Source: Streptomyces sp. NBC_00425
GTDB taxonomy: Bacteria > Actinomycetota > Actinomycetes > Streptomycetales > Streptomycetaceae
DNA length: 64,000 bases
NCBI RefSeq assembly: GCF_036030735.1
Contig: NZ_CP107928.1
Location: 8,866,001-8,930,000, forward strand
Direction: 5' to 3'
Made by a program: the position numbers and the translations under genes. Shown piece after piece: positions 1 through 64,000 of the stretch; positions within the stretch are counted from its first letter, which is position 1, and every line of letters begins with the position of its first letter. Below the pieces are notes generated by a model. That model was not told the origin of the DNA and did not search any database. It saw only the letters and a program-made list of their open reading frames with translations.

Positions 1-88
1 GGGCATGCTGGTCGTGCTCTCGGCGGCCTTCGGATTCGTCGTCTCCCGGCTGCTGCGCCGGCACGAGCCCGCGGTGATGCGGAAGTAG
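1..88 (+). CDS. C-terminal fragment of a membrane protein (partial)
   Basis: Only the last 28 residues are in the window, read from base 2 to a TAG at 86-88. They contain a hydrophobic run (MLVVLSAAFGFVV) followed by an arginine-rich tail (SRLLRRHEP), which looks like a final transmembrane helix with a cytoplasmic positive end. The gene begins upstream of the window. The next gene starts 8 bases after the stop, so the two are probably cotranscribed. The family cannot be told from this fragment. Confidence 0.6.
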   Translation, partial: GMLVVLSAAFGFVVSRLLRRHEPAVMRK

Positions 89-96
89 GGCGGCGC

Positions 97-744
97 ATGA
101 CGACTCCCGGATTCAGTCCCACGCACGTCGTCCCCCAGCACGGCATGCCCGCCTGGGAGGAACCCGATCCGGCCCGCCCCACCATGCCGCTCGACCCGTT
201 GCTGCCGGTCAGGCTCCTGGAGCGGCGCGGCGACTGGGGACGCGTGCTGTGCTCCAACGGCTGGTCGGCCTGGGTGGACGGCCGCTGTCTGGTCGCCGTC
301 CCCAAGGACCCGCCCCGCTCCGACGGTCCGCACACGAGCGCGGCCGACCCCCGCCCCCTCCTCGACCGCGCCGAACAGGCGCTGGCGCGGTACCGGGCGG
401 CGATGGAGGAACTCGCGGACGGCGACCTCGACGGCGAGGCCTTCCGCCGCCGCACCCAGGGGCTGCGGCTCGGCGTGGTCGTCGACGGCGAGGACGTCTG
501 GATGTACGACTCCGTCGGCAGACGCTGGGTGTACGGCGACGGGGCCCGCCTCAGCACGTACGCGACGGACCGTGCCCCGCACGCGGCGGGCGACCCGCCG
601 CCGGACCCGGCGGAGCGCCTGGACCGGGATCGCGGCGGGGACCGGGACCGGGGCCGTGACCGCGCCGGGACCGAGGAGCAGGGACGGCCTGAGGACCTCG
701 ACCACACCGTCACCCGGATCGTGAACCGGGACGGGAGCCCTTGA
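97..744 (+). CDS. Small SH3-like protein coupled to a Ser/Thr kinase
   Basis: This 215-residue protein has no signal peptide or membrane segment. Residues about 35-67 (PVRLLERRGDWGRVLC, then GWSAWVDGR) resemble a bacterial SH3-like fold, in which conserved tryptophans follow a short beta pattern. A helical middle part (about 88-130) and a low-complexity Arg/Asp-rich tail (GDRDRGRDR) follow. The TGA stop overlaps the ATG of the downstream kinase by one base, so translation is coupled and the protein may be a substrate or partner of that kinase; this is inference. I do not recognise a named family for the whole protein. Confidence 0.7.
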   Translation: MTTPGFSPTHVVPQHGMPAWEEPDPARPTMPLDPLLPVRLLERRGDWGRVLCSNGWSAWVDGRCLVAVPKDPPRSDGPHTSAADPRPLLDRAEQALARYRAAMEELADGDLDGEAFRRRTQGLRLGVVVDGEDVWMYDSVGRRWVYGDGARLSTYATDRAPHAAGDPPPDPAERLDRDRGGDRDRGRDRAGTEEQGRPEDLDHTVTRIVNRDGSP

Positions 745-1724
745 TGGCGCACACGACCAGTCCGTTCTCCGGCCGGCCCTCCGAACTGGTCGGGCGGCAG
801 GTGGCCGGCTACCGCATCGAGCGCGAGATCGGCCGCGGCGGCATGGCCGTCGTCTACCGCGCCCACGACCTGCGCCTGGACCGGACGGTCGCGCTCAAGC
901 TGCTCGCCCCGGAGCTGGCCCGCAACGACGTCTTCCGCAAGCGGTTCACCCACGAGTCGCGGGCGGCCGCGGCGATCGACCACCCGCACATCGTGCCCGT
1001 CTTCGAGGCCGACGAGACCGACGGCGTCCTGTACATCGCGATGCGGTACGTCGAGGGCAGCGACCTGCGGCATCTGCTCGACCGACAGGGGCCGCTGCCG
1101 CTGGCGAAGGCCGTCCGCATCGCCGCGCAGGTCGCCTCGGCGCTGGACGCCGCCCATGAGCACGGGCTCGTGCACCGGGACGTCAAGCCCGGCAACATCC
1201 TGGTGGCCCGGGGCACCGACACCGACCACCCCGAACACGCCTATCTCACCGACTTCGGGCTGACGAAGAAGTCGCTGTCCCTGACCGGGTTCACCACGGT
1301 CGGCCAGTTCGTCGGCACGCTCGACTACGTCTCACCCGAGCAGATCTCCGGCCGCCCCGTCGACGGTCGCTGCGACGTGTACGGCTTCGCCTGTGTCGTC
1401 TACGAATGCCTCGCGGGCCGTCCGCCCTTCCTCCGCGACGACGACATGGCGCTGCTGTGGGCCCACCAGAACGCCGATCCGCCGGCACTGACGCAGACCC
1501 GGCCCGACCTGTCACCGCACGTCGACGGGGTGTTCGGCCGGGCTCTCGCGAAGAGCCCGGACGACCGGCAGGACACCTGCGGCGCGTTCGTCGCCGAGCT
1601 GCGGTCGACGGGGGGCGGTGCGCACCGGGCGGCTCATCCGCCCACGGAACGGGTCGACGCCCTGCCGCCGGCGCCGGAGCCTCCGCTCTGGGCGCGCCCG
1701 GTGTTCGGCGGCCGTCGGTCCTGA
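744..1724 (+). CDS. Serine/threonine protein kinase, soluble PknB-type
   Basis: A complete Hanks-type kinase domain fills most of the 326 residues. Visible elements are the glycine loop GRGGMAVVY (30-38), the ATP-binding Lys52 in VALK, the catalytic loop HRDVKPGN (144-151), the DFG motif (170-172) and a Thr-rich activation segment ending in SPEQ. All catalytic residues are present, so it should be active. Unlike most Streptomyces PknB proteins there is no transmembrane helix and no PASTA or other sensor domain; only about 50 residues follow the kinase fold. I start at ATG 744, which overlaps the stop of the upstream gene, rather than at TTG 741. Substrates are unknown. Confidence 0.93.
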   Translation: MAHTTSPFSGRPSELVGRQVAGYRIEREIGRGGMAVVYRAHDLRLDRTVALKLLAPELARNDVFRKRFTHESRAAAAIDHPHIVPVFEADETDGVLYIAMRYVEGSDLRHLLDRQGPLPLAKAVRIAAQVASALDAAHEHGLVHRDVKPGNILVARGTDTDHPEHAYLTDFGLTKKSLSLTGFTTVGQFVGTLDYVSPEQISGRPVDGRCDVYGFACVVYECLAGRPPFLRDDDMALLWAHQNADPPALTQTRPDLSPHVDGVFGRALAKSPDDRQDTCGAFVAELRSTGGGAHRAAHPPTERVDALPPAPEPPLWARPVFGGRRS

Positions 1725-1738
1725 CCCCGTCGGCCCCG

Positions 1739-1789
1739 AGGTCCCAGGTGACCCGGGCGGCGGAGGTCCCCAGGTGACCCGGGCGGCGG
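1739..1789. repeat. Tandem 25/26-bp direct repeat between convergent genes
   Basis: Two nearly identical units, each containing CAGGTGACCCGGGCGGCGG preceded by AGGTCC(C)C, lie head to tail in the 67-bp gap between the kinase (+) and the streptophobe gene (-). The copies differ by one inserted C. The position between two 3' ends suggests a slippage duplication; no function is visible. Confidence 0.75.
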
Positions 1790-1791
1790 CG

Positions 1792-3066
1792 TCAACGCAG
1801 CGGGGGCGGCGCTGCCCGGCGGCGGACGAGGCCCGCCAGGAGGCCGCCGAGGAACCCGGTGACCAGGCCCCACAACGCGGCGAGGCCCAGCGCCGACCAC
1901 AGGCGGGGCCGCAGGAACAGCCGGCCGGACAGATTGCCGCCGAGGTCGCCGAGCCCGAGCACGGACAGGCCGTAGTGCGCGGACACCCGGCCGGCCAGGC
2001 AGATCATCAGCACCGTGAGCACCAGCGCGACGGCCATGTGCAGGGCGTGCCGCCAGGCCGGCATGTCCGGCGGTGAGTGCGCCGCCATCAGGAACCCCGC
2101 CCCCAGCAGCAGGACGGCGTCCACCACGACGAGCCACCAGACCCGGCCGTCGTACGCGGCGAGGGTCCCGAGGTCGAGCCGCGCGGTGTCCTTGCCGCGC
2201 AGCACCTCGTCCAGCACATGCGGCATCGGCAGCCCGAAGGGGCCTTCCACCCGGCCGTCCCAGGTGGCGCCCAGTCCGACGGTGAACGCCAGCCACACCA
2301 GGTTGGGCAGACCGAGCAGGATCACCGCGAGGGTCTCGGCGGCCTGTCCACGGGTCGCCGCGACGACGAGCGCGACGAGGACTCCGAGGGCGACGCAGAC
2401 CAGCAGCAGCACGGTCATCGCGTGCGCGGCCGGTCGCACCGGCTCCTGGAAGCGCAGCAACCGGGCCGGCAACGGCGCCCCGCGCGCGACCAGCAGGGCC
2501 AGCACCAGCACACCGGCCAGCCACAGCAGCCCGACCACCACCGTCAGCGCCACGTCCGTCCGGAAGCCGACCTCGGGGCCGACGTCGAACAGGTCACCCA
2601 GATCGCTCAGTGTGCCGTCGCCGAGGGAGACCTTGAAGGTCTGACGGGCGGCGAACGACAGGCCGAGCAGACCGAGCAGCCACACGACGGCGATCCGGGC
2701 CGCCCAGCCGGCCAGCTCGGCGACGCCCGCGACCGCCCGGTGCCGCAGCGGCCGCAGGAATCCGGCGCCGACGACGAGCGCCCCGACGAGGGCCACGGAG
2801 AGCGGGGTCACCGTCAGGCCGGCGTCGCTCTCGGCGAGGCCGCCCGCGTCGCCGACGAGTTCGACCGTGCCGCCGACGGCCGTGACGACGGTCGCCGCGA
2901 CCACCCGGGGGAAGGCGCCCTCGGGCAGGTCAGCGGCTCCGGCCGCCCACAGTCCCAGTGCGGCTGTCACGCCCATGGCGATCAGTCCGGCCAACGCCGT
3001 GACGACCGCACGGCCCCAGCCGTGCGGTCGGGATCCTGCCTGGTCGTGGGGGGTGTGCGCACTCAC
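1792..3066 (-). CDS. Streptophobe family integral membrane protein
   Basis: The 424-residue product is highly hydrophobic with about ten predicted membrane helices. The order of features matches the Streptomyces streptophobe family: a short polar N-terminus, a helix ending GLWAAGAADLPEGAFP, an extracellular segment, and repeated Leu/Val-rich helices ending in an Arg-rich tail (RRRAAPPPLR). The biochemical role of this family is not known. It is convergent with the kinase gene and divergent from the DUF6777 gene, so it is probably monocistronic. GTG or ATG starts further upstream are not possible without entering the palindrome-bearing promoter region. Confidence 0.85.
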   Translation of the reverse strand: MSAHTPHDQAGSRPHGWGRAVVTALAGLIAMGVTAALGLWAAGAADLPEGAFPRVVAATVVTAVGGTVELVGDAGGLAESDAGLTVTPLSVALVGALVVGAGFLRPLRHRAVAGVAELAGWAARIAVVWLLGLLGLSFAARQTFKVSLGDGTLSDLGDLFDVGPEVGFRTDVALTVVVGLLWLAGVLVLALLVARGAPLPARLLRFQEPVRPAAHAMTVLLLVCVALGVLVALVVAATRGQAAETLAVILLGLPNLVWLAFTVGLGATWDGRVEGPFGLPMPHVLDEVLRGKDTARLDLGTLAAYDGRVWWLVVVDAVLLLGAGFLMAAHSPPDMPAWRHALHMAVALVLTVLMICLAGRVSAHYGLSVLGLGDLGGNLSGRLFLRPRLWSALGLAALWGLVTGFLGGLLAGLVRRRAAPPPLR

Positions 3067-3152
3067 CCTGCCACGCTAAGCAGCGCCGGGGGAGCGCGCC
3101 CGTCGGGAGGGACCGTCCGGGCCCGGCTTGCGGGCGACGCCCGACCGGAGCA

Positions 3153-3168
3153 CACAATGGTCATTGTG
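3153..3168. promoter_or_regulatory. 16-bp palindrome CACAATG-GT-CATTGTG, candidate operator
   Basis: Perfect 7-bp arms flank a 2-bp centre in the 238-bp gap between the divergent streptophobe and DUF6777 genes. It lies 152 bp before the DUF6777 start and 87 bp before the streptophobe start, where an operator for either would be expected. It is locally AT-rich, followed by GGAAAAAG. Its central AATGGTCATT also occurs in the TetR operator at 13940-13955, but the outer bases differ. The cognate regulator is unknown. Confidence 0.5.
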
Positions 3169-3304
3169 GAAAAAGCGGCGCACATCGGGTTGTTTCGGTC
3201 TGCGCCGGTCGCACGTCCCGCAGCCGCGCGGTCCTGCCGTCACCGCCGATCGCCTCGGCTCCGCCGGACACCGTGCCGCGGGAAACCCCACGTCGGGAGT
3301 GCTC

Positions 3305-4591
3305 GTGAGCATCGAACCGCCGTCGTCCGGCCGTCCCTCGGAACCGCCCACCGAACCGTCCGGGCGGCCGACCGGCCCGCCCTCCGGTCCGCTGTCCGCG
3401 GGTTCCTCGCAGCCGCCCCAGGGGCCGCCTTCCCCGCCGCGGGGCGGCGGCGACTCCGGAGCGGGCGGCGGGCCGCCGCGTCGGCCGTGGTGGAAGTCCG
3501 CGCCCCGGATCGCGCTGATCGCCATCGCCGTCGTGGCCGCCACGGCTCTCGCCCTCGTGCTGACGCTGCCCGGCGGCGGCACGTCCGACCAGGCGGGCGA
3601 GGTGTTCATGCAGCCGGCGGGTGACGTCGGCCCGGACCCCGTGACCACGACCTCCACGACCAAGACGTCCGTCCCGCCCGCCACGGTCGCCCCGTCGGGC
3701 TCCGCCCCGGCCGGGAACACCGTGCCCGCCGTCCGCGGCGGCGACCCCGGCCTGTACGGCGGCACCCGCAACGTCGCCAGCTGCGACGTGGAGCAGCAGA
3801 TCAGGGCCCTCCAACAGGCGCCCGACAAGAACGAGGCGTTCGCCTCGGTGGCCGGGATCGACCCGGCCGGCGTCCCCGCCTACCTGCGTTCGCTCACCTC
3901 GGTGCAGCTGCGCCTGGACACCCGCGTCACCAACCACGGATACCGCGACGGCGGGGCCACCGCCTACCAGGCGGTTCTGCAGGCCGGCACGGCCGTCCTG
4001 GTCGACCGGCACGGCGTGCCCCGGGTCCGCTGCGCCTGCGGCAACCCGCTGACCCCGCCCGTCGCGCAGCAGAGCGGGTACCGGCGGACGGGCCGGTCGT
4101 GGCCGGCGTACAGCCCCGCGACCACCGTCACGGTCATGCCCTCGACGACCGTGATCAAGGTCTTCGTCCTCTACGACCCCGACCACTCCCACCACTGGTT
4201 CGCCCGCCGGCCGGGCGACGACGGTCGCAAGGACCGGCCCACGCACCCGCCGGCGCACACGACGCCGTCCATCATCGTCGCCCCGCCGAGCTCCCTGACC
4301 AGCCCCGCGTCCCCGCCGTGCGTGTCGCCGTCGACCGGTGACGCGACCGGCGCCAGCCGGCCGGGATGCGTCCTGCCGCCGTCGTCCGGCTCCTCCACCG
4401 AGGCGCCGTCCTCGAAGCCGCCGTCCTCCGAACCCCCGAGCTCGAAGCCGCCGTCCTCCGAGCCGCCGAGTTCCGAGCCGCCGTCCTCGAAGCCGCCCTC
4501 GTCCGAAGCGCCGGCGCCGCCCTCGTCGTCGAGCTCGCTGTCCGAGCTGTCGAGCGCGCCCGGCAGCTCGCTCTCCTCGCTGCCCCAGTAG
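3305..4591 (+). CDS. DUF6777 domain-containing surface protein
   Basis: I place the start at GTG 3305 (MSIEPPSSG), preceded by GGGAG; the upstream extension of the frame looks non-coding. Of 428 residues, 1-60 are Pro/Ser/Gly-rich, one transmembrane helix follows (IALIAIAVVAATALALVL), and the rest should be extracellular. The core after residue about 135 has the DUF6777 pattern: GLYGGTRNVASCD, VTNHGYRDG, the Cys pair VRCACGNPLTPP, and a segment ending VIKVFVLYDP. The C-terminal roughly 70 residues are a low-complexity repeat of PPSSE/PPSSK units that could span the cell wall. Function is unknown. Confidence 0.85.
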   Translation: MSIEPPSSGRPSEPPTEPSGRPTGPPSGPLSAGSSQPPQGPPSPPRGGGDSGAGGGPPRRPWWKSAPRIALIAIAVVAATALALVLTLPGGGTSDQAGEVFMQPAGDVGPDPVTTTSTTKTSVPPATVAPSGSAPAGNTVPAVRGGDPGLYGGTRNVASCDVEQQIRALQQAPDKNEAFASVAGIDPAGVPAYLRSLTSVQLRLDTRVTNHGYRDGGATAYQAVLQAGTAVLVDRHGVPRVRCACGNPLTPPVAQQSGYRRTGRSWPAYSPATTVTVMPSTTVIKVFVLYDPDHSHHWFARRPGDDGRKDRPTHPPAHTTPSIIVAPPSSLTSPASPPCVSPSTGDATGASRPGCVLPPSSGSSTEAPSSKPPSSEPPSSKPPSSEPPSSEPPSSKPPSSEAPAPPSSSSSLSELSSAPGSSLSSLPQ

Positions 4592-4706
4592 ACGGGTGCG
4601 CCGGCCGCGACGAGTCGTTCACCTCGCTCACGGCCGGTTGCAGCCGGGGCCGCCCGCAGTGTGAGGTACAGCATGGCCGTAGCCTGAACAGGTCAGGAAT
4701 GACGGG

Positions 4707-4731
4707 GACTGCACGGCGCGGCACGGGGTAC
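4707..4731 (+). promoter_or_regulatory. Candidate SigB-type promoter for the RsbW-like gene
   Basis: GACT (4707-4710), a 15-bp spacer and GGGTAC (4726-4731) fit the published Streptomyces SigB consensus GNNT-N14-16-GGGTAY. Transcription would start near 4740, giving a leader of about 45 bases before the anti-sigma-like gene. The consensus is short, so chance matches are common in this DNA; position is the main support. Confidence 0.4.
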
Positions 4732-4784
4732 GAGCACTGGTGCACAGCAGCGTCCGGCCAGTCCGGCCTCCAAGAGAGAACTGC

Positions 4785-5231
4785 ATGATCGAGCATCTGG
4801 ACGGGGCAGTGATACCGACTGGTTTCGACGTACCAGTGGAACCGCTACGGCGCGCGGCGCACTACACGGGCGACCCCGGCTGCATAGCCGAGGCCCGTGC
4901 CTTCGCCGCGCATTTCGTCGACCAGCTCAGGACCGAGTGGTGCGCCACGGTGGGCGCCCGCGTGTGCGGTGACGTGATGCTGGTGGTCAGCGAACTGGTC
5001 ACCAACGCCGACCGGCACAGCAACGGGCCGTACATCCTCGAGCTGGAGGGCACCGCGGCCTCGGTCACCGTGAGCGTCTACGACAGCAGCGACGCCCTGC
5101 CCATGCGGTACCCCAAGGACCCCGAGCGGGTCGGCCGGCACGGACTGGAGATCGTGCACGCGGTGGCGGCGCAGGTCACCGCCGAGCGCGTGCCGGTCGG
5201 CAAGCGGGTGCGCGCCGTGCTCAGCTTCTGA
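4785..5231 (+). CDS. RsbW-like ATP-binding regulator (HATPase_c, anti-sigma type)
   Basis: This 148-residue protein has a GHKL/HATPase fold in the short form used by anti-sigma kinases. The N-box is ELVTNADRHS, and the G2-like region reads GRHGLEIVHAVA. The canonical DxGxGxP of the G1 box is replaced by DSSDALPM, which is common in the Streptomyces ATP-binding regulators that are only distantly related to RsbW. Start at ATG 4785 is chosen because AGAGAG lies just upstream. It is convergent with a SigB/F-family sigma factor gene 37 bp away, and a SigB-type promoter-like sequence lies in its leader, so a role in partner switching is likely. The actual partner is not shown. Confidence 0.85.
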   Translation: MIEHLDGAVIPTGFDVPVEPLRRAAHYTGDPGCIAEARAFAAHFVDQLRTEWCATVGARVCGDVMLVVSELVTNADRHSNGPYILELEGTAASVTVSVYDSSDALPMRYPKDPERVGRHGLEIVHAVAAQVTAERVPVGKRVRAVLSF

Positions 5232-5234
5232 CCG

Positions 5235-5258
5235 CCGGCCCGGTGGACCGCGGGCCGG
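5235..5258. terminator. GC hairpin between convergent genes
   Basis: CCGGCCCG (5235-5242) and CGGGCCGG (5251-5258) form an 8-bp stem with an 8-base loop in the 37-bp gap between the RsbW-like gene (+) and the sigma factor gene (-). It could serve both transcripts. There is no U-run, as is common for Streptomyces terminators. Confidence 0.5.
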
Positions 5259-5268
5259 GCCGGACGGG

Positions 5269-6156
5269 TCAGGCGCAGCCCAGCTCGCCCAGCATGCCGT
5301 GGCGCAGCCGGCCGATGATCCGCTTGATCAGGCGGGACACGTGCATCTGGGAGCACCCGAGCCGCTCGCCGATCTCCGCCTGGGTGGCCTCCTCCACGAA
5401 CCGCAGATGGATGATCCGCCGGTCGCGCTCGCTGAGCCGCGCCATGAGCGGGGCCAGCGAGTGGAAGTCGTCGACGAGTCCCAGCCGGTCCTCCTCGACG
5501 CCGATGAAGTCCGCCAGGACCGACTCGCCCTGCTCGGGTCCGTCGCCGGTGAGCGCCGCGTCGAGCGAGGAGGAGTTGTAGCCGTTGGAGGCGATCTGCG
5601 CCTCGACCACCTGCTCCGGCGAGAGGTTCATCAGCGTGGCCAGCTCCGCCACCGTCGGCTCCCGGTCCAGCCGGCTGGAGAGCTCGTCGCGCGCCTTCGC
5701 CAGCTCCACGCGCAGTTCCTGGAGCCGCCGCGGGACGTGCACCGCCCACGTCGTGTCCCGGAAGAACCGCTTGATCTCACCGACGATGTACGGCACCGCG
5801 AACGACGTGAACTCGACCTCGCGCGCGACCTCGAACCGGTCGATGGCCTTGATCAGACCGATCATCCCGGTCTGGACGATGTCCTCCATGTCGTCCCCGC
5901 GGCCGCGGAACCGGCCCGCCGCGAAACGCACCAGGGACATGTTCATCTCGATGAGGGTGTTGCGCGCGTACTGGTAGTCGGGCGTGCCCTCCTCGAGAAC
6001 GCTCAGCCGCCGGAAGAACTGGCGGGACAGCTCGCGCGCGTCGCGCGGAGCCACGCGCCGCGGCGCCGCGATGTCGGGCAGCGGCGCGTCGTGCGGTCCG
6101 GTCCCGGCGGCGTTCTCGGCGATCTCGGCCTCCGACCGGACAGTTGCGGTCTGCAT
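5269..6156 (-). CDS. RNA polymerase sigma factor, SigB/SigF/SigG family
   Basis: The 295-residue product has the four-region layout of group 3 stress and sporulation sigma factors. Region 2 includes YARNTLIEMNMSLVRFAAGRF and MIGLIKAIDRFE, with FTSFAVPYIVGEIKRFFRD just after it. Region 3 includes RVELAKARDELSSRLDREPTVAELA. Region 4 carries the helix-turn-helix TQAEIGERLGCSQMHVSRLIKRI. An extra N-terminal segment of about 45 residues precedes region 2. ATG 6156 has a good ribosome site (GAGGGAGAGG). A SigB-type promoter-like sequence at 6274-6297 suggests autoregulation or control by a paralogue. It faces an RsbW-like gene, but an anti-sigma gene in the same operon is absent. Confidence 0.93.
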   Translation of the reverse strand: MQTATVRSEAEIAENAAGTGPHDAPLPDIAAPRRVAPRDARELSRQFFRRLSVLEEGTPDYQYARNTLIEMNMSLVRFAAGRFRGRGDDMEDIVQTGMIGLIKAIDRFEVAREVEFTSFAVPYIVGEIKRFFRDTTWAVHVPRRLQELRVELAKARDELSSRLDREPTVAELATLMNLSPEQVVEAQIASNGYNSSSLDAALTGDGPEQGESVLADFIGVEEDRLGLVDDFHSLAPLMARLSERDRRIIHLRFVEEATQAEIGERLGCSQMHVSRLIKRIIGRLRHGMLGELGCA

Positions 6157-6273
6157 GGCCTCTCCCTCGAAAGTCGCGGTACTCGGTCACCGTGCCCGCG
6201 CCGTCACGGTTCGGCGTGCGTCGTGCTCGTTCCGTGAGCGGGCACCCGCGTGCGGCACCCCTGGACGGTGCGG

Positions 6274-6298
6274 GTACCCGCTTTCGGACGACCCATGC
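6274..6298 (-). promoter_or_regulatory. Candidate SigB-type promoter for the sigma factor gene
   Basis: On the minus strand GCAT, a 15-bp spacer and GGGTAC (complement of 6274-6279) match GNNT-N14-16-GGGTAY. The transcript would start about 110 bases before ATG 6156. The same GCAT-N15 pairing recurs upstream of the STAS gene at 63344-63733. Confidence 0.45.
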
Positions 6299-6416
6299 CC
6301 ACCGGGACCGGTCGTGGCGCGCTCCGCGTCGCCTGCTTCCACCACGGCCCGTCGATTCCACCCAGGGCGCAACGCCCCGCTCTTCCCGGTGCGGCCCGCT
6401 CTCCTAGGCTGGGAAG

Positions 6417-6848
6417 GTGAGCCACCAGACGCCGAACCGAGCCCGCGTGATCCCGCTGCGCCCGCCTGCCGAGCGCCCGGACACCGCCCCCGCAGTCCCC
6501 GCGCCCGCCGCGGCGCCCGGGGCCGCCCCCCGACCGACGCCCCGCGAACCCCTGTTGCGCGACCTCGTCGGAGACGTCCTGCGCCGTGAACGGCGGGCAC
6601 AGGAGCGCACGCTCAAGGACGTCGCCGACGAGGCGCGCATCTCCATGCCCTACCTCTCGGAGGTGGAGCGGGGCCGCAAGGAGGCCTCCTCGGAGGTGCT
6701 CGCGGCCGCCGCCCAGGCCCTCGGCCTCAGCCTCGCGGACCTGCTGTCCCGGGCTCAGGGGGAGCTGGTCCGGCACGCCGCCCGGCGCCCCGTGCGAAGC
6801 CGGACGACGACCGCGTCGGCGTACGACGGGCTCTGCCTGGCCGCCTGA
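6417..6848 (+). CDS. popR: PopR-like XRE/ClgR-family transcriptional regulator with LAA degron
   Basis: A helix-turn-helix of the ClgR/PopR type occupies about residues 48-105 (LKDVADEARISMPYLSEVERG, then EVLAAAAQALGLSLADLL). The N-terminal 45 residues are Pro/Ala-rich. The protein ends in ...GLCLAA. PopR of S. lividans activates clpP3-clpP4 through TCTGCC-N3-GGCAGA boxes and is degraded by ClpP through a C-terminal Ala-Ala, and both features are seen here: the box lies at 8184-8198 and the LAA tail is on this protein. The gene is convergent with the clpP pair. TAGGCT at 6405-6410, 7 bases before GTG 6417, suggests a leaderless mRNA. Assignment as PopR rather than another ClgR paralogue rests on this context. 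Confidence 0.85.
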   Translation: MSHQTPNRARVIPLRPPAERPDTAPAVPAPAAAPGAAPRPTPREPLLRDLVGDVLRRERRAQERTLKDVADEARISMPYLSEVERGRKEASSEVLAAAAQALGLSLADLLSRAQGELVRHAARRPVRSRTTTASAYDGLCLAA

Positions 6849-6869
6849 CGAGCCGCGCGGGCCGGCGTC

Positions 6870-7472
6870 TCACACCGTCAGGGGACGCCGGCTCAGCACC
6901 TCGTCGGCCAGGCCGTACGCGACCGCCTCCTGTGCGGTGAACACCTTGTCGCGGTCCATGTCCGCGCGCAGCGTCGCGATGTCGTGGCCGGAGTGACGGG
7001 CCAGCACCTCCTCCACCTGGGCGCGGATACGGACCATCTCCTTGGCCTGCAGCGCGAGATCCGAGACCGTGCCCTGCCGGCCGCCGCTGGCCGGCTGCCC
7101 CAGCAGCACGCGCGCGTGCTCCAGCACGAGCCGTCGGCCGGGATCGCCGCCCGCCAGCAGCACGGCCGCCGTCGAGGCCGCCTGTCCGACGCAGAGCGTG
7201 GAGATGGGCGCCCGGACGAACGTCATCGTGTCGTAGATCGCCATCAGCGAGGTGAACGAGCCGCCGGGGGAGTTGAGGTAGATCGAGATCTCGCTCTCCG
7301 GGGACGCCGCCTCCAGATGCAGGAGCTGCGCGATCACGACGTTGGCGACGCCGTCGTCGATCTCGGTGCCGAGGAAGATGATCCGCTCGGACAGCAGCCG
7401 GCTGAACACGTCGTAGGACCGCTCGCCCTGCGGGGTCCGCTCGACCACGTTCGGAATCGTGTAGGTCCCCAT
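6870..7472 (-). CDS. clpP4: ClpP-family protein lacking the catalytic histidine
   Basis: This is a full-length ClpP fold of 200 residues with the substrate-binding NSPGGS (67-72), the nucleophile Ser100 in GQAASTAA, and Asp175 in DRDKVF. The catalytic His, which lies in MHQP in active ClpP and as His128 in the neighbouring gene, is replaced by Gly125 (LLGQPAS). The protein is therefore unlikely to have a working triad and may be a structural or regulatory subunit of a mixed ClpP ring. It starts 1 base after the stop of the upstream clpP gene, so the two form an operon. The numbering clpP3/clpP4 follows gene order in S. lividans and should be confirmed by alignment. Confidence 0.9.
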
Positions 7473-7473
7473 G

Positions 7474-8112
7474 TCACAGCCCCATCCGTCGCTTCTGCGC
7501 GGCCGGGCGGACGTCCGCGAGGGACTCCACGACCCGGTCCACCATCCCGTACTCCCTGGCCTCCTCGGCCGTGAACCAGCGGTCGCGGTCGCCGTCGCGC
7601 GAGATGGTCTGCGGCGACTGCCCGGTGTGCTCGGCGGTGATCCGCTCGATGGTCCGCTTGGTGTGCTCCAGGTTCTCCGCCTGGATCTCGATGTCCGCCG
7701 TGGTGCCGCCGATCCCGGCCGACGGCTGGTGCATCATGACGCGCGCGTTCGGCAGCGCGTACCGCTTGCCCGCCGCGCCCACGCTGAGCAGGAACTGGCC
7801 CATGCTGGCCGCGAATCCCATCGCGAGGGTCGACACGTCGTTGGGGATCAGCCGCATGGTGTCGTAGATGGCGAGCCCGGCGTGCACGGAGCCGCCGGGG
7901 CTGTTGATGTACAGGCCGATGTCGGTGCGGGAGTCCTCCGCCGACAGGATCAGCAGCTGCGCGCAGACCCGGTTCGCGGACACCTCGTCGACCTGGGTGC
8001 CCAGCAGCACGATGCGCTGACCGAGCAGTTGGGCGGCGAGCTGGTCGTCGAAGCGGGAGGGCTGGGTGTCGCCGTCCGCGGCGCGGGGAGCGAGCATGGT
8101 GAGTGGAGTCAT
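7474..8112 (-). CDS. clpP3: ATP-dependent Clp protease proteolytic subunit ClpP
   Basis: The 212-residue protein has a complete ClpP serine-protease triad: Ser103 in GFAASMG, His128 in MMHQP, and Asp177 in GDRDRWF. NSPGGS (70-75) lines the substrate groove, and the handle helix follows residue 135. It should form barrel-shaped rings with itself or with the His-less ClpP encoded just downstream, working with a Clp ATPase. ATG 8112 is selected because GAGGAG lies 5-10 bases upstream; the longer frame runs into non-coding sequence. A perfect PopR box plus a degenerate second one lie 72-101 bp before the start, so activation by the PopR-like protein is expected. Confidence 0.94.
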
Positions 8113-8183
8113 CGGGTCTCCTCGTCGTGGCGTGATGCCGTCGACTCCACTCTTGACCTCGGCGGACGCCCGCACGCCGGTTC

Positions 8184-8198
8184 TCTGCCCGTGGCAGA
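8184..8198. promoter_or_regulatory. PopR box TCTGCC-CGT-GGCAGA upstream of clpP3
   Basis: The 15-bp dyad is an exact match to the TCTGCC-N3-GGCAGA site described for PopR at the S. lividans clpP3 operon. It lies 72 bp upstream of the clpP3 start on the divergent side of a VOC gene. Confidence 0.85.
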
Positions 8199-8213
8199 TC
8201 CGCTGAGGGCAGA
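8199..8213. promoter_or_regulatory. Second, degenerate PopR half-box
   Basis: TCCGCT-GAG-GGCAGA abuts the perfect box with no gap. Its right half is exact and its left half matches 4 of 6 bases. In S. lividans two boxes are present, so this is probably the second site with a weakened arm. Confidence 0.6.
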
Positions 8214-8295
8214 GCGAAAGGCACCGGCCGGCCGATGAGTTTTCGGACGGGCGGGAGTCGATACAGACGACCGCGTTCCCACCCAGGAGGTGCTC

Positions 8296-8778
8296 ATGAC
8301 CACCGACGGATTCACCACGTGTCTCTGGTTCGACGGCCAGGCCGAGGAAGCCGCCCATTTCTACGTCTCGGTCTTCAAGAACTCCGGCATCGGCTCCATC
8401 GGACGCTACAACGAGGCCGGTCCCGGTCCGGCCGGATCCGTGCTCGCGGTGGAATTCACCGCCAACGGGCAGAAGTTCGTCGGCATCAACGGCGGCCCGC
8501 AGTTCACCTTCAGCGAGGCGATCTCCTTCCAGATCTACTGCGCGGACCAGGACGAGGTCGACCACTACTGGACCAGGCTCACCGAGAACGGCGGTGAGCC
8601 CGGCCCCTGCGGGTGGCTCAAGGACAAGTACGGCGTGTCCTGGCAGGTCATCCCCGACGGACTGATCGAGATGATCAGCGACCCCGACCCGGAGAAGTCC
8701 ACCCGCACCACCAAGGCCATGTACGCCATGGGCAAGCTCGACGTCGCGGCCCTGAAGAAGGCCTACGACGGCGCGTAG
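8296..8778 (+). CDS. VOC superfamily protein, PhnB-like
   Basis: Start at ATG 8296 is set by the strong AGGAGG at 8285-8290. The 160-residue protein has the PhnB-like 3-demethylubiquinone-methyltransferase-type VOC fold: FTTCLWFDGQAEEAAHFY at the N-terminus, the GSVLAVEFTANGQKFVGINGG strand pair, and the typical ending DKYGVSWQVIP, followed by a short helical tail. Members of this family are annotated as glyoxalase-like but most have no proven reaction, and the metal ligands of true glyoxalases are not all evident. It is divergent from clpP3 and shares the intergenic region with the PopR boxes, although nothing shows that PopR controls it. Confidence 0.88.
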   Translation: MTTDGFTTCLWFDGQAEEAAHFYVSVFKNSGIGSIGRYNEAGPGPAGSVLAVEFTANGQKFVGINGGPQFTFSEAISFQIYCADQDEVDHYWTRLTENGGEPGPCGWLKDKYGVSWQVIPDGLIEMISDPDPEKSTRTTKAMYAMGKLDVAALKKAYDGA

Positions 8779-8893
8779 CCACCGGTCGCGGGCGCGTCCG
8801 GTTCCCCGACCAGGGGTGTTCGGCGCGCGATGCGGCGGCGGGGTGGCTAGCGTGAGGAACCGGACAATCCATCTCATCGGGAGGGCCGCCGTC

Positions 8894-9691
8894 ATGGCCG
8901 TACGACCAGAGGGAACCCCGTGCTGGGCCGACGCGATGTTCAGCGATGTGGACGCCGCCAAGCACTTCTACGGCGAGGTCCTCGGCTGGACCTTCGGCGA
9001 CGCGTCGTCGGAGTACGGGAACTACACGCAGGCCTACGTCGACGGCAAGGCGGTCGCCGCGGTCGTCCCGCCGATGTCCGGCCAGGAGGGCCAGTCGCAG
9101 TGGTGCCTGTACCTGGCCTCCGCGGACGCCGCCGCGACCGCCGCCCGGATCCGTGAGAACGGCGGCGAGGTGCTGATGGAACCCATGCAGGTGGGCGACT
9201 TCGGCACGATGTGCCTGGGGCGCGAGCCGGGCGGCGCGGTGTTCGGCGTGTGGCAGGCAGGCGTCCACGAGGGCTTCGAGGCTCCGCCCGAGCAGCCCGG
9301 AGCGTACTGCTGGGCCGAGGTCTTCACCCGCGAACCGGAGCGGACGGACGCCTTCCTTCCGGCCGTCTTCCCGTACACGGCGAAGCAGATGCAGGACGAC
9401 GCGGTCGACTTCCGGATGTTCGAGATCGGCGGCGACACCGTGCTGGGCCGTATGCGGATGACGGAGGAGTTCCCGCCCGAGGTGCCCTCCTACGTCAACG
9501 TCTACTTCACCGTGGACAACTGCGACGACGCCGTGGCGCGCGCGACCAAGAACGGCGGCATCCTGCGCTTCGGCCCGATGGACACCCCGTTCGGACGGTT
9601 CGCGGCGATCAGCGACCCGCAGGGCGCGAACTTCTCGGTGATCGACGTGACGACCACGGCGGGCGAGATGCCGCGGACCACGGACGTCTGA
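8894..9691 (+). CDS. Two-domain VOC family protein (Cfp30B/27-kDa antigen type)
   Basis: The 265-residue protein is made of two tandem VOC modules. The first (about 8-122) begins PCWADAMFSDVDAAKHFYGEVLGW and ends VFGVWQAG. The second (about 135-250) begins AYCWAEVFTREPERTDAFL and ends DPQGANFSVI. This organisation is shared with the mycobacterial 27-kDa antigen Cfp30B family; the ligand is not known. ATG 8894 is preceded by GGGAGGGCC. TAGCGT at 8848-8853 could be a -10 element. It lies downstream of another VOC gene on the same strand, with a 115-bp gap, so it is probably expressed separately. Confidence 0.88.
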   Translation: MAVRPEGTPCWADAMFSDVDAAKHFYGEVLGWTFGDASSEYGNYTQAYVDGKAVAAVVPPMSGQEGQSQWCLYLASADAAATAARIRENGGEVLMEPMQVGDFGTMCLGREPGGAVFGVWQAGVHEGFEAPPEQPGAYCWAEVFTREPERTDAFLPAVFPYTAKQMQDDAVDFRMFEIGGDTVLGRMRMTEEFPPEVPSYVNVYFTVDNCDDAVARATKNGGILRFGPMDTPFGRFAAISDPQGANFSVIDVTTTAGEMPRTTDV

Positions 9692-9776
9692 CCCGGTCCC
9701 GCCGAGATCCGTGTGCGGCCCTCCGCGGCCGAGGAGCGGGGCGAGGCTCCGGGCGGGTCATGGCATGATCGGGCGC

Positions 9777-10484
9777 ATGCGTGAACGACTGGTGGCCGCG
9801 TGCGACGGGGCTTCGAAGGGGAACCCGGGACCCGCGGCCTGGGCGTGGGTGGTCGCGGACGACACGGAGACGCCGACCCGCTGGGAGGCGGGCCCGCTCG
9901 GCAAGGCCACCAACAACGTCGCCGAACTCACCGCGCTGGAACGTCTGTTGGCGGCCACCGATCCGGCCGTCCCGCTCGAGGTCCGGATGGACTCGCAGTA
10001 CGCGATGAAGGCCGTGACCACATGGCTGCCCGGCTGGAAGCGCAACGGCTGGAAGACGTCCGCCGGAAAGCCGGTGGCCAACCAGGAGCTGGTCGTCCGC
10101 ATCGACGAGCTGCTCTCGGGCCGCTCCGTCGACTTCCGCTACGTGCCCGCGCACCAGGTGGACGGCGACCCGCTCAACGACTTCGCGGACCGTGCGGCCA
10201 GCCAGGCGGCGGTCGTCCAGCAGCCGGCCGGCAGCGCTCAGGGCTCGCCCGAGCCGCCGGCCTCGCCGGACACCCCGAAGGCGCGGCCCGCCTCGAAGCC
10301 GGGCCGCTCCGCCGGGGGCAAGTCGCCCCGGCGGAGCGGCGGTTCGTCGACCCGCACGATCAGCGCCAAGTTCCCCGGCCGCTGTCTGTGCGGCCGTCCC
10401 TACGCGGCCGGCGAGCAGATCGCCAAGAACGACCAGGGCTGGGGACACCCGGAGTGCCGGACGGCGGCCGCCGACGGGGGCTGA
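9777..10484 (+). CDS. Ribonuclease HI-like protein with C-terminal Cys/His tail
   Basis: The N-terminal 145 residues form an RNase H domain with all four acidic active-site residues: Asp10 (CDGASKGNPG), Glu50 (NNVAEL), Asp72 (RMDSQYA) and Asp135 (LNDFAD). It should cut the RNA strand of RNA-DNA hybrids. A Pro/Ser-rich linker (about 148-195) leads to a C-terminal segment of about 35 residues with the pattern C-x-C-G...H-x2-C (CLCGRPY, then GHPECR), which may bind zinc or nucleic acid. I use ATG 9777; ATG 9765 is also possible because no clear ribosome site separates them. It is convergent with the SRPBCC gene. Confidence 0.88.
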   Translation: MRERLVAACDGASKGNPGPAAWAWVVADDTETPTRWEAGPLGKATNNVAELTALERLLAATDPAVPLEVRMDSQYAMKAVTTWLPGWKRNGWKTSAGKPVANQELVVRIDELLSGRSVDFRYVPAHQVDGDPLNDFADRAASQAAVVQQPAGSAQGSPEPPASPDTPKARPASKPGRSAGGKSPRRSGGSSTRTISAKFPGRCLCGRPYAAGEQIAKNDQGWGHPECRTAAADGG

Positions 10485-10512
10485 CCGGCGGTGCGGGGCC
10501 CGGCGACGGCGG

Positions 10513-10965
10513 TCACACCACCGCGCCGCGCCAGCCCCCGGTCTCCAGGCCGCGCTTCTCGATGAACGTCTTGAAGCGCTCGAGGTCCCCCTTGGTCTGG
10601 CGCTTCACGAAGCCCAGCTTGTCGCCGACGTTCTCGGCGACGCCTTCCGGCTGGAACTCCATCTGGAGCATCACCTTGGTGTGGGCGTCGTCCAGCCGGT
10701 GGAAGGTCACCACCCCGGCCTGCCGGGCCTCGCCCGAGACCGTGGTCCAGGCGACCCGTTCGTCCGGGATCTGCTCGGTGATCTCCGCGTCGAACTCCCG
10801 GTGCACCCCGTTGACACTGGTCACCCAGTGCGTGAGCGTGTCGGTCCGCTGCTCGACGCGCTGCACGCCGCCCATGAACTCGGGGAAGCTCTCGAACTGC
10901 GTCCACTGGTTGTAGGCCGTGTGCACGGGCACGTCGACCTCGATGGATTCCTCGACCTGCGACAC
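10513..10965 (-). CDS. SRPBCC family (polyketide cyclase/dehydrase-like) protein
   Basis: I place the start at GTG 10965, with AGGAGG eight bases upstream, rather than at ATG 10995. The 150-residue product has the START/Bet v1-like pattern: SIEVDVPVHTAYNQWTQFESFPEFM at the N-terminus, a central strand with HREFDAEITEQIPDERVAW, and a long C-terminal helix (KRQTKGDLERFKTFIE). Proteins of this subgroup are common stress-associated cyclase/dehydrase family members with an unknown ligand. A SigB-type promoter-like sequence (GTTT-N14-GGGTAC) lies about 55 bp upstream. It is downstream of melC2 on the same strand but separated by 89 bp. Confidence 0.85.
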   Translation of the reverse strand: MSQVEESIEVDVPVHTAYNQWTQFESFPEFMGGVQRVEQRTDTLTHWVTSVNGVHREFDAEITEQIPDERVAWTTVSGEARQAGVVTFHRLDDAHTKVMLQMEFQPEGVAENVGDKLGFVKRQTKGDLERFKTFIEKRGLETGGWRGAVV

Positions 10966-11018
10966 GGTCGTCTCCTCCTGCGTTGTCGGGTTCATCCTGT
11001 CGGTGTTGCCCGTGGCGG

Positions 11019-11042
11019 GTACCCGTCACCGCGGCGGCAAAC
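11019..11042 (-). promoter_or_regulatory. Candidate SigB-type promoter for the SRPBCC gene
   Basis: On the minus strand GTTT (11039-11042), 14 bp and GGGTAC (11019-11024) fit the SigB consensus and give a leader of about 45 bases to GTG 10965. Confidence 0.45.
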
Positions 11043-11054
11043 AGGCCGGTTCGG

Positions 11055-11879
11055 TCAGTCGACGTCGAAGGTGTAGTGGGCGGTGTGGTCGAGCAGGTCC
11101 GCCGGGGTGGTGTCGTTCCAGGGCCGCATCGTCTCGTGCAGGTCGACGACGTCCGGGGTGCCGCCACCGGGGACGTACCCGGACCCCGGGTGCCGGCGCT
11201 GCCACCGGGCCCACAGCTTGTCGATGTAGGCGTGGTGCAGCCAGAACACCGGGTCGTTGGGGGAGACCCCGGTCGACATCTGCCCCCCGACCCATACATG
11301 GACCCGGTTGTGCAGGTTGACGCCGCGCCAGCCCTCCAGGTGATTGCGGAAGCCGTCCGAGGCACTGTTCCAGGGGGCCATGTCGTACGTCGCCATCGCG
11401 AGCACCGACTCGACCTCGGCCCGGGTCGGCAGCTCGCGGACGCCCGTGCCCAGTGAGCGACGCAGGTAGGTGCGGCCGTCCACCCGGACGTTGATCGGCC
11501 AGCCGCCCGCCGCCGCGGCGAACGGACCGTCCATCACCTGGCCGTCCCGGCTGCGCCCGCTGCCGCCGAGGAAGTCCGGAGCCCACAGCGAGGAACGGGG
11601 CGAACGGTCGGCGGACCAGTCCCAGTACGGCAGCGCCACCGAGGCGTCCACCGACTGCAGCGCCCGCTCGAACTCCAGCAGGAATCTGCGGTGCCACGGC
11701 AGGAAGGAGGGTGAACGGTGGCCGGTGCGCTCGCCGTCGTCGGTGTCGCCGAGGATGAACGCGTTGTGCGTGGTGACGAAGGTGTCGTAGCGGCCGGTGC
11801 GCTTGAGTTCGAGGACGGCGGCGACGAACCGCCGCTTCTCGTCGGCGGTCAGGGCGGCCTGGTTCTTGCGGACGGTCAT
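11055..11879 (-). CDS. melC2: Tyrosinase MelC2
   Basis: The 274-residue enzyme is a Streptomyces tyrosinase of the usual length. The CuA ligands are His38 (THNAF), His54 (GHRSPSF) and His63 (PWHRRF). The CuB ligands lie in LHNRVHVWVGG (two His) and FWLHHAYID. It oxidises tyrosine and DOPA to quinones, giving melanin. It has no signal peptide of its own and is exported with MelC1, which carries a Tat-like signal and delivers copper. The gap to melC1 is 43 bp, so they form one operon. Confidence 0.97.
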   Translation of the reverse strand: MTVRKNQAALTADEKRRFVAAVLELKRTGRYDTFVTTHNAFILGDTDDGERTGHRSPSFLPWHRRFLLEFERALQSVDASVALPYWDWSADRSPRSSLWAPDFLGGSGRSRDGQVMDGPFAAAAGGWPINVRVDGRTYLRRSLGTGVRELPTRAEVESVLAMATYDMAPWNSASDGFRNHLEGWRGVNLHNRVHVWVGGQMSTGVSPNDPVFWLHHAYIDKLWARWQRRHPGSGYVPGGGTPDVVDLHETMRPWNDTTPADLLDHTAHYTFDVD

Positions 11880-11922
11880 GTGCGGTGCTCCAAGGGTGCG
11901 GAAGGGCAGGGCGGTCGGCGGG

Positions 11923-12300
11923 TCAGCCGGCCGGGAACGGGACGAGCCGGGCGCCCTGCAGCTCGTCGACCGCGGCGCGGGCCGCGGCCCGCGGTGTGGC
12001 CACCGGGTCGTAGTGACTGACCACGCTGATCCAGGAGCCGTCGGCGTTGCGCATCACATGCAGCTCGACCCCGTCGACGTACACGGCGTAGCCGCCGCCG
12101 TGGTGATGGCCGCCGCCGCCCTGGCTCCGGCCCTGTATCCGGCGGCCCCGGTAGACCTCGTCGAAGGCCTCGGGGGCGCCGTGCGCATGGTGCCCGCCGT
12201 CGGCGCCGCGGGCGGCGCGGGCGGCGGGGACGGCGGCGAGCGTGGCGCCGACGGCGACGGCGGCCGCGGTGAGTGCGCGACGACGGCTGAGTTGCGGCAT
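11923..12300 (-). CDS. melC1: Tyrosinase copper chaperone/cofactor MelC1
   Basis: This 125-residue protein starts with a Tat-type signal ([25 protein letters not shown]). A His-rich stretch (DGGHHAHG and [10 protein letters not shown]) and the conserved core [27 protein letters not shown] follow. It transiently binds apo-MelC2, inserts copper and carries the enzyme out through the Tat pathway. ATG 12300 is preceded by GGGAG. The region upstream contains an unusual triple array of CAAGAT/ATCTTG half-sites at 12422-12444 that may regulate the operon. Confidence 0.95.
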
Positions 12301-12656
12301 GCGGGATCTCCCGGAGGGCGAAGGGTTGACGACTCCGCATGCCTATCGGTGGGGCTGCGGGGCCGGGAAATCTCCCGGGAGCGGTTGGCCCCGATCCGGA
12401 CATTCGCTTACATGTCGTGCAATCTTGAACCAAGATGATCTTGGCCGTGGACGCGGCCGCTGTGGGGCGGAACGGGCAATTCCTTTCCGCCGGGACACCG
12501 CTTCCGGTGATCTTTCTCGGGTCGCGGCGACGTCGGTGGTGTGGCTCACGTGCGAAAAGTGGCGCGATCGGGCAGGTGGGGCGTCGACGGGGCACCCCCA
12601 CTCCCTGCTACCCTGCGTCGTCAATCAATCACGTCTGGTAACTCCAAGGGGTGCGC
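12301..12656. other. 356-bp divergent intergenic region (mel / FAD monooxygenase)
   Basis: This gap must hold promoters for melC1 (-) and the monooxygenase (+). The visible structure is the half-site array at 12422-12444. The short open frame at 12435-12641 has no coding bias or ribosome site and I do not accept it as a gene. Confidence 0.6.
12422..12444. promoter_or_regulatory. Triple alternating half-site array upstream of melC1
   Basis: ATCTTG (12422-12427), AAC, CAAGAT (12431-12436), G, ATCTTG (12438-12443) make two overlapping dyads, of which CCAAGATGATCTTGG (12430-12444) is a perfect 15-bp palindrome. It lies 122-144 bp upstream of melC1. The cognate protein is unknown. Confidence 0.5.
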
Positions 12657-13871
12657 GTGAAGGTCGCCTGTGTCGGCGGCGGGCCCGCCGGCCTGTATCT
12701 CTCGATCCTGCTCAAGCGGCAGGACCCGTCCCACGACATCACCGTCCACGAGCGCAACCCGGAAGGCTCGACCTACGGCTGGGGCGTCACGTACTGGCAG
12801 GGTCTTCTCGACGAACTCCGCTTCCACGACCCCGAGTCGGCGCGCGCGATCGAGGAGAGCTCCGTCCGCTGGAACGAGGGCGTCGCGCACGTACGGGACC
12901 TGGCGACCCGTCAGCCCGGCGACAAGGGGCACGGCATCGGCCGCCACCGACTGCTGGAGATCCTCGCGGACCGGGCCCGCGCGCTCGGCGTGCGGCTGGA
13001 GTTCGAGAGCGAGATCACCGCCGAGAACCTGCCGGACGCCGATCTGGTGGTGGCAGGCGACGGCGTCCGCAGCGCGCTGCGCACCCACCACGCGGACGAC
13101 TTCGGCGCGCAGCTCACCGAGGGCCGTAACTCCTACGTCTGGCTCGGCACGACCAAGGTCTTCGACTCCTTCACCTTCGCCTTCGTGGAGACCGCGCACG
13201 GCTGGATCTGGTGCTACGGCTACCCCTTCAGCGACGAGCAGAGCACCTGTGTGATCGAGTGCGCCCCCGAGACCCTGGCCGGGCTCGGCCTCGACCGGGC
13301 GAGCGAGGCCGACGGCCTCGCCGACCTGGAGAAGTACTTCGCGCACATCCTCGACGGCCACTCCCTCGTCGGCCGCGCCTCCTCCGCCGGCGGCAGCGCC
13401 CAGTGGCTCACCTTCCGCACCCTGGTCAACCGCACCTGGCGCCGCGGCAACCTCGTCCTCCTGGGCGACGCCGCCCACACCACCCACTACTCGATCGGCG
13501 CCGGCACCACCCTCGCCCTGGAGGACGCCATCGCCCTCGCCGCGGCGCTGCGCGAGTGCGCGGACCTTCCCCAGGCCCTCGACCGCTACGAACGCGTACG
13601 CAAGTCCGCCCTGCTGTCCCAGCAGAGCGCCGCCCGCTACAGCGCCCAGTGGTACGAGAACCTCACCCGCTACATCCACCTCCCCCCGGAGCAGATGTTC
13701 GCCCTGCTCGGGCAGCGTCACTCGCCCCTGTTGCCCTATGTCCCGCCCCAGCTGTACTACCGCCTCGACCGGGCGGCGGGACGCCTGGAGGCGCTGCGCC
13801 GCCTCAAGCGCTGGCTGGGTCCGAAGCTGGCGCGCGGCGCGCACGCCCGCACGCTGACCTCCGGCAAGTAG
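12657..13871 (+). CDS. FAD-dependent monooxygenase
   Basis: The 404-residue protein is a class A flavin monooxygenase. It has the FAD GxGxxG at the N-terminus (KVACVGGGPAGLYLSILL), the second FAD/NADPH motif VVAGDGVRSALR (about 133-144), and the GD motif GNLVLLGDAAHTTHYSIGAG (about 266-285). The overall form resembles the N-terminal half of salicylyl-CoA 5-hydroxylase and related aromatic hydroxylases; the substrate is not known. I select GTG 12657, six bases after AAGGGG, rather than GTG 12651. It stands alone between the mel operon and an MFS/TetR pair. Confidence 0.88.
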   Translation: MKVACVGGGPAGLYLSILLKRQDPSHDITVHERNPEGSTYGWGVTYWQGLLDELRFHDPESARAIEESSVRWNEGVAHVRDLATRQPGDKGHGIGRHRLLEILADRARALGVRLEFESEITAENLPDADLVVAGDGVRSALRTHHADDFGAQLTEGRNSYVWLGTTKVFDSFTFAFVETAHGWIWCYGYPFSDEQSTCVIECAPETLAGLGLDRASEADGLADLEKYFAHILDGHSLVGRASSAGGSAQWLTFRTLVNRTWRRGNLVLLGDAAHTTHYSIGAGTTLALEDAIALAAALRECADLPQALDRYERVRKSALLSQQSAARYSAQWYENLTRYIHLPPEQMFALLGQRHSPLLPYVPPQLYYRLDRAAGRLEALRRLKRWLGPKLARGAHARTLTSGK

Positions 13872-13916
13872 TTCCGGCAGTTCCGGGCGGGCCCCTTCGC
13901 TCCGGGCGATCCTTGG

Positions 13917-13932
13917 GTGAATGGCCATTCAC
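13917..13932. promoter_or_regulatory. TetR-type operator 1, GTGAATGGCCATTCAC
   Basis: A perfect 16-bp palindrome lies 61 bp before the MFS start. Together with the near-identical site at 13940 it spans the expected promoter, with centres 23 bp apart. Confidence 0.75.
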
Positions 13933-13939
13933 TGCTAGG

Positions 13940-13955
13940 GTGAATGGTCATTCAC
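13940..13955. promoter_or_regulatory. TetR-type operator 2, GTGAATG-GT-CATTCAC
   Basis: This site has the same 7-bp arms as operator 1 around a GT centre. TAGGGT (13937-13942) between the two sites could be the -10 element, so binding would block transcription of the exporter and tetR genes. Confidence 0.75.
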
Positions 13956-13992
13956 CTCTTTTTCGCGTGCTGTTCCGGCCGTTGGAGTGCCC

Positions 13993-15477
13993 ATGGCGTC
14001 GCCCGCTCCGATACCCGCTCCGACCAGCGGGAACCCCGCCCGACGGACCCGGCTCACCATTCCGGTCCTCGCGTACTGCGGAATTCTCATGGCGGTCATG
14101 CAGACGGTCGTCGTCCCGCTGCTGCCCGACCTGCCCCGGCTGACCGGCGCCTCGCCGGGCGCCGTCTCCTGGACGGTGACCGCCGCACTGCTCTCCGGCG
14201 CCGTCCTCACCCCGGTCCTCGGCCGCGCCGGCGACATGTACGGCAAGCGACGGGTCCTGCTCCTGTCGTTCTCCCTGATGGCCGCCGGCTCCGTGATCTG
14301 CGCCCTCACCTCCGACATCGGTGTGCTGATCGCGGCCCGCGCCCTGCAGGGCGCCGCGTCCTGCGTCGTCCCGCTGTCCATCAGCATCCTGCGCGACGAA
14401 CTGCCCCCGCAGCGCCGGGGATCCGCCATCGCGCTGATGAGTTCCACCGTCGGCGTCGGCGCCGCGCTGGGACTGCCCGCCGCGGCCGTGGTGGTGCAGT
14501 ACGCGAACTGGCACGTGATGTTCTGGGTGACCGCCGCCCTGGGCGTGACCGGCGTCGCGCTCATCCGCTGGGCGGTGCCCGAGTCGCCGGTGCGCGAGCC
14601 GGGCCGGTTCGACGTGAGCGGCGCGCTCGGCCTCGCCGCCGGACTGGTCTGTCTCCTGCTCGCCGTGTCCCAGGGCGGCCAGTGGGGCTGGGGCGGTCCC
14701 CGGATCGTCGGTCTCTTCCTCGGCGCCGTCGCCGTGCTCGGCCTGTGGTGGCGCCGACAGCTGCGCTCCGCGGAGCCGCTGGTCGACCTGCGGCTGGTGT
14801 CCCGCCCGGCAGTGGGCCTCGCCCACGTGGCCGCACTGCTGACCGGCTTCGCCTTCTACGCCAACTCGCTCGTGACCGCCCAGCTGGTGCAGGCTCCCGA
14901 GGCGAGCGGATACGGGCTCGGGCTGTCCATCGTCCAGACGGGTCTGTGCCTGCTGCCCGGCGGCATCACCATGCTGCTGTTCTCACCGCTCTCCGCCCGC
15001 ATCTCCGAGACGCGCGGCCCCCGGATCACCCTCGCCCTCGGCGCCGCCGTCATCGCCGCCGGGTACGGCGTGCGCGTCGCCGACAGCCGTGAACTGTGGA
15101 TGATCATGGTGGGAGCGACGATCGTGGCCACCGGCACGACCCTCGCCTACTCCGCGCTGCCCGCGCTGATCCTGCGCGCCGTCCCGCCCGGGCAGACCGC
15201 GTCGGCGAACGGCGTCAACGTCCTGATGCGCACCATCGGACAGGCCGTCTCCAGCGCCGCCGTCGCCGCCGTCCTCGTGCATCACACCAGCCTCCTCGGC
15301 GGAGCCCGGGTGCCCACGCTGCACGGCTACCTGCTGGCCTTCGGGGTAGCGGGCGCGGTGGCGCTCGGCGCGTGCGCGGTGGCGCTCGCCATCCCCGGCG
15401 ACGCCCGGTCCGACGACACGCCGATGCCCCGGGGCCGCACCCGGCCGGTGCGCGACGGGGCGAGGGAGGGAGCATGA
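13993..15477 (+). CDS. MFS transporter, DHA2-like drug exporter
   Basis: This 494-residue membrane protein has about 14 predicted helices. Motif A-like GRAGDMYGKRRVL lies in the loop after helix 2, motif B-like ARALQGAASCVVPL in helix 4, and an SSTVGVGAALGLP motif C-like stretch in helix 5. It should be a proton-driven exporter of a small molecule. ATG 13993 follows TTGGAG by six bases. Two palindromic operators lie upstream, and the tetR gene 4 bp downstream probably represses both. The FAD monooxygenase upstream is a possible functional partner, but the operators separate the two transcripts. Confidence 0.9.
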   Translation: MASPAPIPAPTSGNPARRTRLTIPVLAYCGILMAVMQTVVVPLLPDLPRLTGASPGAVSWTVTAALLSGAVLTPVLGRAGDMYGKRRVLLLSFSLMAAGSVICALTSDIGVLIAARALQGAASCVVPLSISILRDELPPQRRGSAIALMSSTVGVGAALGLPAAAVVVQYANWHVMFWVTAALGVTGVALIRWAVPESPVREPGRFDVSGALGLAAGLVCLLLAVSQGGQWGWGGPRIVGLFLGAVAVLGLWWRRQLRSAEPLVDLRLVSRPAVGLAHVAALLTGFAFYANSLVTAQLVQAPEASGYGLGLSIVQTGLCLLPGGITMLLFSPLSARISETRGPRITLALGAAVIAAGYGVRVADSRELWMIMVGATIVATGTTLAYSALPALILRAVPPGQTASANGVNVLMRTIGQAVSSAAVAAVLVHHTSLLGGARVPTLHGYLLAFGVAGAVALGACAVALAIPGDARSDDTPMPRGRTRPVRDGAREGA

Positions 15478-15481
15478 ACCC

Positions 15482-16120
15482 GTGAGCACCCCACCCGACG
15501 CCTCGGTCCCGACCGGCCCCCCGGCTCCCGCCCGCCGCGACGCCGAGGCGACCAGGGCCGCCATCCTGCGCGCGGCCCGGTACCTCCTCGCCCGCCAGGC
15601 CCACGCCGACATCACACTCAAGGCCGTCGCGGAGCGAGCCGGAGTGAGCGCACCCCTGGTCCTGAAGTACTTCGGCAACAAGGACGCCCTGTTCGCCCGG
15701 GTGATGTCCTTCCAGGAGGACGCCGACGCCCTGCTGGACGCCCCACTGGAGCGACTCGGCCGGCACATGGTCCGGCATGTGCTGGTCAGTCAGCGCGAGC
15801 GGGGCGCCGACCCCCTGCTGCGCATCGCGTTCGCGCCCCTGCACGGCGACCACGGCGACGTCCTGCGCGCCAACTTCCGCACCCAGGTCACCGAACGTCT
15901 CGCCGCCCGCCTCACCGGCGCCGACCGCGGTGTCCGCGCCGAACTCGCCGTCGCCGCCCTGCTCGGCCTCGGCGTCATGTTCGGCATCGCCCGCGGGAGC
16001 GAACTGCGGGCGGCGCCGGTCGACGACGTCGCCGACCGGTACGGGCCGACGATCCAGACCCACCTCGACGGCGGGCCGGGCGACGGCGGGCCAGGTGCCG
16101 CGGGCGCCCACGGCGGATGA
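15482..16120 (+). CDS. TetR family regulator of the adjacent MFS exporter
   Basis: The DNA-binding domain is at about residues 20-66 (RAAILRAARYLLARQAHADITLKAVAERAGVSAPLVLKYFGNKDALF), followed by a helical ligand domain with a C-terminal TetR_C pattern (ERLAARLTGADRGVRAELAVAALLGLGVMFGIARG). The protein ends in a Gly-rich tail. It begins 4 bp after the MFS stop and so is cotranscribed with it. The twin GTGAATGnnCATTCAC palindromes at 13917-13955 are its most likely operators, giving an autoregulated efflux switch. Confidence 0.9.
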   Translation: MSTPPDASVPTGPPAPARRDAEATRAAILRAARYLLARQAHADITLKAVAERAGVSAPLVLKYFGNKDALFARVMSFQEDADALLDAPLERLGRHMVRHVLVSQRERGADPLLRIAFAPLHGDHGDVLRANFRTQVTERLAARLTGADRGVRAELAVAALLGLGVMFGIARGSELRAAPVDDVADRYGPTIQTHLDGGPGDGGPGAAGAHGG

Positions 16121-16132
16121 CACACTGACGGC

Positions 16133-17116
16133 ATGGAAGAGCGCGAATTCGGCAGGTCCGGTCAGCACGCGTCCGTCGTCGGTCTCGGCACCTGGCAGCT
16201 GGGGGCCGACTGGGGCGACGTCGACGACAAGGAAGCCCTGACCGTGCTGGAAGCGGCGGCCGAGTCGGGAGTCACCTTCTTCGACACCGCCGACGTGTAC
16301 GGCGACGGACGCAGCGAGCAGACCATCGCCGCCTTCCTGAGCGGCCGGCCCGACCTGCATGTGCTGGTCGCCACGAAGATGGGCCGCCGCGTCGACCAGA
16401 TCCCCGAGAACTACGTCCTGGACAACTTCCGCGCCTGGAACGACCGCTCCCGCCGCAACCTCGGAGTCGACCGCGTCGACCTCGTGCAGCTGCACTGTCC
16501 GCCGACTCCCGTCTACTCCAGCGACGAGGTGTTCGACGCCCTCGACACCCTCGTCGAGGAGGAGCGCATCGCGCACTACGGGGTCAGCGTGGAGACCTGC
16601 GCCGAAGCCCTCACCGCGATCGCCCGGCCGGGCGTGGCGAGTGTGCAGATCATCCTCAACCCGTTCCGGCTCAAGCCCCTGATCGAGGTGCTCCCCGCGG
16701 CCCGCGAGGCCGGCGTCGGCATCATCGCCCGGGTTCCGCTCGCCTCCGGGCTGCTGTCCGGGAAGTACACCAGGGACACCGTCTTCCCGGAGAACGACCA
16801 CCGCGCCTACAACCGGCACGGCGAGGCCTTCGACCAGGGCGAGACCTTCTCCGGCGTCGACTACGCCAGCGGCGTCGAGGCCGCCGTCGAGTTCGCGGCC
16901 CTCGCCCCCGAGGGGTACACCCCGGCCCAGCTGGCGCTGCGCTGGATCGTCCAGCAGCCCGGCGTGACCACCGTGATCCCAGGCGCCCGCTCGCCCGAGC
17001 AGGCCCGCGCCAACGCGGCCGCCGCCCGGCTGCCGGAGCTCTCCGAGGCCACCCTCGCGGCCGTCCGCGACCTCTACGACCGGCGGATCAAGGAGCAGGT
17101 CGAGGGCCGCTGGTAG
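16133..17116 (+). CDS. Aldo/keto reductase
   Basis: A TIM-barrel aldo/keto reductase of 327 residues. The catalytic tetrad is visible: Asp and Tyr in FFDTADVYG (about 49-57), Lys in VATKMGR (about 83), and His in LHCPP (about 121). The NADP-binding end reads TTVIPGARSPEQARAN. It reduces carbonyl compounds with NADPH; the natural substrate is not clear. It starts 12 bp after the tetR stop, so it may be read through from the exporter operon and act on the same compound, which is inference. Confidence 0.92.
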   Translation: MEEREFGRSGQHASVVGLGTWQLGADWGDVDDKEALTVLEAAAESGVTFFDTADVYGDGRSEQTIAAFLSGRPDLHVLVATKMGRRVDQIPENYVLDNFRAWNDRSRRNLGVDRVDLVQLHCPPTPVYSSDEVFDALDTLVEEERIAHYGVSVETCAEALTAIARPGVASVQIILNPFRLKPLIEVLPAAREAGVGIIARVPLASGLLSGKYTRDTVFPENDHRAYNRHGEAFDQGETFSGVDYASGVEAAVEFAALAPEGYTPAQLALRWIVQQPGVTTVIPGARSPEQARANAAAARLPELSEATLAAVRDLYDRRIKEQVEGRW

Positions 17117-17211
17117 AAGATCCCGGCGCCGGGCGGCAAGAACCGCCGCTCGCGGGGTACTCGCGGTGAGGAGAGGGTCGAGGGACCCCGCGAACCGGGA
17201 GGACGGCAGAG

Positions 17212-17709
17212 GTGACCGACACGGCGACGAGTGCCGAGAGGCGCACGGGGCGCGACGAGACCGAGGAGGAGAGAGCCGACCGGATGTGGGGGGAGCTCAT
17301 CCAGGAGATCCGCGTCGCCCAGACGGGTGTGCAGATCCTCTTCGGCTTCCTCCTGACCGTCGTGTTCACCCCGCGCTACGTGGATCTGCAGGTCGTCGAC
17401 CAGGTCATCTACATCGTGACCGTGGTCCTCGGCGCCTGCGCGACCGGCGCCCTCATAGGCCCGGTGTCCCTGCATCGGCTGGTCTCCGGGCGGCGGGTCA
17501 AGCCGCAGGCGGTGCGGGTGGCGTCCAGGCTGACCCTCGTCGGCCTGCTCCTGCTGCTCGCCACCATGACCTCCTCGCTGCTGCTCATCCTGAGGGTGGC
17601 CACCCATGACGCGTTCGTGCCGTGGCTGGTCGCGGGCGTGGTCGCGTGGTACGGGCTGTGCTGGTTCGTGCTGCCCCTGTGGACCCGGAACCACTACACG
17701 ACGGACTGA
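17212..17709 (+). CDS. DUF6328 family membrane protein
   Basis: This 165-residue protein has a charged N-terminus (about 1-38, with DETEEERADRMWGELIQEIR) and four hydrophobic helices (about 39-60, 66-90, 103-127 and 133-152) ending with a short polar tail. The start and helix pattern match DUF6328, a small actinobacterial membrane family without known function. GTG 17212 has GGGAGG upstream. The gene's last 16 bases overlap the end of the convergent gene on the opposite strand. Confidence 0.8.
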   Translation: MTDTATSAERRTGRDETEEERADRMWGELIQEIRVAQTGVQILFGFLLTVVFTPRYVDLQVVDQVIYIVTVVLGACATGALIGPVSLHRLVSGRRVKPQAVRVASRLTLVGLLLLLATMTSSLLLILRVATHDAFVPWLVAGVVAWYGLCWFVLPLWTRNHYTTD

Positions 17710-18779
17710 GCCGGGCCACCCGCCTCGGGGGCCGCGCCCCGTGCGCCGCGCAGCGCGGTGATGCAGCTGCCGATCGCCTGCTGGAGTTCCTCCAGCTGCT
17801 GGACCATGTCGTCCTCGTAGATCTCCTGCGCGTCGACGTCGTCGAAGGTCAGCTCCTCGAAGACCCTGGTCGCCCGCTGCAGGCTGCTGTAGAACTTCGT
17901 GCGCCGCTCCTGCACGCGCAGTTCGGGGTCGGCCTCGACGGTCTCCACGACCAGGTTCTTCATGGTGTCGTAGGCGTCGTTCGCCCACTCGCCGGAGTCC
18001 TCGCCGTCGTCCAGCTCGTCGAGCAGGGAGAGGTGCCGCTCGGCTTCCTGACGCAGCTCGGCGGGTGCGTCGAGGGTCTGCCCGGCGGGCGTCCTGATCT
18101 GGCCGGACTCGGCGATCTGGCGCACATAGCCGATGCGGTCGGCGGAGCGGCTCTCGGAGGCCACGGCCTTCTTGAGGTCGTCGGTGCGCACGACGTCACG
18201 GGCCAGCTCGTGCTGCAGTTCCGGGTCCTCCTTGATGCGGTCCAGGAGGGCGGCGCGGGCCGCACGGGCGGTCGAGGGATCGGCGAGGATCGCGGCCCGC
18301 AGGGCGGTGGGGTTCTCCGCCACCTCCAGCGCCTTCGTCGGCCGGATTCCCTCGGCCTCGGCGGCCTCCGCGATCGCGGCGCCGCGCTCGGACGTCGCGC
18401 TGGAGCGCGAGACGTAGTAGGTCAGCCAGACCTCGGCGTCCGGCAGCTCGACCTCCTGGCCGGGAGCCAGCTCCTCGAAGTGCGGGACGAGGCCGTCGTC
18501 CGCGGCCCGGTCCCACGCCTTGTAGAACCGCAGGACGCGCTCCGGGGAGCAGCCGGCCAGCCCGGCGAACTCCTTCGCCGACACCTTCGGCGTCTCCTGC
18601 GCGCTCTGCCCGCCCGGCCGGACGCTGCGCGCCACCAGCAGGCCGAAGGCCCATCCGCCGGTCCGCGCGTAGACGCCGAACTCACGGGCGTCGCGCGCCA
18701 CGAGGTCGGACAGGGGCGCGGGGGACGTCTCGGCGGAAGCCTCGACGGCCGTCTCGGGCAGGTCGATCGCCAGGGTCAC
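17694..18779 (-). CDS. Conserved hypothetical protein with HTH-like N-terminus and coiled coil
   Basis: I do not recognise a named family for this 361-residue soluble acidic protein. Residues about 60-120 (VSAKEFAGLAGCSPERVLRFYKAWDRAA, then ELPDAEVWLTYYVSRSS) look like a helix-turn-helix or KorB/ParB-like helical segment. The middle (about 135-270) is helical, rich in Ala, Glu and Arg. The C-terminus contains long amphipathic helices (SSLQRATRVFEELTFDDVDAQEIYEDDMVQQLEELQQAI) likely to form a coiled coil. It is convergent and overlapping with the DUF6328 gene. Codon bias is normal for the window, so it is not obviously recently acquired. Confidence 0.6.
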   Translation of the reverse strand: MTLAIDLPETAVEASAETSPAPLSDLVARDAREFGVYARTGGWAFGLLVARSVRPGGQSAQETPKVSAKEFAGLAGCSPERVLRFYKAWDRAADDGLVPHFEELAPGQEVELPDAEVWLTYYVSRSSATSERGAAIAEAAEAEGIRPTKALEVAENPTALRAAILADPSTARAARAALLDRIKEDPELQHELARDVVRTDDLKKAVASESRSADRIGYVRQIAESGQIRTPAGQTLDAPAELRQEAERHLSLLDELDDGEDSGEWANDAYDTMKNLVVETVEADPELRVQERRTKFYSSLQRATRVFEELTFDDVDAQEIYEDDMVQQLEELQQAIGSCITALRGARGAAPEAGGPAQSVV

Positions 18780-18858
18780 GGGTGGCTCTCCTCTACAGGC
18801 TGGCGACCGCGGGATGGGCGCCGCGGACGTCCGGAACGGCAGCCTATACGCGCTTCGC

Positions 18859-18894
18859 GGCCGGCCCCGGGCAGACCCGCGCGCGGGGCCGGCC
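18859..18894 (-). terminator. Hairpin after the LLM oxidoreductase gene
   Basis: GGCCGGCCCC (18859-18868) and GGGGCCGGCC (18885-18894) form a 10-bp stem 6 bases beyond the stop of the minus-strand LLM gene. No U-run follows. Confidence 0.55.
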
Positions 18895-18900
18895 GGCCGG

Positions 18901-19872
18901 TCACCCGAAGGCGCTGCGCAGCGCGGGCAGCAGGGTCTTCTCCGACCAGTCGAGGTAGGCCGGTTGGGCGTCGCCGCCGATCTGCACCAGGGCGACCTCC
19001 GTGAACCCGGCCTCGACGTAGGGGCGTACGGCCTCGACGAAGTCCTCCGGGTCGTCGCCGCAGGGTATCGAGGCGGCGACGTCGTCGGGCGTCACGAACC
19101 GGGTCGCCGCCTCGAAGGAATCCGGGTGCGGCAGTTCGGAGTTCACCTTCCAGCCGTTGCCGAACCAGCGGAACTGCGCGTGCGCCCGCTGCACGGCCGT
19201 GTCCCGGTCGGCGTCGTGCGACACGGGGAGCTGGCCCACGCGCGGCTTGCCCGCGCCGCCGTGCCGGTCGAACGCCTCGAGCAGTCCCGGCTCGGGCTCG
19301 GTGGCGATCACCAGGTCTGCCAGCCTGCCCGCGAGCGCGCACGAGCGGTCGCCGGAGACGGCGATCCCGATCGGCGGCGGCTCGTCGGGAAGGTCCCACA
19401 ACCGCGCCGAGTCCACGTCGAAGTGAGTGCCGTGCCGGGTGACGTGCCGGCCCTCGAACAGGGCCCGGATGATCTCCACGGCCTCCTCGAGCATCTCGTG
19501 CCGGACGTCCACCGACGGCCACCCGCCGCCCACCACGTGCTCGTTGAGGTTCTCGCCCGAGCCGAGCCCCAGCCGGAAGCGGCCTTCGGACAGCAACTGC
19601 ATCGTGGCCGCCTTCTGCGCCACCACCGCCGGGTGGTAGCGGAAGGTCGGACACGTCACGTACGTCATCAGCGGAATGCGCGAGGTGGCCTGGGCCGCCG
19701 CTCCGAGCACGCTCCAGGCGTACGGAGCGTGTCCCTGCGAGCGCAGCCACGGGAAGGAGTGGTCCGACGTCACCGAGAAGTCGAAGCCCGCCTCCTCGGC
19801 CCGCACCACGTGGTCGACCAGGTCACGAGGGCCGGCCTGCTCGGTCATCATCGTGTATCCGATTTGCACCAT
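18901..19872 (-). CDS. F420-dependent LLM-class oxidoreductase (G6PDH-like subfamily)
   Basis: The 323-residue protein has the luciferase-like TIM barrel and the F420-dependent glucose-6-phosphate-dehydrogenase-like signature: GYTMMTEQAG at the N-terminus, FDFSVTSDHSFPW (about 30-42), the LGLGSGENLNEHVVG loop (about 98-112), and the ending TEVALVQIGGDAQPAYLDWSEKTLLP. It should use reduced or oxidised F420; the substrate is not known, and family members act on diverse compounds. ATG 19872 (MVQIGY) is the natural family start; the upstream extension is non-coding. A GC-rich hairpin follows the stop. Confidence 0.9.
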   Translation of the reverse strand: MVQIGYTMMTEQAGPRDLVDHVVRAEEAGFDFSVTSDHSFPWLRSQGHAPYAWSVLGAAAQATSRIPLMTYVTCPTFRYHPAVVAQKAATMQLLSEGRFRLGLGSGENLNEHVVGGGWPSVDVRHEMLEEAVEIIRALFEGRHVTRHGTHFDVDSARLWDLPDEPPPIGIAVSGDRSCALAGRLADLVIATEPEPGLLEAFDRHGGAGKPRVGQLPVSHDADRDTAVQRAHAQFRWFGNGWKVNSELPHPDSFEAATRFVTPDDVAASIPCGDDPEDFVEAVRPYVEAGFTEVALVQIGGDAQPAYLDWSEKTLLPALRSAFG

Positions 19873-20012
19873 GGGCCCCGAGTCCCCGGCCGCCGCGGGT
19901 GGAAACAGACCGCCGGTGACCGGGAAGGGGCGCCGGCGACCGGAAAGGGCGCGGCGATCGGGAAGGGCGGCGGCGCCTTCCCGCGGGCCTCTGCGCCCCC
20001 CGGTCGCCGGGC

Positions 20013-21656
20013 TCAGGCGGTCGAACCGGGCCGGAAGGTCTTGAAGAACGTGTCGAGGGCCTGCCGGTTGGCGCGTGTGTTCCAGTCCGCGGCGGGCGTC
20101 GTCCAGCGGAGCGAGAAGCTGCGCTGCCCGCCGAGCAGGAATCCGCGGCCGAACGTGCGCTCCTGCCCGTCGGCGCCGTCGGAGAGCCATTCCATGTCGG
20201 CGCCCTTGTAGCCGAGGTACGTCGTGGCCCTGATCTGGCCGATCCGCCGGAAACCCGCGGTCCGCCTCAGGTTGGGTTCGACGTCGTCGCGCCAGACGGC
20301 GACCGGGTCGGGTCCGGCGTCCTTGCTGAAGGTGACCGCCAGGGTGCGCGGGTCGCCCTTGGCGCCGAAGGTGACGCGATAGGCCCCGTCGGAGGCGCGG
20401 GCGGTGTTCAGCCGCTGCCAGCCCTTGGGCAGGGCCACCGAGAAGCCCTCGTCGGCGTGGTAGACCCGGAAGCCGTCCGGGAGGGCGTCGGCGGTGGCGG
20501 GCGGCGAGGTCCGCGGGGGTGTGCTCGGGGAGGGACTGGCCGGCCTGCTGGGTGCGGGAGTCGGCGTCGGGGCCGGGTCCGGCGTGCCGGAGACTCTGTC
20601 CCCGGCGTCCTCACCGGGCCCCGTGGCGGTGGCGGACGGTCGGGCCTGCGCGTCGCCCGCCGCCGTGTCGTCGCCGTCGGGCAGGCCCTGGGCCACGGCG
20701 AGCGCGGCGAGCGCCACGGTGACGACGGCCATCGCGGTCCCGGTCGCCATCGCCCGGCCGCTCCACTGCGGGCCCATGTGCCGTGCGGCGGCGCGGACGC
20801 GGCGCAGCCGGGGAGCGGGCACGGCGGCGTGCGGGTCGTCGTCCAGCAGTCGGGTCAGGGACTGGCGCACGACCGTGCGGGTCAGCCGCTCCCGGGAGTC
20901 CTTGCGCAGCAGCCCCTGCACGACCGGGGTGAGGGGACCGGCGCGCAGCGGAGTGCGCAGGGGCAGCTTGTCCACGCCCTTCAGGGTGGCCTCGGGTCGG
21001 TCCCGGTCCCGGTACGGCGGCCGTCCCTCGACCATCGTGTAGAGGAGCGCGCCCAGCGTCCACAGGTCCGCGGCCGGGCCGATCCGTTCGTCGCGGGCCT
21101 GTTCGGGCGAGGCGTACGACGGGGCCGCCACGCGCGGGGCCAGGGTCGCGCCGGCCAGCCCGAACCCGGTGAGGACGAGGGGACCCTGGCTCCGCACGAA
21201 GATCTGGCCGGGGCTCAGCTCGCCGTGGGTGATGCCCTCACCGTGCGCGACCTCGAGCACGTCGAGCAGCTGCAGCCCGATCGCCGCGGCCCGTCCCGGG
21301 CTGAACGCGCCCTTCTGCGTGATGAGCTGGCCCAGCGGGAGGCCGTCGATCCATTCGGTGACGGTCCACAGGGACCCCTCCTCCTCCAGGGCGTCGACGA
21401 CCGAGGCGATCCGGCCCGGGCACAGCCGGGCCATCGTCTCCGACATGCGCAGCACCCGGTCGGCGGCCTGGCGTGCCTTCTCCTCGCCCTGGTCGGCGGG
21501 CAGACCGATCCTGGTGACCAGGCAGGGCCGGGCCGCCCCGGTCTCCTCGACGTACTCGCCGTACCAGCTGACGCGGTTCGTCTCCCGGTGGACGACGTCG
21601 AGCAGCCGGTACCTCCCGGCGACCCACTCGTGCGTGGAGACGTGCGTCTTGACCAT
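20013..21656 (-). CDS. Membrane-anchored pseudokinase with extracellular domain
   Basis: A protein-kinase fold covers about residues 15-280 of 547, but its catalytic residues are lost. The glycine loop is absent, the VAIK Lys is Thr48 (CLVTRIG), HRD-K-N reads H144-G-E-L-S-P-G-Q151, and DFG reads G164-F-G. APE-like SYASPEQA and the later kinase helices are kept. A basic segment is followed by one transmembrane helix (about 309-328), a Thr/Pro-rich linker, and an extracellular domain of about 150 residues (DGFRVYHADEGFSVALPKGW...). It is thus a type I sensor or scaffold with a pseudokinase inside. Start ATG 21656 gives GAGGG a six-base spacing. Confidence 0.88.
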   Translation of the reverse strand: MVKTHVSTHEWVAGRYRLLDVVHRETNRVSWYGEYVEETGAARPCLVTRIGLPADQGEEKARQAADRVLRMSETMARLCPGRIASVVDALEEEGSLWTVTEWIDGLPLGQLITQKGAFSPGRAAAIGLQLLDVLEVAHGEGITHGELSPGQIFVRSQGPLVLTGFGLAGATLAPRVAAPSYASPEQARDERIGPAADLWTLGALLYTMVEGRPPYRDRDRPEATLKGVDKLPLRTPLRAGPLTPVVQGLLRKDSRERLTRTVVRQSLTRLLDDDPHAAVPAPRLRRVRAAARHMGPQWSGRAMATGTAMAVVTVALAALAVAQGLPDGDDTAAGDAQARPSATATGPGEDAGDRVSGTPDPAPTPTPAPSRPASPSPSTPPRTSPPATADALPDGFRVYHADEGFSVALPKGWQRLNTARASDGAYRVTFGAKGDPRTLAVTFSKDAGPDPVAVWRDDVEPNLRRTAGFRRIGQIRATTYLGYKGADMEWLSDGADGQERTFGRGFLLGGQRSFSLRWTTPAADWNTRANRQALDTFFKTFRPGSTA

Positions 21657-21975
21657 GGTCATCCCTCGTCGAAACCGCTGTCACCTTTCCCAGTGGTACG
21701 ACCGGCGCGAGGGGGTGCGTTCAACGAGACGGCAACTCGGCCCGATTCCTGTCCTTCATTCAAGAAAGAGACTTCGCCGCGGGTCGAGTAAGTGTGCGAG
21801 AAAAGGGAATTGACGGGCTTCGGTACGGGCCGCACCCGTCCCGTCCTGCGGGTGTAACCCGCGGTAAACAGGACGTGGGGGTCTCCTCGGGCGTCCGGAA
21901 AACGACCTTCCCGGCCGCGGTCCATTCCGTTCGGCGACGCCTCGGCCGGGATTTCCCTCTTCCCGGCGAATCGAC
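21657..21975. other. 319-bp intergenic region between two minus-strand genes
   Basis: It should contain the promoter of the pseudokinase gene and the terminator of the dehydratase gene. The only strong structure is a bulged hairpin at 21842-21875. I see no credible open reading frame; a very long plus-strand frame running through here is antisense to the LAL regulator. Confidence 0.6.
21842..21875 (-). terminator. Bulged hairpin downstream of the dehydratase gene
   Basis: CGTCCTG (21842-21848) pairs with CAGGACG (21869-21875), and the inner CGGGT/ACCCG pairs around a GTA loop. It lies 100-134 bases past the stop of the minus-strand dehydratase gene. There is no U-run, so a regulatory role is also possible. 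Confidence 0.35.
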
Positions 21976-22944
21976 TCAGCGCACCTCGAACCGGTCCGTC
22001 CAAGCCCTCATGTCGGCAGCCGTCGCGTTGCCCCCGCAGACCACCAGTCCCAGCCGTGCCCCGTCGCCGACCCGCTCGACGACCCGGCGGGCCGCGGGCA
22101 GCAGACAGCCGGCGGCCGGCTCGGTCCACACCTTCGCGTGCTCGGCGAACTCCACGGACCCCCGCACGGCCTCCCGGTCGGAGACCACCAGCACCTCGGT
22201 GACGAGCGCGCGGACGTGGTCGTACGTCAACCGCGAGACGCTGGGCGCGCTGAGGGTGGTGACGATCGACGACAGCGCCACCGGCACCGGCCCGCCCGCC
22301 GCCAGCGCCTGCGACATCGCCTGTGCGCCCTCCGTCTCCACGCCCCAGATCCGCACACCCGGCCGCCGCGCCCGCAGGGCCGCCGCGACACCCGCGATCA
22401 GCCCGCCGCCGCCGATGCTGACCAGCACGTCCGTGAGCTCGTCGGCGTCGGCGGCGAGCTCCAGACCGACGGTGCCCTGTCCGGCGACGACCAGCGGATC
22501 GTCGAACGGGTGCACCAGCGTGAGGCCTTCGTCGCGCAACCGCTCCACCAGCGCGAACGCGGCGTCCATGCCGTCGGTCAGCCGCACCGAGGCGCCGGCC
22601 GCCTCCGCGGTCTCCACGGAACGCGCGGGCGCCGAGCGCGGCATCACGACCGTGGCCTTCACGTCCAGGGCGGCGGCCATCACCGCGAGCGCGACGCCGT
22701 GGTTCCCGCCGCTCACGGCCACCACTCCGGCGGCCCGCTCGGCCTCGCCCAACGACAGCAGCTTCGCCGTCGCGCCCCGCGCCTTGAACGAGCCGGTGCG
22801 CTGGAGGAGTTCGAGTTTCACGGTCACGGGGACGCCGAGCTGGCCCGACAGCCCGGGGCTCGGCACGGTCGGGGTGCGGACGACATGTCCGGCGATCCGT
22901 ACGGCGGCGGCTTCGATGTCCGAGATGCCGATCAAGGCGGTCAC
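21976..22944 (-). CDS. Threonine/serine dehydratase-like PLP enzyme
   Basis: The 322-residue protein is a fold-type II PLP enzyme. The PLP-binding Lys lies in TGSFKARGA (about residue 54), followed by the substrate loop VSGGNHGVALA (about 77-87) and the phosphate-binding glycine loop SIGGGGLIAG (about 172-181). The C-terminal VVCGGNATAADM is the usual place of the residue contacting the PLP ring nitrogen. It should deaminate threonine or serine to an oxo acid. There is no ACT domain, so it is the short, catabolic-type form. It sits between the pseudokinase and the LAL regulator, transcribed in the same direction as both. Confidence 0.92.
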   Translation of the reverse strand: MTALIGISDIEAAAVRIAGHVVRTPTVPSPGLSGQLGVPVTVKLELLQRTGSFKARGATAKLLSLGEAERAAGVVAVSGGNHGVALAVMAAALDVKATVVMPRSAPARSVETAEAAGASVRLTDGMDAAFALVERLRDEGLTLVHPFDDPLVVAGQGTVGLELAADADELTDVLVSIGGGGLIAGVAAALRARRPGVRIWGVETEGAQAMSQALAAGGPVPVALSSIVTTLSAPSVSRLTYDHVRALVTEVLVVSDREAVRGSVEFAEHAKVWTEPAAGCLLPAARRVVERVGDGARLGLVVCGGNATAADMRAWTDRFEVR

Positions 22945-23056
22945 CCTTCCGGCGCGGGCGGCGGGAGACGACGGGACCGCGCCTTGGCTCGTAGTGTCCT
23001 CGCACCCTCACCCGGCGCCGCCGTGCAGGTCAACTCGCCGGGTGTCCGCGCGGGGC

Positions 23057-26047
23057 TCAGCCCGACACCCCGGCCTCCGGTTCCAGCAGCCGCTCGCGGT
23101 AGGCGATCGCCACGGCCTCCGTGCGGCTCGCCGCGCCGAGCTTGGCGAGGATGTTGGAGACGTGCACGCTCGCCGTCTTGCCGCTGATGAACAGCTCCTC
23201 GCCGATCTGCCGGTTGCTGCGGCCGAGCCCGAGCAGCCGCAGCACCTCCTGCTCCCGGGCCGTCAGCGACGCCGGACGGTCCCGGGCGCCCGCCGGTCCG
23301 TCGGCGAGCCGGCCGCGCCGGATCAGGGCGTCCGCCCGCTCCCGCAGCGGGCCGGCGCCCAGCCTGACGGCCGTCTCCCGGGCCGCGCCCGCCTCGACGG
23401 CGGCCTCCTCACGACGGCCGTCCGTGAGCAGGGCCTGCGCGTACCGGAGCCGGCACCGCGCGAGCTCGTACACGTCGCCCTGGCCGAACGCCGCCACCGC
23501 CCGCTCCCAGAGCGCCGTGTCCGGCCCCGTGGCGGCCCAGGCGCATTCGGCCTCGGCGCGGGCCAGCCAGGCGCGCCCCTCCGGCCCCTGCGGCACGCCG
23601 GTCCCGCCGCGCAGGGCCACCGCCCGCGCGGGCTCCAGGAGTTCGGCGGCCACGGCCGCCCAGCGCCGAGCCGTCGCCTCGTCACCGGCGTGCCGTGCCT
23701 CGGCGGCCGCGTCCGCGACGGCCGGGAGGGCGAGCGCGGTGAGCCGCACGGTGACGTCGGGGCGCGTCCCCGCATCGTCCGTGAGGGACTCCACCGAGGA
23801 CCGCAGCCGCGCCACCACCGCCTCCGGGTCGCCGTCCGACGCCGCCGCGTCCGTCAGCACGATGCCCGCGACGAGCGTCGCCATCCAGTCGAAGCCCCCC
23901 TCGAGCAGGCCCCGGGCCCGTTCGACGGCGGTGCGTTCGCCGCGCGCGAGATCCACGTACAACGCGGGACCGACCGCGAAGCCGCCCGAGGCGGGCAGCA
24001 CCGCGAGATCGGCGGCCGCCGTGCGCAGACACTCGTCCCAGCGGCCCAGGGTGTAGAGCACCAGCAGCTGCAGATAGCGCATCTCCAGCGGGTACGGAGA
24101 GGACAGCAGCCCCGCGCGGCGGGCCCGGTCCAGGCCCTCGGCCAGCCAGGGCAGGCACTCCTGCGGCTCCCCGGCCTCGTAGGCGCCGATGGCCAGGGTG
24201 AACAGGGCGCGCATCTCCACGGAGGCGTTGCCGCCCCGCCGGGCGAGCTCTCGCGCCTCCTTGAGGCGGGCCCGGCCCTCGGGGGAGCGGCGGCCGTCGC
24301 CCTCCAGGTTGGCCAGCGAGACCAGCAGATCGGCCCGGGCGTCCGTCAGGTCCAGCCGCTCGGCGACCCCGAGGGCCTGCCGGGCGACCCTGAGGGCGGT
24401 GCCGAAGTCGCCGACCTGACGCGCGGCCAGAACATGCGTGGCGGCCGCCCACACCCACGTGGGCGACGGCGGTTCGGCGGGGATCATCGCCAGCGCCTCG
24501 CTGCTGTAGGCGAAGGCCGCCGTCAGGCTGTCCACGTTCATCAGGGTGCCCGCGAGCGTGTACCGCACCCGGGCCGCCAGTTCGGAGTCGGTGTCCTGGC
24601 CGACGCCCGCCAGCGCGGCCCGGGTCAGGGAGACCGCGCGGTGCGCCTCCCCGGCGTGCGCGGCGGCCGCCGAGGCGCGCAGCGTCAGCGTGACCCGGTC
24701 GCCGCCCTCACCCGCCGGCAGGGCTTCGGTGGGCACGGACTCCCACAGGTCGAGGACGGATTCCAGATGCCGCAGCTCCTCGGCGGGCGCCCCGACGCGC
24801 TGGGCGTGGTCGGCGGCCTCCAGCGAGGCGGTGAGGGCCTCGAGCAGGTCGTGGCTCTCGCGGTAATGGTGCGCCCGCTCGGCCGCCGTCTCGGCCCGCC
24901 GGCCCCGGCCGTCCAGCAGCCGGGCGAACGCGCCGTGCAGCCGGGCCCGTTCGCCCGGCAGCAGGTCGGCGTACACCGCCTCGCGTGCGAGCGCGTGCCG
25001 GAAGGCGTACGTGCCGTCGTCGCCCGCGGCCAGCAGCCGGCGGCCGACGGCCTCGCGCAGCGCCGACTCCAGCTCGTCGTCCGGCAGGCCCATCGCGTCC
25101 CGCAGCAGGGCGTGCTCCACCCGACGGCCGGCGACGGCGGCCGTCCGCAGCACCTGCTGCGCGGCGTCGGGGAGTTGCTCGACGCGGATGAGCAGGAGAT
25201 CGGCCAGCCCGCTCGGCATCCCGCCGGCCTCCCCGCACGCGGCGGCGGACAGCTCTTCCGCGTAGAAGGCGTTGCCCTCCGCCCGTGCCACGATCCCGCG
25301 CACCGTGGCGTCCGGCAGCGGGCGCTCCTCCAGGGCCCGCACCAGGCGGGTCACCTCCGCGTCCGCCAGCGGCCGCAATTCCAGCCGGTCCACGGCCGGC
25401 AGCCGTACCAGCTCCGCCAGCAGCGGGCGCAGCGGGTGCCTGCGGTGCAGGTCGTCCGCACGGTAGGAGGCCAGCACCGCCATCCGGTGGCCCCGCCCGT
25501 CGCCCGCCGGGCGTTGCAGGAACCCGCGGCTGAGCAGGAAGCGCAGCAGGTCCCGGGACGACTGGTCGGCCCAGTGCAGGTCCTCCAGGACGAGCAGCAG
25601 CGGAGCGACCTGCGACAGGTCGGCGAGCAGTGCCGCCATCCCCTCGAACAGCCGCAGCCGGCCCTCTCCGCCGGCCGCGCGGGCGGGGTCCCCGTCGCCC
25701 GGAGCCGCGCCGGAGCCCGCGCCCAGCAGCCGGTCGACCAGCGGATGCGCGCAGAGGACGGCGGCGAACCGCTCGTCGGCCGCCAGCGCGCCCAGGATCT
25801 CGGTGAACGGCAGATAGGGCAGCCCCACGTCGCCGAGGTCGACGCAGTGGCCGGTCAGCACGGTCAGGCCGGATTCCGCGGCCCGCACGGCGACCTCGCC
25901 GAGCACGCGCGTCTTGCCGACGCCCGCGTCCCCGGCGAGCAGCACGGCGCGCGCCTCGCCGTCGCGGGCGCGCTCCAGCACGCCGAGGAGCCGGGCGAGT
26001 TCCGCTTCCCGGCCGATGAACGGAGTGCTGAACACGGTCTGCGACAC
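23057..26047 (-). CDS. LAL-family LuxR transcriptional regulator with AAA ATPase domain
   Basis: This 996-residue protein has the layout of large ATP-binding LuxR (LAL/MalT-like) regulators. The N-terminal ATPase has Walker A GDAGVGKT (39-46) and Walker B LLLVLEDLHWAD. A long TPR-like helical middle follows, and the C-terminal LuxR helix-turn-helix is at about 930-985 (LTAREQEVLRLLGLGRSNRQ, then ELFISGKTASVHVSNILAKL). LAL proteins often activate secondary-metabolite or catabolic genes, but no biosynthetic cluster is adjacent. The GTG start has GGAGG only one base away; GTG at 26035 would have a longer spacing, so the start is uncertain by four codons. Confidence 0.93.
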   Translation of the reverse strand: MSQTVFSTPFIGREAELARLLGVLERARDGEARAVLLAGDAGVGKTRVLGEVAVRAAESGLTVLTGHCVDLGDVGLPYLPFTEILGALAADERFAAVLCAHPLVDRLLGAGSGAAPGDGDPARAAGGEGRLRLFEGMAALLADLSQVAPLLLVLEDLHWADQSSRDLLRFLLSRGFLQRPAGDGRGHRMAVLASYRADDLHRRHPLRPLLAELVRLPAVDRLELRPLADAEVTRLVRALEERPLPDATVRGIVARAEGNAFYAEELSAAACGEAGGMPSGLADLLLIRVEQLPDAAQQVLRTAAVAGRRVEHALLRDAMGLPDDELESALREAVGRRLLAAGDDGTYAFRHALAREAVYADLLPGERARLHGAFARLLDGRGRRAETAAERAHHYRESHDLLEALTASLEAADHAQRVGAPAEELRHLESVLDLWESVPTEALPAGEGGDRVTLTLRASAAAAHAGEAHRAVSLTRAALAGVGQDTDSELAARVRYTLAGTLMNVDSLTAAFAYSSEALAMIPAEPPSPTWVWAAATHVLAARQVGDFGTALRVARQALGVAERLDLTDARADLLVSLANLEGDGRRSPEGRARLKEARELARRGGNASVEMRALFTLAIGAYEAGEPQECLPWLAEGLDRARRAGLLSSPYPLEMRYLQLLVLYTLGRWDECLRTAAADLAVLPASGGFAVGPALYVDLARGERTAVERARGLLEGGFDWMATLVAGIVLTDAAASDGDPEAVVARLRSSVESLTDDAGTRPDVTVRLTALALPAVADAAAEARHAGDEATARRWAAVAAELLEPARAVALRGGTGVPQGPEGRAWLARAEAECAWAATGPDTALWERAVAAFGQGDVYELARCRLRYAQALLTDGRREEAAVEAGAARETAVRLGAGPLRERADALIRRGRLADGPAGARDRPASLTAREQEVLRLLGLGRSNRQIGEELFISGKTASVHVSNILAKLGAASRTEAVAIAYRERLLEPEAGVSG

Positions 26048-26125
26048 GCCTCCATCCTGGCACGCGGCGCCGATGACGCGGGCCGCGACCAGGGACGGAG
26101 GGCCGCGAACGGGGACCCGGCGGCG

Positions 26126-26479
26126 TCAGCGGTGCAGTGAGCGCGCCCAGTCCTGCGGCACCCGCCCGGCCGGCCCCGGCGTCGGCTGGTCCGCGGGGTG
26201 GCTGACCGGCGGGGCCAGTTCCGGCCCCGACTCGTAGAGCTCGTCGGACGAGTAGTCCCAGAACCACTCCTCGCCCGGCTCGAAGCTTCGGACCAGGGGA
26301 TGCCCGGTGGTCTTGTAGTGGGCGGTGGCGTGCTGGGCGGGGGAGGAGTCGCAGCAGCCGACGTGCCCGCAGCTCGCGCAGCGCCGCAGGTGGAACCACC
26401 AGCCGCCCGCGGCGTCGCAGTCGACGCAGCCGTCCCCGCTGGGCGGGACGCTCGGGTCGATGCCGTCCACGTCGGTCAT
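26126..26479 (-). CDS. UBP-type zinc-finger protein
   Basis: The 117-residue protein is mostly one UBP-type zinc finger (about 16-80). Cys and His ligands are visible in GCVDCDAAGGWWFHLRRCASCGHVGCCDSSPAQHATAHYKTTGHPLVRSF, written here only to show the C-x2-C, C-x2-C and His pattern, with a following DYSSDEL. In eukaryotes this finger binds the ubiquitin C-terminus; the bacterial ligand is unknown. ATG 26479 overlaps the stop of the upstream histidine kinase as ATGA, so it is the third gene of the REC-TrxR/cNMP-kinase operon and is translated with it. Confidence 0.9.
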   Translation of the reverse strand: MTDVDGIDPSVPPSGDGCVDCDAAGGWWFHLRRCASCGHVGCCDSSPAQHATAHYKTTGHPLVRSFEPGEEWFWDYSSDELYESGPELAPPVSHPADQPTPGPAGRVPQDWARSLHR

Positions 26480-27966
26480 ACGGGCTCCTCAAGAGTCTCG
26501 GGGTTGTCGAGGTCCTGGTCGCCGTCGGCGCCGGGATCGGTGGCGGTCAGCGGCAGCAGGACCTGGAAGCGGGTGTCGCCCGGCGCGGACTCGACGTGCA
26601 GGCTGCCGTGGTGCTTGTTGACGACGATCCGCCACGAGATGTCCAGGCCCAGACCGGTGCCCTCGCCCACCGGCTTGGTGGTGAAGAACGGGTCGAAGAT
26701 CCGGCCCCGGATGTCCGGCGGGATGCCGGGGCCGGTGTCGCGGAACTCCACCAGCAGCCGGTCGCCCTCCCGCGCGGTCCGCACCGTCAGCGTGCCGTCG
26801 CCTCCGGCGCTGTCGACGGCGAACACGGCGTTGTCGACGAGGTTCGTCCACACCTGGTTGAGCTCGGCCGGGTAGGCGGGGATCTTCGGCAGGCTGCGGT
26901 CGTAGTCCTTGACGACCTGGATGCGCCGGCCGATCTTGCCCCCGAGCATCAGCAGGGTGCTGTCGAGGAGTTCGTGCACGTCGACGACCCGGTAGGGAGC
27001 ACGGTCGAGCTGGGAGTACTGCTTGGCGGCGTCGACGAGATGGGAGATGCGGTTGGTCGAGTCGTCGATCTCGTCCATCAACAGCTCGGTCTCGACGGTG
27101 TAGCTGAGCCACCCGATCGCGCTCGGCAGGATGTCCTCGTCGACCGCGGCGGCCACCTGCTCCAGCCAGTCCACGTCGAGGCCGGCCTGCACGAAGGTCG
27201 GCGCGATGCGCCAGCCCTCGGGGAGGCCGTGGTCGTCGAGCCAGTCGGTGAGCGCGTCCTCCCGGTCGGAGGCCTCCAGCGGACTCAACGTCGGTGCCTT
27301 GGCGACCAGTTCGGCCGTGCGCTCCTGGATCTCGATCAGCCGGGTCAGCGCCGCCGGCTCGTAGCCGCCGGAGGCGATCACGGCCAGCTTGTGCCGCATC
27401 TTCGCCACCCGTTCGCGCAGCGTGGCGGTGGCCCGCACGGCAGCCGCAGCCGGGTTGTTCAGCTCGTGCGTGAGACCGGCCGACAGCGAGCCCAGCGCCA
27501 GCAGCCGTTCGCGCTGACCGATGGCCCGCTGGGTGTTCTTCGAACCGAAGAACAGCCCCTCCAGCAGGTGGGCCGCCATCGGGAACCACTCCTGCATGAC
27601 CGCCGAGAAGGACTCGGCGGGCAGCACGAAGAACCGCGTCGGCTCCGTCACCCGCATGGAGTTCTGGTAGACCTGCGGCACCCGGTCGCCGAGGTAGGCC
27701 TGCATGGCCCCGGCGTACACCCCGCGCTGGGAGGTGCGGCTGACCTCGATGTCGTCCCCGCCGACCCGGCGGTACATCACGACCGAGCCCTCGAGCATCA
27801 CGTAGAAGCAGGTCGCCGGATCGCCCTCGGTGTAGACCGGGCCGGGCTCGAACTTCTCCACCCGCCCCTCGCCGCACAGCCGCCCCAGCTGGTCGGGGGA
27901 GAGCTTCTCGAACAGGAACAGCGAACTGATCTCGGCCGGGCTGCACGGCATCAGCCGCCCGCTCAC
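26476..27966 (-). CDS. Cyclic-nucleotide-binding-domain sensor histidine kinase
   Basis: A soluble 496-residue kinase. Residues about 15-125 form a cNMP-binding (CAP effector) domain (FEKLSPDQLGRLC, FYVMLEGSVVMYRR, RFFVLPAESF). The H-box has His167 in GLTHELNNP. The ATPase domain has N-box LNQVWTNLVDNAV, G1 DTGPGIP, F-box FDPFFTTK and G2 GEGTGLGL. No membrane helix is present, so the signal is cytoplasmic, perhaps a nucleotide or redox ligand. GTG 27966 overlaps the stop of the REC-TrxR gene as GTGA, making that protein its obvious phosphotransfer partner. ATG 27951 is an alternative start. Confidence 0.92.
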   Translation of the reverse strand: MSGRLMPCSPAEISSLFLFEKLSPDQLGRLCGEGRVEKFEPGPVYTEGDPATCFYVMLEGSVVMYRRVGGDDIEVSRTSQRGVYAGAMQAYLGDRVPQVYQNSMRVTEPTRFFVLPAESFSAVMQEWFPMAAHLLEGLFFGSKNTQRAIGQRERLLALGSLSAGLTHELNNPAAAAVRATATLRERVAKMRHKLAVIASGGYEPAALTRLIEIQERTAELVAKAPTLSPLEASDREDALTDWLDDHGLPEGWRIAPTFVQAGLDVDWLEQVAAAVDEDILPSAIGWLSYTVETELLMDEIDDSTNRISHLVDAAKQYSQLDRAPYRVVDVHELLDSTLLMLGGKIGRRIQVVKDYDRSLPKIPAYPAELNQVWTNLVDNAVFAVDSAGGDGTLTVRTAREGDRLLVEFRDTGPGIPPDIRGRIFDPFFTTKPVGEGTGLGLDISWRIVVNKHHGSLHVESAPGDTRFQVLLPLTATDPGADGDQDLDNPETLEEPV

Positions 27967-29639
27967 GACTGCTCCAGGTAACGGTGGACGAGCATCACGG
28001 CCATGGCTCCCTCTCCGACGGCGGACGCGACGCGTTTCGCGGACTCGGCGCGCGCGTCGCCCGCCACGAACACGCCGGGGATGTTGGTCTCCAGGTGGTA
28101 CGGCGGCCGGTCCAGCTCCCAGTCCGCCGGCGGCCGCCCGTCCGGTGTGAGGTCGGGTCCGGCGAGGATGAACCCGCGCTCGTCGCGCAGCACCGCGCCG
28201 TCCAGCCAGCCCGTCAGCGGGGCCGCGCCGATGAACACGAACAGCCACTGCGCGTCGACGAGTTCGCTCTGCCCGGTGGCCACGTCCCGCAGCGTCAGCT
28301 GCTCCAGGTGCCCCTCCCCGTGCGCGCTCTCGACGACCGTCCCGGCGCGCACCGAGATGTTGGGCGCCTCCTCGATCTGCTGGATCAGGTAGTGCGACAT
28401 CGACGCCGCCAGGGACTCCCCGCGCACCAGCAGCGTCACGGACTTGGCGCCCCGCGACAGGTACATCGCCGCCTGCCCGGCCGAGTTGGCGCCGCCCACG
28501 ATGTACACGTCGTGCCCCTGACAGGAGGCCGCCTCGGTGAGCGCCGACCCGTAGAACACCCCGCAGCCGGTCAGGTCGTCGCAGCCCGGGGCGGCCAGCT
28601 GCCGGTAGGACACGCCCGTCGCGAGGATCACGCTGTGCGCGGCCACCGCGGAGCCGTCCGAGAAGCGCACCACCCGGGCGGACCCGTTGACCTCGAGCCC
28701 GGTCACCTCGCGGGCGGTGAGGATCTCCGCGCCGAACTTGGCGGCCTGACGGCGCGCCCGCTCGGTGAGCTGTCCTCCGGAGACCCCGTCCGGGAAGCCC
28801 AGGTAGTTCTCGATGCGGGAGCTCTGCCCGGCCTGTCCGCCGGTCGCCGACCGCTCCACGAGCACCGTGCGCAGCCCCTCGGAGGCCCCGTACACGGCCG
28901 CGCCGAGTCCGGCCGGCCCGCCGCCGATCACCACGAGGTCGTAGAACTCGGCCGTCGGCGTGGTCGCCAGGCCCACCTGGGCGGCCAGCTCGGGCACGTC
29001 CGGCTCGACCAGGGGCGTGCCCTCCGCGGTGACCACCAGCGGCAGCCGCCGCTCGTCCACGCCGGCCGCGGCCAGCAGCCGCTGCCCCTCGGGCTCGTCG
29101 GCGGAGTACCAGCGGTAGGGCACCTGGTTGCGGGCCAGGAACTCCCGCACCTGCGAGGACCGTGCCGACCAGCGGTGCCCGACGACCTTCGTGGCGGGCA
29201 CGGGCCGGTAGTCGCTGGCGCGCCAGGCGTCCAGCAGATCGTCCAGGACGGGGTAGAGCTTCTCCTCCGGCGGGTCCCACGGCTTCAGCAGGTAGTGGTC
29301 GAGGTCGACGACGTTGATCGCGTCGATCGCCGCGCTCGTGTCCGCGTAGGCGGTCAGCAGCACCCGCCGGGCGCCCGGATACACGTCCAGCGCCTGTTCG
29401 AGGAACTCGATGCCGTTCATCTGCGGCATCCGGTAGTCGGCCAGGATCACCGCCACCAGGTCGCCGCGCAGCTTCAGCTCGCGCAGCGCCTCCAGCGCGG
29501 ACTCCCCGGACTCGGCGCGCACGATCCGGTACGAGGCGCCGTAGCGGCGCCTCAGGTCACGGGCGACGGCACGGGATACCCCCGGGTCGTCGTCCACGGT
29601 CAGGATGACGGTCCGCGCCGAATCGGCGGCCTGTGCCAT
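27963..29639 (-). CDS. Response regulator fused to glutaredoxin-like and thioredoxin-reductase-like domains
   Basis: The 558-residue protein has three parts. Residues 10-125 are a receiver domain with acidic pocket D16-D18, phosphoacceptor Asp68, Thr96 and Lys119, all intact. Residues about 150-224 have a glutaredoxin-like pattern (KVVGHRWSARSSQVREFL, then RLPLVV), but the CxxC is replaced by SARS. Residues 232-558 are a TrxR-type FAD/NAD(P)H module with VVIGGGPAGLG (236-246), a second nucleotide motif VGGANSAGQAA and the FAD motif VFVAGDAR. The TrxR CxxC site reads GVFYGSAL, so thiol chemistry of the usual kind is not expected. It heads an operon with a histidine kinase and a UBP finger. Confidence 0.92.
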   Translation of the reverse strand: MAQAADSARTVILTVDDDPGVSRAVARDLRRRYGASYRIVRAESGESALEALRELKLRGDLVAVILADYRMPQMNGIEFLEQALDVYPGARRVLLTAYADTSAAIDAINVVDLDHYLLKPWDPPEEKLYPVLDDLLDAWRASDYRPVPATKVVGHRWSARSSQVREFLARNQVPYRWYSADEPEGQRLLAAAGVDERRLPLVVTAEGTPLVEPDVPELAAQVGLATTPTAEFYDLVVIGGGPAGLGAAVYGASEGLRTVLVERSATGGQAGQSSRIENYLGFPDGVSGGQLTERARRQAAKFGAEILTAREVTGLEVNGSARVVRFSDGSAVAAHSVILATGVSYRQLAAPGCDDLTGCGVFYGSALTEAASCQGHDVYIVGGANSAGQAAMYLSRGAKSVTLLVRGESLAASMSHYLIQQIEEAPNISVRAGTVVESAHGEGHLEQLTLRDVATGQSELVDAQWLFVFIGAAPLTGWLDGAVLRDERGFILAGPDLTPDGRPPADWELDRPPYHLETNIPGVFVAGDARAESAKRVASAVGEGAMAVMLVHRYLEQS

Positions 29640-29680
29640 GCGTCTCCCACCCCGAGAAGGGTCGTCGGTCGTCGCGGCAC

Positions 29681-29704
29681 GGCGAAGCCCGCGCCGGCTT
29701 CGCC
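29681..29704. promoter_or_regulatory. 9-bp inverted repeat at the start of the REC-TrxR operon
   Basis: GGCGAAGCC (29681-29689) and GGCTTCGCC (29696-29704) flank a 6-base loop. On the minus strand TACGAT (29706-29711) just before it could be the -10, so the repeat would sit at the transcription start as an operator or a 5' hairpin, 42-65 bases before the start codon. Confidence 0.5.
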
Positions 29705-29784
29705 CATCGTATGTTCGATCGCCGGGGTTCGCTCGGAGTTGTCGGCGGGCCGTGCACTGCCGGCACAGTGCCGGGCGCGCACGG

Positions 29785-30141
29785 TCAAGGCGTCCGCCGC
29801 GCTCCCAGCACGCAGAACTCGTTGCCCTCCGGGTCGGCCAGCACCACCCACGGCTGCTCGCCCTGGCCGATGTCCACGTGCCGGGCGCCCAGCGAGACCA
29901 GACGGGCGACCTCGGCGTCCCGGTCGTCCGGCCGGAAGTCCAGGTGGAGCCGGTTCTTGACCGTCTTCGCATCCGGCGTCCGGCCGAACAGCAGGCCCGG
30001 CAGCCGGTCGGGCTCCGGTCGGATCTCGTACTCGTCGGACGACTCGTCGACCACGACCCATCCGAGGGCCGCCGCCCACCAGCGCCCGAGCGCCACCGGG
30101 TCGGCCGCGTCGACGATCACTTGCTCCCACTCCAAAGCCAT
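29785..30141 (-). CDS. VOC family protein (glyoxalase-like)
   Basis: A short single-module VOC protein of 118 residues. It begins WEQVIVDAADPVALGRWWAAALGW and ends WVVLADPEGNEFCVLGA, the usual first and last strands of this fold. The glyoxalase-like_dom form fits best; the substrate is unknown. ATG 30141 is preceded by weak purine content. It is divergent from the Usp gene, sharing a 62-bp promoter region. A small dyad (29760-29774) just past its stop may end the transcript before the REC-TrxR operon. Confidence 0.85.
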   Translation of the reverse strand: MALEWEQVIVDAADPVALGRWWAAALGWVVVDESSDEYEIRPEPDRLPGLLFGRTPDAKTVKNRLHLDFRPDDRDAEVARLVSLGARHVDIGQGEQPWVVLADPEGNEFCVLGARRTP

Positions 30142-30203
30142 GCTCGCAGCTTAGGGAAGACTGGGGCCCGACGGATGTGATCACGACACGAGGAGGCGGC
30201 GGG

Positions 30204-31076
30204 ATGACGGGCCCGATCACGGCAGGGGTCGACGGGACGGACGAGAGCGTGGCGGCGCTCGCCTGGGCGGCCCGCGAGGCCGTCCGGCGCGACCTGGAGC
30301 TGCGGGTGGTGCACGCCTGGCGGTTCCAGCCGAACGCGGCGCAGGACGTGGCCGACCGGGACGCGCAGGAACGCTGGGTGCGCGACGCGGCCGAGCGGGC
30401 CGTCGCGGAGATCGCCGAGCGGCACCCCGGACTGGCCGTCGTCACCGACGTGCGTGAGGGCGGCCCGGTCGAGACGCTGGTCGCCGCGGCGGCCGAGGCG
30501 GAGCTGCTGGTGCTCGGCTCCCGCGGGCACGGCCCGGTCGTCGGGTTCCTGCTGGGCTCGGTGGGCCAGCAGGTGATCGCCGAGGCGCCGCGCCCGGTGG
30601 TGCTGGTGCGGGCGGGCGACCGCGCCTTGGCCGAGGCCGGGGGGCAGGAGATCGTCGTCGGTCAGCAGGGCGACCCCGAGGACAGCGCCGCCGCGCTGCG
30701 TTTCGCGTTCGAGACGGCCGCGGCCCGGGGCGCGGCCGTGCGCGCCGTGCGTGCCTGGACGCTGCCGCCCGTGTTCGCCTACAGCCCCGGCTCGCTCCGG
30801 CTCGCCGACGAAGCCGGCGGTCTGGAGCCGTACGAGAAGAAGGCGCTGGCCGCGGCCCTGGAGCCGTGGCGGGAGCGCTTCCCTGACGTGCCCGTGGTGG
30901 AGCACGTGGAGATGGGCAGCGCCGGGCAGGTGCTGCTCTCGGTGTCCGGCCGGGCGCAGCTGATGGTGGTCGGCAGGCGCGCCCACCGCACGGCCGTGGG
31001 CGCCCGGATCGGCTCGGTGGCGCACGGCGTACTGCACCACGCGGACTGCCCGGTCGCCGTCGTGCCGCAGGGCTGA
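30204..31076 (+). CDS. Universal stress protein with two Usp domains
   Basis: I choose ATG 30204 after the strong GAGGAGG. The 290 residues contain two tandem Usp domains. Domain 1 (about 3-140) begins GPITAGVDGTDESVAALAWAA and has the ATP-binding motif GSRGHGPVVGFLLGSVGQQV. Domain 2 (about 150-288) has GRRAHRTAVGARIGSVAHGV in the same place, in which the glycine pattern is partly degenerate. Both end with the VxVVP/L strand. Such proteins bind ATP and act in dormancy and stress. It is convergent with the DUF4032 gene, one base apart. Confidence 0.92.
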   Translation: MTGPITAGVDGTDESVAALAWAAREAVRRDLELRVVHAWRFQPNAAQDVADRDAQERWVRDAAERAVAEIAERHPGLAVVTDVREGGPVETLVAAAAEAELLVLGSRGHGPVVGFLLGSVGQQVIAEAPRPVVLVRAGDRALAEAGGQEIVVGQQGDPEDSAAALRFAFETAAARGAAVRAVRAWTLPPVFAYSPGSLRLADEAGGLEPYEKKALAAALEPWRERFPDVPVVEHVEMGSAGQVLLSVSGRAQLMVVGRRAHRTAVGARIGSVAHGVLHHADCPVAVVPQG

Positions 31077-31077
31077 C

Positions 31078-32313
31078 TCACTCCGGGAGCGTCGGTTCCA
31101 GGGTCTCGCGTGCCTTGGGCAGGATGTTCCTGATGTAGTCGGCGACCACGGTGTCGAGCCCGATGTCGTGCTGCGCGCGCTCCGAGAGGTACCAGCGGTG
31201 CTCCAGGAGCTCGTGGTAGATCTCCGCCGAGTCCATGGAGCCGCGCAGTTCGAGGGGGACCTCGCGCACGGTGGGCCGGAACACGTCCCGCACCCAGCGG
31301 TGCGCCAGCACCTCCGGGCGGGCGGCGAGGGGGTCGCCCGGGGCGTAGTCGTCCTGGGTGGCCATCCAGCTCTCGAGGTCGCTGAGCAGTCGCCGGGCCT
31401 GGTTCTCCTCGGTGTCCAGGCCGGTCAGGCGCAGCAGCTGGCGCTGGTGGTGGCCGGCGTCCACGACCTTCGGCACGAAGGCCACCGAGTCGCCGTTGGA
31501 GGAGTGCTCGATCTGCATCTCGGCGACGTCGAAGCCGAGCTCGTTGAGCCGGCGGATGCGGCGCTCGATGTAGTGGTACTTGCCCGCCGGGTACACCGAG
31601 GTGCGGGTCAGCTCGTCCCACAGCGCCCCGTAGCGGCCGCAGATCTCGGTGCCGAACTCGATCGGGTCCACGGACGGGTGCAGCGCCCCCGAGGCCTCCA
31701 GGTCGAGCAGCTCGCCGCTGATGTTGACGCGGGCGAGGTCGAGGTCGTAGTCGCGCTGGCCGGGGCTGAGCTGCGGGTGCAGGTCGCCGGTCTCGGCGTC
31801 CACGAGGTAGGCGGCGTAGGCGCCCGCGTCCCGCCGGAACAGCGTGTTGGACAGCGAGCAGTCGCCCCACGCGAAACCGGCCAGGTGGAGCCGCACCAGC
31901 AGCACGGCGAGGGCGTCCATCAGCCGGTGCATGGTCGCCGGGCGCATCGTCGTCTCGAACATCGAGCGGTACGGGAGCGAACCGCCGAGATGGCGGGTGA
32001 CCAGCACCGGTTCCAGGGAGGCGCCGCCCGGGTCGGTGCGGCCGGTGACCACGGCCAGCGGGTCGACGGAGGGGATGCCGAGCCGGTCCAGGTCGCGCAG
32101 CAGCTCGTACTCGCGCAGCGCGGGCCGTTCGGCGAGCTCCTTGACGGCGATGACCTCGTCGCCGGCCCGGGCGTAGCGCACCACGTGGCGCGAGATGCCG
32201 CGCGGCAGCGGGACGAGGACCTCCTCCGGCCACTCCTCCAGGGGCAGGTGCCAGGGCAGCTCCAGCAGGAGTGCCGGGTGCTCCGGGTTGGTGGCGCTGA
32301 TCTGCAAAGCCAT
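31078..32313 (-). CDS. DUF4032 kinase-like protein
   Basis: The 411-residue protein matches DUF4032 proteins, which combine a lipopolysaccharide-kinase-like (Kdo/WaaP) fold with a C-terminal DUF4032 part. In the kinase-like half a Lys in EVIAVKELAER fits the ATP-binding position, and the catalytic loop reads FAWGDCSLSNTLF, with VDAETGDLH as the metal-binding segment. The C-terminal half begins near RLNELGFDVAEMQIEHSS. Activity has not been shown for the family. It probably shares a transcript with the MBL-fold gene upstream, whose stop is 10 bp from its start. Confidence 0.88.
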   Translation of the reverse strand: MALQISATNPEHPALLLELPWHLPLEEWPEEVLVPLPRGISRHVVRYARAGDEVIAVKELAERPALREYELLRDLDRLGIPSVDPLAVVTGRTDPGGASLEPVLVTRHLGGSLPYRSMFETTMRPATMHRLMDALAVLLVRLHLAGFAWGDCSLSNTLFRRDAGAYAAYLVDAETGDLHPQLSPGQRDYDLDLARVNISGELLDLEASGALHPSVDPIEFGTEICGRYGALWDELTRTSVYPAGKYHYIERRIRRLNELGFDVAEMQIEHSSNGDSVAFVPKVVDAGHHQRQLLRLTGLDTEENQARRLLSDLESWMATQDDYAPGDPLAARPEVLAHRWVRDVFRPTVREVPLELRGSMDSAEIYHELLEHRWYLSERAQHDIGLDTVVADYIRNILPKARETLEPTLPE

Positions 32314-32322
32314 GGCCTGACC

Positions 32323-33072
32323 TTAGACGGCGCGTTCGCGGGCGAGCTCGGCCGCAGCCCGTACGGACCCCTGGTGCAGCGGGCCGTGCCCGGGCAGCAG
32401 CCGGTCGGCCGCAAGGCCGCCGATCACGTCCAGCGACGCGAGCGCGCGAGCCCGCTCGTGGTGGAACATGTCCGGCAGGAGCTGCGGCCCCTTCACCCGT
32501 GAGGTCGCGTGGCCGCTGACCAGCGCGTCGCCGGAGACGACGATCCCCGCCTGCGGCAGGTGGTACACCGTGTGGCCGTCGGTGTGACCCGGGGTGTGCA
32601 CAGGCACCGGCCGGCCGGGCAGGTCGAGCGGGCCGTCGGCGACCGGGAACGCCTCGGGCGCGCCGACCGGGTGCTGTTCGGCCCCGCCGGAGCGCACCAC
32701 GTGCACCAGCCACGGCACGACGCCGGGCCGCCAGGCGTTGCGCAGGATCGCCCCGACGCTCACCTGCTGGAGGAAATCCCGGCGGGCGTGCGGGACTTCG
32801 GCCTCGTGCAGATAGACCGGGACGCCGTACGCCGAGCGCAGGTGCTCGGCGGAGCCCAGGTGGTCGTTGTGGGCGTGGGTGATGAGCACGGCGGTGAGCG
32901 CCTCGGGTGAACCGCCCACCGACGCCAGGGAGTCGAGGACCTGCTCACGGTCGCCCGGGTAGCCGGTGTCGATCAGGGTGAAGGCGTCCCCCTCGGAGAG
33001 GATCACCCAGTTGGTGTGCGAGCCGTGCACCAGGTAGGCGCCGTCCGCCACTTGCCGTACGTCTGCCCGCAT
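32323..33072 (-). CDS. MBL-fold metallo-hydrolase
   Basis: The 249-residue protein is a metallo-beta-lactamase-fold hydrolase. The metal site motif HxHxDH is seen as THAHNDHLG (about 65-73), with later ligands in HTPGHTDGHT, SGDALVSGH and LLPGHGPLH. It lies just upstream of the DUF4032 gene on the same strand. The subfamily is glyoxalase-II-like, but the substrate is not identified. ATG 33072 is the first good start; AGGACACGGGGACGGCC lies upstream as a weak ribosome site. Confidence 0.9.
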   Translation of the reverse strand: MRADVRQVADGAYLVHGSHTNWVILSEGDAFTLIDTGYPGDREQVLDSLASVGGSPEALTAVLITHAHNDHLGSAEHLRSAYGVPVYLHEAEVPHARRDFLQQVSVGAILRNAWRPGVVPWLVHVVRSGGAEQHPVGAPEAFPVADGPLDLPGRPVPVHTPGHTDGHTVYHLPQAGIVVSGDALVSGHATSRVKGPQLLPDMFHHERARALASLDVIGGLAADRLLPGHGPLHQGSVRAAAELARERAV

Positions 33073-33213
33073 GGCCGTCCCCGTGTCCTGGAGGTTCGTG
33101 CTCGACGGGGGACAGCAAAGCAGATCAGCGGACGGATGCGGACGCCGGGGTTCCGAGCCGGTCGCACGCGCGGGGCGCCCGCCCCGCCCGCGGTCGCTGC
33201 TCCGCGCCCGGCG

Positions 33214-33843
33214 TCATCGCACCCCGCGCGGGCGGAACTGGACGCTGATGCGCGGCCCCGCGGCGCGGCCGGACTTCGGGACGCAGTGCTCCCAGGTCCG
33301 CTGGCAGGAGCCGCCCATCACGATCAGGTCGCCGTGGCCGAGCGGGCGCCGCACGGTCTCGCCTCCGCGCGCGGGACGCAGCAGCAGGTCGCGCGGCGAG
33401 CCCACGGAGAGGATCGCGACCATCGTGTCCTGGTCGGCGCCGCGGCCGGTCCGGTCGCCGTGCCACGCGACGCTGTCCCGGCCGTCGCGGTAGTGGCAGA
33501 GGCCGGCGGTGACGAACGGCTCGCCCAGTTCCCCGGCGTAGTGCGCGGACAGCGCACGGCGGGCGTCGTCGAGCACCGGGTGGGGCAGCGCCTCATGCTC
33601 CCCGTAGAACGCCAGCAGGCGCGGCACGGCGACGACGTTGTCGTACATCCTGCGCTGTTCGGCCCGCCAGGGGACCTCGGCCGCGAGGTGTTCGAACAGG
33701 ACGTCCGAGCCGGTGAGCCAGCCCGGGAGCACGTCGATCCAGGCGCCCGCGCCGAGCACGGTGCGGCGCAGCCCGTGGAGGGGGCCGAGGTGCAGCTCGT
33801 CGGTCTGGTCGAAGAGGGAGCCCTGGAGGTGGTGCGCGGTCAT
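33214..33843 (-). CDS. AlkB-like alpha-ketoglutarate-dependent dioxygenase
   Basis: The 209-residue protein has the AlkB fold and its key residues: the iron ligands His128 and Asp130 (WHGDRTG) and His186 (WEHCVPK), and the 2-oxoglutarate-binding Arg198 and Arg204 (RISVQFR). It should repair alkylated bases in DNA or RNA by oxidative demethylation. ATG 33843 (MTAHHLQ) is chosen; the frame upstream runs antisense to tetR. The gene is divergent from the tetR/FAD-dehydrogenase pair. Confidence 0.9.
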   Translation of the reverse strand: MTAHHLQGSLFDQTDELHLGPLHGLRRTVLGAGAWIDVLPGWLTGSDVLFEHLAAEVPWRAEQRRMYDNVVAVPRLLAFYGEHEALPHPVLDDARRALSAHYAGELGEPFVTAGLCHYRDGRDSVAWHGDRTGRGADQDTMVAILSVGSPRDLLLRPARGGETVRRPLGHGDLIVMGGSCQRTWEHCVPKSGRAAGPRISVQFRPRGVR

Positions 33844-33942
33844 GGTTCCAGCGTACGCCTGAATCGAAAATATGTTCGCTGTGGGCGGGCCTCGGGGGGT
33901 GTGGAGGCGGAGCCGTCCGTCGGCGGCCCTTTCGATGCATCG

Positions 33943-33957
33943 ATGTATCGGATACAT
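33943..33957. promoter_or_regulatory. 15-bp palindrome ATGTATC-G-GATACAT, candidate TetR operator
   Basis: The perfect dyad lies 26 bp before the tetR start, overlapping a second 10-bp dyad CGATGCATCG (33933-33942). It is the expected position for an autoregulatory operator. Confidence 0.65.
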
Positions 33958-33982
33958 TCGCGTATCGAACGGAGGTGCGGGC

Positions 33983-34609
33983 ATGGCAGTGCAGCAGACG
34001 ACGGGACGCGTCACCCGGCGCCGCGTCCGCACCCGCGCCAACCTGCTCGACGCCGCCTTCGCCGTGTTCGCCGCCAAGGGCTACGGCCGGGTCTCGATCG
34101 AGGAGGTCTGCGAGGCCGCCGGCTACAGCAGGGGTGCCTTCTACTCCAACTTCGGCAGCCTCGACGAACTGTTCTTCGCCCTCTACCAGGAGCGTGCGGA
34201 CGTCATCGCCCGGCAGGTCGCCGACGCCCTCGCCGGCGACGGGCCCGACCTCGACGTGCCGGCCTCCGTGGACCGCGTCACCGAGGTGCTCCTCCTCGAC
34301 CTGGACTGGCTGCTGGTGAAGACGGACTTCCTGGTGCACGCCGCCCGCGACCCGGCCGTCGCGCAGACCCTGCTCGAACACCGGGCCCGACTGCGCCGCG
34401 CGATCGCCGACCGGCTGTCCCGGGCCCGCGGCCACACGCCCCTGCCCGTCGTGCTCGGCGACGCCGACTGCGCCGCCCGCGCGGTGGTCGCCGCCTACGA
34501 CGGCGTCACCACCCAACTGCTGCTGGACAAGGATGTGAACAGCGCCCGCGCCTGGCTCAAGCAACTGCTCACCGCGCTGCTGACCGACGGCAGCGGACAA
34601 CACGCCTGA
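33983..34609 (+). CDS. TetR family transcriptional regulator
   Basis: The 208-residue protein has the TetR helix-turn-helix at about 17-63 (RANLLDAAFAVFAAKGYGRVSIEEVCEAAGYSRGAFYSNFGSLDELF), followed by an all-helical ligand domain. ATG 33983 follows GGAGG. Palindromes at 33933-33957 are probable autoregulatory sites. The FAD dehydrogenase gene starts 84 bp downstream, behind its own palindrome, and is its likely target; a steroid or fatty compound is a reasonable guess for the effector but is not shown. Confidence 0.92.
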   Translation: MAVQQTTGRVTRRRVRTRANLLDAAFAVFAAKGYGRVSIEEVCEAAGYSRGAFYSNFGSLDELFFALYQERADVIARQVADALAGDGPDLDVPASVDRVTEVLLLDLDWLLVKTDFLVHAARDPAVAQTLLEHRARLRRAIADRLSRARGHTPLPVVLGDADCAARAVVAAYDGVTTQLLLDKDVNSARAWLKQLLTALLTDGSGQHA

Positions 34610-34654
34610 CACCCACGCGCACCCACCTCAGACAGACCAAGACGATCTCAGACA

Positions 34655-34667
34655 GTCTCAGAGAGAC
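34655..34667. promoter_or_regulatory. 13-bp palindrome GTCTC-AGA-GAGAC before the FAD dehydrogenase
   Basis: The dyad lies in a stretch of repeated CAGACA/CTCAGA words (34628-34675) between tetR and the FAD dehydrogenase gene, 26 bp before the start. It may be an operator or a leader element. Confidence 0.4.
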
Positions 34668-34692
34668 TCGGACAGAAGGGCAAACGGTCGCC

Positions 34693-36366
34693 ATGGACGC
34701 GGACGTCATCGTCGTCGGAGCGGGCCTCGCCGGCCTGGTCGCGGCGCACGAACTCACCAGCAGAGGCCGGCGGGTCGCCCTGGTCGACCAGGAGAACGCC
34801 GCCAACCTCGGCGGCCAGGCGTTCTGGTCCTTCGGCGGGCTCTTCCTCGTCGACTCTCCGGAACAGCGCCGCCTCGGCATCAAGGACTCCTTCGACCTGG
34901 CCTGGAGCGACTGGCAGGGCAGCGCGCAGTTCGACCGGACCGAGGACGAGGACTCCTGGGCGGTGCGCTGGGCGCGCGCCTACGTGGAGTGGGCGGCGGG
35001 GGAGAAGCGCAGCTGGCTCGCCGGGCACGGGATCTCCTTCGTGCCGACCGTCGGCTGGGCCGAACGCGGCGATCTGCGGGCCGACGGGCACGGCAACTCC
35101 GTGCCCCGCTTCCACGTCGCGTGGGGGACCGGCACCGGCGTCGTCGATCCGTTCGTCCGCCATGCCAAGCAGGCCGCCCGGGACGGACTGCTGACCTTCC
35201 ACCACCGTCACCGCGTGGACGAACTGGTCATGGAGGACGGCGCCGCCCGCGGCGTACGCGGCACGGTCCTCGCCCCCGACGACTCCGCGCGCGGAGTCGC
35301 CTCCGGCCGCGACCCGATCGGCGACTTCGAGCTGACCGCCCGGGCCGTGGTCGTCACCAGCGGTGGCATCGGCGCCGACCACGACATCGTGCGGCGCTAC
35401 TGGCCCGAGCGGCTCGGCACGCCCCCCGCCGAGATGGTGACCGGCGTGCCCGCCTACGTCGACGGCCGGATGCTCGACATCAGCGCCGAGGCCGGCGTCC
35501 GGCTGGTCAACCGCGACCGCATGTGGCACTACACCGAGGGCATCCAGAACTGGGACCCCATCTGGCCCGGCCACGGCATCCGCATCCTGCCCGGTCCGTC
35601 CTCCCTGTGGTTCGACGCCCTCGGCCGTCGGCTGCCCGACCCGTGCCTGCCCGGCTACGACACCCTCGGCACGCTCAAGTACCTGCGCACGACCGAGGAC
35701 ATCGCCGGCCACGACCACTCCTGGTTCATCCTCACCCGCAGGATCGTCGAGAAGGAGTTCGCGCTGTCGGGCTCCGAGCAGAACCCCGACATCACCGCCA
35801 AGGACCGCCGGGCCGTGCTGCGCGACCGGCTGCTCGGCAAGGGCGCCCCGGCGCCGGTGCAGGCGTTCCTCGACCACGGCGCGGACTTCGTGATCGCCGA
35901 CACCCTCGACGAGCTCGTCGGCAAGATGAACGCCCTCACCGGGAAGCCGCTGCTCGACGTGGACGGACTGCGCCGGCAGATCGAGGCGCGTGACCTGCAG
36001 ATGGCCAACCCGTACAGCAAGGACGCCCAGGTCCAGGGCATCCGCAACGCCCGCCGCTACATCGGCGACCGGCTCGGCCGCGTCGCCACCCCGCACCGCG
36101 TCCTCGACCCCGAGGCCGGGCCGCTGATCGCCGTCAAGCTGCACGTCCTCACCCGCAAGACGCTCGGCGGCATCCAGACCGACCTCGACTCACGCGCCCT
36201 GGGCGCCGACGGTCAGCCGGTCGAGGGCCTCTACGCGGCGGGGGAGGTGGCCGGCTTCGGCGGCGGCGGCGTCCACGGCTACAACGCTCTCGAAGGCACC
36301 TTCCTCGGCGGCTGCCTCTTCTCCGGGCGGGCGGCCGGGCGGGCGGCGGCGAAGCAGACCGGCTGA
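34693..36366 (+). CDS. FAD-binding dehydrogenase (KstD/fumarate-reductase fold)
   Basis: The 557-residue flavoprotein has the N-terminal FAD motif VIVVGAGLAGLVAAHEL and GGQAFWSFGGLFL. The closing FAD segment is GLYAAGEVAGFGGGGVHGYNALEGTFLGGCLFSG. This arrangement belongs to the FAD_binding_2 group that includes 3-ketosteroid delta-1-dehydrogenases and fumarate reductase flavoproteins; it matches the FAD-binding dehydrogenase subfamily of about 550 residues best. The substrate is unknown. ATG 34693 is preceded by AAGGG at moderate distance. It lies directly downstream of a TetR gene that probably controls it. Confidence 0.9.
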   Translation: MDADVIVVGAGLAGLVAAHELTSRGRRVALVDQENAANLGGQAFWSFGGLFLVDSPEQRRLGIKDSFDLAWSDWQGSAQFDRTEDEDSWAVRWARAYVEWAAGEKRSWLAGHGISFVPTVGWAERGDLRADGHGNSVPRFHVAWGTGTGVVDPFVRHAKQAARDGLLTFHHRHRVDELVMEDGAARGVRGTVLAPDDSARGVASGRDPIGDFELTARAVVVTSGGIGADHDIVRRYWPERLGTPPAEMVTGVPAYVDGRMLDISAEAGVRLVNRDRMWHYTEGIQNWDPIWPGHGIRILPGPSSLWFDALGRRLPDPCLPGYDTLGTLKYLRTTEDIAGHDHSWFILTRRIVEKEFALSGSEQNPDITAKDRRAVLRDRLLGKGAPAPVQAFLDHGADFVIADTLDELVGKMNALTGKPLLDVDGLRRQIEARDLQMANPYSKDAQVQGIRNARRYIGDRLGRVATPHRVLDPEAGPLIAVKLHVLTRKTLGGIQTDLDSRALGADGQPVEGLYAAGEVAGFGGGGVHGYNALEGTFLGGCLFSGRAAGRAAAKQTG

Positions 36367-36368
36367 CC

Positions 36369-36728
36369 TCAGGGCTGGTCCGCCGTCAGCAGGCGGACCA
36401 GCACCGCCGTGTGGCTCTGCTCGGGGGATTTCGCGGAGGTCAGCAGCGTCACCGGCCCCTTCGTCGCCAACTCGCGTACATGATCGAGGAGTTCAGACGC
36501 CTCGGGCGCGGTGAGCTCCGCCTCGTACCGGCGGGCGAACTCCTCGTGGGAGCCCTCGCCCGCGTGGTACCAGCGGCGCAGTTCCGTGGACGGCGTGAGG
36601 CCCTTGGGCCACTCGTCGACGCGCGCCGCCTCCTTGGACACCCCGCGCGGCCACAACCGGTCGACCAGCACCCGCACACCGTCCTGCGGCTCGGGCGGGT
36701 CGTAGACGCGACGTACGCGGACCTTCAT
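36369..36728 (-). CDS. DUF488 family protein
   Basis: The 119-residue protein shows the short DUF488 form: VRRVYDPPEPQDGVRVLVDRLWPRGVSKEAARVDEW at the N-terminus, the RRWYHAGEGSHEEFARRYEAEL helix, and a C-terminal strand VTLLTSAKSPEQSHT. The family occurs in nearly all bacteria and its function is unknown; structure-based suggestions are not conclusive. It is convergent with the FAD dehydrogenase, leaving 2 bp between the stops, and divergent from the M1 peptidase. Confidence 0.9.
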   Translation of the reverse strand: MKVRVRRVYDPPEPQDGVRVLVDRLWPRGVSKEAARVDEWPKGLTPSTELRRWYHAGEGSHEEFARRYEAELTAPEASELLDHVRELATKGPVTLLTSAKSPEQSHTAVLVRLLTADQP

Positions 36729-36830
36729 GGCGGCCGTCCTCGGGTCGGCGGATCGTGTCGATCGTAGGCCCGGGGCGTCCTGGGGCGCCGCTCGGCTTGA
36801 CCTGAATGAGGGGGAACACCGCGGCGTCCG

Positions 36831-36846
36831 GTCCTAGTCTGAGGAC
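36831..36846. promoter_or_regulatory. GTCCT-N6-AGGAC dyad before the M1 peptidase
   Basis: The two 5-bp arms flank AGTCTG in the 150-bp gap between DUF488 (-) and the peptidase (+). It contains TAGTCT (36835-36840), a possible -10 element. Support is weak because the arms are short. Confidence 0.3.
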
Positions 36847-36878
36847 GTTTGATCACAGGCCACCCCCCAGGAGCGCAC

Positions 36879-38297
36879 GTGACACACCCCCGCAGACGCA
36901 CCACCGCCCTGCTGCGCCGCGAAGCCGTCGCCGCCACCGTCCCCGTCGCCGTGGCCGCGCTGCTCGCGGCGGCCGGCCCCGCCGCGGCGGCCGGCCCGAC
37001 GGGCACGGCCGGCGTCGGCGACCCCTACTTCCCGCTCGCCGGCAACGGCGGCTATCACGTGGCCCACTACGACCTGACCCTCCGTTACGACCCCGGCAGC
37101 CGCCACCTCGACGGCAAGGCGGTCCTCACCGCCCGCGCCACCCAGCGCCTGACCCGCTTCGACCTCGACTTCCAGGGGCTGAACGTCACCGGCCTGACGG
37201 TCGAGCACGTCAAGGCCGCTCACCGGCGCCGGGGCCAGGAACTCGTCGTCACCCCCAAGCGCGCGCTGCGCAAGGGCGAGCGCTTCCAGATCACCGTCAC
37301 CTACAAAGGCACCCCCGGCCCGGTCACCGACCCCGACGGGTCCCTGGACGGCTGGATCCCCACCGACGACGGCGCCTTCGTCGCCGGCGAGCCGCAGGGC
37401 GCCATGACCTGGTTCCCGGCGAACAACCACCCTCTCGACAAGTCCTCCTACGACTTCGCCATCACCGTCCCCGCCGGCCGCGCCGCCGTCGCCAACGGCG
37501 TCCTGGTCGGCCGGCGCACCACGCACGGCACGACCACCTACCGCTGGCGGCAGAAGGAGCCCATGGCCGCCTACCTCGCCACCGCGACCGTCGGGAAGTT
37601 CCAGGTCGAGCAGTACACCACCCGCGACGGACTCGAGGTCTACAACGCCGTCGACCCGCGCGAGGCCGCGGCCGCCGCGCCGGTGCTGAAGAAACTGCCC
37701 TCCGTGCTGGAGTGGGAGAGCCGGCTGTTCGGGCCCTACCCGTTCCGCGCCGCCGGGGCGATCGTCGACCACGCCCCGAACGTCGGCTACGCCCTGGAGA
37801 CCCAGACCCGGCCGGTGTACGACCGGGCGCCCTCCCTGAGCACCCTCGTCCACGAGAGCGCCCACCAGTGGTACGGCGACTCCGTCTCCCTCACCTCCTG
37901 GAAGGACATCTGGCTCAACGAGGGCTTCGCCACCTACGCCGAGTGGCTCTACGCCGAGCAGCACGGCGGCGACAGCGCCCAGAAGGCCTTCGACGACCTG
38001 TACGCCCTCCCGGCGACCGACGGACTGTGGGCGTTCCCGCCCGGCGACCCCGGCAGTGGCGCGAACATCTTCGGCACCCCGGTCTACGCCCGCGGCGCCA
38101 TGACCCTGCACGTGCTGCGCAGCACGGTCGGAGACCGTGCCTTCTTCCGCATCCTGCGTGCCTGGGCGGCCGCACACCGCAACGGCAACGGCACCACCGC
38201 CCAGTTCGAACGCCTCGCGGAACGGACGTCCGGCAGAAAACTCGGCCCTCTGTTCCGGACCTGGCTGTACGGCGACGGCAAGCCCGCAAGGCCGTAG
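36879..38297 (+). CDS. Secreted M1-family metallopeptidase
   Basis: GTG 36879 has AGGAG seven bases upstream. The 472-residue protein has an N-terminal signal peptide (RRREAV-type basic region, a hydrophobic Ala/Val core and an AAA cleavage site near residue 36). The zinc site is HESAH (325-329) followed at the expected distance by Glu348 in NEGFA, as in aminopeptidase N relatives. The exopeptidase GxMEN motif is only loosely represented by GYALET. It is shorter than full M1 enzymes and lacks the C-terminal helical domain. It probably cleaves extracellular peptides. Downstream lie a transpeptidase and a two-component system, so an envelope function is possible. Confidence 0.92.
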   Translation: MTHPRRRTTALLRREAVAATVPVAVAALLAAAGPAAAAGPTGTAGVGDPYFPLAGNGGYHVAHYDLTLRYDPGSRHLDGKAVLTARATQRLTRFDLDFQGLNVTGLTVEHVKAAHRRRGQELVVTPKRALRKGERFQITVTYKGTPGPVTDPDGSLDGWIPTDDGAFVAGEPQGAMTWFPANNHPLDKSSYDFAITVPAGRAAVANGVLVGRRTTHGTTTYRWRQKEPMAAYLATATVGKFQVEQYTTRDGLEVYNAVDPREAAAAAPVLKKLPSVLEWESRLFGPYPFRAAGAIVDHAPNVGYALETQTRPVYDRAPSLSTLVHESAHQWYGDSVSLTSWKDIWLNEGFATYAEWLYAEQHGGDSAQKAFDDLYALPATDGLWAFPPGDPGSGANIFGTPVYARGAMTLHVLRSTVGDRAFFRILRAWAAAHRNGNGTTAQFERLAERTSGRKLGPLFRTWLYGDGKPARP

Positions 38298-38356
38298 CCG
38301 GCGAACAGGACCCGCAACCTGACGAGTTCCACACACCTGTCGGCGAGAGTCGACCC

Positions 38357-39136
38357 ATGATCGCCATCCCGCGCCGTCGGCCCCTGCCCCGCCCCCGTGC
38401 CGTGCTGCTCGCCGCGTCCCTGCTGCTCACGGGATGCGGCGGCACCGCGTCCTCCGACGGAGCCGGGGCCCACGGCGCGCCCGCCGCCCCCGCCGCGGTG
38501 AGCGCCGCGCCGGGCGCCCCCGCACCCGCGTCCGCCGCCCCGACCGTGCCGCAGCGGATACCGGGCCTGGGGCCGAGGACCTGGTCCCAGGTGCCGGGCG
38601 ACGCACGGCAGGCGGTCGTGGTGACCGGCGCCGGGAAGAACTCCCCGCTCTCCACCGTCGTCCTCTACCGGCGCACCGCGACCGGCTGGCAGGCCGGCGA
38701 GCGCTGGCCCGCGCACAACGCCCTGCGCGGCTGGAGCGACCACCACACGGGTGGCGACCTGCGCTCGCCCATCGGCGTCTACGGCCTCACCGACGCCGGC
38801 GGCCTGCTGCCCGACCCGGGCACGAAACTCCCCTACGACCACGGGAGGGGTTTTCGCTCGCCGGGCACCGGATTCGAGGGCGAGTCGCTGGAGGGCTCGT
38901 TCGACTACGTGGTCGCCATCGACTACAACCGCACGCCCGGCGTCTCCCCGCTCGACTGGACCCGCCCGCTCGGCGCGGGCCGCGGCGGCGGGATCTGGCT
39001 CCACGTCGACCACGGCGGCCCCACCCACGGATGCGTGAGCGTCGCCGAGCGCCACATGAAGGAACTGCTGCGCGCCCTCGACCCCGCCCTGCACCCCGTG
39101 ACCGTCATGGGCGACCATGCCTCTCTGGCCCGCTGA
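38357..39136 (+). CDS. L,D-transpeptidase (YkuD-like) lipoprotein
   Basis: The 259-residue protein has a lipobox LLLTGC with Cys27 as the lipid site. A Pro/Ala-rich linker (to about 70) leads to a YkuD-like catalytic domain with the motif HVDHGGPTHGCVSV, where Cys226 is the nucleophile and the His residues assist. The preceding core (GWSDHHTGGDLRSPIGVYGL) is typical of the secreted L,D-transpeptidase relatives with a long insert. It should act on peptidoglycan peptides. It lies 59 bp after the M1 peptidase and 18 bp before a two-component system on the same strand. Confidence 0.88.
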   Translation: MIAIPRRRPLPRPRAVLLAASLLLTGCGGTASSDGAGAHGAPAAPAAVSAAPGAPAPASAAPTVPQRIPGLGPRTWSQVPGDARQAVVVTGAGKNSPLSTVVLYRRTATGWQAGERWPAHNALRGWSDHHTGGDLRSPIGVYGLTDAGGLLPDPGTKLPYDHGRGFRSPGTGFEGESLEGSFDYVVAIDYNRTPGVSPLDWTRPLGAGRGGGIWLHVDHGGPTHGCVSVAERHMKELLRALDPALHPVTVMGDHASLAR

Positions 39137-39154
39137 GGACGAGGGAGCAGTCGC

Positions 39155-39856
39155 GTGTGCGCTCATGTACTGGTGGCCGAGGACGACACGATGCAGGCCG
39201 AGCTCATCCGCCGCTCGCTGCTCGCCGAGGGCCACACCGCCACCGTCGTGCACGACGGCTCCGCCGCGCTGGAGGCGGTGCGGCGGGACCGGCCGGACCT
39301 CGTCGTCCTCGACCTCATGCTGCCGCTCGTCGACGGGTTCGGGGTGTGCCGGGTGCTGCGGCAGGGCGACGACGACATCCCGGTGCTGATGCTGACCGCC
39401 CGCGCCGCCGAGGACGACCTCCTGCTCGGCCTCGAACTCGGCGCCGACGACTACATGACCAAGCCGTACAGCCCACGCGAGCTGATGGCCCGCATCCGCA
39501 CCGTCCTGCGGCGCAGCGGCCGGGCCGGCGCCGACCGGCGGGACGGGCCCGTCGTGCGGGCCGCGGGGCTCGCCGTCGACCCGGAGCGGCACGAGGTGCG
39601 CTGCGAGGGCGAGCCGGTGGACTGCACACCGGCCGAGTTCCAGATCCTGCTGGCGATGGCCTCCGAACCCGAACGTGTCTTCTCCCGGAGGCAGTTGCTC
39701 CAGTGCACCCGCGGCTTCGACCGCTCCTCCACCGAACGGGCCGTCGACGTGCACATCATGAACCTGCGCCGCAAGATCGAGGCCGACCCGCGCAAGCCCG
39801 TGCGGCTGCTCACCGTGTTCGGCGTCGGCTACAAGCTGAGCGGCGGCCGGCCGTGA
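39155..39856 (+). CDS. OmpR-family response regulator
   Basis: The 233-residue protein has a receiver domain (about 4-118; acidic residues in VLVAEDD, phosphoacceptor Asp in VVLDLMLP, Thr in LMLTARA, Lys in MTKPY) and a winged-helix DNA-binding domain (about 132-230, ending RLLTVFGVGYKL). GTG 39155 follows GAGGGAG. Its stop overlaps the GTG of the histidine kinase gene as GTGA. The adjacent peptidase and transpeptidase genes may be its targets, since they precede it on the same strand. Confidence 0.95.
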   Translation: MCAHVLVAEDDTMQAELIRRSLLAEGHTATVVHDGSAALEAVRRDRPDLVVLDLMLPLVDGFGVCRVLRQGDDDIPVLMLTARAAEDDLLLGLELGADDYMTKPYSPRELMARIRTVLRRSGRAGADRRDGPVVRAAGLAVDPERHEVRCEGEPVDCTPAEFQILLAMASEPERVFSRRQLLQCTRGFDRSSTERAVDVHIMNLRRKIEADPRKPVRLLTVFGVGYKLSGGRP

Positions 39857-41688
39857 ACCGCGCCCGGATACCGCTGCGCAAACGGCTGCTCGTCCGGCTG
39901 CTGAGCGCATCCGTCCTCATCGCCGTGTGCTCGGTGGCCGCGACCGCCTGGCTGGCGGTGACCACCACCACCCGCGCGCTGCGGGAGGAACAGGGCCAGG
40001 CGCTCGCCGACGACATGGACATCCTCGCCCGGCTCAGCGGCTACGCGGCCACGCACCCCGAGTGGACCGGCGTCCAGGACGCGGTGCGTGAGCTGTCCGC
40101 GGTCACCGGCAGACGCATCGCCCTCACCACGACCGACCGCACCCCCCTCGCCGACTCGGCGCCGCGGGGCACGTCGCTGCCGCCGCGCGCCGCCGCCACC
40201 GTCGACCCGCTGCGCACCGACACGTACACCGAGCGCGGCGCCCAGCTCAGCGGCACCGATCCGCGGGTGGTGGGCCCCTATCGGCTCACCCCCGGGGAAC
40301 GCCACGAGCTCGACTCGGCCGCCCACGACCGGCAGGCGTGCTTCGCCCGGTACGGCATGGAGACGACCGTGACCCGGACCCCGAGCGGCCGCCCGGTGGT
40401 CGAGGACGCGGACGGCACGACCTCGTCCGGCTATGTGCCCGACGAATGCGCGGACGGGCGGCTCAACACCCCGATGCCCACCGAGGAGAAGGCGCTGACC
40501 GCGCTCCAGGGGCTCGCGGCCGGCTGCCTGACCCGCGCGGGCCTCGATCCCGGGACGCCGTTGTTCCTCGGCCTCGGCGGGCCCGGCGCCCTCGGCCGGG
40601 ACGCGACCCCCGGGCCCGTGTTCGGCAAGGCGCGCGGCGCCAAGGCGATGCGGGCGGCGCAGACCTGCATCGAGGAAGGCCGCCGGGTTCAGCTCGACCC
40701 GTACGTGGCCCCGGTCGCCGAACTGTTCTTGGGCGGCGGGAACACCGGCGCGCAGCCCCGCTGGGACATGTCACGGGCCAACAAGGCGAAGGTCGTCGGC
40801 GTGGCCGGGCTGGTGCTGGCCGTCACCGTCGCGGTGAGCGCCCTCGTCGCCACCCGTCTCGTCCGCCCCCTGCGGGCCCTGACGGAGGCCGCGCAGCAGC
40901 CCCCGGACCGGCACGCCAGGGTTCCCGTCACGACGCGGGACGAGACCGGCATCCTCGCGGAGGCGTTCAACGACCTGACCGAACGCAGGCAACGGCTGGA
41001 GGCGCAGCGCAAGGCCTTCGTCGCGGACGTCGCCCACGAACTGCGCAGCCCGCTCACCAACATCCGGGGCTGGCTGGAGGTCACCCGCGACGGTCTCGTC
41101 GAACCCGACGCCGAGCTGCTCGGTGCGCTGCACGAGGAGGCGCTGGTCCTGCAGCGGGTCATCGACGACCTGCGCGACCTCGCCGCCGCCGACGCCGGCA
41201 CCCTTCTGCTGCACCGTGAACCGGTGGCCGCCGACGATCTGCTCGCCCAGGTCGCCGCCGCGCACCGGGTGGCCGCCGACACCGCCGGGGTGACTCTGCG
41301 TACCGACACCGAGGACGCCGTCTGGCTGGACGCCGACCCGGTGCGGCTGCGGCAGGTCCTCGGCAACCTCGTGGCCAACGCCGTGCGCCACACCCCGGCG
41401 GACGGCACGGTCACTCTGACCGCCCGCGGGGACGGCGACCGGGTCGTGCTGAAGGTCGCCGACACCGGCACGGGCATCGCCCCCGGGGATCTGCCGCACG
41501 TCTTCGAGCGGTTCTGGCGGGCGGAGAAGTCGCGGAGCCGGCGCACCGGCGGCAGCGGGCTGGGTCTGCCGATCGTCCGCCAGCTGACGGACGCCCACGG
41601 GGGCACGGTCGAAGCGGCCAGCACTCCCGGCGAGGGCAGCGTCTTCACCCTGCGGCTGCCCGCCGCGCCGCCGCCGGGAGACGGCTGA
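39853..41688 (+). CDS. Membrane sensor histidine kinase
   Basis: The 611-residue kinase has two membrane helices (about 12-36 and 311-334) enclosing an unusually large extracellular domain of about 275 residues. This domain contains four cysteines (ACFA, DECAD, GCLTR, TCIEE), which could form two disulphides. HAMP, dimerisation and ATPase domains follow: H-box AHELRSPLTN, N-box LGNLVANAVRHT, G1 DTGTGIAP, F-box FERFWR and G2 GGSGLGL. GTG 39853 overlaps the response regulator stop, so they are cotranscribed partners. The extracellular ligand is unknown. Confidence 0.94.
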   Translation: MNRARIPLRKRLLVRLLSASVLIAVCSVAATAWLAVTTTTRALREEQGQALADDMDILARLSGYAATHPEWTGVQDAVRELSAVTGRRIALTTTDRTPLADSAPRGTSLPPRAAATVDPLRTDTYTERGAQLSGTDPRVVGPYRLTPGERHELDSAAHDRQACFARYGMETTVTRTPSGRPVVEDADGTTSSGYVPDECADGRLNTPMPTEEKALTALQGLAAGCLTRAGLDPGTPLFLGLGGPGALGRDATPGPVFGKARGAKAMRAAQTCIEEGRRVQLDPYVAPVAELFLGGGNTGAQPRWDMSRANKAKVVGVAGLVLAVTVAVSALVATRLVRPLRALTEAAQQPPDRHARVPVTTRDETGILAEAFNDLTERRQRLEAQRKAFVADVAHELRSPLTNIRGWLEVTRDGLVEPDAELLGALHEEALVLQRVIDDLRDLAAADAGTLLLHREPVAADDLLAQVAAAHRVAADTAGVTLRTDTEDAVWLDADPVRLRQVLGNLVANAVRHTPADGTVTLTARGDGDRVVLKVADTGTGIAPGDLPHVFERFWRAEKSRSRRTGGSGLGLPIVRQLTDAHGGTVEAASTPGEGSVFTLRLPAAPPPGDG

Positions 41689-41724
41689 GGCGTCAAGGCC
41701 CGGCCGCCCGGACCGCGTTCACGG

Positions 41725-41973
41725 TCACGAACTGCGCCGTGCCTTGATGCGCCGCTTGAGGGCGCGGCGTTCCGTCTCGCTCGTGCCGCCCCACACCCCG
41801 AGCGTCTGATCGGTCTCCATGGCCCACTCCAGGCACGCCTCCTGCACGGGGCAGCGCCGGCAGACCGCCTTCGCCTGCTCCTCCTGCATCAGTGCCGGGC
41901 CCGAGGTGCCGATCGGGAAGAAGAGGTCCGGGTCCTCGCGGCGGCACGCGGCGTGCTGTCGCCAGTCGTCCAT
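41725..41973 (-). CDS. WhiB-family iron-sulfur regulator, WblE-like
   Basis: The 82-residue form starting at ATG 41973 (MDDWRQ) has a ribosome site AGGTG. The four cluster-binding cysteines are Cys10, Cys38, Cys41 and Cys47 (ACRR, VCRRCPVQEAC), followed by the GVWGG turn and a basic C-terminus (RRALKRRIKARR). The sequence DPDLFFPIG with EEAKAVCRRCP-like spacing places it near WblE/WhiB1. It should carry a [4Fe-4S] cluster and bind the principal sigma factor. The frame is open to 42024, so a longer form is possible. Confidence 0.93.
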   Translation of the reverse strand: MDDWRQHAACRREDPDLFFPIGTSGPALMQEEQAKAVCRRCPVQEACLEWAMETDQTLGVWGGTSETERRALKRRIKARRSS

Positions 41974-42076
41974 CGAAGTCACCTGCGATCTCGTCGTCTG
42001 TGTTCTGCCGGATGGGTTGCTCACGTTCGGGTCACCGGCGAGACGGAAGTGAAACAGGCCGCGCCCCGAAAGGCGT

Positions 42077-43294
42077 TCACTGTTCCCGCAGCCCCCAGGG
42101 CGAGCCGTACTCCGTCAGCAGGTCGAGGAACGGGCGGGCCGGGAACGCCTCGGGTCCGAGGACGCCCGCCCCCGACCAGGCGCCCGTCGCGAGCAGTTCG
42201 AGGGCGACGACCGGGTTGACCGCCGTCTGCCACACCACGGCCTGGCTGCCGTACTCCGCCATCGACCACTGGTTGTCGACCACGTGGTACAGGTACACCT
42301 CGCGGGGCGCCCCGTCCTTGACGCCGCGCACCCAGGTGCCCGCGCAGGTCTTGCCGTGCATGCGCTCGCCCAGCGTCGCCGGATCGGGCAGACAGGCGGC
42401 GACCACGTCCCGGGGCGAGACGCGAACCGGTCCCTGCGCGCTCGGCACCGTCACCGGCGTGGTGCCGTCCAGTCCCAGGCGGTGCAGCGTCCTGAGCGTC
42501 TCGACGAACTCCGCGCCGAGGCCGTACTTGAAGGTGACCCGGTCCGCCTTCACCCAGCGCGGTACGAGCAGCACCTCCTCATGCTCCACGTTGACGCACT
42601 CCACCGGCCCGATGCCCTCGGGGAAGTCGAACACCTCGGGCTCGCTGAAGGGCGCGGTGGTGAACCAGCCGCGGTCGGCCTCGTAGACGACCGGCGGGTT
42701 CAGGCACTCCTCGATCGTGGTCCAGATGCTGAAGGAGGGGGCGAAGTCGTAACCGTCGACGGTGAGGTTCGCGCCGTCGCGGATGCCGATCTCCTCGATC
42801 TCGTCGAAGAGCTCGTCGGCCGCGTACCGGGCGAAGACGTCCGAGAGGCCCGGCTCGACGCCCATGCCGACCAGCGCCAGGGCGCCGGCGGCGGCCCAGT
42901 CGTCGGCCTCGGCGAACTGCGCGTCGCCGAGCTTGACGCCGCACTCCTGGTGCGGCCGTTCCGGGTGCGGGCGGGACAGCGACATCGCCATGTCGACATA
43001 GGTGGCGCCGGCCGTGCGCGCCGCGCCGAAGAGCGGCATCACGAACCGCGGGTCCGTGGCGTTCAGCAGGACGTCGCAGCGGTGACGGGCGAGCAGGGCG
43101 GCCACGGCCGCCTCGTCGGCGGCGTCGATCCGCTCGGCGACGAACCGCGCGTCGCCGTCCAGAGCGGCGACGGCGGCCGCGGCGCGGGCGGGGTCGTAGT
43201 CGGCGACCACCATCACCTCGAAGAACGGACGGCGGGCGGCGATGCGGGTGACGGCGGTGCCCACACCGCCGGCGCCAACGAGCAGGACACGCAT
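42077..43294 (-). CDS. Saccharopine dehydrogenase family protein
   Basis: The 405-residue protein has an N-terminal Rossmann fold (MRVLLVGAGGVGTAVTRIAARR) and a family-typical middle (LLNATDPRFVMPLFGAARTAGATYVDMAMS, LVGMGVEPGLSDVFARYAADELF). It resembles carboxynorspermidine/saccharopine dehydrogenases acting on amine-linked carboxylic acids; the natural substrate is unknown. It is divergent from a TetR gene across 162 bp. ATG 43294 is preceded by GAGGGAG. Confidence 0.9.
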   Translation of the reverse strand: MRVLLVGAGGVGTAVTRIAARRPFFEVMVVADYDPARAAAAVAALDGDARFVAERIDAADEAAVAALLARHRCDVLLNATDPRFVMPLFGAARTAGATYVDMAMSLSRPHPERPHQECGVKLGDAQFAEADDWAAAGALALVGMGVEPGLSDVFARYAADELFDEIEEIGIRDGANLTVDGYDFAPSFSIWTTIEECLNPPVVYEADRGWFTTAPFSEPEVFDFPEGIGPVECVNVEHEEVLLVPRWVKADRVTFKYGLGAEFVETLRTLHRLGLDGTTPVTVPSAQGPVRVSPRDVVAACLPDPATLGERMHGKTCAGTWVRGVKDGAPREVYLYHVVDNQWSMAEYGSQAVVWQTAVNPVVALELLATGAWSGAGVLGPEAFPARPFLDLLTEYGSPWGLREQ

Positions 43295-43456
43295 GAGAAG
43301 AACTCCCTCGGCTCAACCTGACAACGACGTGTGCGAAGCGGGGCCCGGCACCGATACAACGCCCGGGGCTCGCGTAAGGTCAATGGCGTTGGCATAAGGA
43401 TGGGGCCCGGACTCGAGGGCACGACGGCGACAGGCCGGAGGGAGCGTGCGGGACGT

Positions 43457-44182
43457 ATGGCCAAGCAGGTCGTGCCCGAGGAGAAGCGACGCAGGCGCCG
43501 GCCCACCAGGAGCGGCACCGTGCTGTCCGAGCGGCTGATCGTCGAGGCGGCGCTGCGGCTGCTGCGCGAGCACGGCAGCGCCGGACTCACCGCCCGCCGA
43601 CTCGGCCTCGCCCTCGACTGCGACCCCAGCACCCTCTACCGCTACTTCCGGGGCATGGACGAACTCACCCTGGCCATCGGCGACGCCCTCATCGGCGAGG
43701 CGCTGCGCGGCTGGCGGCCGACGGGAAAGTGGCGGGCCGACCTGCACGCCGTCGGCGTGCGCATCCACGCGGCCTATGTCGCGCATCCGCAGGCCGCCCA
43801 GCTCACCGCCGGCCGGGTGACCGGCCGGCCCAACGAACTCGCCGCCGACGAGGCCGTGTTGGACGTGCTGCGCACGGCCGGCTTCCCGCTGCCGGAGACC
43901 GTGCGGATCTACCACGCCTTCATCGACCAGACCCTGGCCTTCGCCGCCCTGGACGCCGCGGCCCTGGCGCTGCCGCGGGCCGCGCAGCGCGCCGACGACG
44001 GCATGTGGCGCTCGACCTACGCCCGTCTGCCCGCCGAGACCCACCCGCGGATCGCCGAGGCGGCCGCGTTGCTGTCGACCCGCATGGTGACGAGCGCCTA
44101 CCCGACGGCACTGGAGATGCTGCTGGACAGCGCGCAGACCCGACTGGCGGCCCTGCGCGAGAACCGTCCCCCCGCACCCTGA
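43457..44182 (+). CDS. TetR family regulator with TetR_C-type ligand domain
   Basis: The 241-residue protein has a basic N-terminal tail (KRRRRRPTRSG) and a TetR helix-turn-helix at about 20-66 (LIVEAALRLLREHGSAGLTARRLGLALDCDPSTLYRYFRGMDEL), followed by a helical C-terminal domain. ATG 43457 is preceded by GGGAC, a modest ribosome site; the frame has other starts upstream, so the N-terminus is uncertain. It is divergent from the saccharopine-dehydrogenase-like gene and could repress it. I see no convincing palindrome between them. Confidence 0.88.
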   Translation: MAKQVVPEEKRRRRRPTRSGTVLSERLIVEAALRLLREHGSAGLTARRLGLALDCDPSTLYRYFRGMDELTLAIGDALIGEALRGWRPTGKWRADLHAVGVRIHAAYVAHPQAAQLTAGRVTGRPNELAADEAVLDVLRTAGFPLPETVRIYHAFIDQTLAFAALDAAALALPRAAQRADDGMWRSTYARLPAETHPRIAEAAALLSTRMVTSAYPTALEMLLDSAQTRLAALRENRPPAP

Positions 44183-44190
44183 AGGCCCGA

Positions 44191-45159
44191 TCAGGTCGGG
44201 TCGCAGGTCTCCGCATCATCCGCCGCGGGGAGGTCCTGGCGCTGCGGTGCGTCCCGGCGTGGAGGGTGCAGGGCCTCGGCCGCCGTCGCCGCCACCGCGT
44301 CCGCGACCGCGGCCAGCGCGGGCGAGTCGAGCCGCCACTGCTGCCAGTACAGGGGGACGTCCAGGGGCCGGCGCGGGGCGAGGGAGAGCAGCCGGCCGGC
44401 CCGCAGCGGCGCTTGCGCCTGCGCCTCGGGGACCATGCCCCAGCCGAAGCCCGCGACGACCGAGCTCACGAAGCCCTCCGAGGTCGGCACGGCGTGGCGC
44501 AGGGTGCTCGCGCCGCCCGCCCCGCGGCGCAGGCCGCGTACGAAGGCGTCCTGGAGGTCGTCGCTGCGGTCCAGCGTCATCACGGGCGCCCGGGGGAGGG
44601 TCTCGCGCAGCGGGCCGTCGGCGAGATGACGGGCCGCGAACTCGGGGCTCGCGGCGGCCAGGTAGCGCATCGTGCCCAGCGCGCGCACGGAGCAGCCCGT
44701 CACCGCGTCGGGCGACGAGGTCACCGCCGCCATCACCAGCCCCTCGCGCAGCAGTTCCGCCGTCCGCGTCTCGTCCTCGCGGTGCAGTTCGAAACAGAGC
44801 GGCGGTTCCTGCGGCACCCGGGCCAGGGCGGGCAGGAACCAGGTGGCGAGGGAGTCGGCGTTCACCGCGACCGTCACCCGGGTGGGCTCGCCCTCTGCGC
44901 TCATGCCCAGCTCGGACCGCGTGTCGCGCTCAAGCCGGGCCAGCTGGCGGGCGAACCGCACGACGATCTCCCCGGACTCCGTCGCCCGCACCGGCTTGGT
45001 GCGCAGCAGCAGCACCCGGCCCGTGCGCTGCTCCAGGGCCTTCACCCGCTGACTGACCGCCGACGGCGTCACGTGCAGCGCGGCGGCGGCCGCGTCGAAG
45101 GTGCCCTCGTCCACCACGGCGAGCAGCGTCCGTACCTGGTCGAGGGGCAGGTCCGTCAT
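44191..45159 (-). CDS. lysG: LysR-family regulator of the ArgP/LysG type
   Basis: The 322-residue protein has an N-terminal LysR helix-turn-helix (DQVRTLLAVVDEGTFDAAAAALHVTPSAVSQRVKALEQRTG) and a two-lobed effector domain. The PSAVSQRVKALE recognition helix and the adjacent divergent lysE gene identify the LysG/ArgP group, which senses basic amino acids and activates their export. ATG 45159 is used; GTG 45162 is also possible. The shared control region is 80 bp long and AT-rich (45181-45206). Confidence 0.9.
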   Translation of the reverse strand: MTDLPLDQVRTLLAVVDEGTFDAAAAALHVTPSAVSQRVKALEQRTGRVLLLRTKPVRATESGEIVVRFARQLARLERDTRSELGMSAEGEPTRVTVAVNADSLATWFLPALARVPQEPPLCFELHREDETRTAELLREGLVMAAVTSSPDAVTGCSVRALGTMRYLAAASPEFAARHLADGPLRETLPRAPVMTLDRSDDLQDAFVRGLRRGAGGASTLRHAVPTSEGFVSSVVAGFGWGMVPEAQAQAPLRAGRLLSLAPRRPLDVPLYWQQWRLDSPALAAVADAVAATAAEALHPPRRDAPQRQDLPAADDAETCDPT

Positions 45160-45226
45160 CACGTCGTCATCACGAGGGCTAATGATACGTAAGAATCTTT
45201 AGCTGTACGCGCGGTGATCGCTTCCC

Positions 45227-45232
45227 TAGCGT
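45227..45232 (+). promoter_or_regulatory. Candidate -10 element (TAGCGT) of a leaderless lysE transcript
   Basis: TAGCGT lies 7 bases before ATG 45240, the distance at which transcription would begin on or next to the start codon. No ribosome site precedes that ATG. The preceding 45181-45206 segment is AT-rich and a probable LysG site. Confidence 0.4.
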
Positions 45233-45239
45233 GGACGGC

Positions 45240-45854
45240 ATGTCCCACGCCCTCGCCGCCGCGACCGCCGGGTTCGGCACCGGTCTCTCGCTCATCGTCG
45301 CCATCGGCGCCCAGAACGCCTTCGTCCTGCGCCAGGGGATCCGACGGGAGGCGGTCCTCGCCGTCGTCGGGATCTGCGCCCTCTCGGACGCCCTGCTCAT
45401 CGCGCTCGGCGTGGGCGGGGTGGGCGCGCTGGTGACGGCCTGGCCGGGCGCGCTCACCGCGGTCGCCTGGATCGGCGGCCTGTTCCTGCTCGGGTACGGG
45501 GCGCTGGCGGCCCGGCGGGTGTTCCGGCCGTCGGGCGCGCTGGTGACCGGGGGCGACCCGGTGGGCTCCCGCCGGCGTGCGGTCCTCACCTGTCTCGCGA
45601 TGACCTGGCTCAACCCGCACGTCTACCTCGACACCGTGTTCCTGCTCGGTTCCGTCGCCGCCGACCGCGGGCCGCTGCGCTGGACCTTCGGCCTCGGCGC
45701 CGCGCTCGCCAGCGTGTGCTGGTTCGCCGCGCTGGGCTTCGGGGCCCGGCTGCTCGGCCGTTTCCTGTCCCGGCCCTCGGCCTGGCGCGTCCTGGACGGC
45801 CTGGTCGCCGCCACGATGATCGTCCTCGGCGTGACGCTCGTCGTGGGGGCCTGA
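45240..45854 (+). CDS. lysE: LysE/ArgO family amino-acid exporter
   Basis: The 204-residue protein has six predicted membrane helices, starting with GFGTGLSLIVAIGAQNAFVLRQG, the hallmark of the LysE family, and containing AMTWLNPHVYLDT (the LNPH motif). It should export lysine and arginine, preventing build-up from peptide uptake. It is divergent from a LysG-type activator. I start at ATG 45240; a candidate -10 element at 45227-45232 would make the transcript leaderless. GTG 45231 is in frame but then overlaps the -10. Confidence 0.93.
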   Translation: MSHALAAATAGFGTGLSLIVAIGAQNAFVLRQGIRREAVLAVVGICALSDALLIALGVGGVGALVTAWPGALTAVAWIGGLFLLGYGALAARRVFRPSGALVTGGDPVGSRRRAVLTCLAMTWLNPHVYLDTVFLLGSVAADRGPLRWTFGLGAALASVCWFAALGFGARLLGRFLSRPSAWRVLDGLVAATMIVLGVTLVVGA

Positions 45855-46036
45855 GTCGTGCGGAACCCGGGCCCGGGCGGTCCCGCGCCGGCCGGCCGAG
45901 GGGCGCGGATCGTGGGCGGCGGGCGAGGAGCGGCGTCCGCTTGCTGAGATCGTCCGTCCAAAGGGCGGCGGGACTCCGGCGCGTACTGGGATAGTGGCCC
46001 CGGACCAGAAAGATGTATCGAGCAACCAGGATTCGA

Positions 46037-47341
46037 GTGGACACGAGCGACAGCAGCACCGCACCCGAGGCAGAGGAGGCCGACCCGAGCCCACCGGGGC
46101 GTCCCCGGCGCGGCTGGCGACGCTGGGCGATGGACACGCGGCCGCTGCGCCGCCCGGCCTACCGGCGGCTGTGGTCCTCCACCATCGTCACGGCGGTGGG
46201 CAGTCAGCTCACCGCCGTCGCCGTCCCCAAGCAGATCTACGACCTCACCGGCTCCTCCGCCTGGGTCGGTTACGCGAGCCTGGCCGGACTGGCGCCGATG
46301 GTGCTGTTCGCCCTGTGGGGCGGTGCGGTCGCCGACACCGTCGACCGGCGCAAGCTGCTGCTGGTCACCAACAGCGGCATCGCCGTCACGTCGGTGCTGT
46401 TCTGGCTCCAGGCGGCGGCGGGACTCGGGTCGGTGGCCGTGCTGATGGTGCTGCTCGCCGCCCAGCAGGCGTTCTTCGGTCTGAACGCGCCGGCTCGCAA
46501 CGCCTCCATCGCCCGGCTGGTCCCGGCCGGCGAACTGGCCGCCGCCAACGCCCTCGGCTCGACCGTCATGCAGACCGGTCTGGTCGCGGGCCCGCTGCTC
46601 GCCGGTGCCCTGATCCCCGTCATCGGCCTGCCGGAGCTGTACCTCCTCGACGCCGTCGCGCTCTGCTTCACCCTGTGGGCCGTGGTCCGCCTGCCCGCGC
46701 TGCCGCCGACGGCGACCGCGACGGTCCGGCGCGCGGGGATCCGGGAGATCGCGGAGGGTTTCCGCTACATCGCCCGGCACAAGGTGCTGTTGCTGTCCTT
46801 CCTCGCCGACGTCATCGCCATGGTCTTCGGCATGCCCCGCGCCCTGTTCCCGCAGCTCGCCGCCGAGACCTTCGCCCCCTACGGCGAGGGCCTCGCCCTC
46901 GGCCTGCTGTTCGCGGCGATCCCCATCGGAGCGGTGGCGGGCGGACTGCTGTCCGGCACGTTCTCCCGTGCGCGACGGCACGGCTGGATGGTCGTCGGGG
47001 CGGTGGTCGCGTGGGGAGCGGCGATCGCCGGCTTCGGGCTCAGCGGCAGTCTGTGGCTCGCCGTGCTGTTCCTGGCCTGTGCCGGTGTCGCCGACATGGT
47101 CTCCATGGTGTTCCGCGGGGCGATCCTGCTGTCGGCGGCCACCGACGAGATGCGCGGCCGTATGCAGGGCGTGTTCACGGTGGTGGTGGCGGGCGGCCCG
47201 CGCCTGGCGGACGTCCTGCACGGCACGGCGGGGGCCGCCTTCGGGCCCCGCGCGGCCGTGACGGGCGGCGGACTGCTGGTCGTCGTTTCGATGCTGGGCC
47301 TGGCGGCCGCGGTCCCCGCACTGCGCCGCTACCGCATCTGA
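46037..47341 (+). CDS. MFS transporter (EntS-like exporter)
   Basis: The 434-residue protein begins with a polar N-terminus of about 40 residues and contains 12 predicted helices. The sequence RRLWSSTIVTAVGSQLTAVAVPKQIYDLTGSS, the motif A GGAVADTVDRRKL and a later GLLSGTFSRARRHG match the MFS_3/EntS-like group, often used for siderophores or macrolides. GTG 46037 has AGGA with normal spacing; ATG 46013 lies in the same frame and cannot be excluded. It is convergent with the cyclic-nucleotide-binding protein. Confidence 0.9.
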   Translation: MDTSDSSTAPEAEEADPSPPGRPRRGWRRWAMDTRPLRRPAYRRLWSSTIVTAVGSQLTAVAVPKQIYDLTGSSAWVGYASLAGLAPMVLFALWGGAVADTVDRRKLLLVTNSGIAVTSVLFWLQAAAGLGSVAVLMVLLAAQQAFFGLNAPARNASIARLVPAGELAAANALGSTVMQTGLVAGPLLAGALIPVIGLPELYLLDAVALCFTLWAVVRLPALPPTATATVRRAGIREIAEGFRYIARHKVLLLSFLADVIAMVFGMPRALFPQLAAETFAPYGEGLALGLLFAAIPIGAVAGGLLSGTFSRARRHGWMVVGAVVAWGAAIAGFGLSGSLWLAVLFLACAGVADMVSMVFRGAILLSAATDEMRGRMQGVFTVVVAGGPRLADVLHGTAGAAFGPRAAVTGGGLLVVVSMLGLAAAVPALRRYRI

Positions 47342-47347
47342 CCCCGG

Positions 47348-47428
47348 GGCCCGGGCGTGGGTCGGGCGAGGGCGCGGCGGACGCCGGAGGCCCGGGCGTG
47401 GGTCGGGCGAGGGCGCGGCGACGCCGGT
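47348..47428. repeat. Tandem 41/40-bp direct repeat between convergent genes
   Basis: Two copies beginning GGCCCGGGCGTGGGTCGGGC are offset by 41 bp (starts 47348 and 47389) and differ by one G. They fill most of the 102-bp gap between the MFS gene (+) and the cNMP-binding protein gene (-). Confidence 0.8.
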
Positions 47429-47443
47429 TGAGGGCCGGACGCG

Positions 47444-47899
47444 TTACAGCACTCCGCGCCGGTGTGTCCCGTACTGTTCCATGAGCTTGCCCCGGGTCAT
47501 CTCCAGCCGGTGCGCGAGGATCTCGGCCACGATGCGCACCAGCGTCATGCCGAGCGCCGGGTCCTCCTCGCACAGCTTGAGCACCGGCTGCGCCTCGAAC
47601 TCGTAGGCGCGCACGGGGCTGAAGGCCTCCGCGCCGAAGTCCCACCGGTACGGCGGAAACAGCCACGACCATCCCAGCAGGTCGCCGGAGCCGAGGCCGG
47701 CCACGGTCACCCGGCGCAGCGACGTCACCTGCTGGACGAGCGAGACCGCGCCGGAGCGCAGGATCCAGAAGCGGTCGGCCGTGCCCCCCGCCTCGAAGAT
47801 CCGGGCGTCCTCGGGGAAGGAGACCTCGCGGGCGAGGGTCATCAGGCGCTGGCGCTGGGGCGGGGGGAGGGCGGTCAGCAGCTTGGTCGCTCTGGTCAT
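47444..47899 (-). CDS. Stand-alone cyclic-nucleotide-binding-domain protein
   Basis: The 151-residue protein is a single cNMP-binding (CAP-effector) domain with beta-roll segments EVSFPEDARIFEAGGTADRFWILRSGAVSLVQQV and GLGSGDLLGWSWLF, followed by a long helix (LVRIVAEILAHRLEMTRGKLME) where the dimer helix of Crp would lie. There is no helix-turn-helix, so it is not a DNA-binding Crp protein as written. It may bind a nucleotide and act through protein contacts. ATG 47899 follows GAGAGG. A strong hairpin upstream (48014-48045) may attenuate its transcript. Confidence 0.88.
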   Translation of the reverse strand: MTRATKLLTALPPPQRQRLMTLAREVSFPEDARIFEAGGTADRFWILRSGAVSLVQQVTSLRRVTVAGLGSGDLLGWSWLFPPYRWDFGAEAFSPVRAYEFEAQPVLKLCEEDPALGMTLVRIVAEILAHRLEMTRGKLMEQYGTHRRGVL

Positions 47900-48006
47900 G
47901 GCGCGGGCCTCTCGCCGGCGATCGACTGGGGTGCTTGCCTTATCCCATTTCAGCCGCTCGGGACGCGCGGGGCACCTCGGCGGACGGGACTTTCCGCGTG
48001 CGGGCA

Positions 48007-48045
48007 GAGAAAAGCCCTGGCTGGACGGGGGAAGCCAGCCAGGGC
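48007..48045 (-). terminator. Rho-independent-like terminator/attenuator on the minus strand
   Basis: GCCCTGGCTGG (48014-48024) and CCAGCCAGGGC (48035-48045) form a perfect 11-bp stem with a 10-base loop. On the minus strand TTTTCTCT follows, a classical U-tract that is rare in this genome. It would end a transcript from 48452-48231, or attenuate the gene starting at 47899. Confidence 0.7.
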
Positions 48046-48118
48046 AGTACAGGTGTGGGGTGCGGAGGAGAAGTGAGTCGACCCCGACCACCACGTATGT
48101 ATGAACCGTAAACCATTC

Positions 48119-48146
48119 CCGGGTATTTGGCACACCAAAAACCCGG
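48119..48146. promoter_or_regulatory. Nested dyad CCGGGT...ACCCGG with inner TTTGG/CCAAA
   Basis: Outer arms 48119-48124 and 48141-48146 enclose inner arms 48126-48130 and 48135-48139. It is AT-rich for this DNA and lies upstream of the terminator-like hairpin, so it may be an operator or part of a leader RNA. Confidence 0.35.
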
Positions 48147-48230
48147 TTGCGTGACCTGTTCACCTCATCTGCCGTCCGGGCGACCTCACTTGACGTAGTC
48201 CGGGCGCCGGCCCGGTCGTCGCCGGCCGGG

Positions 48231-48452
48231 TCAGCGACCCTCGGCCGAACGACCCGGGGTCACGATTTCGTCCAGCACCCTGAGCACGGCCTCGTAGGCG
48301 ATCCCCCGTGTGCGGGCGTCGCGCGCCGCGTCGGCGTCGGCGTCCGTGAGATCCGCGTCGCGGGCCCGCCAGGCCCGCACCTCCTCCTGTGCGCAGGTCC
48401 TGGCCCGCTGGATGCGGCGCAGCAGTTCGTCCGAGTCCACGACATCCATCAT
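48231..48452 (-). CDS. Small helical protein, conserved-type hypothetical
   Basis: A 73-residue acidic helical protein beginning MMDVVDSDELLRRIQ and ending EIVTPGRSAEGR. It has normal third-position GC bias and an ATG start, but no domain is recognised. Heptad-like Leu/Ala spacing suggests a small helical bundle. It lies alone upstream of a minus-strand terminator-like hairpin (48014-48045), which would end its transcript about 190 bases after the stop. The start could be either of the two adjacent ATG codons. Family unknown. Confidence 0.5.
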   Translation of the reverse strand: MMDVVDSDELLRRIQRARTCAQEEVRAWRARDADLTDADADAARDARTRGIAYEAVLRVLDEIVTPGRSAEGR

Positions 48453-48836
48453 GTACGCCGTCTACCCCGGCCGGGGCAGACGATTGCTCCCCGTCCGGGA
48501 GGTTTGGCCGCGGGCGGGGCGGCCAGCCGAAGAGAAGGCGACCGTGCGATGCGGTCCGGCCCAGGCTGGACCCGGCGTTCCAGGACCCGGACCGTCGGCG
48601 CGTCGCCCGTCGCCCGCAGACGCCGGGCCGCGGTGCACGGTCCCGGGCCGCCCGGGCCGTGAGCGAGGCCGGCGTCGACCGTGCGAGCTCCACGGCCCGC
48701 GAGGCCGCCGAGTCGGCGCCGAGGACGACGGCGTGCGCCCGACGGCCGTCACGACGACCACGGGTCGGCGGAGCAGCCGGCGCGACAACTCACTCATCGA
48801 CCACCACCACTCGGCAACAGCCAGGGGAGCGAAGGG
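48453..48836. other. 384-bp region without a confident gene
   Basis: Frames are open on both strands but none has consistent Streptomyces codon bias and a ribosome site. The region between the small ORF (-) and the RsbW-like gene (+) should hold their divergent promoters. A remnant of an older gene cannot be excluded because the plus frame around 48660-48740 briefly shows good bias. Confidence 0.5.
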
Positions 48837-49280
48837 ATGCGTACGAACGACTCCACCGATTTCGTGGACACGCCGGGCGACCCGTTCCGGTGCGGGGAGC
48901 ACGAGCGGTGCCGACCTGCCGACGTCCGCAACGCGGTACGGCGGGCGGTGGCCGGCCGATGCGGGGCCACCGGGCGCCCGTACGACGAGGAGGGCCTCTC
49001 CGACGCGCTGCTCGTCGCCTCGGAGCTCTCCACTAACGCCATCCTCCACGGGGGCGGCATGACGGGATTCGACGTCGACGTGGACGGCCGGGCCGTGCGG
49101 GTCTCCGTCAGCGATCGCAGCGACCGACTGCCCGTCGCCGTCGATCCGTACGACGAACGGGGACGGCACCGTGCGGGCGGACGTGGCTGGCCGATCGTCT
49201 GCCGGCTGGCGCGCGACGTCCGGGTGGCCGGTCTCCCCTCCGGCGGCAAGCGCGTCACCGCCGTCGTGCCCGTGTTCTGA
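48837..49280 (+). CDS. RsbW-like ATP-binding regulator near a sigma factor
   Basis: The 147-residue protein has a short HATPase fold with N-box SELSTNAILHGGG, a degenerate G1 (VSDRSDRLPVAV) and GGRGWPIVCRLARD as the G2-like part. It resembles the anti-sigma/regulatory ATPases that pair with SigB/F-type sigma factors. ATG 48837 is preceded by AGGGGAG. A sigma factor gene of that family follows 222 bp downstream on the same strand, making it a candidate anti-sigma factor, though separate transcription is possible. Confidence 0.85.
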   Translation: MRTNDSTDFVDTPGDPFRCGEHERCRPADVRNAVRRAVAGRCGATGRPYDEEGLSDALLVASELSTNAILHGGGMTGFDVDVDGRAVRVSVSDRSDRLPVAVDPYDERGRHRAGGRGWPIVCRLARDVRVAGLPSGGKRVTAVVPVF

Positions 49281-49502
49281 CCCGGGCGGCGGCCCTTCCG
49301 GGCATGCCCCGAAATTTCCGTGAGCGGGTTTCGGGCAAGCGGAGTTTGCGCCCCCAGGGGTAGGGCAGACGGAGGTTCGTGCTTCGGACCGGAGGCGCGC
49401 CGTCGGGAGCGGTACGTCCGCCCCGGGGCGCCCCGTGCGCTCCGGGTGGCAGGAGCCCTCTCGTCGTCTGTCCCTGAAATGACCGTTCAGGAGCGAATCC
49501 GC

Positions 49503-50357
49503 ATGCCTATCGACATGTCGACAAGCCGTCACGACGTCACGGCTTCCACCCCTGCTCAGCCCAGTTCCCGACCCACCGCGCAGACCACTGCCCAGCTGCG
49601 CCGCACCCACGACGACGCGCCCGACACGGCGAGCCGGTTCGCCAGGCTCGCCGCACTGGCGGACGGGCCGGAACGGGACGCCCTGCGCGACGAGCTCGTC
49701 ACCGCGTGGCTGCCCATGGCCCACCGCATCGCGGGCCGGTTCCGCGACCGCGGGGAGGCGACCGAGGATCTGCGTCAGGTGGCGGCCCTCGGCCTGGTGA
49801 AGGCCGTCGACCGCTTCGACCCCGAGCGCGGCGCCTTCGAGAGCTACGCCGTGCCCACCATCACCGGCGAGATCAAGCGCCACTTCCGTGACCGTATGTG
49901 GGCGCTGCGCGTGCCCCGCCGGGTGCAGGAGCTGCGCAACAAGGTGCGCGTCGCCCGCCGGGAACTGGCCCAGGCTCCGGGCGCCCCCGAGCCCTCGGTC
50001 GCCGACATCGCCGCGCACACCGGCCTCACCGAGGACGAGGTCGCGGCCGGTCTGGAGGCCCTGGAGAGCTTCAGCACGCTCTCGCTGGACGCCGAGCTCC
50101 CGGCCGGCGACGACGGGTACAGCCTCGCCGACACGCTCGGCGCCGCCGACTCCTCCTTCGACACCGTGGTGGACCGCGAGTCCGCCAAGGAGGGTCTGCG
50201 GCGGCTGCCGGAACGCGAACGCGCCATCCTCTACATGCGCTTCTTCGAGGACATGACGCAGAGCAGGATCGCCGACCAGCTGGGCATCTCCCAGATGCAC
50301 GTCTCCCGCCTCATCAGCCGCAGCTGCGAGCGGGTGCGCCAGGAGGCGCTGCGTTGA
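49503..50357 (+). CDS. RNA polymerase sigma factor, SigB/SigF/SigG family
   Basis: This 284-residue sigma factor has the same layout as the one at 5269-6156. Region 2 has PMAHRIAGRFRDRG and GLVKAVDRFDPERGAFESYAVPTITGEIKRHFRD; region 3 has VRVARRELAQ and VADIAAHTGLTEDEVA; region 4 has RLPERERAILYMRFFEDMTQSRIADQLGISQMHVSRLI. A Thr/Ser-rich N-terminal tail of about 50 residues precedes it. ATG 49503 is used, with AGGAG at a long spacing of 10; nearby ATGs at 49479 and 49515 are alternatives. The DUF5133 gene follows 66 bp downstream and is probably cotranscribed. Confidence 0.93.
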   Translation: MPIDMSTSRHDVTASTPAQPSSRPTAQTTAQLRRTHDDAPDTASRFARLAALADGPERDALRDELVTAWLPMAHRIAGRFRDRGEATEDLRQVAALGLVKAVDRFDPERGAFESYAVPTITGEIKRHFRDRMWALRVPRRVQELRNKVRVARRELAQAPGAPEPSVADIAAHTGLTEDEVAAGLEALESFSTLSLDAELPAGDDGYSLADTLGAADSSFDTVVDRESAKEGLRRLPERERAILYMRFFEDMTQSRIADQLGISQMHVSRLISRSCERVRQEALR

Positions 50358-50423
50358 GTTGACGACACCGTACGACGTCCACCCCTTCACCGCCGGGTCC
50401 CCACCGAAGGAGAGAAGAGACCC

Positions 50424-50705
50424 ATGCTGATGCCCCATCCTGCCGTTCTGCGCAAACTCGTCGACGAGTACGAGGCGTTGAGGGAGTCCGGCGCGGGCGA
50501 CCGGCATCCGCAGGCCCGCGACCTCGCCTACACCCTGTGCGTGTCCACCGGCACCCGGGACGCGCGCCACGCACTGGAGACGGCGCGCCAGTGGCTCGAC
50601 GCGGCCTCGGCCGCCGACGCCGCCGGACGCCACACCGACGCCGCCGGACGCCACACCGACGCCGCCGGACGCCACACCGACGACGGCCCACGCGTGTACG
50701 CCTGA
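50424..50705 (+). CDS. DUF5133 domain-containing protein with a C-terminal 7-residue repeat
   Basis: The 93-residue protein begins MLMPHPAVLRKLVDEYEALR and continues with ARDLAYTLCVSTGTRDARHALETARQ, the typical DUF5133 form known from Streptomyces; function unknown. The C-terminus consists of three identical 7-residue units (AAGRHTD) encoded by three perfect 21-bp repeats at 50619-50681. ATG 50424 has a GGAG-type ribosome site. It follows a sigma factor gene and is followed by a strong terminator-like hairpin, so it is probably the last gene of that transcript. Confidence 0.85.
   Translation: MLMPHPAVLRKLVDEYEALRESGAGDRHPQARDLAYTLCVSTGTRDARHALETARQWLDAASAADAAGRHTDAAGRHTDAAGRHTDDGPRVYA
50619..50681 (+). 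repeat. Three perfect 21-bp tandem repeats inside the DUF5133 gene
   Basis: The unit codes for AAGRHTD. Copies start at 50619, 50640 and 50661 and are identical at the DNA level, so the expansion is recent and keeps the reading frame. Confidence 0.9.
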
Positions 50706-50719
50706 GCGGCCGGGACGGG

Positions 50720-50753
50720 CAGGCGCACCACGGCAGGGGCCGCGGTGCGCCTG
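50720..50753 (+). terminator. Terminator-like hairpin after the DUF5133 gene
   Basis: CAGGCGCACC (50720-50729) and GGTGCGCCTG (50744-50753) make a perfect 10-bp stem 15 bases past the stop, followed by TCTGTGTGTG. The downstream 70 bases are a GT/C-rich stretch of repeated CTGTGCGCCC words. Confidence 0.6.
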
Positions 50754-50935
50754 TCTGTGTGTGCGCCCCTTCTGTGCGCCCGCTCTTCGGCGCGCCGTCC
50801 GTCTGTGCGCCCTTCCGTGTGTGCATCCGTCCCGCTGCGGGGCAGCCGGGGCCCTGCCGGCCCGGCGGGTGTGTACGGCCCGAGCCGGGGCAGTCGGATC
50901 TCGCGAAGTTCGGGGAGGATCAGGGGAGGACCGGG

Positions 50936-51772
50936 ATGAATGCGAGTGCGTGGGCGCGCAACGGGCGCGTCGAGGCGGAGCGGGCGGCGCGGGGTTCGCT
51001 GACCAAGGGGGCGGCCCGGGCCGGACTCGCCGCGCGCGGTGTGATCTATCTGCTGGTGGGCGTGATCGCCCTGCAGATCGCCTTCGGCGAGAGCGGACAG
51101 GAGGCCGACCGCCGCGGCGCCCTCGCCGAGATAGCGGAGAAGCCCTTCGGTGCCGTCCTGCTGTGGGCATTGGGCGTCGGACTGGTGGGCATGGCGTTGT
51201 GGCGGCTGTCCGAGGCCGTCTTCGGCGGGGCCGGCGAGGACGGGCGCAGCGCCAAGAAGCGGCTGACCGCGCTCGTTCGGTGCGCCTTCTACTCCTTCGT
51301 CGCCTACTCCGTGCTGGAGTTCGCCGCCGGTTCGGGCGACGGGGGCGGTTCCAGCGATGAACAGTCCCGCGACGTCACCGCCCGGGTGCTCGACCTGCCC
51401 GGCGGTCAGTGGATCGTCGGCGCGGCCGGCGTCGGGATCGTCGGCGCCGGCCTGTGGATCGGGGCCCGCGCCGTCATGCGCTCCTACCACAAGCAGCTGC
51501 GGCTGGGGGAGATGTCCCCGGGTGCACGGCGCATGGTGGACGTCACCGGAGTGGGCGGCGGTGCGACCCGCGGGCTGGTGTTCGCGGCCGCCGGGGCGTT
51601 CGCCGTCCGGGCCGCCGTGGACTACCGGCCCGACAAGGCCAAGGGGCTCGACGACACCCTGCGCTCCTTCGCCGGCACGCCCGCGGGGCCGGCCCTGCTG
51701 GCCTGCGTCGCCGCCGGGCTCGTCCTCTTCGGACTCTTCTCTTTCTGCATGGCTCGCTGGCGCAAGGTCTGA
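50936..51772 (+). CDS. DUF1206 family membrane protein
   Basis: The 278-residue protein contains three repeats of a two-helix unit, each about 75 residues, as in DUF1206. The repeats start near ARAGLAARGVIYLLVGVIALQ, KRLTALVRCAFYSFVAYSVLEF, and VGGGATRGLVFAAAGAFAV. Six membrane helices are predicted. Its role is unknown. ATG 50936 follows GGGAGGA. Codon bias is normal. A 230-bp gap with a terminator-like hairpin separates it from the DUF5133 gene, so it probably has its own promoter. Confidence 0.88.
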   Translation: MNASAWARNGRVEAERAARGSLTKGAARAGLAARGVIYLLVGVIALQIAFGESGQEADRRGALAEIAEKPFGAVLLWALGVGLVGMALWRLSEAVFGGAGEDGRSAKKRLTALVRCAFYSFVAYSVLEFAAGSGDGGGSSDEQSRDVTARVLDLPGGQWIVGAAGVGIVGAGLWIGARAVMRSYHKQLRLGEMSPGARRMVDVTGVGGGATRGLVFAAAGAFAVRAAVDYRPDKAKGLDDTLRSFAGTPAGPALLACVAAGLVLFGLFSFCMARWRKV

Positions 51773-51800
51773 CGGCCGCCTGGCGGGGAACACGGACCAA

Positions 51801-52232
51801 ATGAACGAAGCAGAGTTCCCGCGCGACGGACGGCCCGTGGACATGTATCTCGACCTGCTGCGCGTCCGCATGGACAGCGACGACTACCAGCTGCTGCTGG
51901 AGGTCGTCGCCCCGGCGCTGCGCGCCCTCGACGAACAGCGACCCGAAAGCATCGACTTCGCCCTCGACCCGCAGGAGACACAGGACCTGCCGCAGGAGAT
52001 CCGCGACGAGGCCGCTCTGGTCATCGCCACCGCGGTCACCGGCCGCCTGGACAACCAGCTGGTGGAGATCCAGGTGGACGGAACCGGCCCGGTCCGGGTG
52101 GTCACCGACGCGGTCACCGCGTCCGACCCGTCCCGTCTCGCCGAGATCGCCGGCTGCATACAGCAGCGTCAGAAGGACACCGAGGCCCTGCGGGGCATCG
52201 CGGCGGCCAGCGGAATGTCCACCGACTTCTGA
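51801..52232 (+). CDS. Hypothetical acidic protein
   Basis: A 143-residue soluble protein rich in Asp and Glu. It begins MNEAEFPRDGRPVDMYLDLLRVRM and contains a long helical stretch and a strand pair (NQLVEIQVDGTGPVRVVTDAV), ending in GIAAASGMSTDF. No domain is recognised. ATG 51801 is 28 bp beyond the DUF1206 stop, so it is likely to be cotranscribed with it. Codon bias is normal. I cannot assign a function. Confidence 0.65.
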   Translation: MNEAEFPRDGRPVDMYLDLLRVRMDSDDYQLLLEVVAPALRALDEQRPESIDFALDPQETQDLPQEIRDEAALVIATAVTGRLDNQLVEIQVDGTGPVRVVTDAVTASDPSRLAEIAGCIQQRQKDTEALRGIAAASGMSTDF

Positions 52233-52240
52233 GCCCCGCC

Positions 52241-52257
52241 GGGCGGCCCCGCCGCCC
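52241..52257. terminator. Short GC hairpin between convergent genes
   Basis: GGGCGGC and GCCGCCC pair around a CCC loop, 8 bases after the stop of the plus-strand gene and 50 bases past the FUSC stop on the other strand. Confidence 0.45.
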
Positions 52258-52306
52258 GCGGAAAGCCCCGGCCGCCTCCGGCCTCCGGGTCCGCTGCGGC
52301 CCGCTC

Positions 52307-54553
52307 TCATTTCGGCTCCGCCACCGGCGCCCCGAGCGGGCGGGCGAGGCCCACCACCGCCTCGTCCAGGCGCTGGAGATGCCGCAGCACCCGGTCGGTC
52401 ACCCGCCCGTAGCGCGGTGTCCCCGGGACGCCCGGCTTCAGCAGCGCGGCGACGCTCGGCCCGGCCAGCACCTCCGCCGTGCTCCGCTCGTCCGCGACGC
52501 GCGCGTCGATCGCGCCGATGTTGTGCAGGATGCGCGCACCGGCCCGGCGCAGCCGCGGGTCCGCCGCTATCGACGGATGGGTGGGCAGCAGTTCCGCCGT
52601 GGCCGCCAGGGACCGGGCGTGGTAGGCACAGGTCTCCAGCAGCGCGACGACGTAACGGGCGGTGTCCCGCCGCGACCGCAGCGGGGTGACCGGGTGGGTC
52701 AGGGGCTGGGTGGCGGCCCGCAGGTCGGCCAGCGCCTGGTCCAGGTCCCGGGCCTGCTCCAGCAGATCGACCGGGGGAGCGCCGCTCAGCTGCTCCACGG
52801 CGGCCTCGGTGACCCCCCTGAGCCGTTCCAGCACGGTCGCCAGCAGTTCGTTGGTCCGCCGGTCCGTGCGCACCGGCAGCACCAGCGCCGCCGCGACGAT
52901 CCCGCAGGCCGCGCCCAGCGCCGTCTCCTCCACCCGCAGCACCAGGACGGACAGGCTGTAGGTGTGCAGCAGCGTGTAGAGCACACCGAGCGCGGCGGTC
53001 ACGAAGAACGACATCAGCGTGTACGACAGCGGCGCCGTGTAGAACATCGCGAACACGCACAGCAGCACCACCGCGAACGCCGTCCACGTGTGGTGGCCGA
53101 CCAGGCCCGCCAGCACGATGCCGGCCACCACGCCGAGCACGGTGCCCAGCAGCCGCCGGTAGCCCTTGACCAGGATCTCCCCGGTGGAGGACGTGTTGAT
53201 GAACACGATCCAGCAGGTCAGCACCGCCCAGTACCAGCGGTGCGCGGAGAGCAGCTCGCCGCCGAGGATGGCCAGCGAGGACCCGACGGCGACCTGCACG
53301 GCGGCCCGGGTGGTCGGCCGCCGCAGCCCGGTGTCCTCGGTCGCCGGGGCCTCGTCCTCCTCGGCGCCGCCGATCGCCGCGTCCTCCGCGTCCAGCTCCT
53401 CGCGGGAGCGGGCCGTCTCGGGGCTGTCGCCGGACTCGTCCTGCGGCCCGTCGAGCGCTATCCGCAGGCCCAGCACCGCGCGCGCCGCCTCGCCGAGGCC
53501 CCGGAAGACGTCCTGCACGGGAGGCGGCGCCTGCGGCAGGTTCTCCTCCTCCCGGTAGCCGAGCAGCCGGTTGCGCATCTGCGACAGCACGGTGCCCGAC
53601 CTCGCCTCGACGGGATGCCGCACCAGCAGCCGCAGCGCCCGCAGATCGTGACGGAGGGTGTCGAGAGCCTCGTCCCGCACCGGGAGCCGGGTGGCCTCGG
53701 GGAGCGGCGCGCCGGGCAGGTGCAGGGTCAGGGTGTCGGCCCGCTCGGCGCTGCGGGCGGTGAGCAGGAGCAGCCCCAGCCGCTCGGCGGCGATCTCGGC
53801 GTCGGCGATCCGGCGCTGCACCAGGCGGGCGACCGTCTCGTCGGGCGTGCCCTCCGCCAGCCGGCCCTGGATCATCATGGCCGTCTCGTGGAGCCGGGCG
53901 GTGCCCTCGCGCACCTGGCCGAGAGCCTTCTCCGCGTCGTCCTGGCCGGCGTCCAGCAGGTCCAGCTGGGCGTCCAGGAGCTGGGCGAGCCGCGCCCGGA
54001 AGGCCTGCCGCAGTCGTTCCAGAATGCCGGACGGGGTCTGCGGCACGAGCAGGAACCGGGCCGTCGCGCTGCAGGCGAAGGCCAGCGCAACGACCCCCAG
54101 ATAGCCGGGCAGGGACGAGATCCCGACCCCGACGAACAGGGCCATGAAGTAGACCTGGAAGCCGATCAGGCCGAGCGCGGTCCCCCGGTCGCCGAACCGG
54201 CGGCCGTAGACGGCGCAGAAGATCAGGGCGATGAAGAAGAAGTCGCCGGCCACCGTCCGGGAGCTGAGCAGCGCCGCGAGCGACACCGAGGCGAGCGCCA
54301 CGGGCAGACCCAGCACCAGGGTGACGGCCTGCCGGCCGCGCTGCTTCTCCCGGACGGCGAAGGTGGCGACCATCGAGGCGATGGCGCCCGCCACCAGATG
54401 CGAGACGTCCGCGCCCAGCACGGAGAGCACGGCCAGCGCGAGGGCGATCGCGCCGACCGTCCGCAGCCCCGCCGCCAGACGCAGCAGCCCGGGATCGGAC
54501 GCGGCGACGCGATCCCGCCACCGTGCGCCGAACGCCCGTGCCGCAGCCCTCAC
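52307..54553 (-). CDS. FUSC-family membrane transporter
   Basis: The 748-residue protein has two sets of about five to six membrane helices, near residues 25-190 and 415-560, separated by a long soluble helical part. This duplicated arrangement is typical of FUSC/aromatic-acid exporter family proteins such as AaeB and YccS. The second set begins RAAVQVAVGSSLAILGGELLSAHRWYWAVLTCWIVF, a conserved FUSC signature. Substrates in actinobacteria are unknown. The GTG start has AGGAG at 10 bases. The NDH-2-like gene lies 28 bp upstream on the same strand, so the two may be cotranscribed. Confidence 0.9.
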   Translation of the reverse strand: MRAAARAFGARWRDRVAASDPGLLRLAAGLRTVGAIALALAVLSVLGADVSHLVAGAIASMVATFAVREKQRGRQAVTLVLGLPVALASVSLAALLSSRTVAGDFFFIALIFCAVYGRRFGDRGTALGLIGFQVYFMALFVGVGISSLPGYLGVVALAFACSATARFLLVPQTPSGILERLRQAFRARLAQLLDAQLDLLDAGQDDAEKALGQVREGTARLHETAMMIQGRLAEGTPDETVARLVQRRIADAEIAAERLGLLLLTARSAERADTLTLHLPGAPLPEATRLPVRDEALDTLRHDLRALRLLVRHPVEARSGTVLSQMRNRLLGYREEENLPQAPPPVQDVFRGLGEAARAVLGLRIALDGPQDESGDSPETARSREELDAEDAAIGGAEEDEAPATEDTGLRRPTTRAAVQVAVGSSLAILGGELLSAHRWYWAVLTCWIVFINTSSTGEILVKGYRRLLGTVLGVVAGIVLAGLVGHHTWTAFAVVLLCVFAMFYTAPLSYTLMSFFVTAALGVLYTLLHTYSLSVLVLRVEETALGAACGIVAAALVLPVRTDRRTNELLATVLERLRGVTEAAVEQLSGAPPVDLLEQARDLDQALADLRAATQPLTHPVTPLRSRRDTARYVVALLETCAYHARSLAATAELLPTHPSIAADPRLRRAGARILHNIGAIDARVADERSTAEVLAGPSVAALLKPGVPGTPRYGRVTDRVLRHLQRLDEAVVGLARPLGAPVAEPK

Positions 54554-54581
54554 GCCGTCGTACTCTCCTGCCGTGCGGATG

Positions 54582-55949
54582 TCAGGCGCTCTCCGGGCCG
54601 GTCCCCTCGACCCGCGCCCGTACCTGCTCGGGCGTCAGATAACTGTCGGTGTACTCGAAGTCCTTCAGTTTCGCGGTCCGGCGCGCCTGGAATCCGGTCC
54701 GCACGAAATCGTCCCCCGCGATCGCGTTGAGCGTCCAGTTGGTCAGGACCCGCGCCTTGGCGACGCCGGTGCGCAGCGCCGACCAGTGGTAACCGCGCGC
54801 CACGGCCTGCGCGGGCAGCCCCCGCAGTTCGATGCCGAGCGGCTTGGAGACGGCGTCGGTGCCGCCGAGGTCGACGACCAGACCGAGGTCCCTGTGCACG
54901 TACGGCCGCATCGGACGGCCGCGCAGCGTGGCGATGACGTTGTCGGCGACCACCTTGCCCTGCCGCATCGCGTGCTGCGCGGTGGGCGGGCAGACCGCGC
55001 CCTCCTCGCCCTTGGCCCGGTCGGGCACGGCGGCGGCGTCCCCGAGCGCGAACACCCCGTCGTTCCCGGGCAGGTTCATCTCGGCCCCGACCACGAGCCG
55101 CCCGCGCTGCGTCTCCGCGCCGAGCGTCGCGATCAGCGGGCTCGCCACGACCCCCGCCGTCCAGATGAGCGTCCGCGTCGGGATCACCCTCCCGTCGGTG
55201 AAGGTGACCTCCTCCGGGCCCGCCTTGGCGATCGAGACGCCGAGCGAGATGTCGATGCCGCGCTTGCGCAGCACCTCCTGGGCGCTGCGGCCCAGTTTGT
55301 CGCCGAGTTCCGGCATCAGCTTCGGGGCGATGTCGATGAGATGCCACTTGATCAGGCTCGGGTCCAGCCGCGGATAGCGTTTGACCGCGTTGTGGGTGAG
55401 CAGTTGCAGACAGGCGGCCGTCTCGGTGCCGGCGTAGCCGCCGCCGACGACCACGAACTGCAGCCGCGAGGCCCGCTCGGCGGGGTCGTTGCTGGCGTCG
55501 GCGAGGTCCAGCTGGGTGATGACGTGGTCGCGGATGTACGCGGCCTCCGCGAGGGTCTTCATCCCGAACGCGTGGTCGGTCAGCCCGGGGATGTCGAAGG
55601 TGCGGGTGACGCTGCCGGGAGCCAGCACGATGTAGTCGTACGGCTCGTTCACGATCTCGTCCGTGATGGTGCGGATGACGCAGACCTTCGATGCGAGGTC
55701 CACGCCGATGGCGCCGCCCGGGATGATGCGGGTGCGGTACTTCTTGCTGCGGCGCAGCGATACGGCGATCGACTGGGGTGTCAGCACGCCGGAGGCGACC
55801 TGCGGCAGCAGCGGCAGATAGAGCTGGTAGGCGAACGGTGTCACCAGAGTGACGTCGGCCTCCGCGGCGGAGAGTTCGCGTTCCAGTCGCCGAACGCACC
55901 CCACCCCCGCGAAGCCCGCGCCCACCACCAGGATCCTGGGTCGTGTCAC
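54582..55949 (-). CDS. NDH-2-like NAD(P)/FAD-dependent oxidoreductase
   Basis: The 455-residue flavoprotein resembles type II NADH dehydrogenases. It has the FAD motif RILVVGAGFAGVGCVRRLE at the N-terminus, the NAD motif FVVVGGGYAGTETAACLQ, and the second FAD motif GVFALGDAAAVPD, followed by the QHAMRQGKVVADNV quinone-site-like helix. It should pass electrons from NAD(P)H to quinone or another acceptor. I choose GTG 55949 because AAAGGG is nine bases upstream; ATG 55958 would leave no spacing. It is divergent from a MarR gene that may control it. Confidence 0.88.
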   Translation of the reverse strand: MTRPRILVVGAGFAGVGCVRRLERELSAAEADVTLVTPFAYQLYLPLLPQVASGVLTPQSIAVSLRRSKKYRTRIIPGGAIGVDLASKVCVIRTITDEIVNEPYDYIVLAPGSVTRTFDIPGLTDHAFGMKTLAEAAYIRDHVITQLDLADASNDPAERASRLQFVVVGGGYAGTETAACLQLLTHNAVKRYPRLDPSLIKWHLIDIAPKLMPELGDKLGRSAQEVLRKRGIDISLGVSIAKAGPEEVTFTDGRVIPTRTLIWTAGVVASPLIATLGAETQRGRLVVGAEMNLPGNDGVFALGDAAAVPDRAKGEEGAVCPPTAQHAMRQGKVVADNVIATLRGRPMRPYVHRDLGLVVDLGGTDAVSKPLGIELRGLPAQAVARGYHWSALRTGVAKARVLTNWTLNAIAGDDFVRTGFQARRTAKLKDFEYTDSYLTPEQVRARVEGTGPESA

Positions 55950-56185
55950 GATGTCCATCCCTTTCTGCGGCTCCAGGCGGTCTGCCCCGACGTCATGCGC
56001 GTGCCCCGCCCCGGGCCGTTCGCACCTCATCGATACCACCGCGCCCGGACCGGTTCCGCCAGTCGGGCGAGGCATGCAGACGAACGTTTCTCCTGAGGTC
56101 AGCGTCGTACCCCCCGATGGACCTGTGTACGCCCCGGTGCTTAGGGTAGGCCGACGTACATGACAAATCCGGTGGTCCGAGAGCA

Positions 56186-56698
56186 GTGACAGCGCGGTAC
56201 GCGGACGGCTCCGACGACGGACGGTGGACGAACAACGGGACGCAGGCACGGCAGGTCGCCGACGCCGTGGAGAGCCTGGTCGCCTGCTGGCTCTCGGCGG
56301 CGGAGGAGGCCTCTCCCCGGCTGCCCGCCCGGCAGCTGCACGCCCTGCGCACGGTCCGGGGCCGCCCGGAGCTGAACCTGACGGCGCTGGCCGAGCACCT
56401 CGGCGTCGGCCTGCCCACCGCGAGCCGCCTCTGCGACCGGCTGGAGGTCGCGGGGCTCATCGAGCGGACCGTGCAGCCGCACAACCGGCGTGAGGTGCAG
56501 CTCGTGCTGACCGCCTACGGCCACCGCGTCCTCGCGGACGTGGCCGAGCGCCGGGTCCGGCGGCTCACCTCGGTGTTCGAGGCCATGACGCCGGCCCAGC
56601 GGGCCGCTCTGGAGCACGGACTGTTCGCCTTCCACCAGGCCCGCACGGCGACAGGGCCACCGGCTTGCGGCCAGGGGCCCGCCGGTGGCGACTGCTGA
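56186..56698 (+). CDS. MarR family regulator (first of two paralogues)
   Basis: The 170-residue protein has a winged-helix MarR core (ALRTVRGRPELNLTALAEHLGVGLPTASRLCDRLEVAGLIERTVQPHNRREVQLVLT) and helical dimerisation ends. It is clearly related to the second MarR protein at 62688-63161; both carry the SRLCDRL recognition helix and a (N/S)RRE wing. The two genes bracket the stressosome cluster. It is divergent from the NDH-2-like gene and convergent with the last phosphatase gene. GTG 56186 is the probable start, with TAGGGT (56145-56150) as a possible -10. Confidence 0.88.
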   Translation: MTARYADGSDDGRWTNNGTQARQVADAVESLVACWLSAAEEASPRLPARQLHALRTVRGRPELNLTALAEHLGVGLPTASRLCDRLEVAGLIERTVQPHNRREVQLVLTAYGHRVLADVAERRVRRLTSVFEAMTPAQRAALEHGLFAFHQARTATGPPACGQGPAGGDC

Positions 56699-56707
56699 CC
56701 GCCCCGC

Positions 56708-58498
56708 TCAGGCCCCGCCGCGCACGCCACCGGCCCGGCTGCCGACGCGGCCGGCGGTGTGGCCGCCGGCACCGCCGCCCGCACGGCCGTCGGCCCGGCT
56801 GTCGATGTGACTGTCGATGTGGCACAGCAGCAGACAGACGTCGTCGTCACGTTCGGAGTCGCTCAGCATCGGCTCCAGGATGCGCTCGGCCGCCCCGTCC
56901 AGGTCCGCGTCCAGCTCCTCGGCGCGGAACCCGCCGAGCGCCGCCGCCAGCCGGTCGATCCCCGGGTCTATGCCCTGCGCCCGCCGCTCGACCAGGCCGT
57001 CGGTGTAGAGCGCCAGCGTGGAGCCGGGCTCCAGCGGCACCGTGTGGTCGGCGATCTCCTGGTGCAAGGGGATGCCGAGCATCGCCCCCGGCTTGGCGTC
57101 CAGCGTGCGCACCCGCCCGTCCGGGCCGCGCAGCACAGGCGGCGGATGACCCGCGGCCGCCCACGTCAGCACGGGTTCGCCGGGTGTGAAGCGGGCGATC
57201 ACGGCGGTCGCGTACAGGTCGGGCTGGAGGTGGTGCAGAAAGGTGTGCAGCCGGGTCAGCAACTCGCCGGGGCTGCCCCCGTCGACGGCGTAGGCGCGCA
57301 GCGCGGTGCGCAGCTGGCTCATCATCACCGCAGCGTGCAGCCCGTGCCCGGTCACGTCGCCGATGACGGTGATCAGGCTGCCGTCGGGCTGCCGGAACGC
57401 GTCGTACCAGTCGCCGCCGATGTTCAGCCCGTACGTGGCCGGCAGATAGCGGGCCGCCAGCCGCAGCCCCGAGGGGGCGGGCAGCTCCGTCAGCAGGGCG
57501 CGCTGCAGGGTCTCGGCGATGTCCCGGTTGTGCTCGAAGCGGCGGGCGTTGTCGAGCGCACCGCCCGCCCGCCGGGTGAGCTCCACGAGCATGACGGCGT
57601 CGTCGGGGTCCCAGCGCTCGCCGGGCGGGGTGAGCGTCAGCACGCCCAGCGGCGCCCGGCGCGTCGGCAACGGCACGCACAGCAGGGGCCGGGTCGGATG
57701 CAGCGCCGAGGCTGGCTGGTCGTCCACCCCGGGCAGACCGCCCGGGCGGGCGGCCGCGTACTGGGGTCTGCCGGTGCGGGCCGCGATCACCGCGGCCGCG
57801 GGGCGCGGAGCGGACGCCCCCCGCTCGTCCTCGGCGTCGAACAGCCACACGTCGACCGTGCGGGCATACTCGGGCACCAGCAGCTCGGGCAGCCGCCGCA
57901 CGATCTCCTCGTGGTTGAGGGATGCCGTGAGCGCGGCGCTGGCGTCGGCCAGGAAGGTCAGCCTGCGGCGGGCGCTCTCCGCCTCCCGGCGGGCCGCGCG
58001 TTCCGCCGCGAAGGCCTCGCGCTCGGCCCGCCCGGCGGCGTCGAGGTCGGCGTGCAGCGCCAGGACGCCCTGGTTGGTCTGGTGCAGCTCCTCCCGGTGG
58101 AAGGCGACGAGCTCCTCCTGCTCGGTGAGTCTGTCCAGCACGAGCGCGGTGTCCTCGTCCGCGCCGAGCAGCGCCTCCGACAAGGCGGTGACGTCACCCG
58201 CCACCGGATCGCTGACGGGGGCCGCGACCGGCTCCGGGCAGGGCGCGGCGAACCGCCACGGCGGTTCGTCGCCGTCGGGGGAGGCGGCGACCTCGACGCG
58301 CATCGACCCCCCGGCGACGGTCAGCTCGAGCCGCCAGACGCCGCCCTCGGTCAGACACCGGCGCAGCCGCGCGCTGAGCGCGGCCGACAACCGGGTGCGC
58401 TCCAGCGGTGTGACGCCGTACGCGGCGGCCGCCCGGGCCACGGCGATACGCGCGCGTGCCGCGTCGTCGACGGCGCCGATCCGCCAGCTGCGCTTCAT
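56708..58498 (-). CDS. GAF-PP2C SpoIIE-type phosphatase
   Basis: The 596-residue protein has an N-terminal part of about 90 residues that resembles a degenerate HATPase. A coiled coil (about 110-190), a GAF domain (about 195-345) and a C-terminal SpoIIE/PP2C domain (about 360-570) follow. The metal-binding Asp residues of PP2C are seen in NIGGDWYDAF, IGDVTGHGLHAA, LYTDGLVERR and DDDVCLL. It is RsbU-like and should dephosphorylate an anti-anti-sigma STAS protein. ATG 58498 overlaps the stop of the upstream HATPase-PP2C gene as ATGA. The C-terminus is a Gly/Arg-rich tail. Confidence 0.92.
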   Translation of the reverse strand: MKRSWRIGAVDDAARARIAVARAAAAYGVTPLERTRLSAALSARLRRCLTEGGVWRLELTVAGGSMRVEVAASPDGDEPPWRFAAPCPEPVAAPVSDPVAGDVTALSEALLGADEDTALVLDRLTEQEELVAFHREELHQTNQGVLALHADLDAAGRAEREAFAAERAARREAESARRRLTFLADASAALTASLNHEEIVRRLPELLVPEYARTVDVWLFDAEDERGASAPRPAAAVIAARTGRPQYAAARPGGLPGVDDQPASALHPTRPLLCVPLPTRRAPLGVLTLTPPGERWDPDDAVMLVELTRRAGGALDNARRFEHNRDIAETLQRALLTELPAPSGLRLAARYLPATYGLNIGGDWYDAFRQPDGSLITVIGDVTGHGLHAAVMMSQLRTALRAYAVDGGSPGELLTRLHTFLHHLQPDLYATAVIARFTPGEPVLTWAAAGHPPPVLRGPDGRVRTLDAKPGAMLGIPLHQEIADHTVPLEPGSTLALYTDGLVERRAQGIDPGIDRLAAALGGFRAEELDADLDGAAERILEPMLSDSERDDDVCLLLCHIDSHIDSRADGRAGGGAGGHTAGRVGSRAGGVRGGA

Positions 58499-59574
58499 GG
58501 ACGATCCGACGGGCTCGGGGACAGGACGGCGACGGCGGTGTCGTCCCGGACGGGGCGGGCGGAACTGCCGGCGTCGCGCACCGTCACGGCGGCCGTGAGC
58601 GCGGGGTCCGCGGACAGCAGACGGGGGTCGGCGGGCGGCGCCCAGCGGCTGGGCAGCCCGTCGCTGTGCAGCACGAGCAGCCGGTCCGCGGCCCAGTCGG
58701 CCCCCGTCTGCGGCAGGGTGGTGGGCCGGTGCACGCCGACTATGCCCGGCCGGGAGATCAGATGCCGCCAGGAGTCGCCCTCGCGCAGTCGCGCCCCGAT
58801 ATTGCCGATGCCGGCGAAGAGCAGCCGTCCGGCGCGCAGGTCGAGCCGGGCCACCCCGACGGCCGCGCCCCGCGTGTCGCGCAGTGCGGCGTCCAGGCGG
58901 CGCAGCAGCTCGGCCGGCGGGAGGTGCGCGCTGCGCCGCACCTCCGCCACCGCCGCGGTCGAGGCGCGGGCCGCCTCGGGGCCGTGTCCCAGGCCGTCGG
59001 CCATCATCAGTGTCACCAGGTCGCCGTCCCGCACGCAGGTCCAGGCGTCCCCGGAGCACTCGGCGCCCCGGAAGGGGATGTTGACCCCGCCGGCCCGCAC
59101 GGCGGCGGGGGAGCGCGGGGACGGTACGTCGGCCGCCTCCCGGCGGCCGGAGGAGGCCGCCGCGCCGCCGCCGATGCGGGCCAGCGCGACCGTCCCGCGG
59201 CCCGGGACGCTGTGCAGGTCGAAGTCGTCCGACAGCCGTCGGCAGGTGCCCAGCCCCGCTCCCAGCGAGCCCGCGGTGGAGAACCCGTCGCCGAGTGCGG
59301 CGGGGACGTCGGACATGCCCGGTCCGTGGTCCACGGCGACGATCTGCACCATCAGGGCTTCGGAGCGTGCGCCCGGCGCGGCGACCGGCTCCACGAGCAA
59401 CTGGCCGCCCCGCGCGTGCTTGAGCAGGTTCGTCGCCAGTTCGGTGGCGACCAGCGCCGCGTCGGCGGTGCGCGGCCCGTCCAGTCCCGCCAGCGCCGCC
59501 GCGTCCTCCGCGGCCACCCGGGCGTCGCGCACCCGCGTCGAGTCGTGCACCGGAACGTCCCACACGCGGGTCAT
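58495..59574 (-). CDS. HATPase-PP2C fusion (RsbT-like kinase fold plus RsbX-like phosphatase)
   Basis: Residues about 1-130 form an RsbT/RsbW-type HATPase with N-box ALVATELATNLLKHARGG, G1 DHGPGM and G2 GAGLGTCRRL. Residues about 165-355 form a SpoIIE-type PP2C domain of RsbX size, with metal-site Asp in MMADGLGHGPEAA and LLVLHSDGLPS. In Bacillus RsbX, a stand-alone phosphatase, dephosphorylates RsbS and RsbR to reset the stressosome; here it is fused to a second kinase-like domain and lies directly after rsbT. ATG 59574 overlaps the rsbT stop as ATGA. Confidence 0.92.
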   Translation of the reverse strand: MTRVWDVPVHDSTRVRDARVAAEDAAALAGLDGPRTADAALVATELATNLLKHARGGQLLVEPVAAPGARSEALMVQIVAVDHGPGMSDVPAALGDGFSTAGSLGAGLGTCRRLSDDFDLHSVPGRGTVALARIGGGAAASSGRREAADVPSPRSPAAVRAGGVNIPFRGAECSGDAWTCVRDGDLVTLMMADGLGHGPEAARASTAAVAEVRRSAHLPPAELLRRLDAALRDTRGAAVGVARLDLRAGRLLFAGIGNIGARLREGDSWRHLISRPGIVGVHRPTTLPQTGADWAADRLLVLHSDGLPSRWAPPADPRLLSADPALTAAVTVRDAGSSARPVRDDTAVAVLSPSPSDRP

Positions 59575-60023
59575 CGGGGCTGCTCCTCACGCGGGCGGGG
59601 CGGCCGGACCGCCCAGGACGTCACGGTGACCGTGGTGCCGGCCCCGGGCGCGCTGTCGATGGCGAAGTCGTGCACCAGCCGGCGCGCGCCGCCCAGGCCC
59701 ATCCCCAGCCCCTCGCCCGAGGTGAAGCCGTCGCTCAGGGCCTGGTCCAGGTCGGCGATGCCGGGCCCGGCGTCGGTGAACGTCAGCCGCAGCCCGCGCG
59801 CCGCGCGTCCGTCCGACGCCTCCTGGGCCGCCATCTCGCCGCCACCGCCGTAGACCAGCGTGTTGCGGGCCAGTTCGCTGGCCGCGGTGACCAGCTTGGT
59901 CTGCTCCACCAGCCCGAAACCGAGCGTCGCCGCCGCCTGGCGCACATGCTGGCGCACCCACACCAGGTCCAGGTCCGAGCGGATCGGCAGGCGGGCGTCG
60001 ACGCCCGCGGACGTCTCGCTCAC
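59571..60023 (-). CDS. rsbT: Serine/threonine kinase RsbT (stressosome switch)
   Basis: The 150-residue protein matches RsbT: N-box AASELARNTLVYGGGG, G1 TDAGPGIADLDQALSDGF and G2 SGEGLGMGLGGARRLVHDF. RsbT phosphorylates RsbS and RsbR and, when released, stimulates the RsbU phosphatase. GTG 60023 overlaps the rsbS stop as GTGA, and its own stop overlaps the next gene. A C-terminal Pro/Arg tail (RPPRPREEQPR) extends past the usual end. Confidence 0.94.
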   Translation of the reverse strand: MSETSAGVDARLPIRSDLDLVWVRQHVRQAAATLGFGLVEQTKLVTAASELARNTLVYGGGGEMAAQEASDGRAARGLRLTFTDAGPGIADLDQALSDGFTSGEGLGMGLGGARRLVHDFAIDSAPGAGTTVTVTSWAVRPPRPREEQPR

Positions 60024-60424
60024 CGAGGCTCCCGGAGCGGGTCGTCCGGCGACGCGGCGAGCAGGTCCATGGCGGCCTCGGTGCTCAGCGCCGTCCGCAG
60101 TCCGGGCAGCGTCAGCCCCAGCTCCACCAGCGTGATCGCCACCGCGGGACGCATGCCGGCCACCACGGTCCGGGCGGCGAGCAGCCGTGCGCTCGCCGCG
60201 ATCTCGGCCAGCACCCGCCCCAGGAAGGAGTCGACGATCTCCACGCCGGAGATGTCGATGACCACGCCGGTCACCCGGCTGCGGACGATCGACTCCGCGA
60301 CGTCCTGCTGGAGCTGTTCCGCCGCTCCGTCGTGCAGGTCCCCCTGAAGGGTGATCAGCAGGACGTCGCCGAGCCGCAGCACCGGCACATGGGCGGTGCC
60401 CGCGCGCGAGAGGTCGTGGTTCAC
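60020..60424 (-). CDS. rsbS: Stressosome scaffold STAS protein RsbS
   Basis: The 134-residue STAS protein shows the RsbS signature: DISGVEIVDSFLGRVLAEIA, with Ser66 aligned to the phosphorylated Ser59 of Bacillus RsbS, and TVVAGMRPAVAITLVELGLTLPGL. It forms the stressosome core with RsbR and sequesters RsbT. GTG 60424 overlaps the rsbR stop as GTGA. A short C-terminal extension (LAASPDDPLREPR) is present. Confidence 0.95.
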   Translation of the reverse strand: MNHDLSRAGTAHVPVLRLGDVLLITLQGDLHDGAAEQLQQDVAESIVRSRVTGVVIDISGVEIVDSFLGRVLAEIAASARLLAARTVVAGMRPAVAITLVELGLTLPGLRTALSTEAAMDLLAASPDDPLREPR

Positions 60425-61326
60425 CGGGGACCCGCACCGCCGGACGCTGCGGGCACGATGCCGGCGCCCAGCCGGTCGAGGGCGTACGCCAGGGCGTCGG
60501 CGAGGCTCGACCGGGTGACCACGGGCAGGTCCAGGCCGAGGTGCACGATCGTCTGCGCGATGGCGGGCCGGATGCCCGAGACGACGCACTCCGCGCCCAT
60601 CAGCCGCACGGCGGCGACGGTCTTCATCAGGTGCTGCGCGACCAGCGAGTCGACGGTCGGCACCCCGGTGATGTCCAGGATCGCGAACCGCGCCTGCTGG
60701 TCGACGACGGACTCCAGCAGCGTCTCCATCACGACCTGGCTGCGCGCGCTGTCGAGCGTCCCGATCAGGGGGACGGCGACGATGCCGTCCCACAGCCGGA
60801 TGACCGGCGTGGCGACCTCCGTCAGCTGCAGCTGCTGGCGGTCGATGAGGGCCTGGCCCTCGGTCAGCGAGGTCTCCATGACCACCAGCCGCAGGGTGCC
60901 CATCAGCGCGGTCAGGGTCGTCGCGCATTCCCTGACATGCTCGGCGGACGCCTCCGGCAGGTCGGTGACGAGGAGATTCACCACGGGCGTGCGCAGGGCG
61001 TCCACCTCGCGGGAGATCTGTGCGTTGCTGAGACCGGCGCGCGCCCGGGCGGCCGCCATCCGGGCCAACTGCTCACGCACCAGCGTGAATCCGGCGTTGT
61101 CGGTGTCCTCCATCCGCCCGGAGAGGGCCACCTGGGCGATCGCGTCGACGACGCCCCGGCCCGCCTCCACCGCCTCGTCCCGCGAGACCGTGAACACCAC
61201 GCGGAACAGGGGCTCGTCGGCCCAGCGCTGGGCGATCTGCTCGCGGCGACGGCCCAGGAATGCCCCCACCTCCTCCGCGGGCGCCGTCCACTCGGCCGGC
61301 TCCGTCGCCGTCTCGTCCTCCGGCAT
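60421..61326 (-). CDS. rsbR: Stressosome sensor protein RsbR
   Basis: The 301-residue protein has an N-terminal RsbRD/globin-like helical sensor (about 15-160) and a C-terminal STAS domain (about 170-285) with VPLIGTLDSARSQVVMETLL, AILDITGVPTVDSLVAQHLMKTV and SGIRPAIAQTIVHLGLDL. Residues in TEVATPVIRL and DITGVPTVDS correspond to the two phosphorylated sites of Bacillus RsbRA, here Thr and Ser as far as I can align them by eye. It senses stress and holds RsbT with RsbS. ATG 61326 follows GAGGAG by eight bases, 5 bp after the upstream stop. Confidence 0.93.
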   Translation of the reverse strand: MPEDETATEPAEWTAPAEEVGAFLGRRREQIAQRWADEPLFRVVFTVSRDEAVEAGRGVVDAIAQVALSGRMEDTDNAGFTLVREQLARMAAARARAGLSNAQISREVDALRTPVVNLLVTDLPEASAEHVRECATTLTALMGTLRLVVMETSLTEGQALIDRQQLQLTEVATPVIRLWDGIVAVPLIGTLDSARSQVVMETLLESVVDQQARFAILDITGVPTVDSLVAQHLMKTVAAVRLMGAECVVSGIRPAIAQTIVHLGLDLPVVTRSSLADALAYALDRLGAGIVPAASGGAGPR

Positions 61327-61331
61327 CTCTT

Positions 61332-62612
61332 TCACTCCTCGTCCGCGTCGTGCCGCTGCGGTCCCGACGGTGACGGCGGGACCGGGCCGTGCACCTCGCC
61401 GGGCGACGGCTGTGAGCCGGGGTGGCCGGACGGCGACGGGGACGGCTGTCCGAACCAGTCGAGACACACGACCAGCGCGTCGTCGTCCGGCTCGGGTCTG
61501 CCCCGGTGGTCGGTCAGCGCGCGCAGCACCGCGCCAGGCACGTCCGCCGCCGGCAGCAGGGCCGCCGACGCCACCGCCCGGGCGAGGGCGTGCTCGCCGT
61601 ACGCCTCGCCGCCCGGCGCCACGACCGCGTGCACCCCGTCGCTGACGAACAGCAGCCGGTCGCCGGGCAGCAGGGTGAGCTCCTGGGCCACGTAGTCGGT
61701 CTCCTCGAACATGCCCAGCGGGAGCTGCGCGTCCAGGTCCACCCGGGTGAGCGCGCGGTCGCGCACCAGCAGCAGGTGCGGCGAGCCCGCGTCGACGACC
61801 CGCAGGCGCCCGGTGGACAGCTCGATGTCCACCAGGAGCACCGACAGGTGGGCCTCGCCCCCGTAGTGGGCGTGGATGGCCTGGTCCGCCAGGGCCGCCT
61901 GGTCCGCGATCGGGACGCCGGCCCGGCGCGCGTTGCGCAGCGCGTTGATGCCCAGACTGGTCAGCAGCGACGCCTCGATGCCCTCGCCCATCCCGTCGGT
62001 GACGCACACCGTCAGACGGTCGTCGTCGGCCGCCCAGTCGAAGTTGTCGCCGAACACGGCGTAGGCGGGCTGCAGTTGGGCGCCCAGCGCGTACTCGTCC
62101 CGGGCACAGGACCGGGCCGGGAGCAGCTGCCACTGGATCTCGGCCGCCAGTGTCAGCCGGTCCGTGCGGCGCGCACACCGGTACGCGTCGGTGTCGCGCT
62201 CGGCGACGAGGATCTCGTGGCCCAGCAGCTGCGCCAGCTCGGTGAGCTCGGTGAGCCGCTCCCGGGCCTGCGTCCCGGGCAGCGTGACCGACAGGACGCC
62301 CAGGCGGTCGCCGCGCACGGTCACCGGCAGGTGCGCGAGGACGATCCCGTCGCCGAGCTCCTCGACATGCGGTTCCTGGGCGCCGAAGGCCCGGCCGGGC
62401 GCGCTGCCGTGCACGGCGGCCGGCGCCGGGACGCTCGTGCCCGGCGCGCCGCCGAACGGCACGGGCAGCAGCACCGTCAGTCCGTAGTCGGCGAGCCGGA
62501 GTTCGACCGCTTGTGCCGCGTAGTGGGCGCGCAGCACCTCGCGCAGCGCGTCGGGCAGCCGGTGCGGTGCCGCGGCGCGCAGCGCGCGTCCCGCGGCGAC
62601 GAGTCTGTTCAC
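61332..62612 (-). CDS. SpoIIE-type PP2C phosphatase heading the rsb operon
   Basis: The 426-residue protein has an N-terminal GAF-like sensor part (about 1-145) and a C-terminal SpoIIE/PP2C domain (about 150-390) with metal-site residues in GDNFDWAADD, VTDGMGEGIEASL, LFVSDGVHAV and DDDALVV. The tail is Pro/Ser-rich (about 390-426). It is the first gene of the minus-strand operon PP2C-rsbR-rsbS-rsbT-HATPase/PP2C-GAF/PP2C. Its GTG start is divergent from a MarR gene 75 bp away. Its target STAS protein is not known; it could be the STAS at 63344-63733. Confidence 0.9.
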   Translation of the reverse strand: MNRLVAAGRALRAAAPHRLPDALREVLRAHYAAQAVELRLADYGLTVLLPVPFGGAPGTSVPAPAAVHGSAPGRAFGAQEPHVEELGDGIVLAHLPVTVRGDRLGVLSVTLPGTQARERLTELTELAQLLGHEILVAERDTDAYRCARRTDRLTLAAEIQWQLLPARSCARDEYALGAQLQPAYAVFGDNFDWAADDDRLTVCVTDGMGEGIEASLLTSLGINALRNARRAGVPIADQAALADQAIHAHYGGEAHLSVLLVDIELSTGRLRVVDAGSPHLLLVRDRALTRVDLDAQLPLGMFEETDYVAQELTLLPGDRLLFVSDGVHAVVAPGGEAYGEHALARAVASAALLPAADVPGAVLRALTDHRGRPEPDDDALVVCLDWFGQPSPSPSGHPGSQPSPGEVHGPVPPSPSGPQRHDADEE

Positions 62613-62650
62613 GCGGCCGGTCCCGTCGTCGCCCCACGCCGGGTGCGGGC

Positions 62651-62682
62651 TGACAGTCGCCTCGATCCCTGCGAGAGTGTCA
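62651..62682. promoter_or_regulatory. Interrupted dyad between the rsb operon and the second marR
   Basis: TGACAG-TCGC (62651-62660) and GCGA-GAGTGTCA (62671-62682) give paired TGACA/TGTCA and TCGC/GCGA arms in the 75-bp divergent region. TGACA words also make the strong palindrome at 63247-63270. It is a plausible MarR site. Confidence 0.45.
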
Positions 62683-62687
62683 CCGTG

Positions 62688-63161
62688 ATGTCCTCCTCCT
62701 CGCGTCCGCAGCCCGACCAGGTGGCGCGTGTGACCTCACAGGCGTCCGAGCTGCTGGAAGTCCTGTGGGGTCGCGCCTCCACGGCGCCGGTCTCCGCGTC
62801 CCAGCTGCGCGTGCTGTTCATCCTGGAGCACCACGAGGGCATCAACCTGCGCACGCTCGCCGACTCCCTCGGGTCCACACCGCCGTCCACCAGCCGTCTC
62901 TGCGACCGGCTCCAGGCCGTCGGCTTCGTCGAACGCCGGACCGCCGCCGGCAGCCGCCGGGAGCTGGAACTGTTCCTGAGCCGTCGCGGGCGCGCGTTCC
63001 TGGCCGACCTCAGGTCCCGCCGGGAGGCGGCGCTGGAGGACGTGCTGGAGCAGATGCCGGCGGTGCAGCGCAGCGCCCTGCTGAGGGGGCTGGAGGCGTT
63101 CTGCGCGGCCGCGGCCTCGCAGATCCACGACTCCGACGCCGCTGACGCCCGTACCGCCTGA
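62688..63161 (+). CDS. MarR family regulator (second paralogue)
   Basis: The 157-residue protein has a MarR winged helix (VLFILEHHEGINLRTLADSLGSTPPSTSRLCDRLQAVGFVERRTAAGSRRELELFLS) and shares the SRLCDRL helix with the paralogue at 56186-56698. It is divergent from the rsb operon, so control of that operon is likely. ATG 62688 follows a GTG at 62685 directly; either could be used. A dyad at 62651-62682 overlaps the intergenic region. Confidence 0.9.
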   Translation: MSSSSRPQPDQVARVTSQASELLEVLWGRASTAPVSASQLRVLFILEHHEGINLRTLADSLGSTPPSTSRLCDRLQAVGFVERRTAAGSRRELELFLSRRGRAFLADLRSRREAALEDVLEQMPAVQRSALLRGLEAFCAAAASQIHDSDAADARTA

Positions 63162-63246
63162 CGGTGTCCCCGCGTGCTCGGGTTCGCCCACAGGCACATC
63201 GGTGATCCCTTCCGCATCTGTCCTGCTCACTCTGTTGCCTCGTGTG

Positions 63247-63270
63247 GACAGTTGTCAAATGACAACTGTC
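63247..63270. other. 24-bp inverted repeat with 11-bp arms (operator or terminator)
   Basis: GACAGTTGTCA and TGACAACTGTC flank AA. It is nested in an outer GTGTGGAC (63242-63249)/GTCCACAC (63282-63289) pair. It lies between convergent genes: the second marR ends at 63161 and the STAS gene stops at 63344. CTTTTC (63295-63300) follows on the plus strand, so a terminator is possible; the TTGTCA-AA-TGACAA core also looks like a MarR site. Confidence 0.6.
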
Positions 63271-63343
63271 GGGCGGCAGTCGTCCACACCTGCGCTTTTC
63301 TCCGGGAGACGGCGGGCCCTGCGCGGCCCGCGGACGGCGGCCG

Positions 63344-63733
63344 TCAGCCGGCCGAGGTCTGCGGCCCCTGCTGCCGGTCGATGAGCTCCAGGGCCTCGTC
63401 CGCCTTCTCCGATATCGGCACCGTGATGCTGACCCCGGTCAGCTCCAGCACCCGGCGCACGGCCGGCCTCGGATTGATCACGTGGACGCTGCCCGGCAGG
63501 TTCCGGGCCTCCTGGTAGACCCGCAGGATGATGTTCATCCCGGACGAGTCCATGAACGGGACCCCGGAGAGGTCGATCAGGAAGTGCCGTCGTCCGTGAT
63601 GGAGCTGGTTGGCCAGATGGGCCTGGAACTCGGTCGCGGTGTCGAGATCCAGGTGGCCCTCGACCGTGACCAGAGCGACGTCCTCACGAGGCAGCGTGAC
63701 CTCGACGGACAGGGGGTTCTGGGCGATGGACAC
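63344..63733 (-). CDS. Anti-sigma factor antagonist (SpoIIAA/RsbV-like STAS protein)
   Basis: The 129-residue protein is a single STAS domain with VTVEGHLDLDTATEFQAHL and the phosphorylation site FLIDLSGVPFMDSSGMNIIL, in which DSSG marks the serine phosphorylated by anti-sigma kinases. It should bind an RsbW-like ATPase when dephosphorylated. GTG 63733 follows GGAGG by five bases. A SigB-type promoter-like sequence lies at 63899-63922. A SpoIIE-type phosphatase gene ends 222 bp upstream on the same strand. Confidence 0.92.
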   Translation of the reverse strand: MSIAQNPLSVEVTLPREDVALVTVEGHLDLDTATEFQAHLANQLHHGRRHFLIDLSGVPFMDSSGMNIILRVYQEARNLPGSVHVINPRPAVRRVLELTGVSITVPISEKADEALELIDRQQGPQTSAG

Positions 63734-63898
63734 GTGTTCCTCCGAAAGCTGGCGGTCGGGGCGTCTACCCCGGCGGGCGACTTCGATGCGCCGAGGCGGC
63801 GGGCGGGGACGGGCGGGCGCGGCACGGGAAAGTTCCCCATCGTCCTGTCCTGCCCCTTTCCACCTGCGGATCCCCGGCCTGTCGGTGCGCACAGCCGG

Positions 63899-63923
63899 AT
63901 ACCCCCTGATCGCCACCTCATGC
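63899..63923 (-). promoter_or_regulatory. Candidate SigB-type promoter for the STAS gene
   Basis: On the minus strand GCAT, 15 bp and GGGTAT (complement of 63899-63904) fit GNNT-N14-16-GGGTAY, with the same GCAT-N15 layout as at 6274-6298. The leader to GTG 63733 would be about 155 bases. Confidence 0.45.
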
Positions 63924-63954
63924 ATCGCCCCCGCACACCGTCACCGCGGGGGTC

Positions 63955-64000
63955 CTACCGCAGACGGATGCCCACGATGCAGGTGTCGTCGTCGGTGTCG
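63955..64000 (-). CDS. C-terminal end of a probable SpoIIE/PP2C phosphatase (partial)
   Basis: Only 14 residues (DTDDDTCIVGIRLR) are in the window, read on the minus strand up to the TAG at 63955-63957. The DDDTCIVGIR pattern is the usual last strand of SpoIIE-type PP2C domains, with the Asp pair binding metal. The gene starts beyond the window and would be the upstream neighbour of the STAS gene. Confidence 0.6.
   Translation of the reverse strand, partial: DTDDDTCIVGIRLR

Follow-up and report, generated by a model that had tools for sequence, protein, structure and literature searches.

Three overlapping genes in the window (the whole 64,000-nucleotide stretch of Streptomyces sp. NBC_00425 analysed here, whose numbering is used throughout) may encode a two-component system in which the response regulator acts on a thiol-dead flavoprotein rather than on DNA, with a UBP zinc finger as partner, a reading to which we give an even chance. 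Among characterised response regulators, the majority target DNA or known signalling enzymes. Gene order, overlaps, domains, dithiol loss, cofactor motifs, the correlation between kinase and receiver, and the association of the finger with the redox-derived module are all read from the DNA and the proteins predicted from it.

The gene trio and its fusion protein

The trio occupies the minus strand from 29639 to 26126, with consecutive 4-base overlaps, GTGA and then ATGA. The kinase start GTG (27966-27964) is shared with the fusion stop TGA (27965-27963), and the UBP start ATG (26479-26477) with the kinase stop TGA (26478-26476); the original prediction had described both overlaps, and its coordinates and strand were exact. 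Above the Pfam cut-offs, the fusion matched Response_reg and Pyr_redox_2, the kinase cNMP_binding and HATPase_c, and the third protein zf-UBP. PHROGs gave generic matches only. The features are the following.

27963..29639, minus strand: receiver-glutaredoxin-like-thioredoxin-reductase-like fusion, 558 aa (ORF, Pfam, motifs)
29268..29606, minus strand: receiver domain, residues 12-124, with Asp68, Thr96 and Lys119 (Pfam, motifs)
28968..29198, minus strand: glutaredoxin-like domain, about residues 148-224 (model, relatives' Pfam, alignment)
29168-29157, minus strand: SARS replacing the glutaredoxin CxxC, residues 158-161 (alignment)
27966..28955, minus strand: thioredoxin-reductase-like domain, residues 229-558, retaining its motifs for FAD and NAD(P)H (Pfam, NCBIfam, alignment)
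28550-28539, minus strand: GSAL replacing CATC, residues 364-367 (alignment)
26476..27966, minus strand: histidine kinase of 496 aa whose N-terminal domain is Crp-like (ORF, Pfam)
27951, minus strand: alternative kinase start ATG
27592..27927, minus strand: Crp-like sensor domain, residues 14-125, without cyclic-nucleotide phosphate cassette (Pfam, pattern search)
27466..27468, minus strand: His167, predicted phosphorylation site in HELNNPA (alignment)
27130..27360, minus strand: helical insert, about residues 203-279, separating the two phosphotransfer helices (alignment, model)
26545..26868, minus strand: ATP-binding domain of the kinase, residues 367-474 (Pfam)
26126..26479, minus strand: UBP zinc-finger protein of 117 aa, with the finger at residues 18-81 and a conserved tail at about 85-117 (Pfam, alignment)

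A glyoxalase-like gene upstream (29785-30141) was rejected as a further operon member because the annotated locus of S. fungicidicus lists no such gene between the neighbours. A promoter and terminator scan, which says little for such an organism, found none at the locus.

In the fusion, the receiver has the acidic pair Asp16 and Asp17 as well as Asp68, Thr96 and Lys119 (Pfam, alignment), the last three as predicted for an intact domain. The glutaredoxin-like domain of the window protein had no Pfam match, and the excised piece matched no solved chain among the PDB sequences. We take it to be probably glutaredoxin-like because the Nostoc orthologue L164 matches Pfam Glutaredoxin (25.4 bits, cut-off 22.9), because L123 and L153, relatives with intact CxxC, match the same family and align with the domain, and because the order of elements in the predicted fusion model fits a thioredoxin-type fold. 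Confidence in the models of the fusion and the kinase is middling (mean pLDDT 74 and 76, pTM 0.48 and 0.39), and the fold comparisons took in fusion residues 229-558 and kinase residues 159-476, with the receiver, glutaredoxin-like, and Crp-like domains barely covered.

SARS and GSAL stand where catalytic relatives have CPDC and CATC, and the alignment thus bore out the predicted loss of both dithiols. Since the only cysteines of the window fusion are at 353, 359, and 373, it has no CxxC anywhere, in the thioredoxin-reductase-like (TrxR) module or outside it; among the 80 close orthologues a single one has such a motif (L101, residue 420), away from both lost sites. Across 68 aligned dithiol-less rows, no sequence carries the full cysteine pair at the first or the second site (for L186 the alignment is empty at the second). 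A thioredoxin-type disulfide reductase working through cysteines elsewhere, such as Cys373, or through a cysteine of a partner, would fit with the invariance of Cys373 in the 30 close orthologues aligned, but the lack of any CxxC in the window protein speaks against it, and Cys373, present in just 38 of the 68 rows, was discarded as a replacement catalytic cysteine. We regard such an enzyme as very improbable.

The FAD and NAD(P)H motifs said to remain were found (GGGPAG, GGANSAG, and GDAR), and their positions are conserved. Over residues 146-558, 69 positions are at least 95% conserved in the 68 dithiol-less rows, including cofactor positions common to the CxxC relatives and family-specific ones, among them Tyr363, Ala387-Gly388-Gln389, Met414, Tyr417, Arg511, Glu517, and His552. 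Such strong conservation despite dithiol loss speaks for selection on function, not for decay. The fusion scored 216 bits against TIGR01292, below the curated cut-off of 343.45. No DNA-binding domain was found in it with Pfam, in line with the predicted absence of a DNA-binding output.

These observations also bear on a reading in which the dithiol-less glutaredoxin-like (Grx) and TrxR module performs no chemistry, FAD and NAD(P)H are structural or sensory, and the phosphorylated receiver triggers docking to a partner, be it the UBP finger or some other protein. The joint loss of both dithiols in 68/68 rows favors it, while cofactor positions conserved as in an enzyme, and a Tyr363 kept beside the former CxxC, do not. 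We hold this pure switch to be a serious possibility, though one that falls short of even chances.

The kinase and its pairing with the receiver

HELNNPA was present in 80/80 close kinases and the HATPase_c domain was identified with Pfam, while Pfam HisKA did not match the kinase. In the kinase model, an insert keeps two long helices apart, which would split the phosphotransfer hairpin. The sensor domain has a Crp-like fold (Pfam cNMP_binding, 33.5 bits, cut-off 27.5), and the solved structures closest to it in sequence are those of DNR and NtcA. The consensus of the cyclic-nucleotide phosphate-binding cassette includes Glu and Arg. A loose pattern written from this consensus found the cassette in 0/80 close kinases and flagged 5 of the 24 kinases that fall outside the trio clade. 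The CAP-like domain originally proposed is borne out as to its fold, but a cyclic nucleotide was rejected as the ligand in the window's clade. Cys8 and Cys31 of the kinase do not vary among the 29 close kinases aligned; a general thiol switch formed by the two was dismissed, as the pair is absent among the other-clade kinases listed. Cys31 alone recurs in the kinases of L134 and L136.

Conserved gene neighborhoods were found in relatives: among the 80 closest loci, which are best matches, mostly from Streptomyces, and not an unbiased sample, the kinase adjoins the fusion in all 80 and a UBP gene is present in 76, with the 4-base overlap of fusion and kinase kept in 52. In a wider sample, the Asp/Thr/Lys triad was kept in 28/28 receivers with the kinase within 1.5 kb, and in 4/23 receivers without it (L136, L162, L144, and L177). 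In L136 a partial kinase follows, cut by the contig end, and L162 is an interrupted locus; in L144 and L177, which belong to the kinase-less clade and have no trio-family kinase nearby, the triad is intact. As kinase-linked and kinase-less receivers form separate groups in the tree, with 3 changes each, the correlation does not amount to 51 independent tests. The data, all of them comparative, support the kinase and the receiver fusion as a conserved pair in which receiver integrity appears to follow kinase presence, through few independent events.

The pair also occurs, without the finger, in cyanobacteria, Deinococcus, and Burkholderiales. Of the six plasmid loci that represent other phyla, five have the kinase within 1.5 kb; at the remaining one, L162 of Nostoc edaphicum, fusion and kinase are separated by genes for a transposase and a bestrophin. 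Several kinases stand beside one fusion in L142, L143, L159, and L161. L114, L120, and L168 instead carry a cNMP-like domain fused to the dithiol-less Grx-TrxR module, which argues that the module stays the same while its inputs differ; the occurrence of several input domains on one module also counts in favor of a pure switch.

Signaling could run backward, with the flavin and NAD(P)H module sensing the redox state of the cell and informing the kinase, and the receiver serving as adaptor or phosphate sink. The strict pairing of kinase and fusion and the loci with multiple kinases would agree with this. The kinase, however, has its own sensor domain, and relatives carry the module on other input domains without a trio-family kinase, so that the module looks like an output. 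We consider the backward direction improbable.

The UBP zinc finger

The third protein matched zf-UBP at 56.2 bits (cut-off 22.7), and Cys18, 21, 34, 37, and 42 and His50, 54, and 60 of its finger are invariant in 85/85 rows. The finger is missing from four of the closest loci (L046, L092, L101, and L112), two of which, L092 and L101, end shortly after the kinase. It was found at 9 of 28 kinase-linked loci in the wider sample and not near the remaining 19, counts affected by stretches that end at a contig edge or at the 6 kb flank, and at 0/6 loci from other phyla. Absence from 4/80 close and 19/28 wider loci means that the finger is not a core part; on gene content, it is an optional partner of the kinase-fusion pair. 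The partnership originally proposed thus holds for most close loci but not for the wider kinase-linked set or other phyla.

The finger also adjoins cNMP-fused or bare dithiol-less Grx-TrxR genes with no trio-family kinase nearby. In 198 genomes, 14 of 62 zf-UBP places, counted by eye, lay 5 kb or less from a family place, versus about 0.2 expected at random; 6 of the 14 are from Streptomyces and not independent, and 48/62 lie elsewhere. Docking by a pure switch gains from a finger that accompanies the module even without the kinase, and loses from one that is often absent. The UBP protein aligns to USP5, whose zf-UBP binds a free C-terminal Gly-Gly tail. PDB 2ida, the solved structure of a bacterial UBP zinc finger that was entered as a hypothetical protein, matched residues 10-90 (E 7.5e-24), stopping short of the trio-specific C-terminal tail.

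Proposed mechanism and comparison with known systems

In the two-component reading, the kinase would perceive, with its Crp-like domain, a cytoplasmic signal other than a canonical cyclic nucleotide, autophosphorylate at His167 and hand the phosphate on to receiver residue Asp68. Receiver phosphorylation would then rearrange the attached Grx-TrxR module. As the FAD and NAD(P)H sites are kept and thioredoxin reduction by dithiol exchange is probably impossible, the module may either transfer NAD(P)H electrons by way of FAD to an acceptor that is not a dithiol or, loaded with its cofactors, serve as a switch for binding a partner. We place electron transfer, itself at a little under even chances, slightly ahead of pure binding. 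The UBP finger would be a small, translationally coupled partner of the module in many actinobacteria, presumably touching it, perhaps by way of the conserved tail. A broader and rather unlikely version is that a redox lineage was rebuilt as a general signaling output, in which the module puts NAD(P)H and FAD to a new use, with an active site rebuilt around Tyr363, and forms a switch read by a ubiquitin-type zinc finger, its inputs being a Crp-sensor kinase with a split hairpin, a fused cNMP-like domain, or a degenerate receiver.

If the two-component reading is true, a phosphorylation-controlled, dithiol-less flavoprotein with conserved cofactor sites links two-component signaling directly to NAD(P)H chemistry, and the trio offers a testable setting for a bacterial UBP zinc finger. 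In the records examined, family proteins are annotated as FAD-dependent oxidoreductase or thioredoxin-disulfide reductase; both names hide a signaling role, and the latter implies a reaction that is probably impossible for the family. The annotated name of one cNMP-fused protein begins "cyclic nucleotide-binding domain-containing thioredoxin-disulfide".

In the open-licence literature, we did not find the double dithiol loss, the correlation of kinase and receiver, the finger partnership, or the split kinase hairpin, and the combination of receiver and thioredoxin reductase was found named only in passages of an archaeal two-component census (PMC5847659), which already lists REC-thioredoxin reductase response regulators. 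Those passages do not mention cysteines, a kinase, a glutaredoxin-like domain, or a zinc finger. Of the distinct three-way signaling system first envisaged, the conserved kinase-fusion pair stands; the novelty of the system was overstated in part.

Among known proteins, low-molecular-weight thioredoxin reductase (TIGR01292, Pyr_redox_2) has CATC where the window fusion has GSAL, and the fusion adds a receiver and a cysteine-less glutaredoxin-like domain. The intact Grx-TrxR fusions L123, L152, and L153 share the domain order and 32-34% identity with the window fusion, but carry CPDC or CGDC together with CATC and have neither a receiver nor a trio-family kinase nearby. The cNMP-fused thioredoxin-reductase-like proteins, including the paralogue L114 from the same genome with its UBP neighbor, have the same dithiol-less Grx-TrxR module; they form a separate tree group (support 80/49), with the cNMP-like domain fused directly to the module in place of the receiver and separate kinase of the trio.

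Gene set and conservation of the neighbourhood

The window occupies positions 8866001-8930000 of a single 9.8 Mb contig, ~0.9 Mb short of its end, and contains three overlapping genes, whose domain matches were receiver plus FAD/NAD(P)H reductase (fusion), Crp-like plus ATPase (kinase) and zf-UBP (third protein).

Features of the gene set (window coordinates) and domains of the fusion
29639-27963, minus strand: fusion, 558 residues; overlaps the kinase gene
27966-26476, minus strand: kinase, 496 residues; overlaps the fusion and UBP finger genes
26479-26126, minus strand: UBP finger, 117 residues, zf-UBP domain match; overlaps the kinase gene
Fusion residues 12-124: receiver, all key residues present
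Fusion residues ~148-224: glutaredoxin-like domain, from the Pfam match in relatives, alignment and order of predicted elements
Fusion residues 229-558: thioredoxin-reductase-like domain

The closest fusion matches in the species-genome collection were from Streptomyces, and an annotated Streptomyces plasmid carried these three genes in this order. The conserved neighbourhood that we looked for was found, with the kinase adjoining the fusion in 80/80 closest loci (best matches, mostly Streptomyces, and not an unbiased sample) and an overlap of exactly four bases in 52. The three-way association originally noted held in 76 of these 80 loci, but among kinase-linked fusions in a wider sample, where some stretches were cut by contig ends, the UBP finger accompanied 9/28. 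The finger gene was absent at loci L046, L092, L101 and L112 (of these, the stretches of L092 and L101 stop shortly past the kinase), and stood on the opposite strand at L108. At E ≤1e-60, 45 of 198 genomes in the phylum gave a family match of any architecture; at 1e-80, 61 of 99 genomes in the order did so. In other phyla, six plasmid loci were compared (Paraburkholderia, Deinococcus, Caballeronia, two Nostoc and Gloeothece): the kinase lay ≤1.5 kb from the fusion in five, with two genes in between in the sixth, and no UBP finger was present in any of the six within the stretch searched.

Several loci were arranged differently. Three tandem kinases of the family followed one fusion gene at L142:1907-6137 and L143:1683-5907, an arrangement suggestive of several inputs converging on a single output, and at L159 and L161 a kinase stood on both sides of the fusion. 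An LtrA (low temperature requirement A) gene followed the kinase/fusion pair on one Deinococcus and two Nostoc plasmids (L160:11340-12569, L162:12345-13574 and L164:9142-10317; Pfam checked for L160 and L164), and three cyanobacterial plasmids had glgX and an epimerase gene ahead of the fusion.

A redox module without its dithiols

As first noted, both redox modules lacked their CxxC cysteines: the fusion has SARS (158-161) and GSAL (364-367) where catalytic relatives from the same phylum have CPDC or CGDC and CATC, and none of the 68 dithiol-less rows in the alignment had both cysteines at either site. Since these defining dithiols are absent, the fusion was not classed as a thioredoxin reductase or glutaredoxin. 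Its glutaredoxin-like region gave no Pfam match, which was present in the Nostoc orthologue and the catalytic relatives. In the 68 rows, 69 positions of the glutaredoxin/thioredoxin-reductase part were ≥95% conserved. Because some of these are cofactor positions common to catalytic relatives and others are specific to dithiol-less rows (Tyr363, AGQ 387-389, Met414, Tyr417, Arg511, Glu517 and His552), we read this part (hereafter Grx*-TrxR*) as probably maintained for a different job rather than decaying.

The kinase and its receiver

The intact receiver first noted was confirmed, and comparison across 51 receiver-bearing rows linked its integrity to the kinase. Asp68, Thr96 and Lys119 were all kept in 28/28 receivers with a family kinase ≤1.5 kb away versus 4/23 without (Fisher p 1.8e-10, a value that overstates the case, the kinase-linked, kinase-less and cNMP-fused proteins forming three groups in the tree with four changes in all). 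Those four were L136 (kinase cut by the contig end), L162 (interrupted locus) and two exceptions inside the kinase-less clade, L144 and L177, of which L177 begins at a contig boundary, opposite the usual kinase position. In the 21 rows of that clade, Asp68 was kept in 7 and Thr96 in 3, with Ala, Gly or Asn at position 68. This degeneration fits relaxation once the kinase was absent, and we take kinase and receiver to belong together. The kinase-less clade, with mostly degenerate receivers, comprises L124-L131, L135, L137, L144-L146, L148, L150, L151, L175, L177-L179 and L185, and no family kinase was near its members. Some genomes carried several family members.

By sequence, the best solved relatives of the kinase's Crp-like N-terminal domain were DNR and NtcA, followed more weakly by cAMP- and cGMP-dependent kinases. 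Cyclic-nucleotide sensing is not supported, since the nucleotide-phosphate cassette was missing in 80/80 close kinases, and on this test the system was not classed as a cyclic-nucleotide sensor. Beyond the trio clade, the loose pattern used picked out 5/24 kinases (L132, L133, L134, L136 and one of L160) but not the similar-looking L138. HELNNPA was kept in 80/80 close kinases. The predicted model places the phosphotransfer helices at residues 155-201 and 280-320 with four shorter helices in between, a region also present in distant kinases among those listed in the alignment; this split may explain why the kinase had no HisKA match in Pfam. The conserved helical insert dividing the hairpin (window 27130-27360, kinase residues ~203-279) carries a conserved motif around SDREDxLxxWLxxxG and may offer the receiver fusion a docking platform. 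Cys8 (27945-27943) and Cys31 (27876-27874) were invariant in 29 close actinobacterial kinases and, as a pair, were missing from the kinases listed for other clades, a possible lineage-specific redox input.

The UBP finger, a proposed route and known systems

In 198 genomes, 14 of 62 UBP places, counted by eye from two match listings, lay ≤5 kb from a family place against a random expectation of ~0.2; six were from Streptomyces, and the other eight came from seven genomes, each in a different family. The remaining 48 lay elsewhere, and the finger therefore also occurs in other settings. At L129, one of the 14, it adjoined a kinase-less fusion with a degenerate receiver. Plasmid UBP genes also stood beside Grx*-TrxR* without a family kinase in Rhodococcus (L172), Agrobacterium (L168, cNMP-fused) and Burkholderia (L169, where the next gene encodes an ATPase whose end resembles a kinase ATPase domain); no fusion match lay within 5 kb of the UBP gene on plasmids of Variovorax and Arthrobacter. 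The proximity of the finger to Grx*-TrxR* beyond random expectation fits the suggested partnership. Since it occurs with 9/28 kinase-linked fusions of the wider sample and also beside kinase-less Grx*-TrxR*, it would be an optional partner of the redox module, not core to the kinase/fusion pair. Trio-clade fingers had a common conserved tail, PGPxGRVPxxW.

The genome itself has three UBP genes. Besides that of the trio, one (L114) immediately precedes a cNMP-Grx*-TrxR* gene, a paralogue, in one run with thioredoxin and ClpB genes (L114:5067-10297), which hints at protein oxidative stress. The other (L115) is divergent from a Na/H exchanger gene, and a Deinococcus Na/H exchanger has the finger as its C-terminal domain (L115:5074-6986, L166:1201-3288). 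At L190:9245-9596 (genome G023), the UBP gene matched in two pieces in different frames, and may be broken or reflect an assembly error.

The most likely route from signal to output, a plausible one whose biochemical steps we infer from sequence, would begin with a signal reaching the Crp-like domain, upon which the kinase would be phosphorylated on His167 and the phosphate passed to Asp68 of the fusion. Grx*-TrxR* would then rearrange, acting either in non-dithiol electron transfer from NAD(P)H or as a cofactor-loaded binding switch, with the UBP finger as its putative partner where present.

A receiver-thioredoxin reductase combination has already been published (PMC5847659). In the open-licence literature searched, no paper was found on the double dithiol loss, the kinase or the finger partnership. 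The trio is a real, conserved signalling system with an unusual output, little described as far as searched. By the features tested, the fusion is a response regulator and the third protein a zf-UBP protein. In its working, the system would resemble two-component systems, with an enzyme-derived output.
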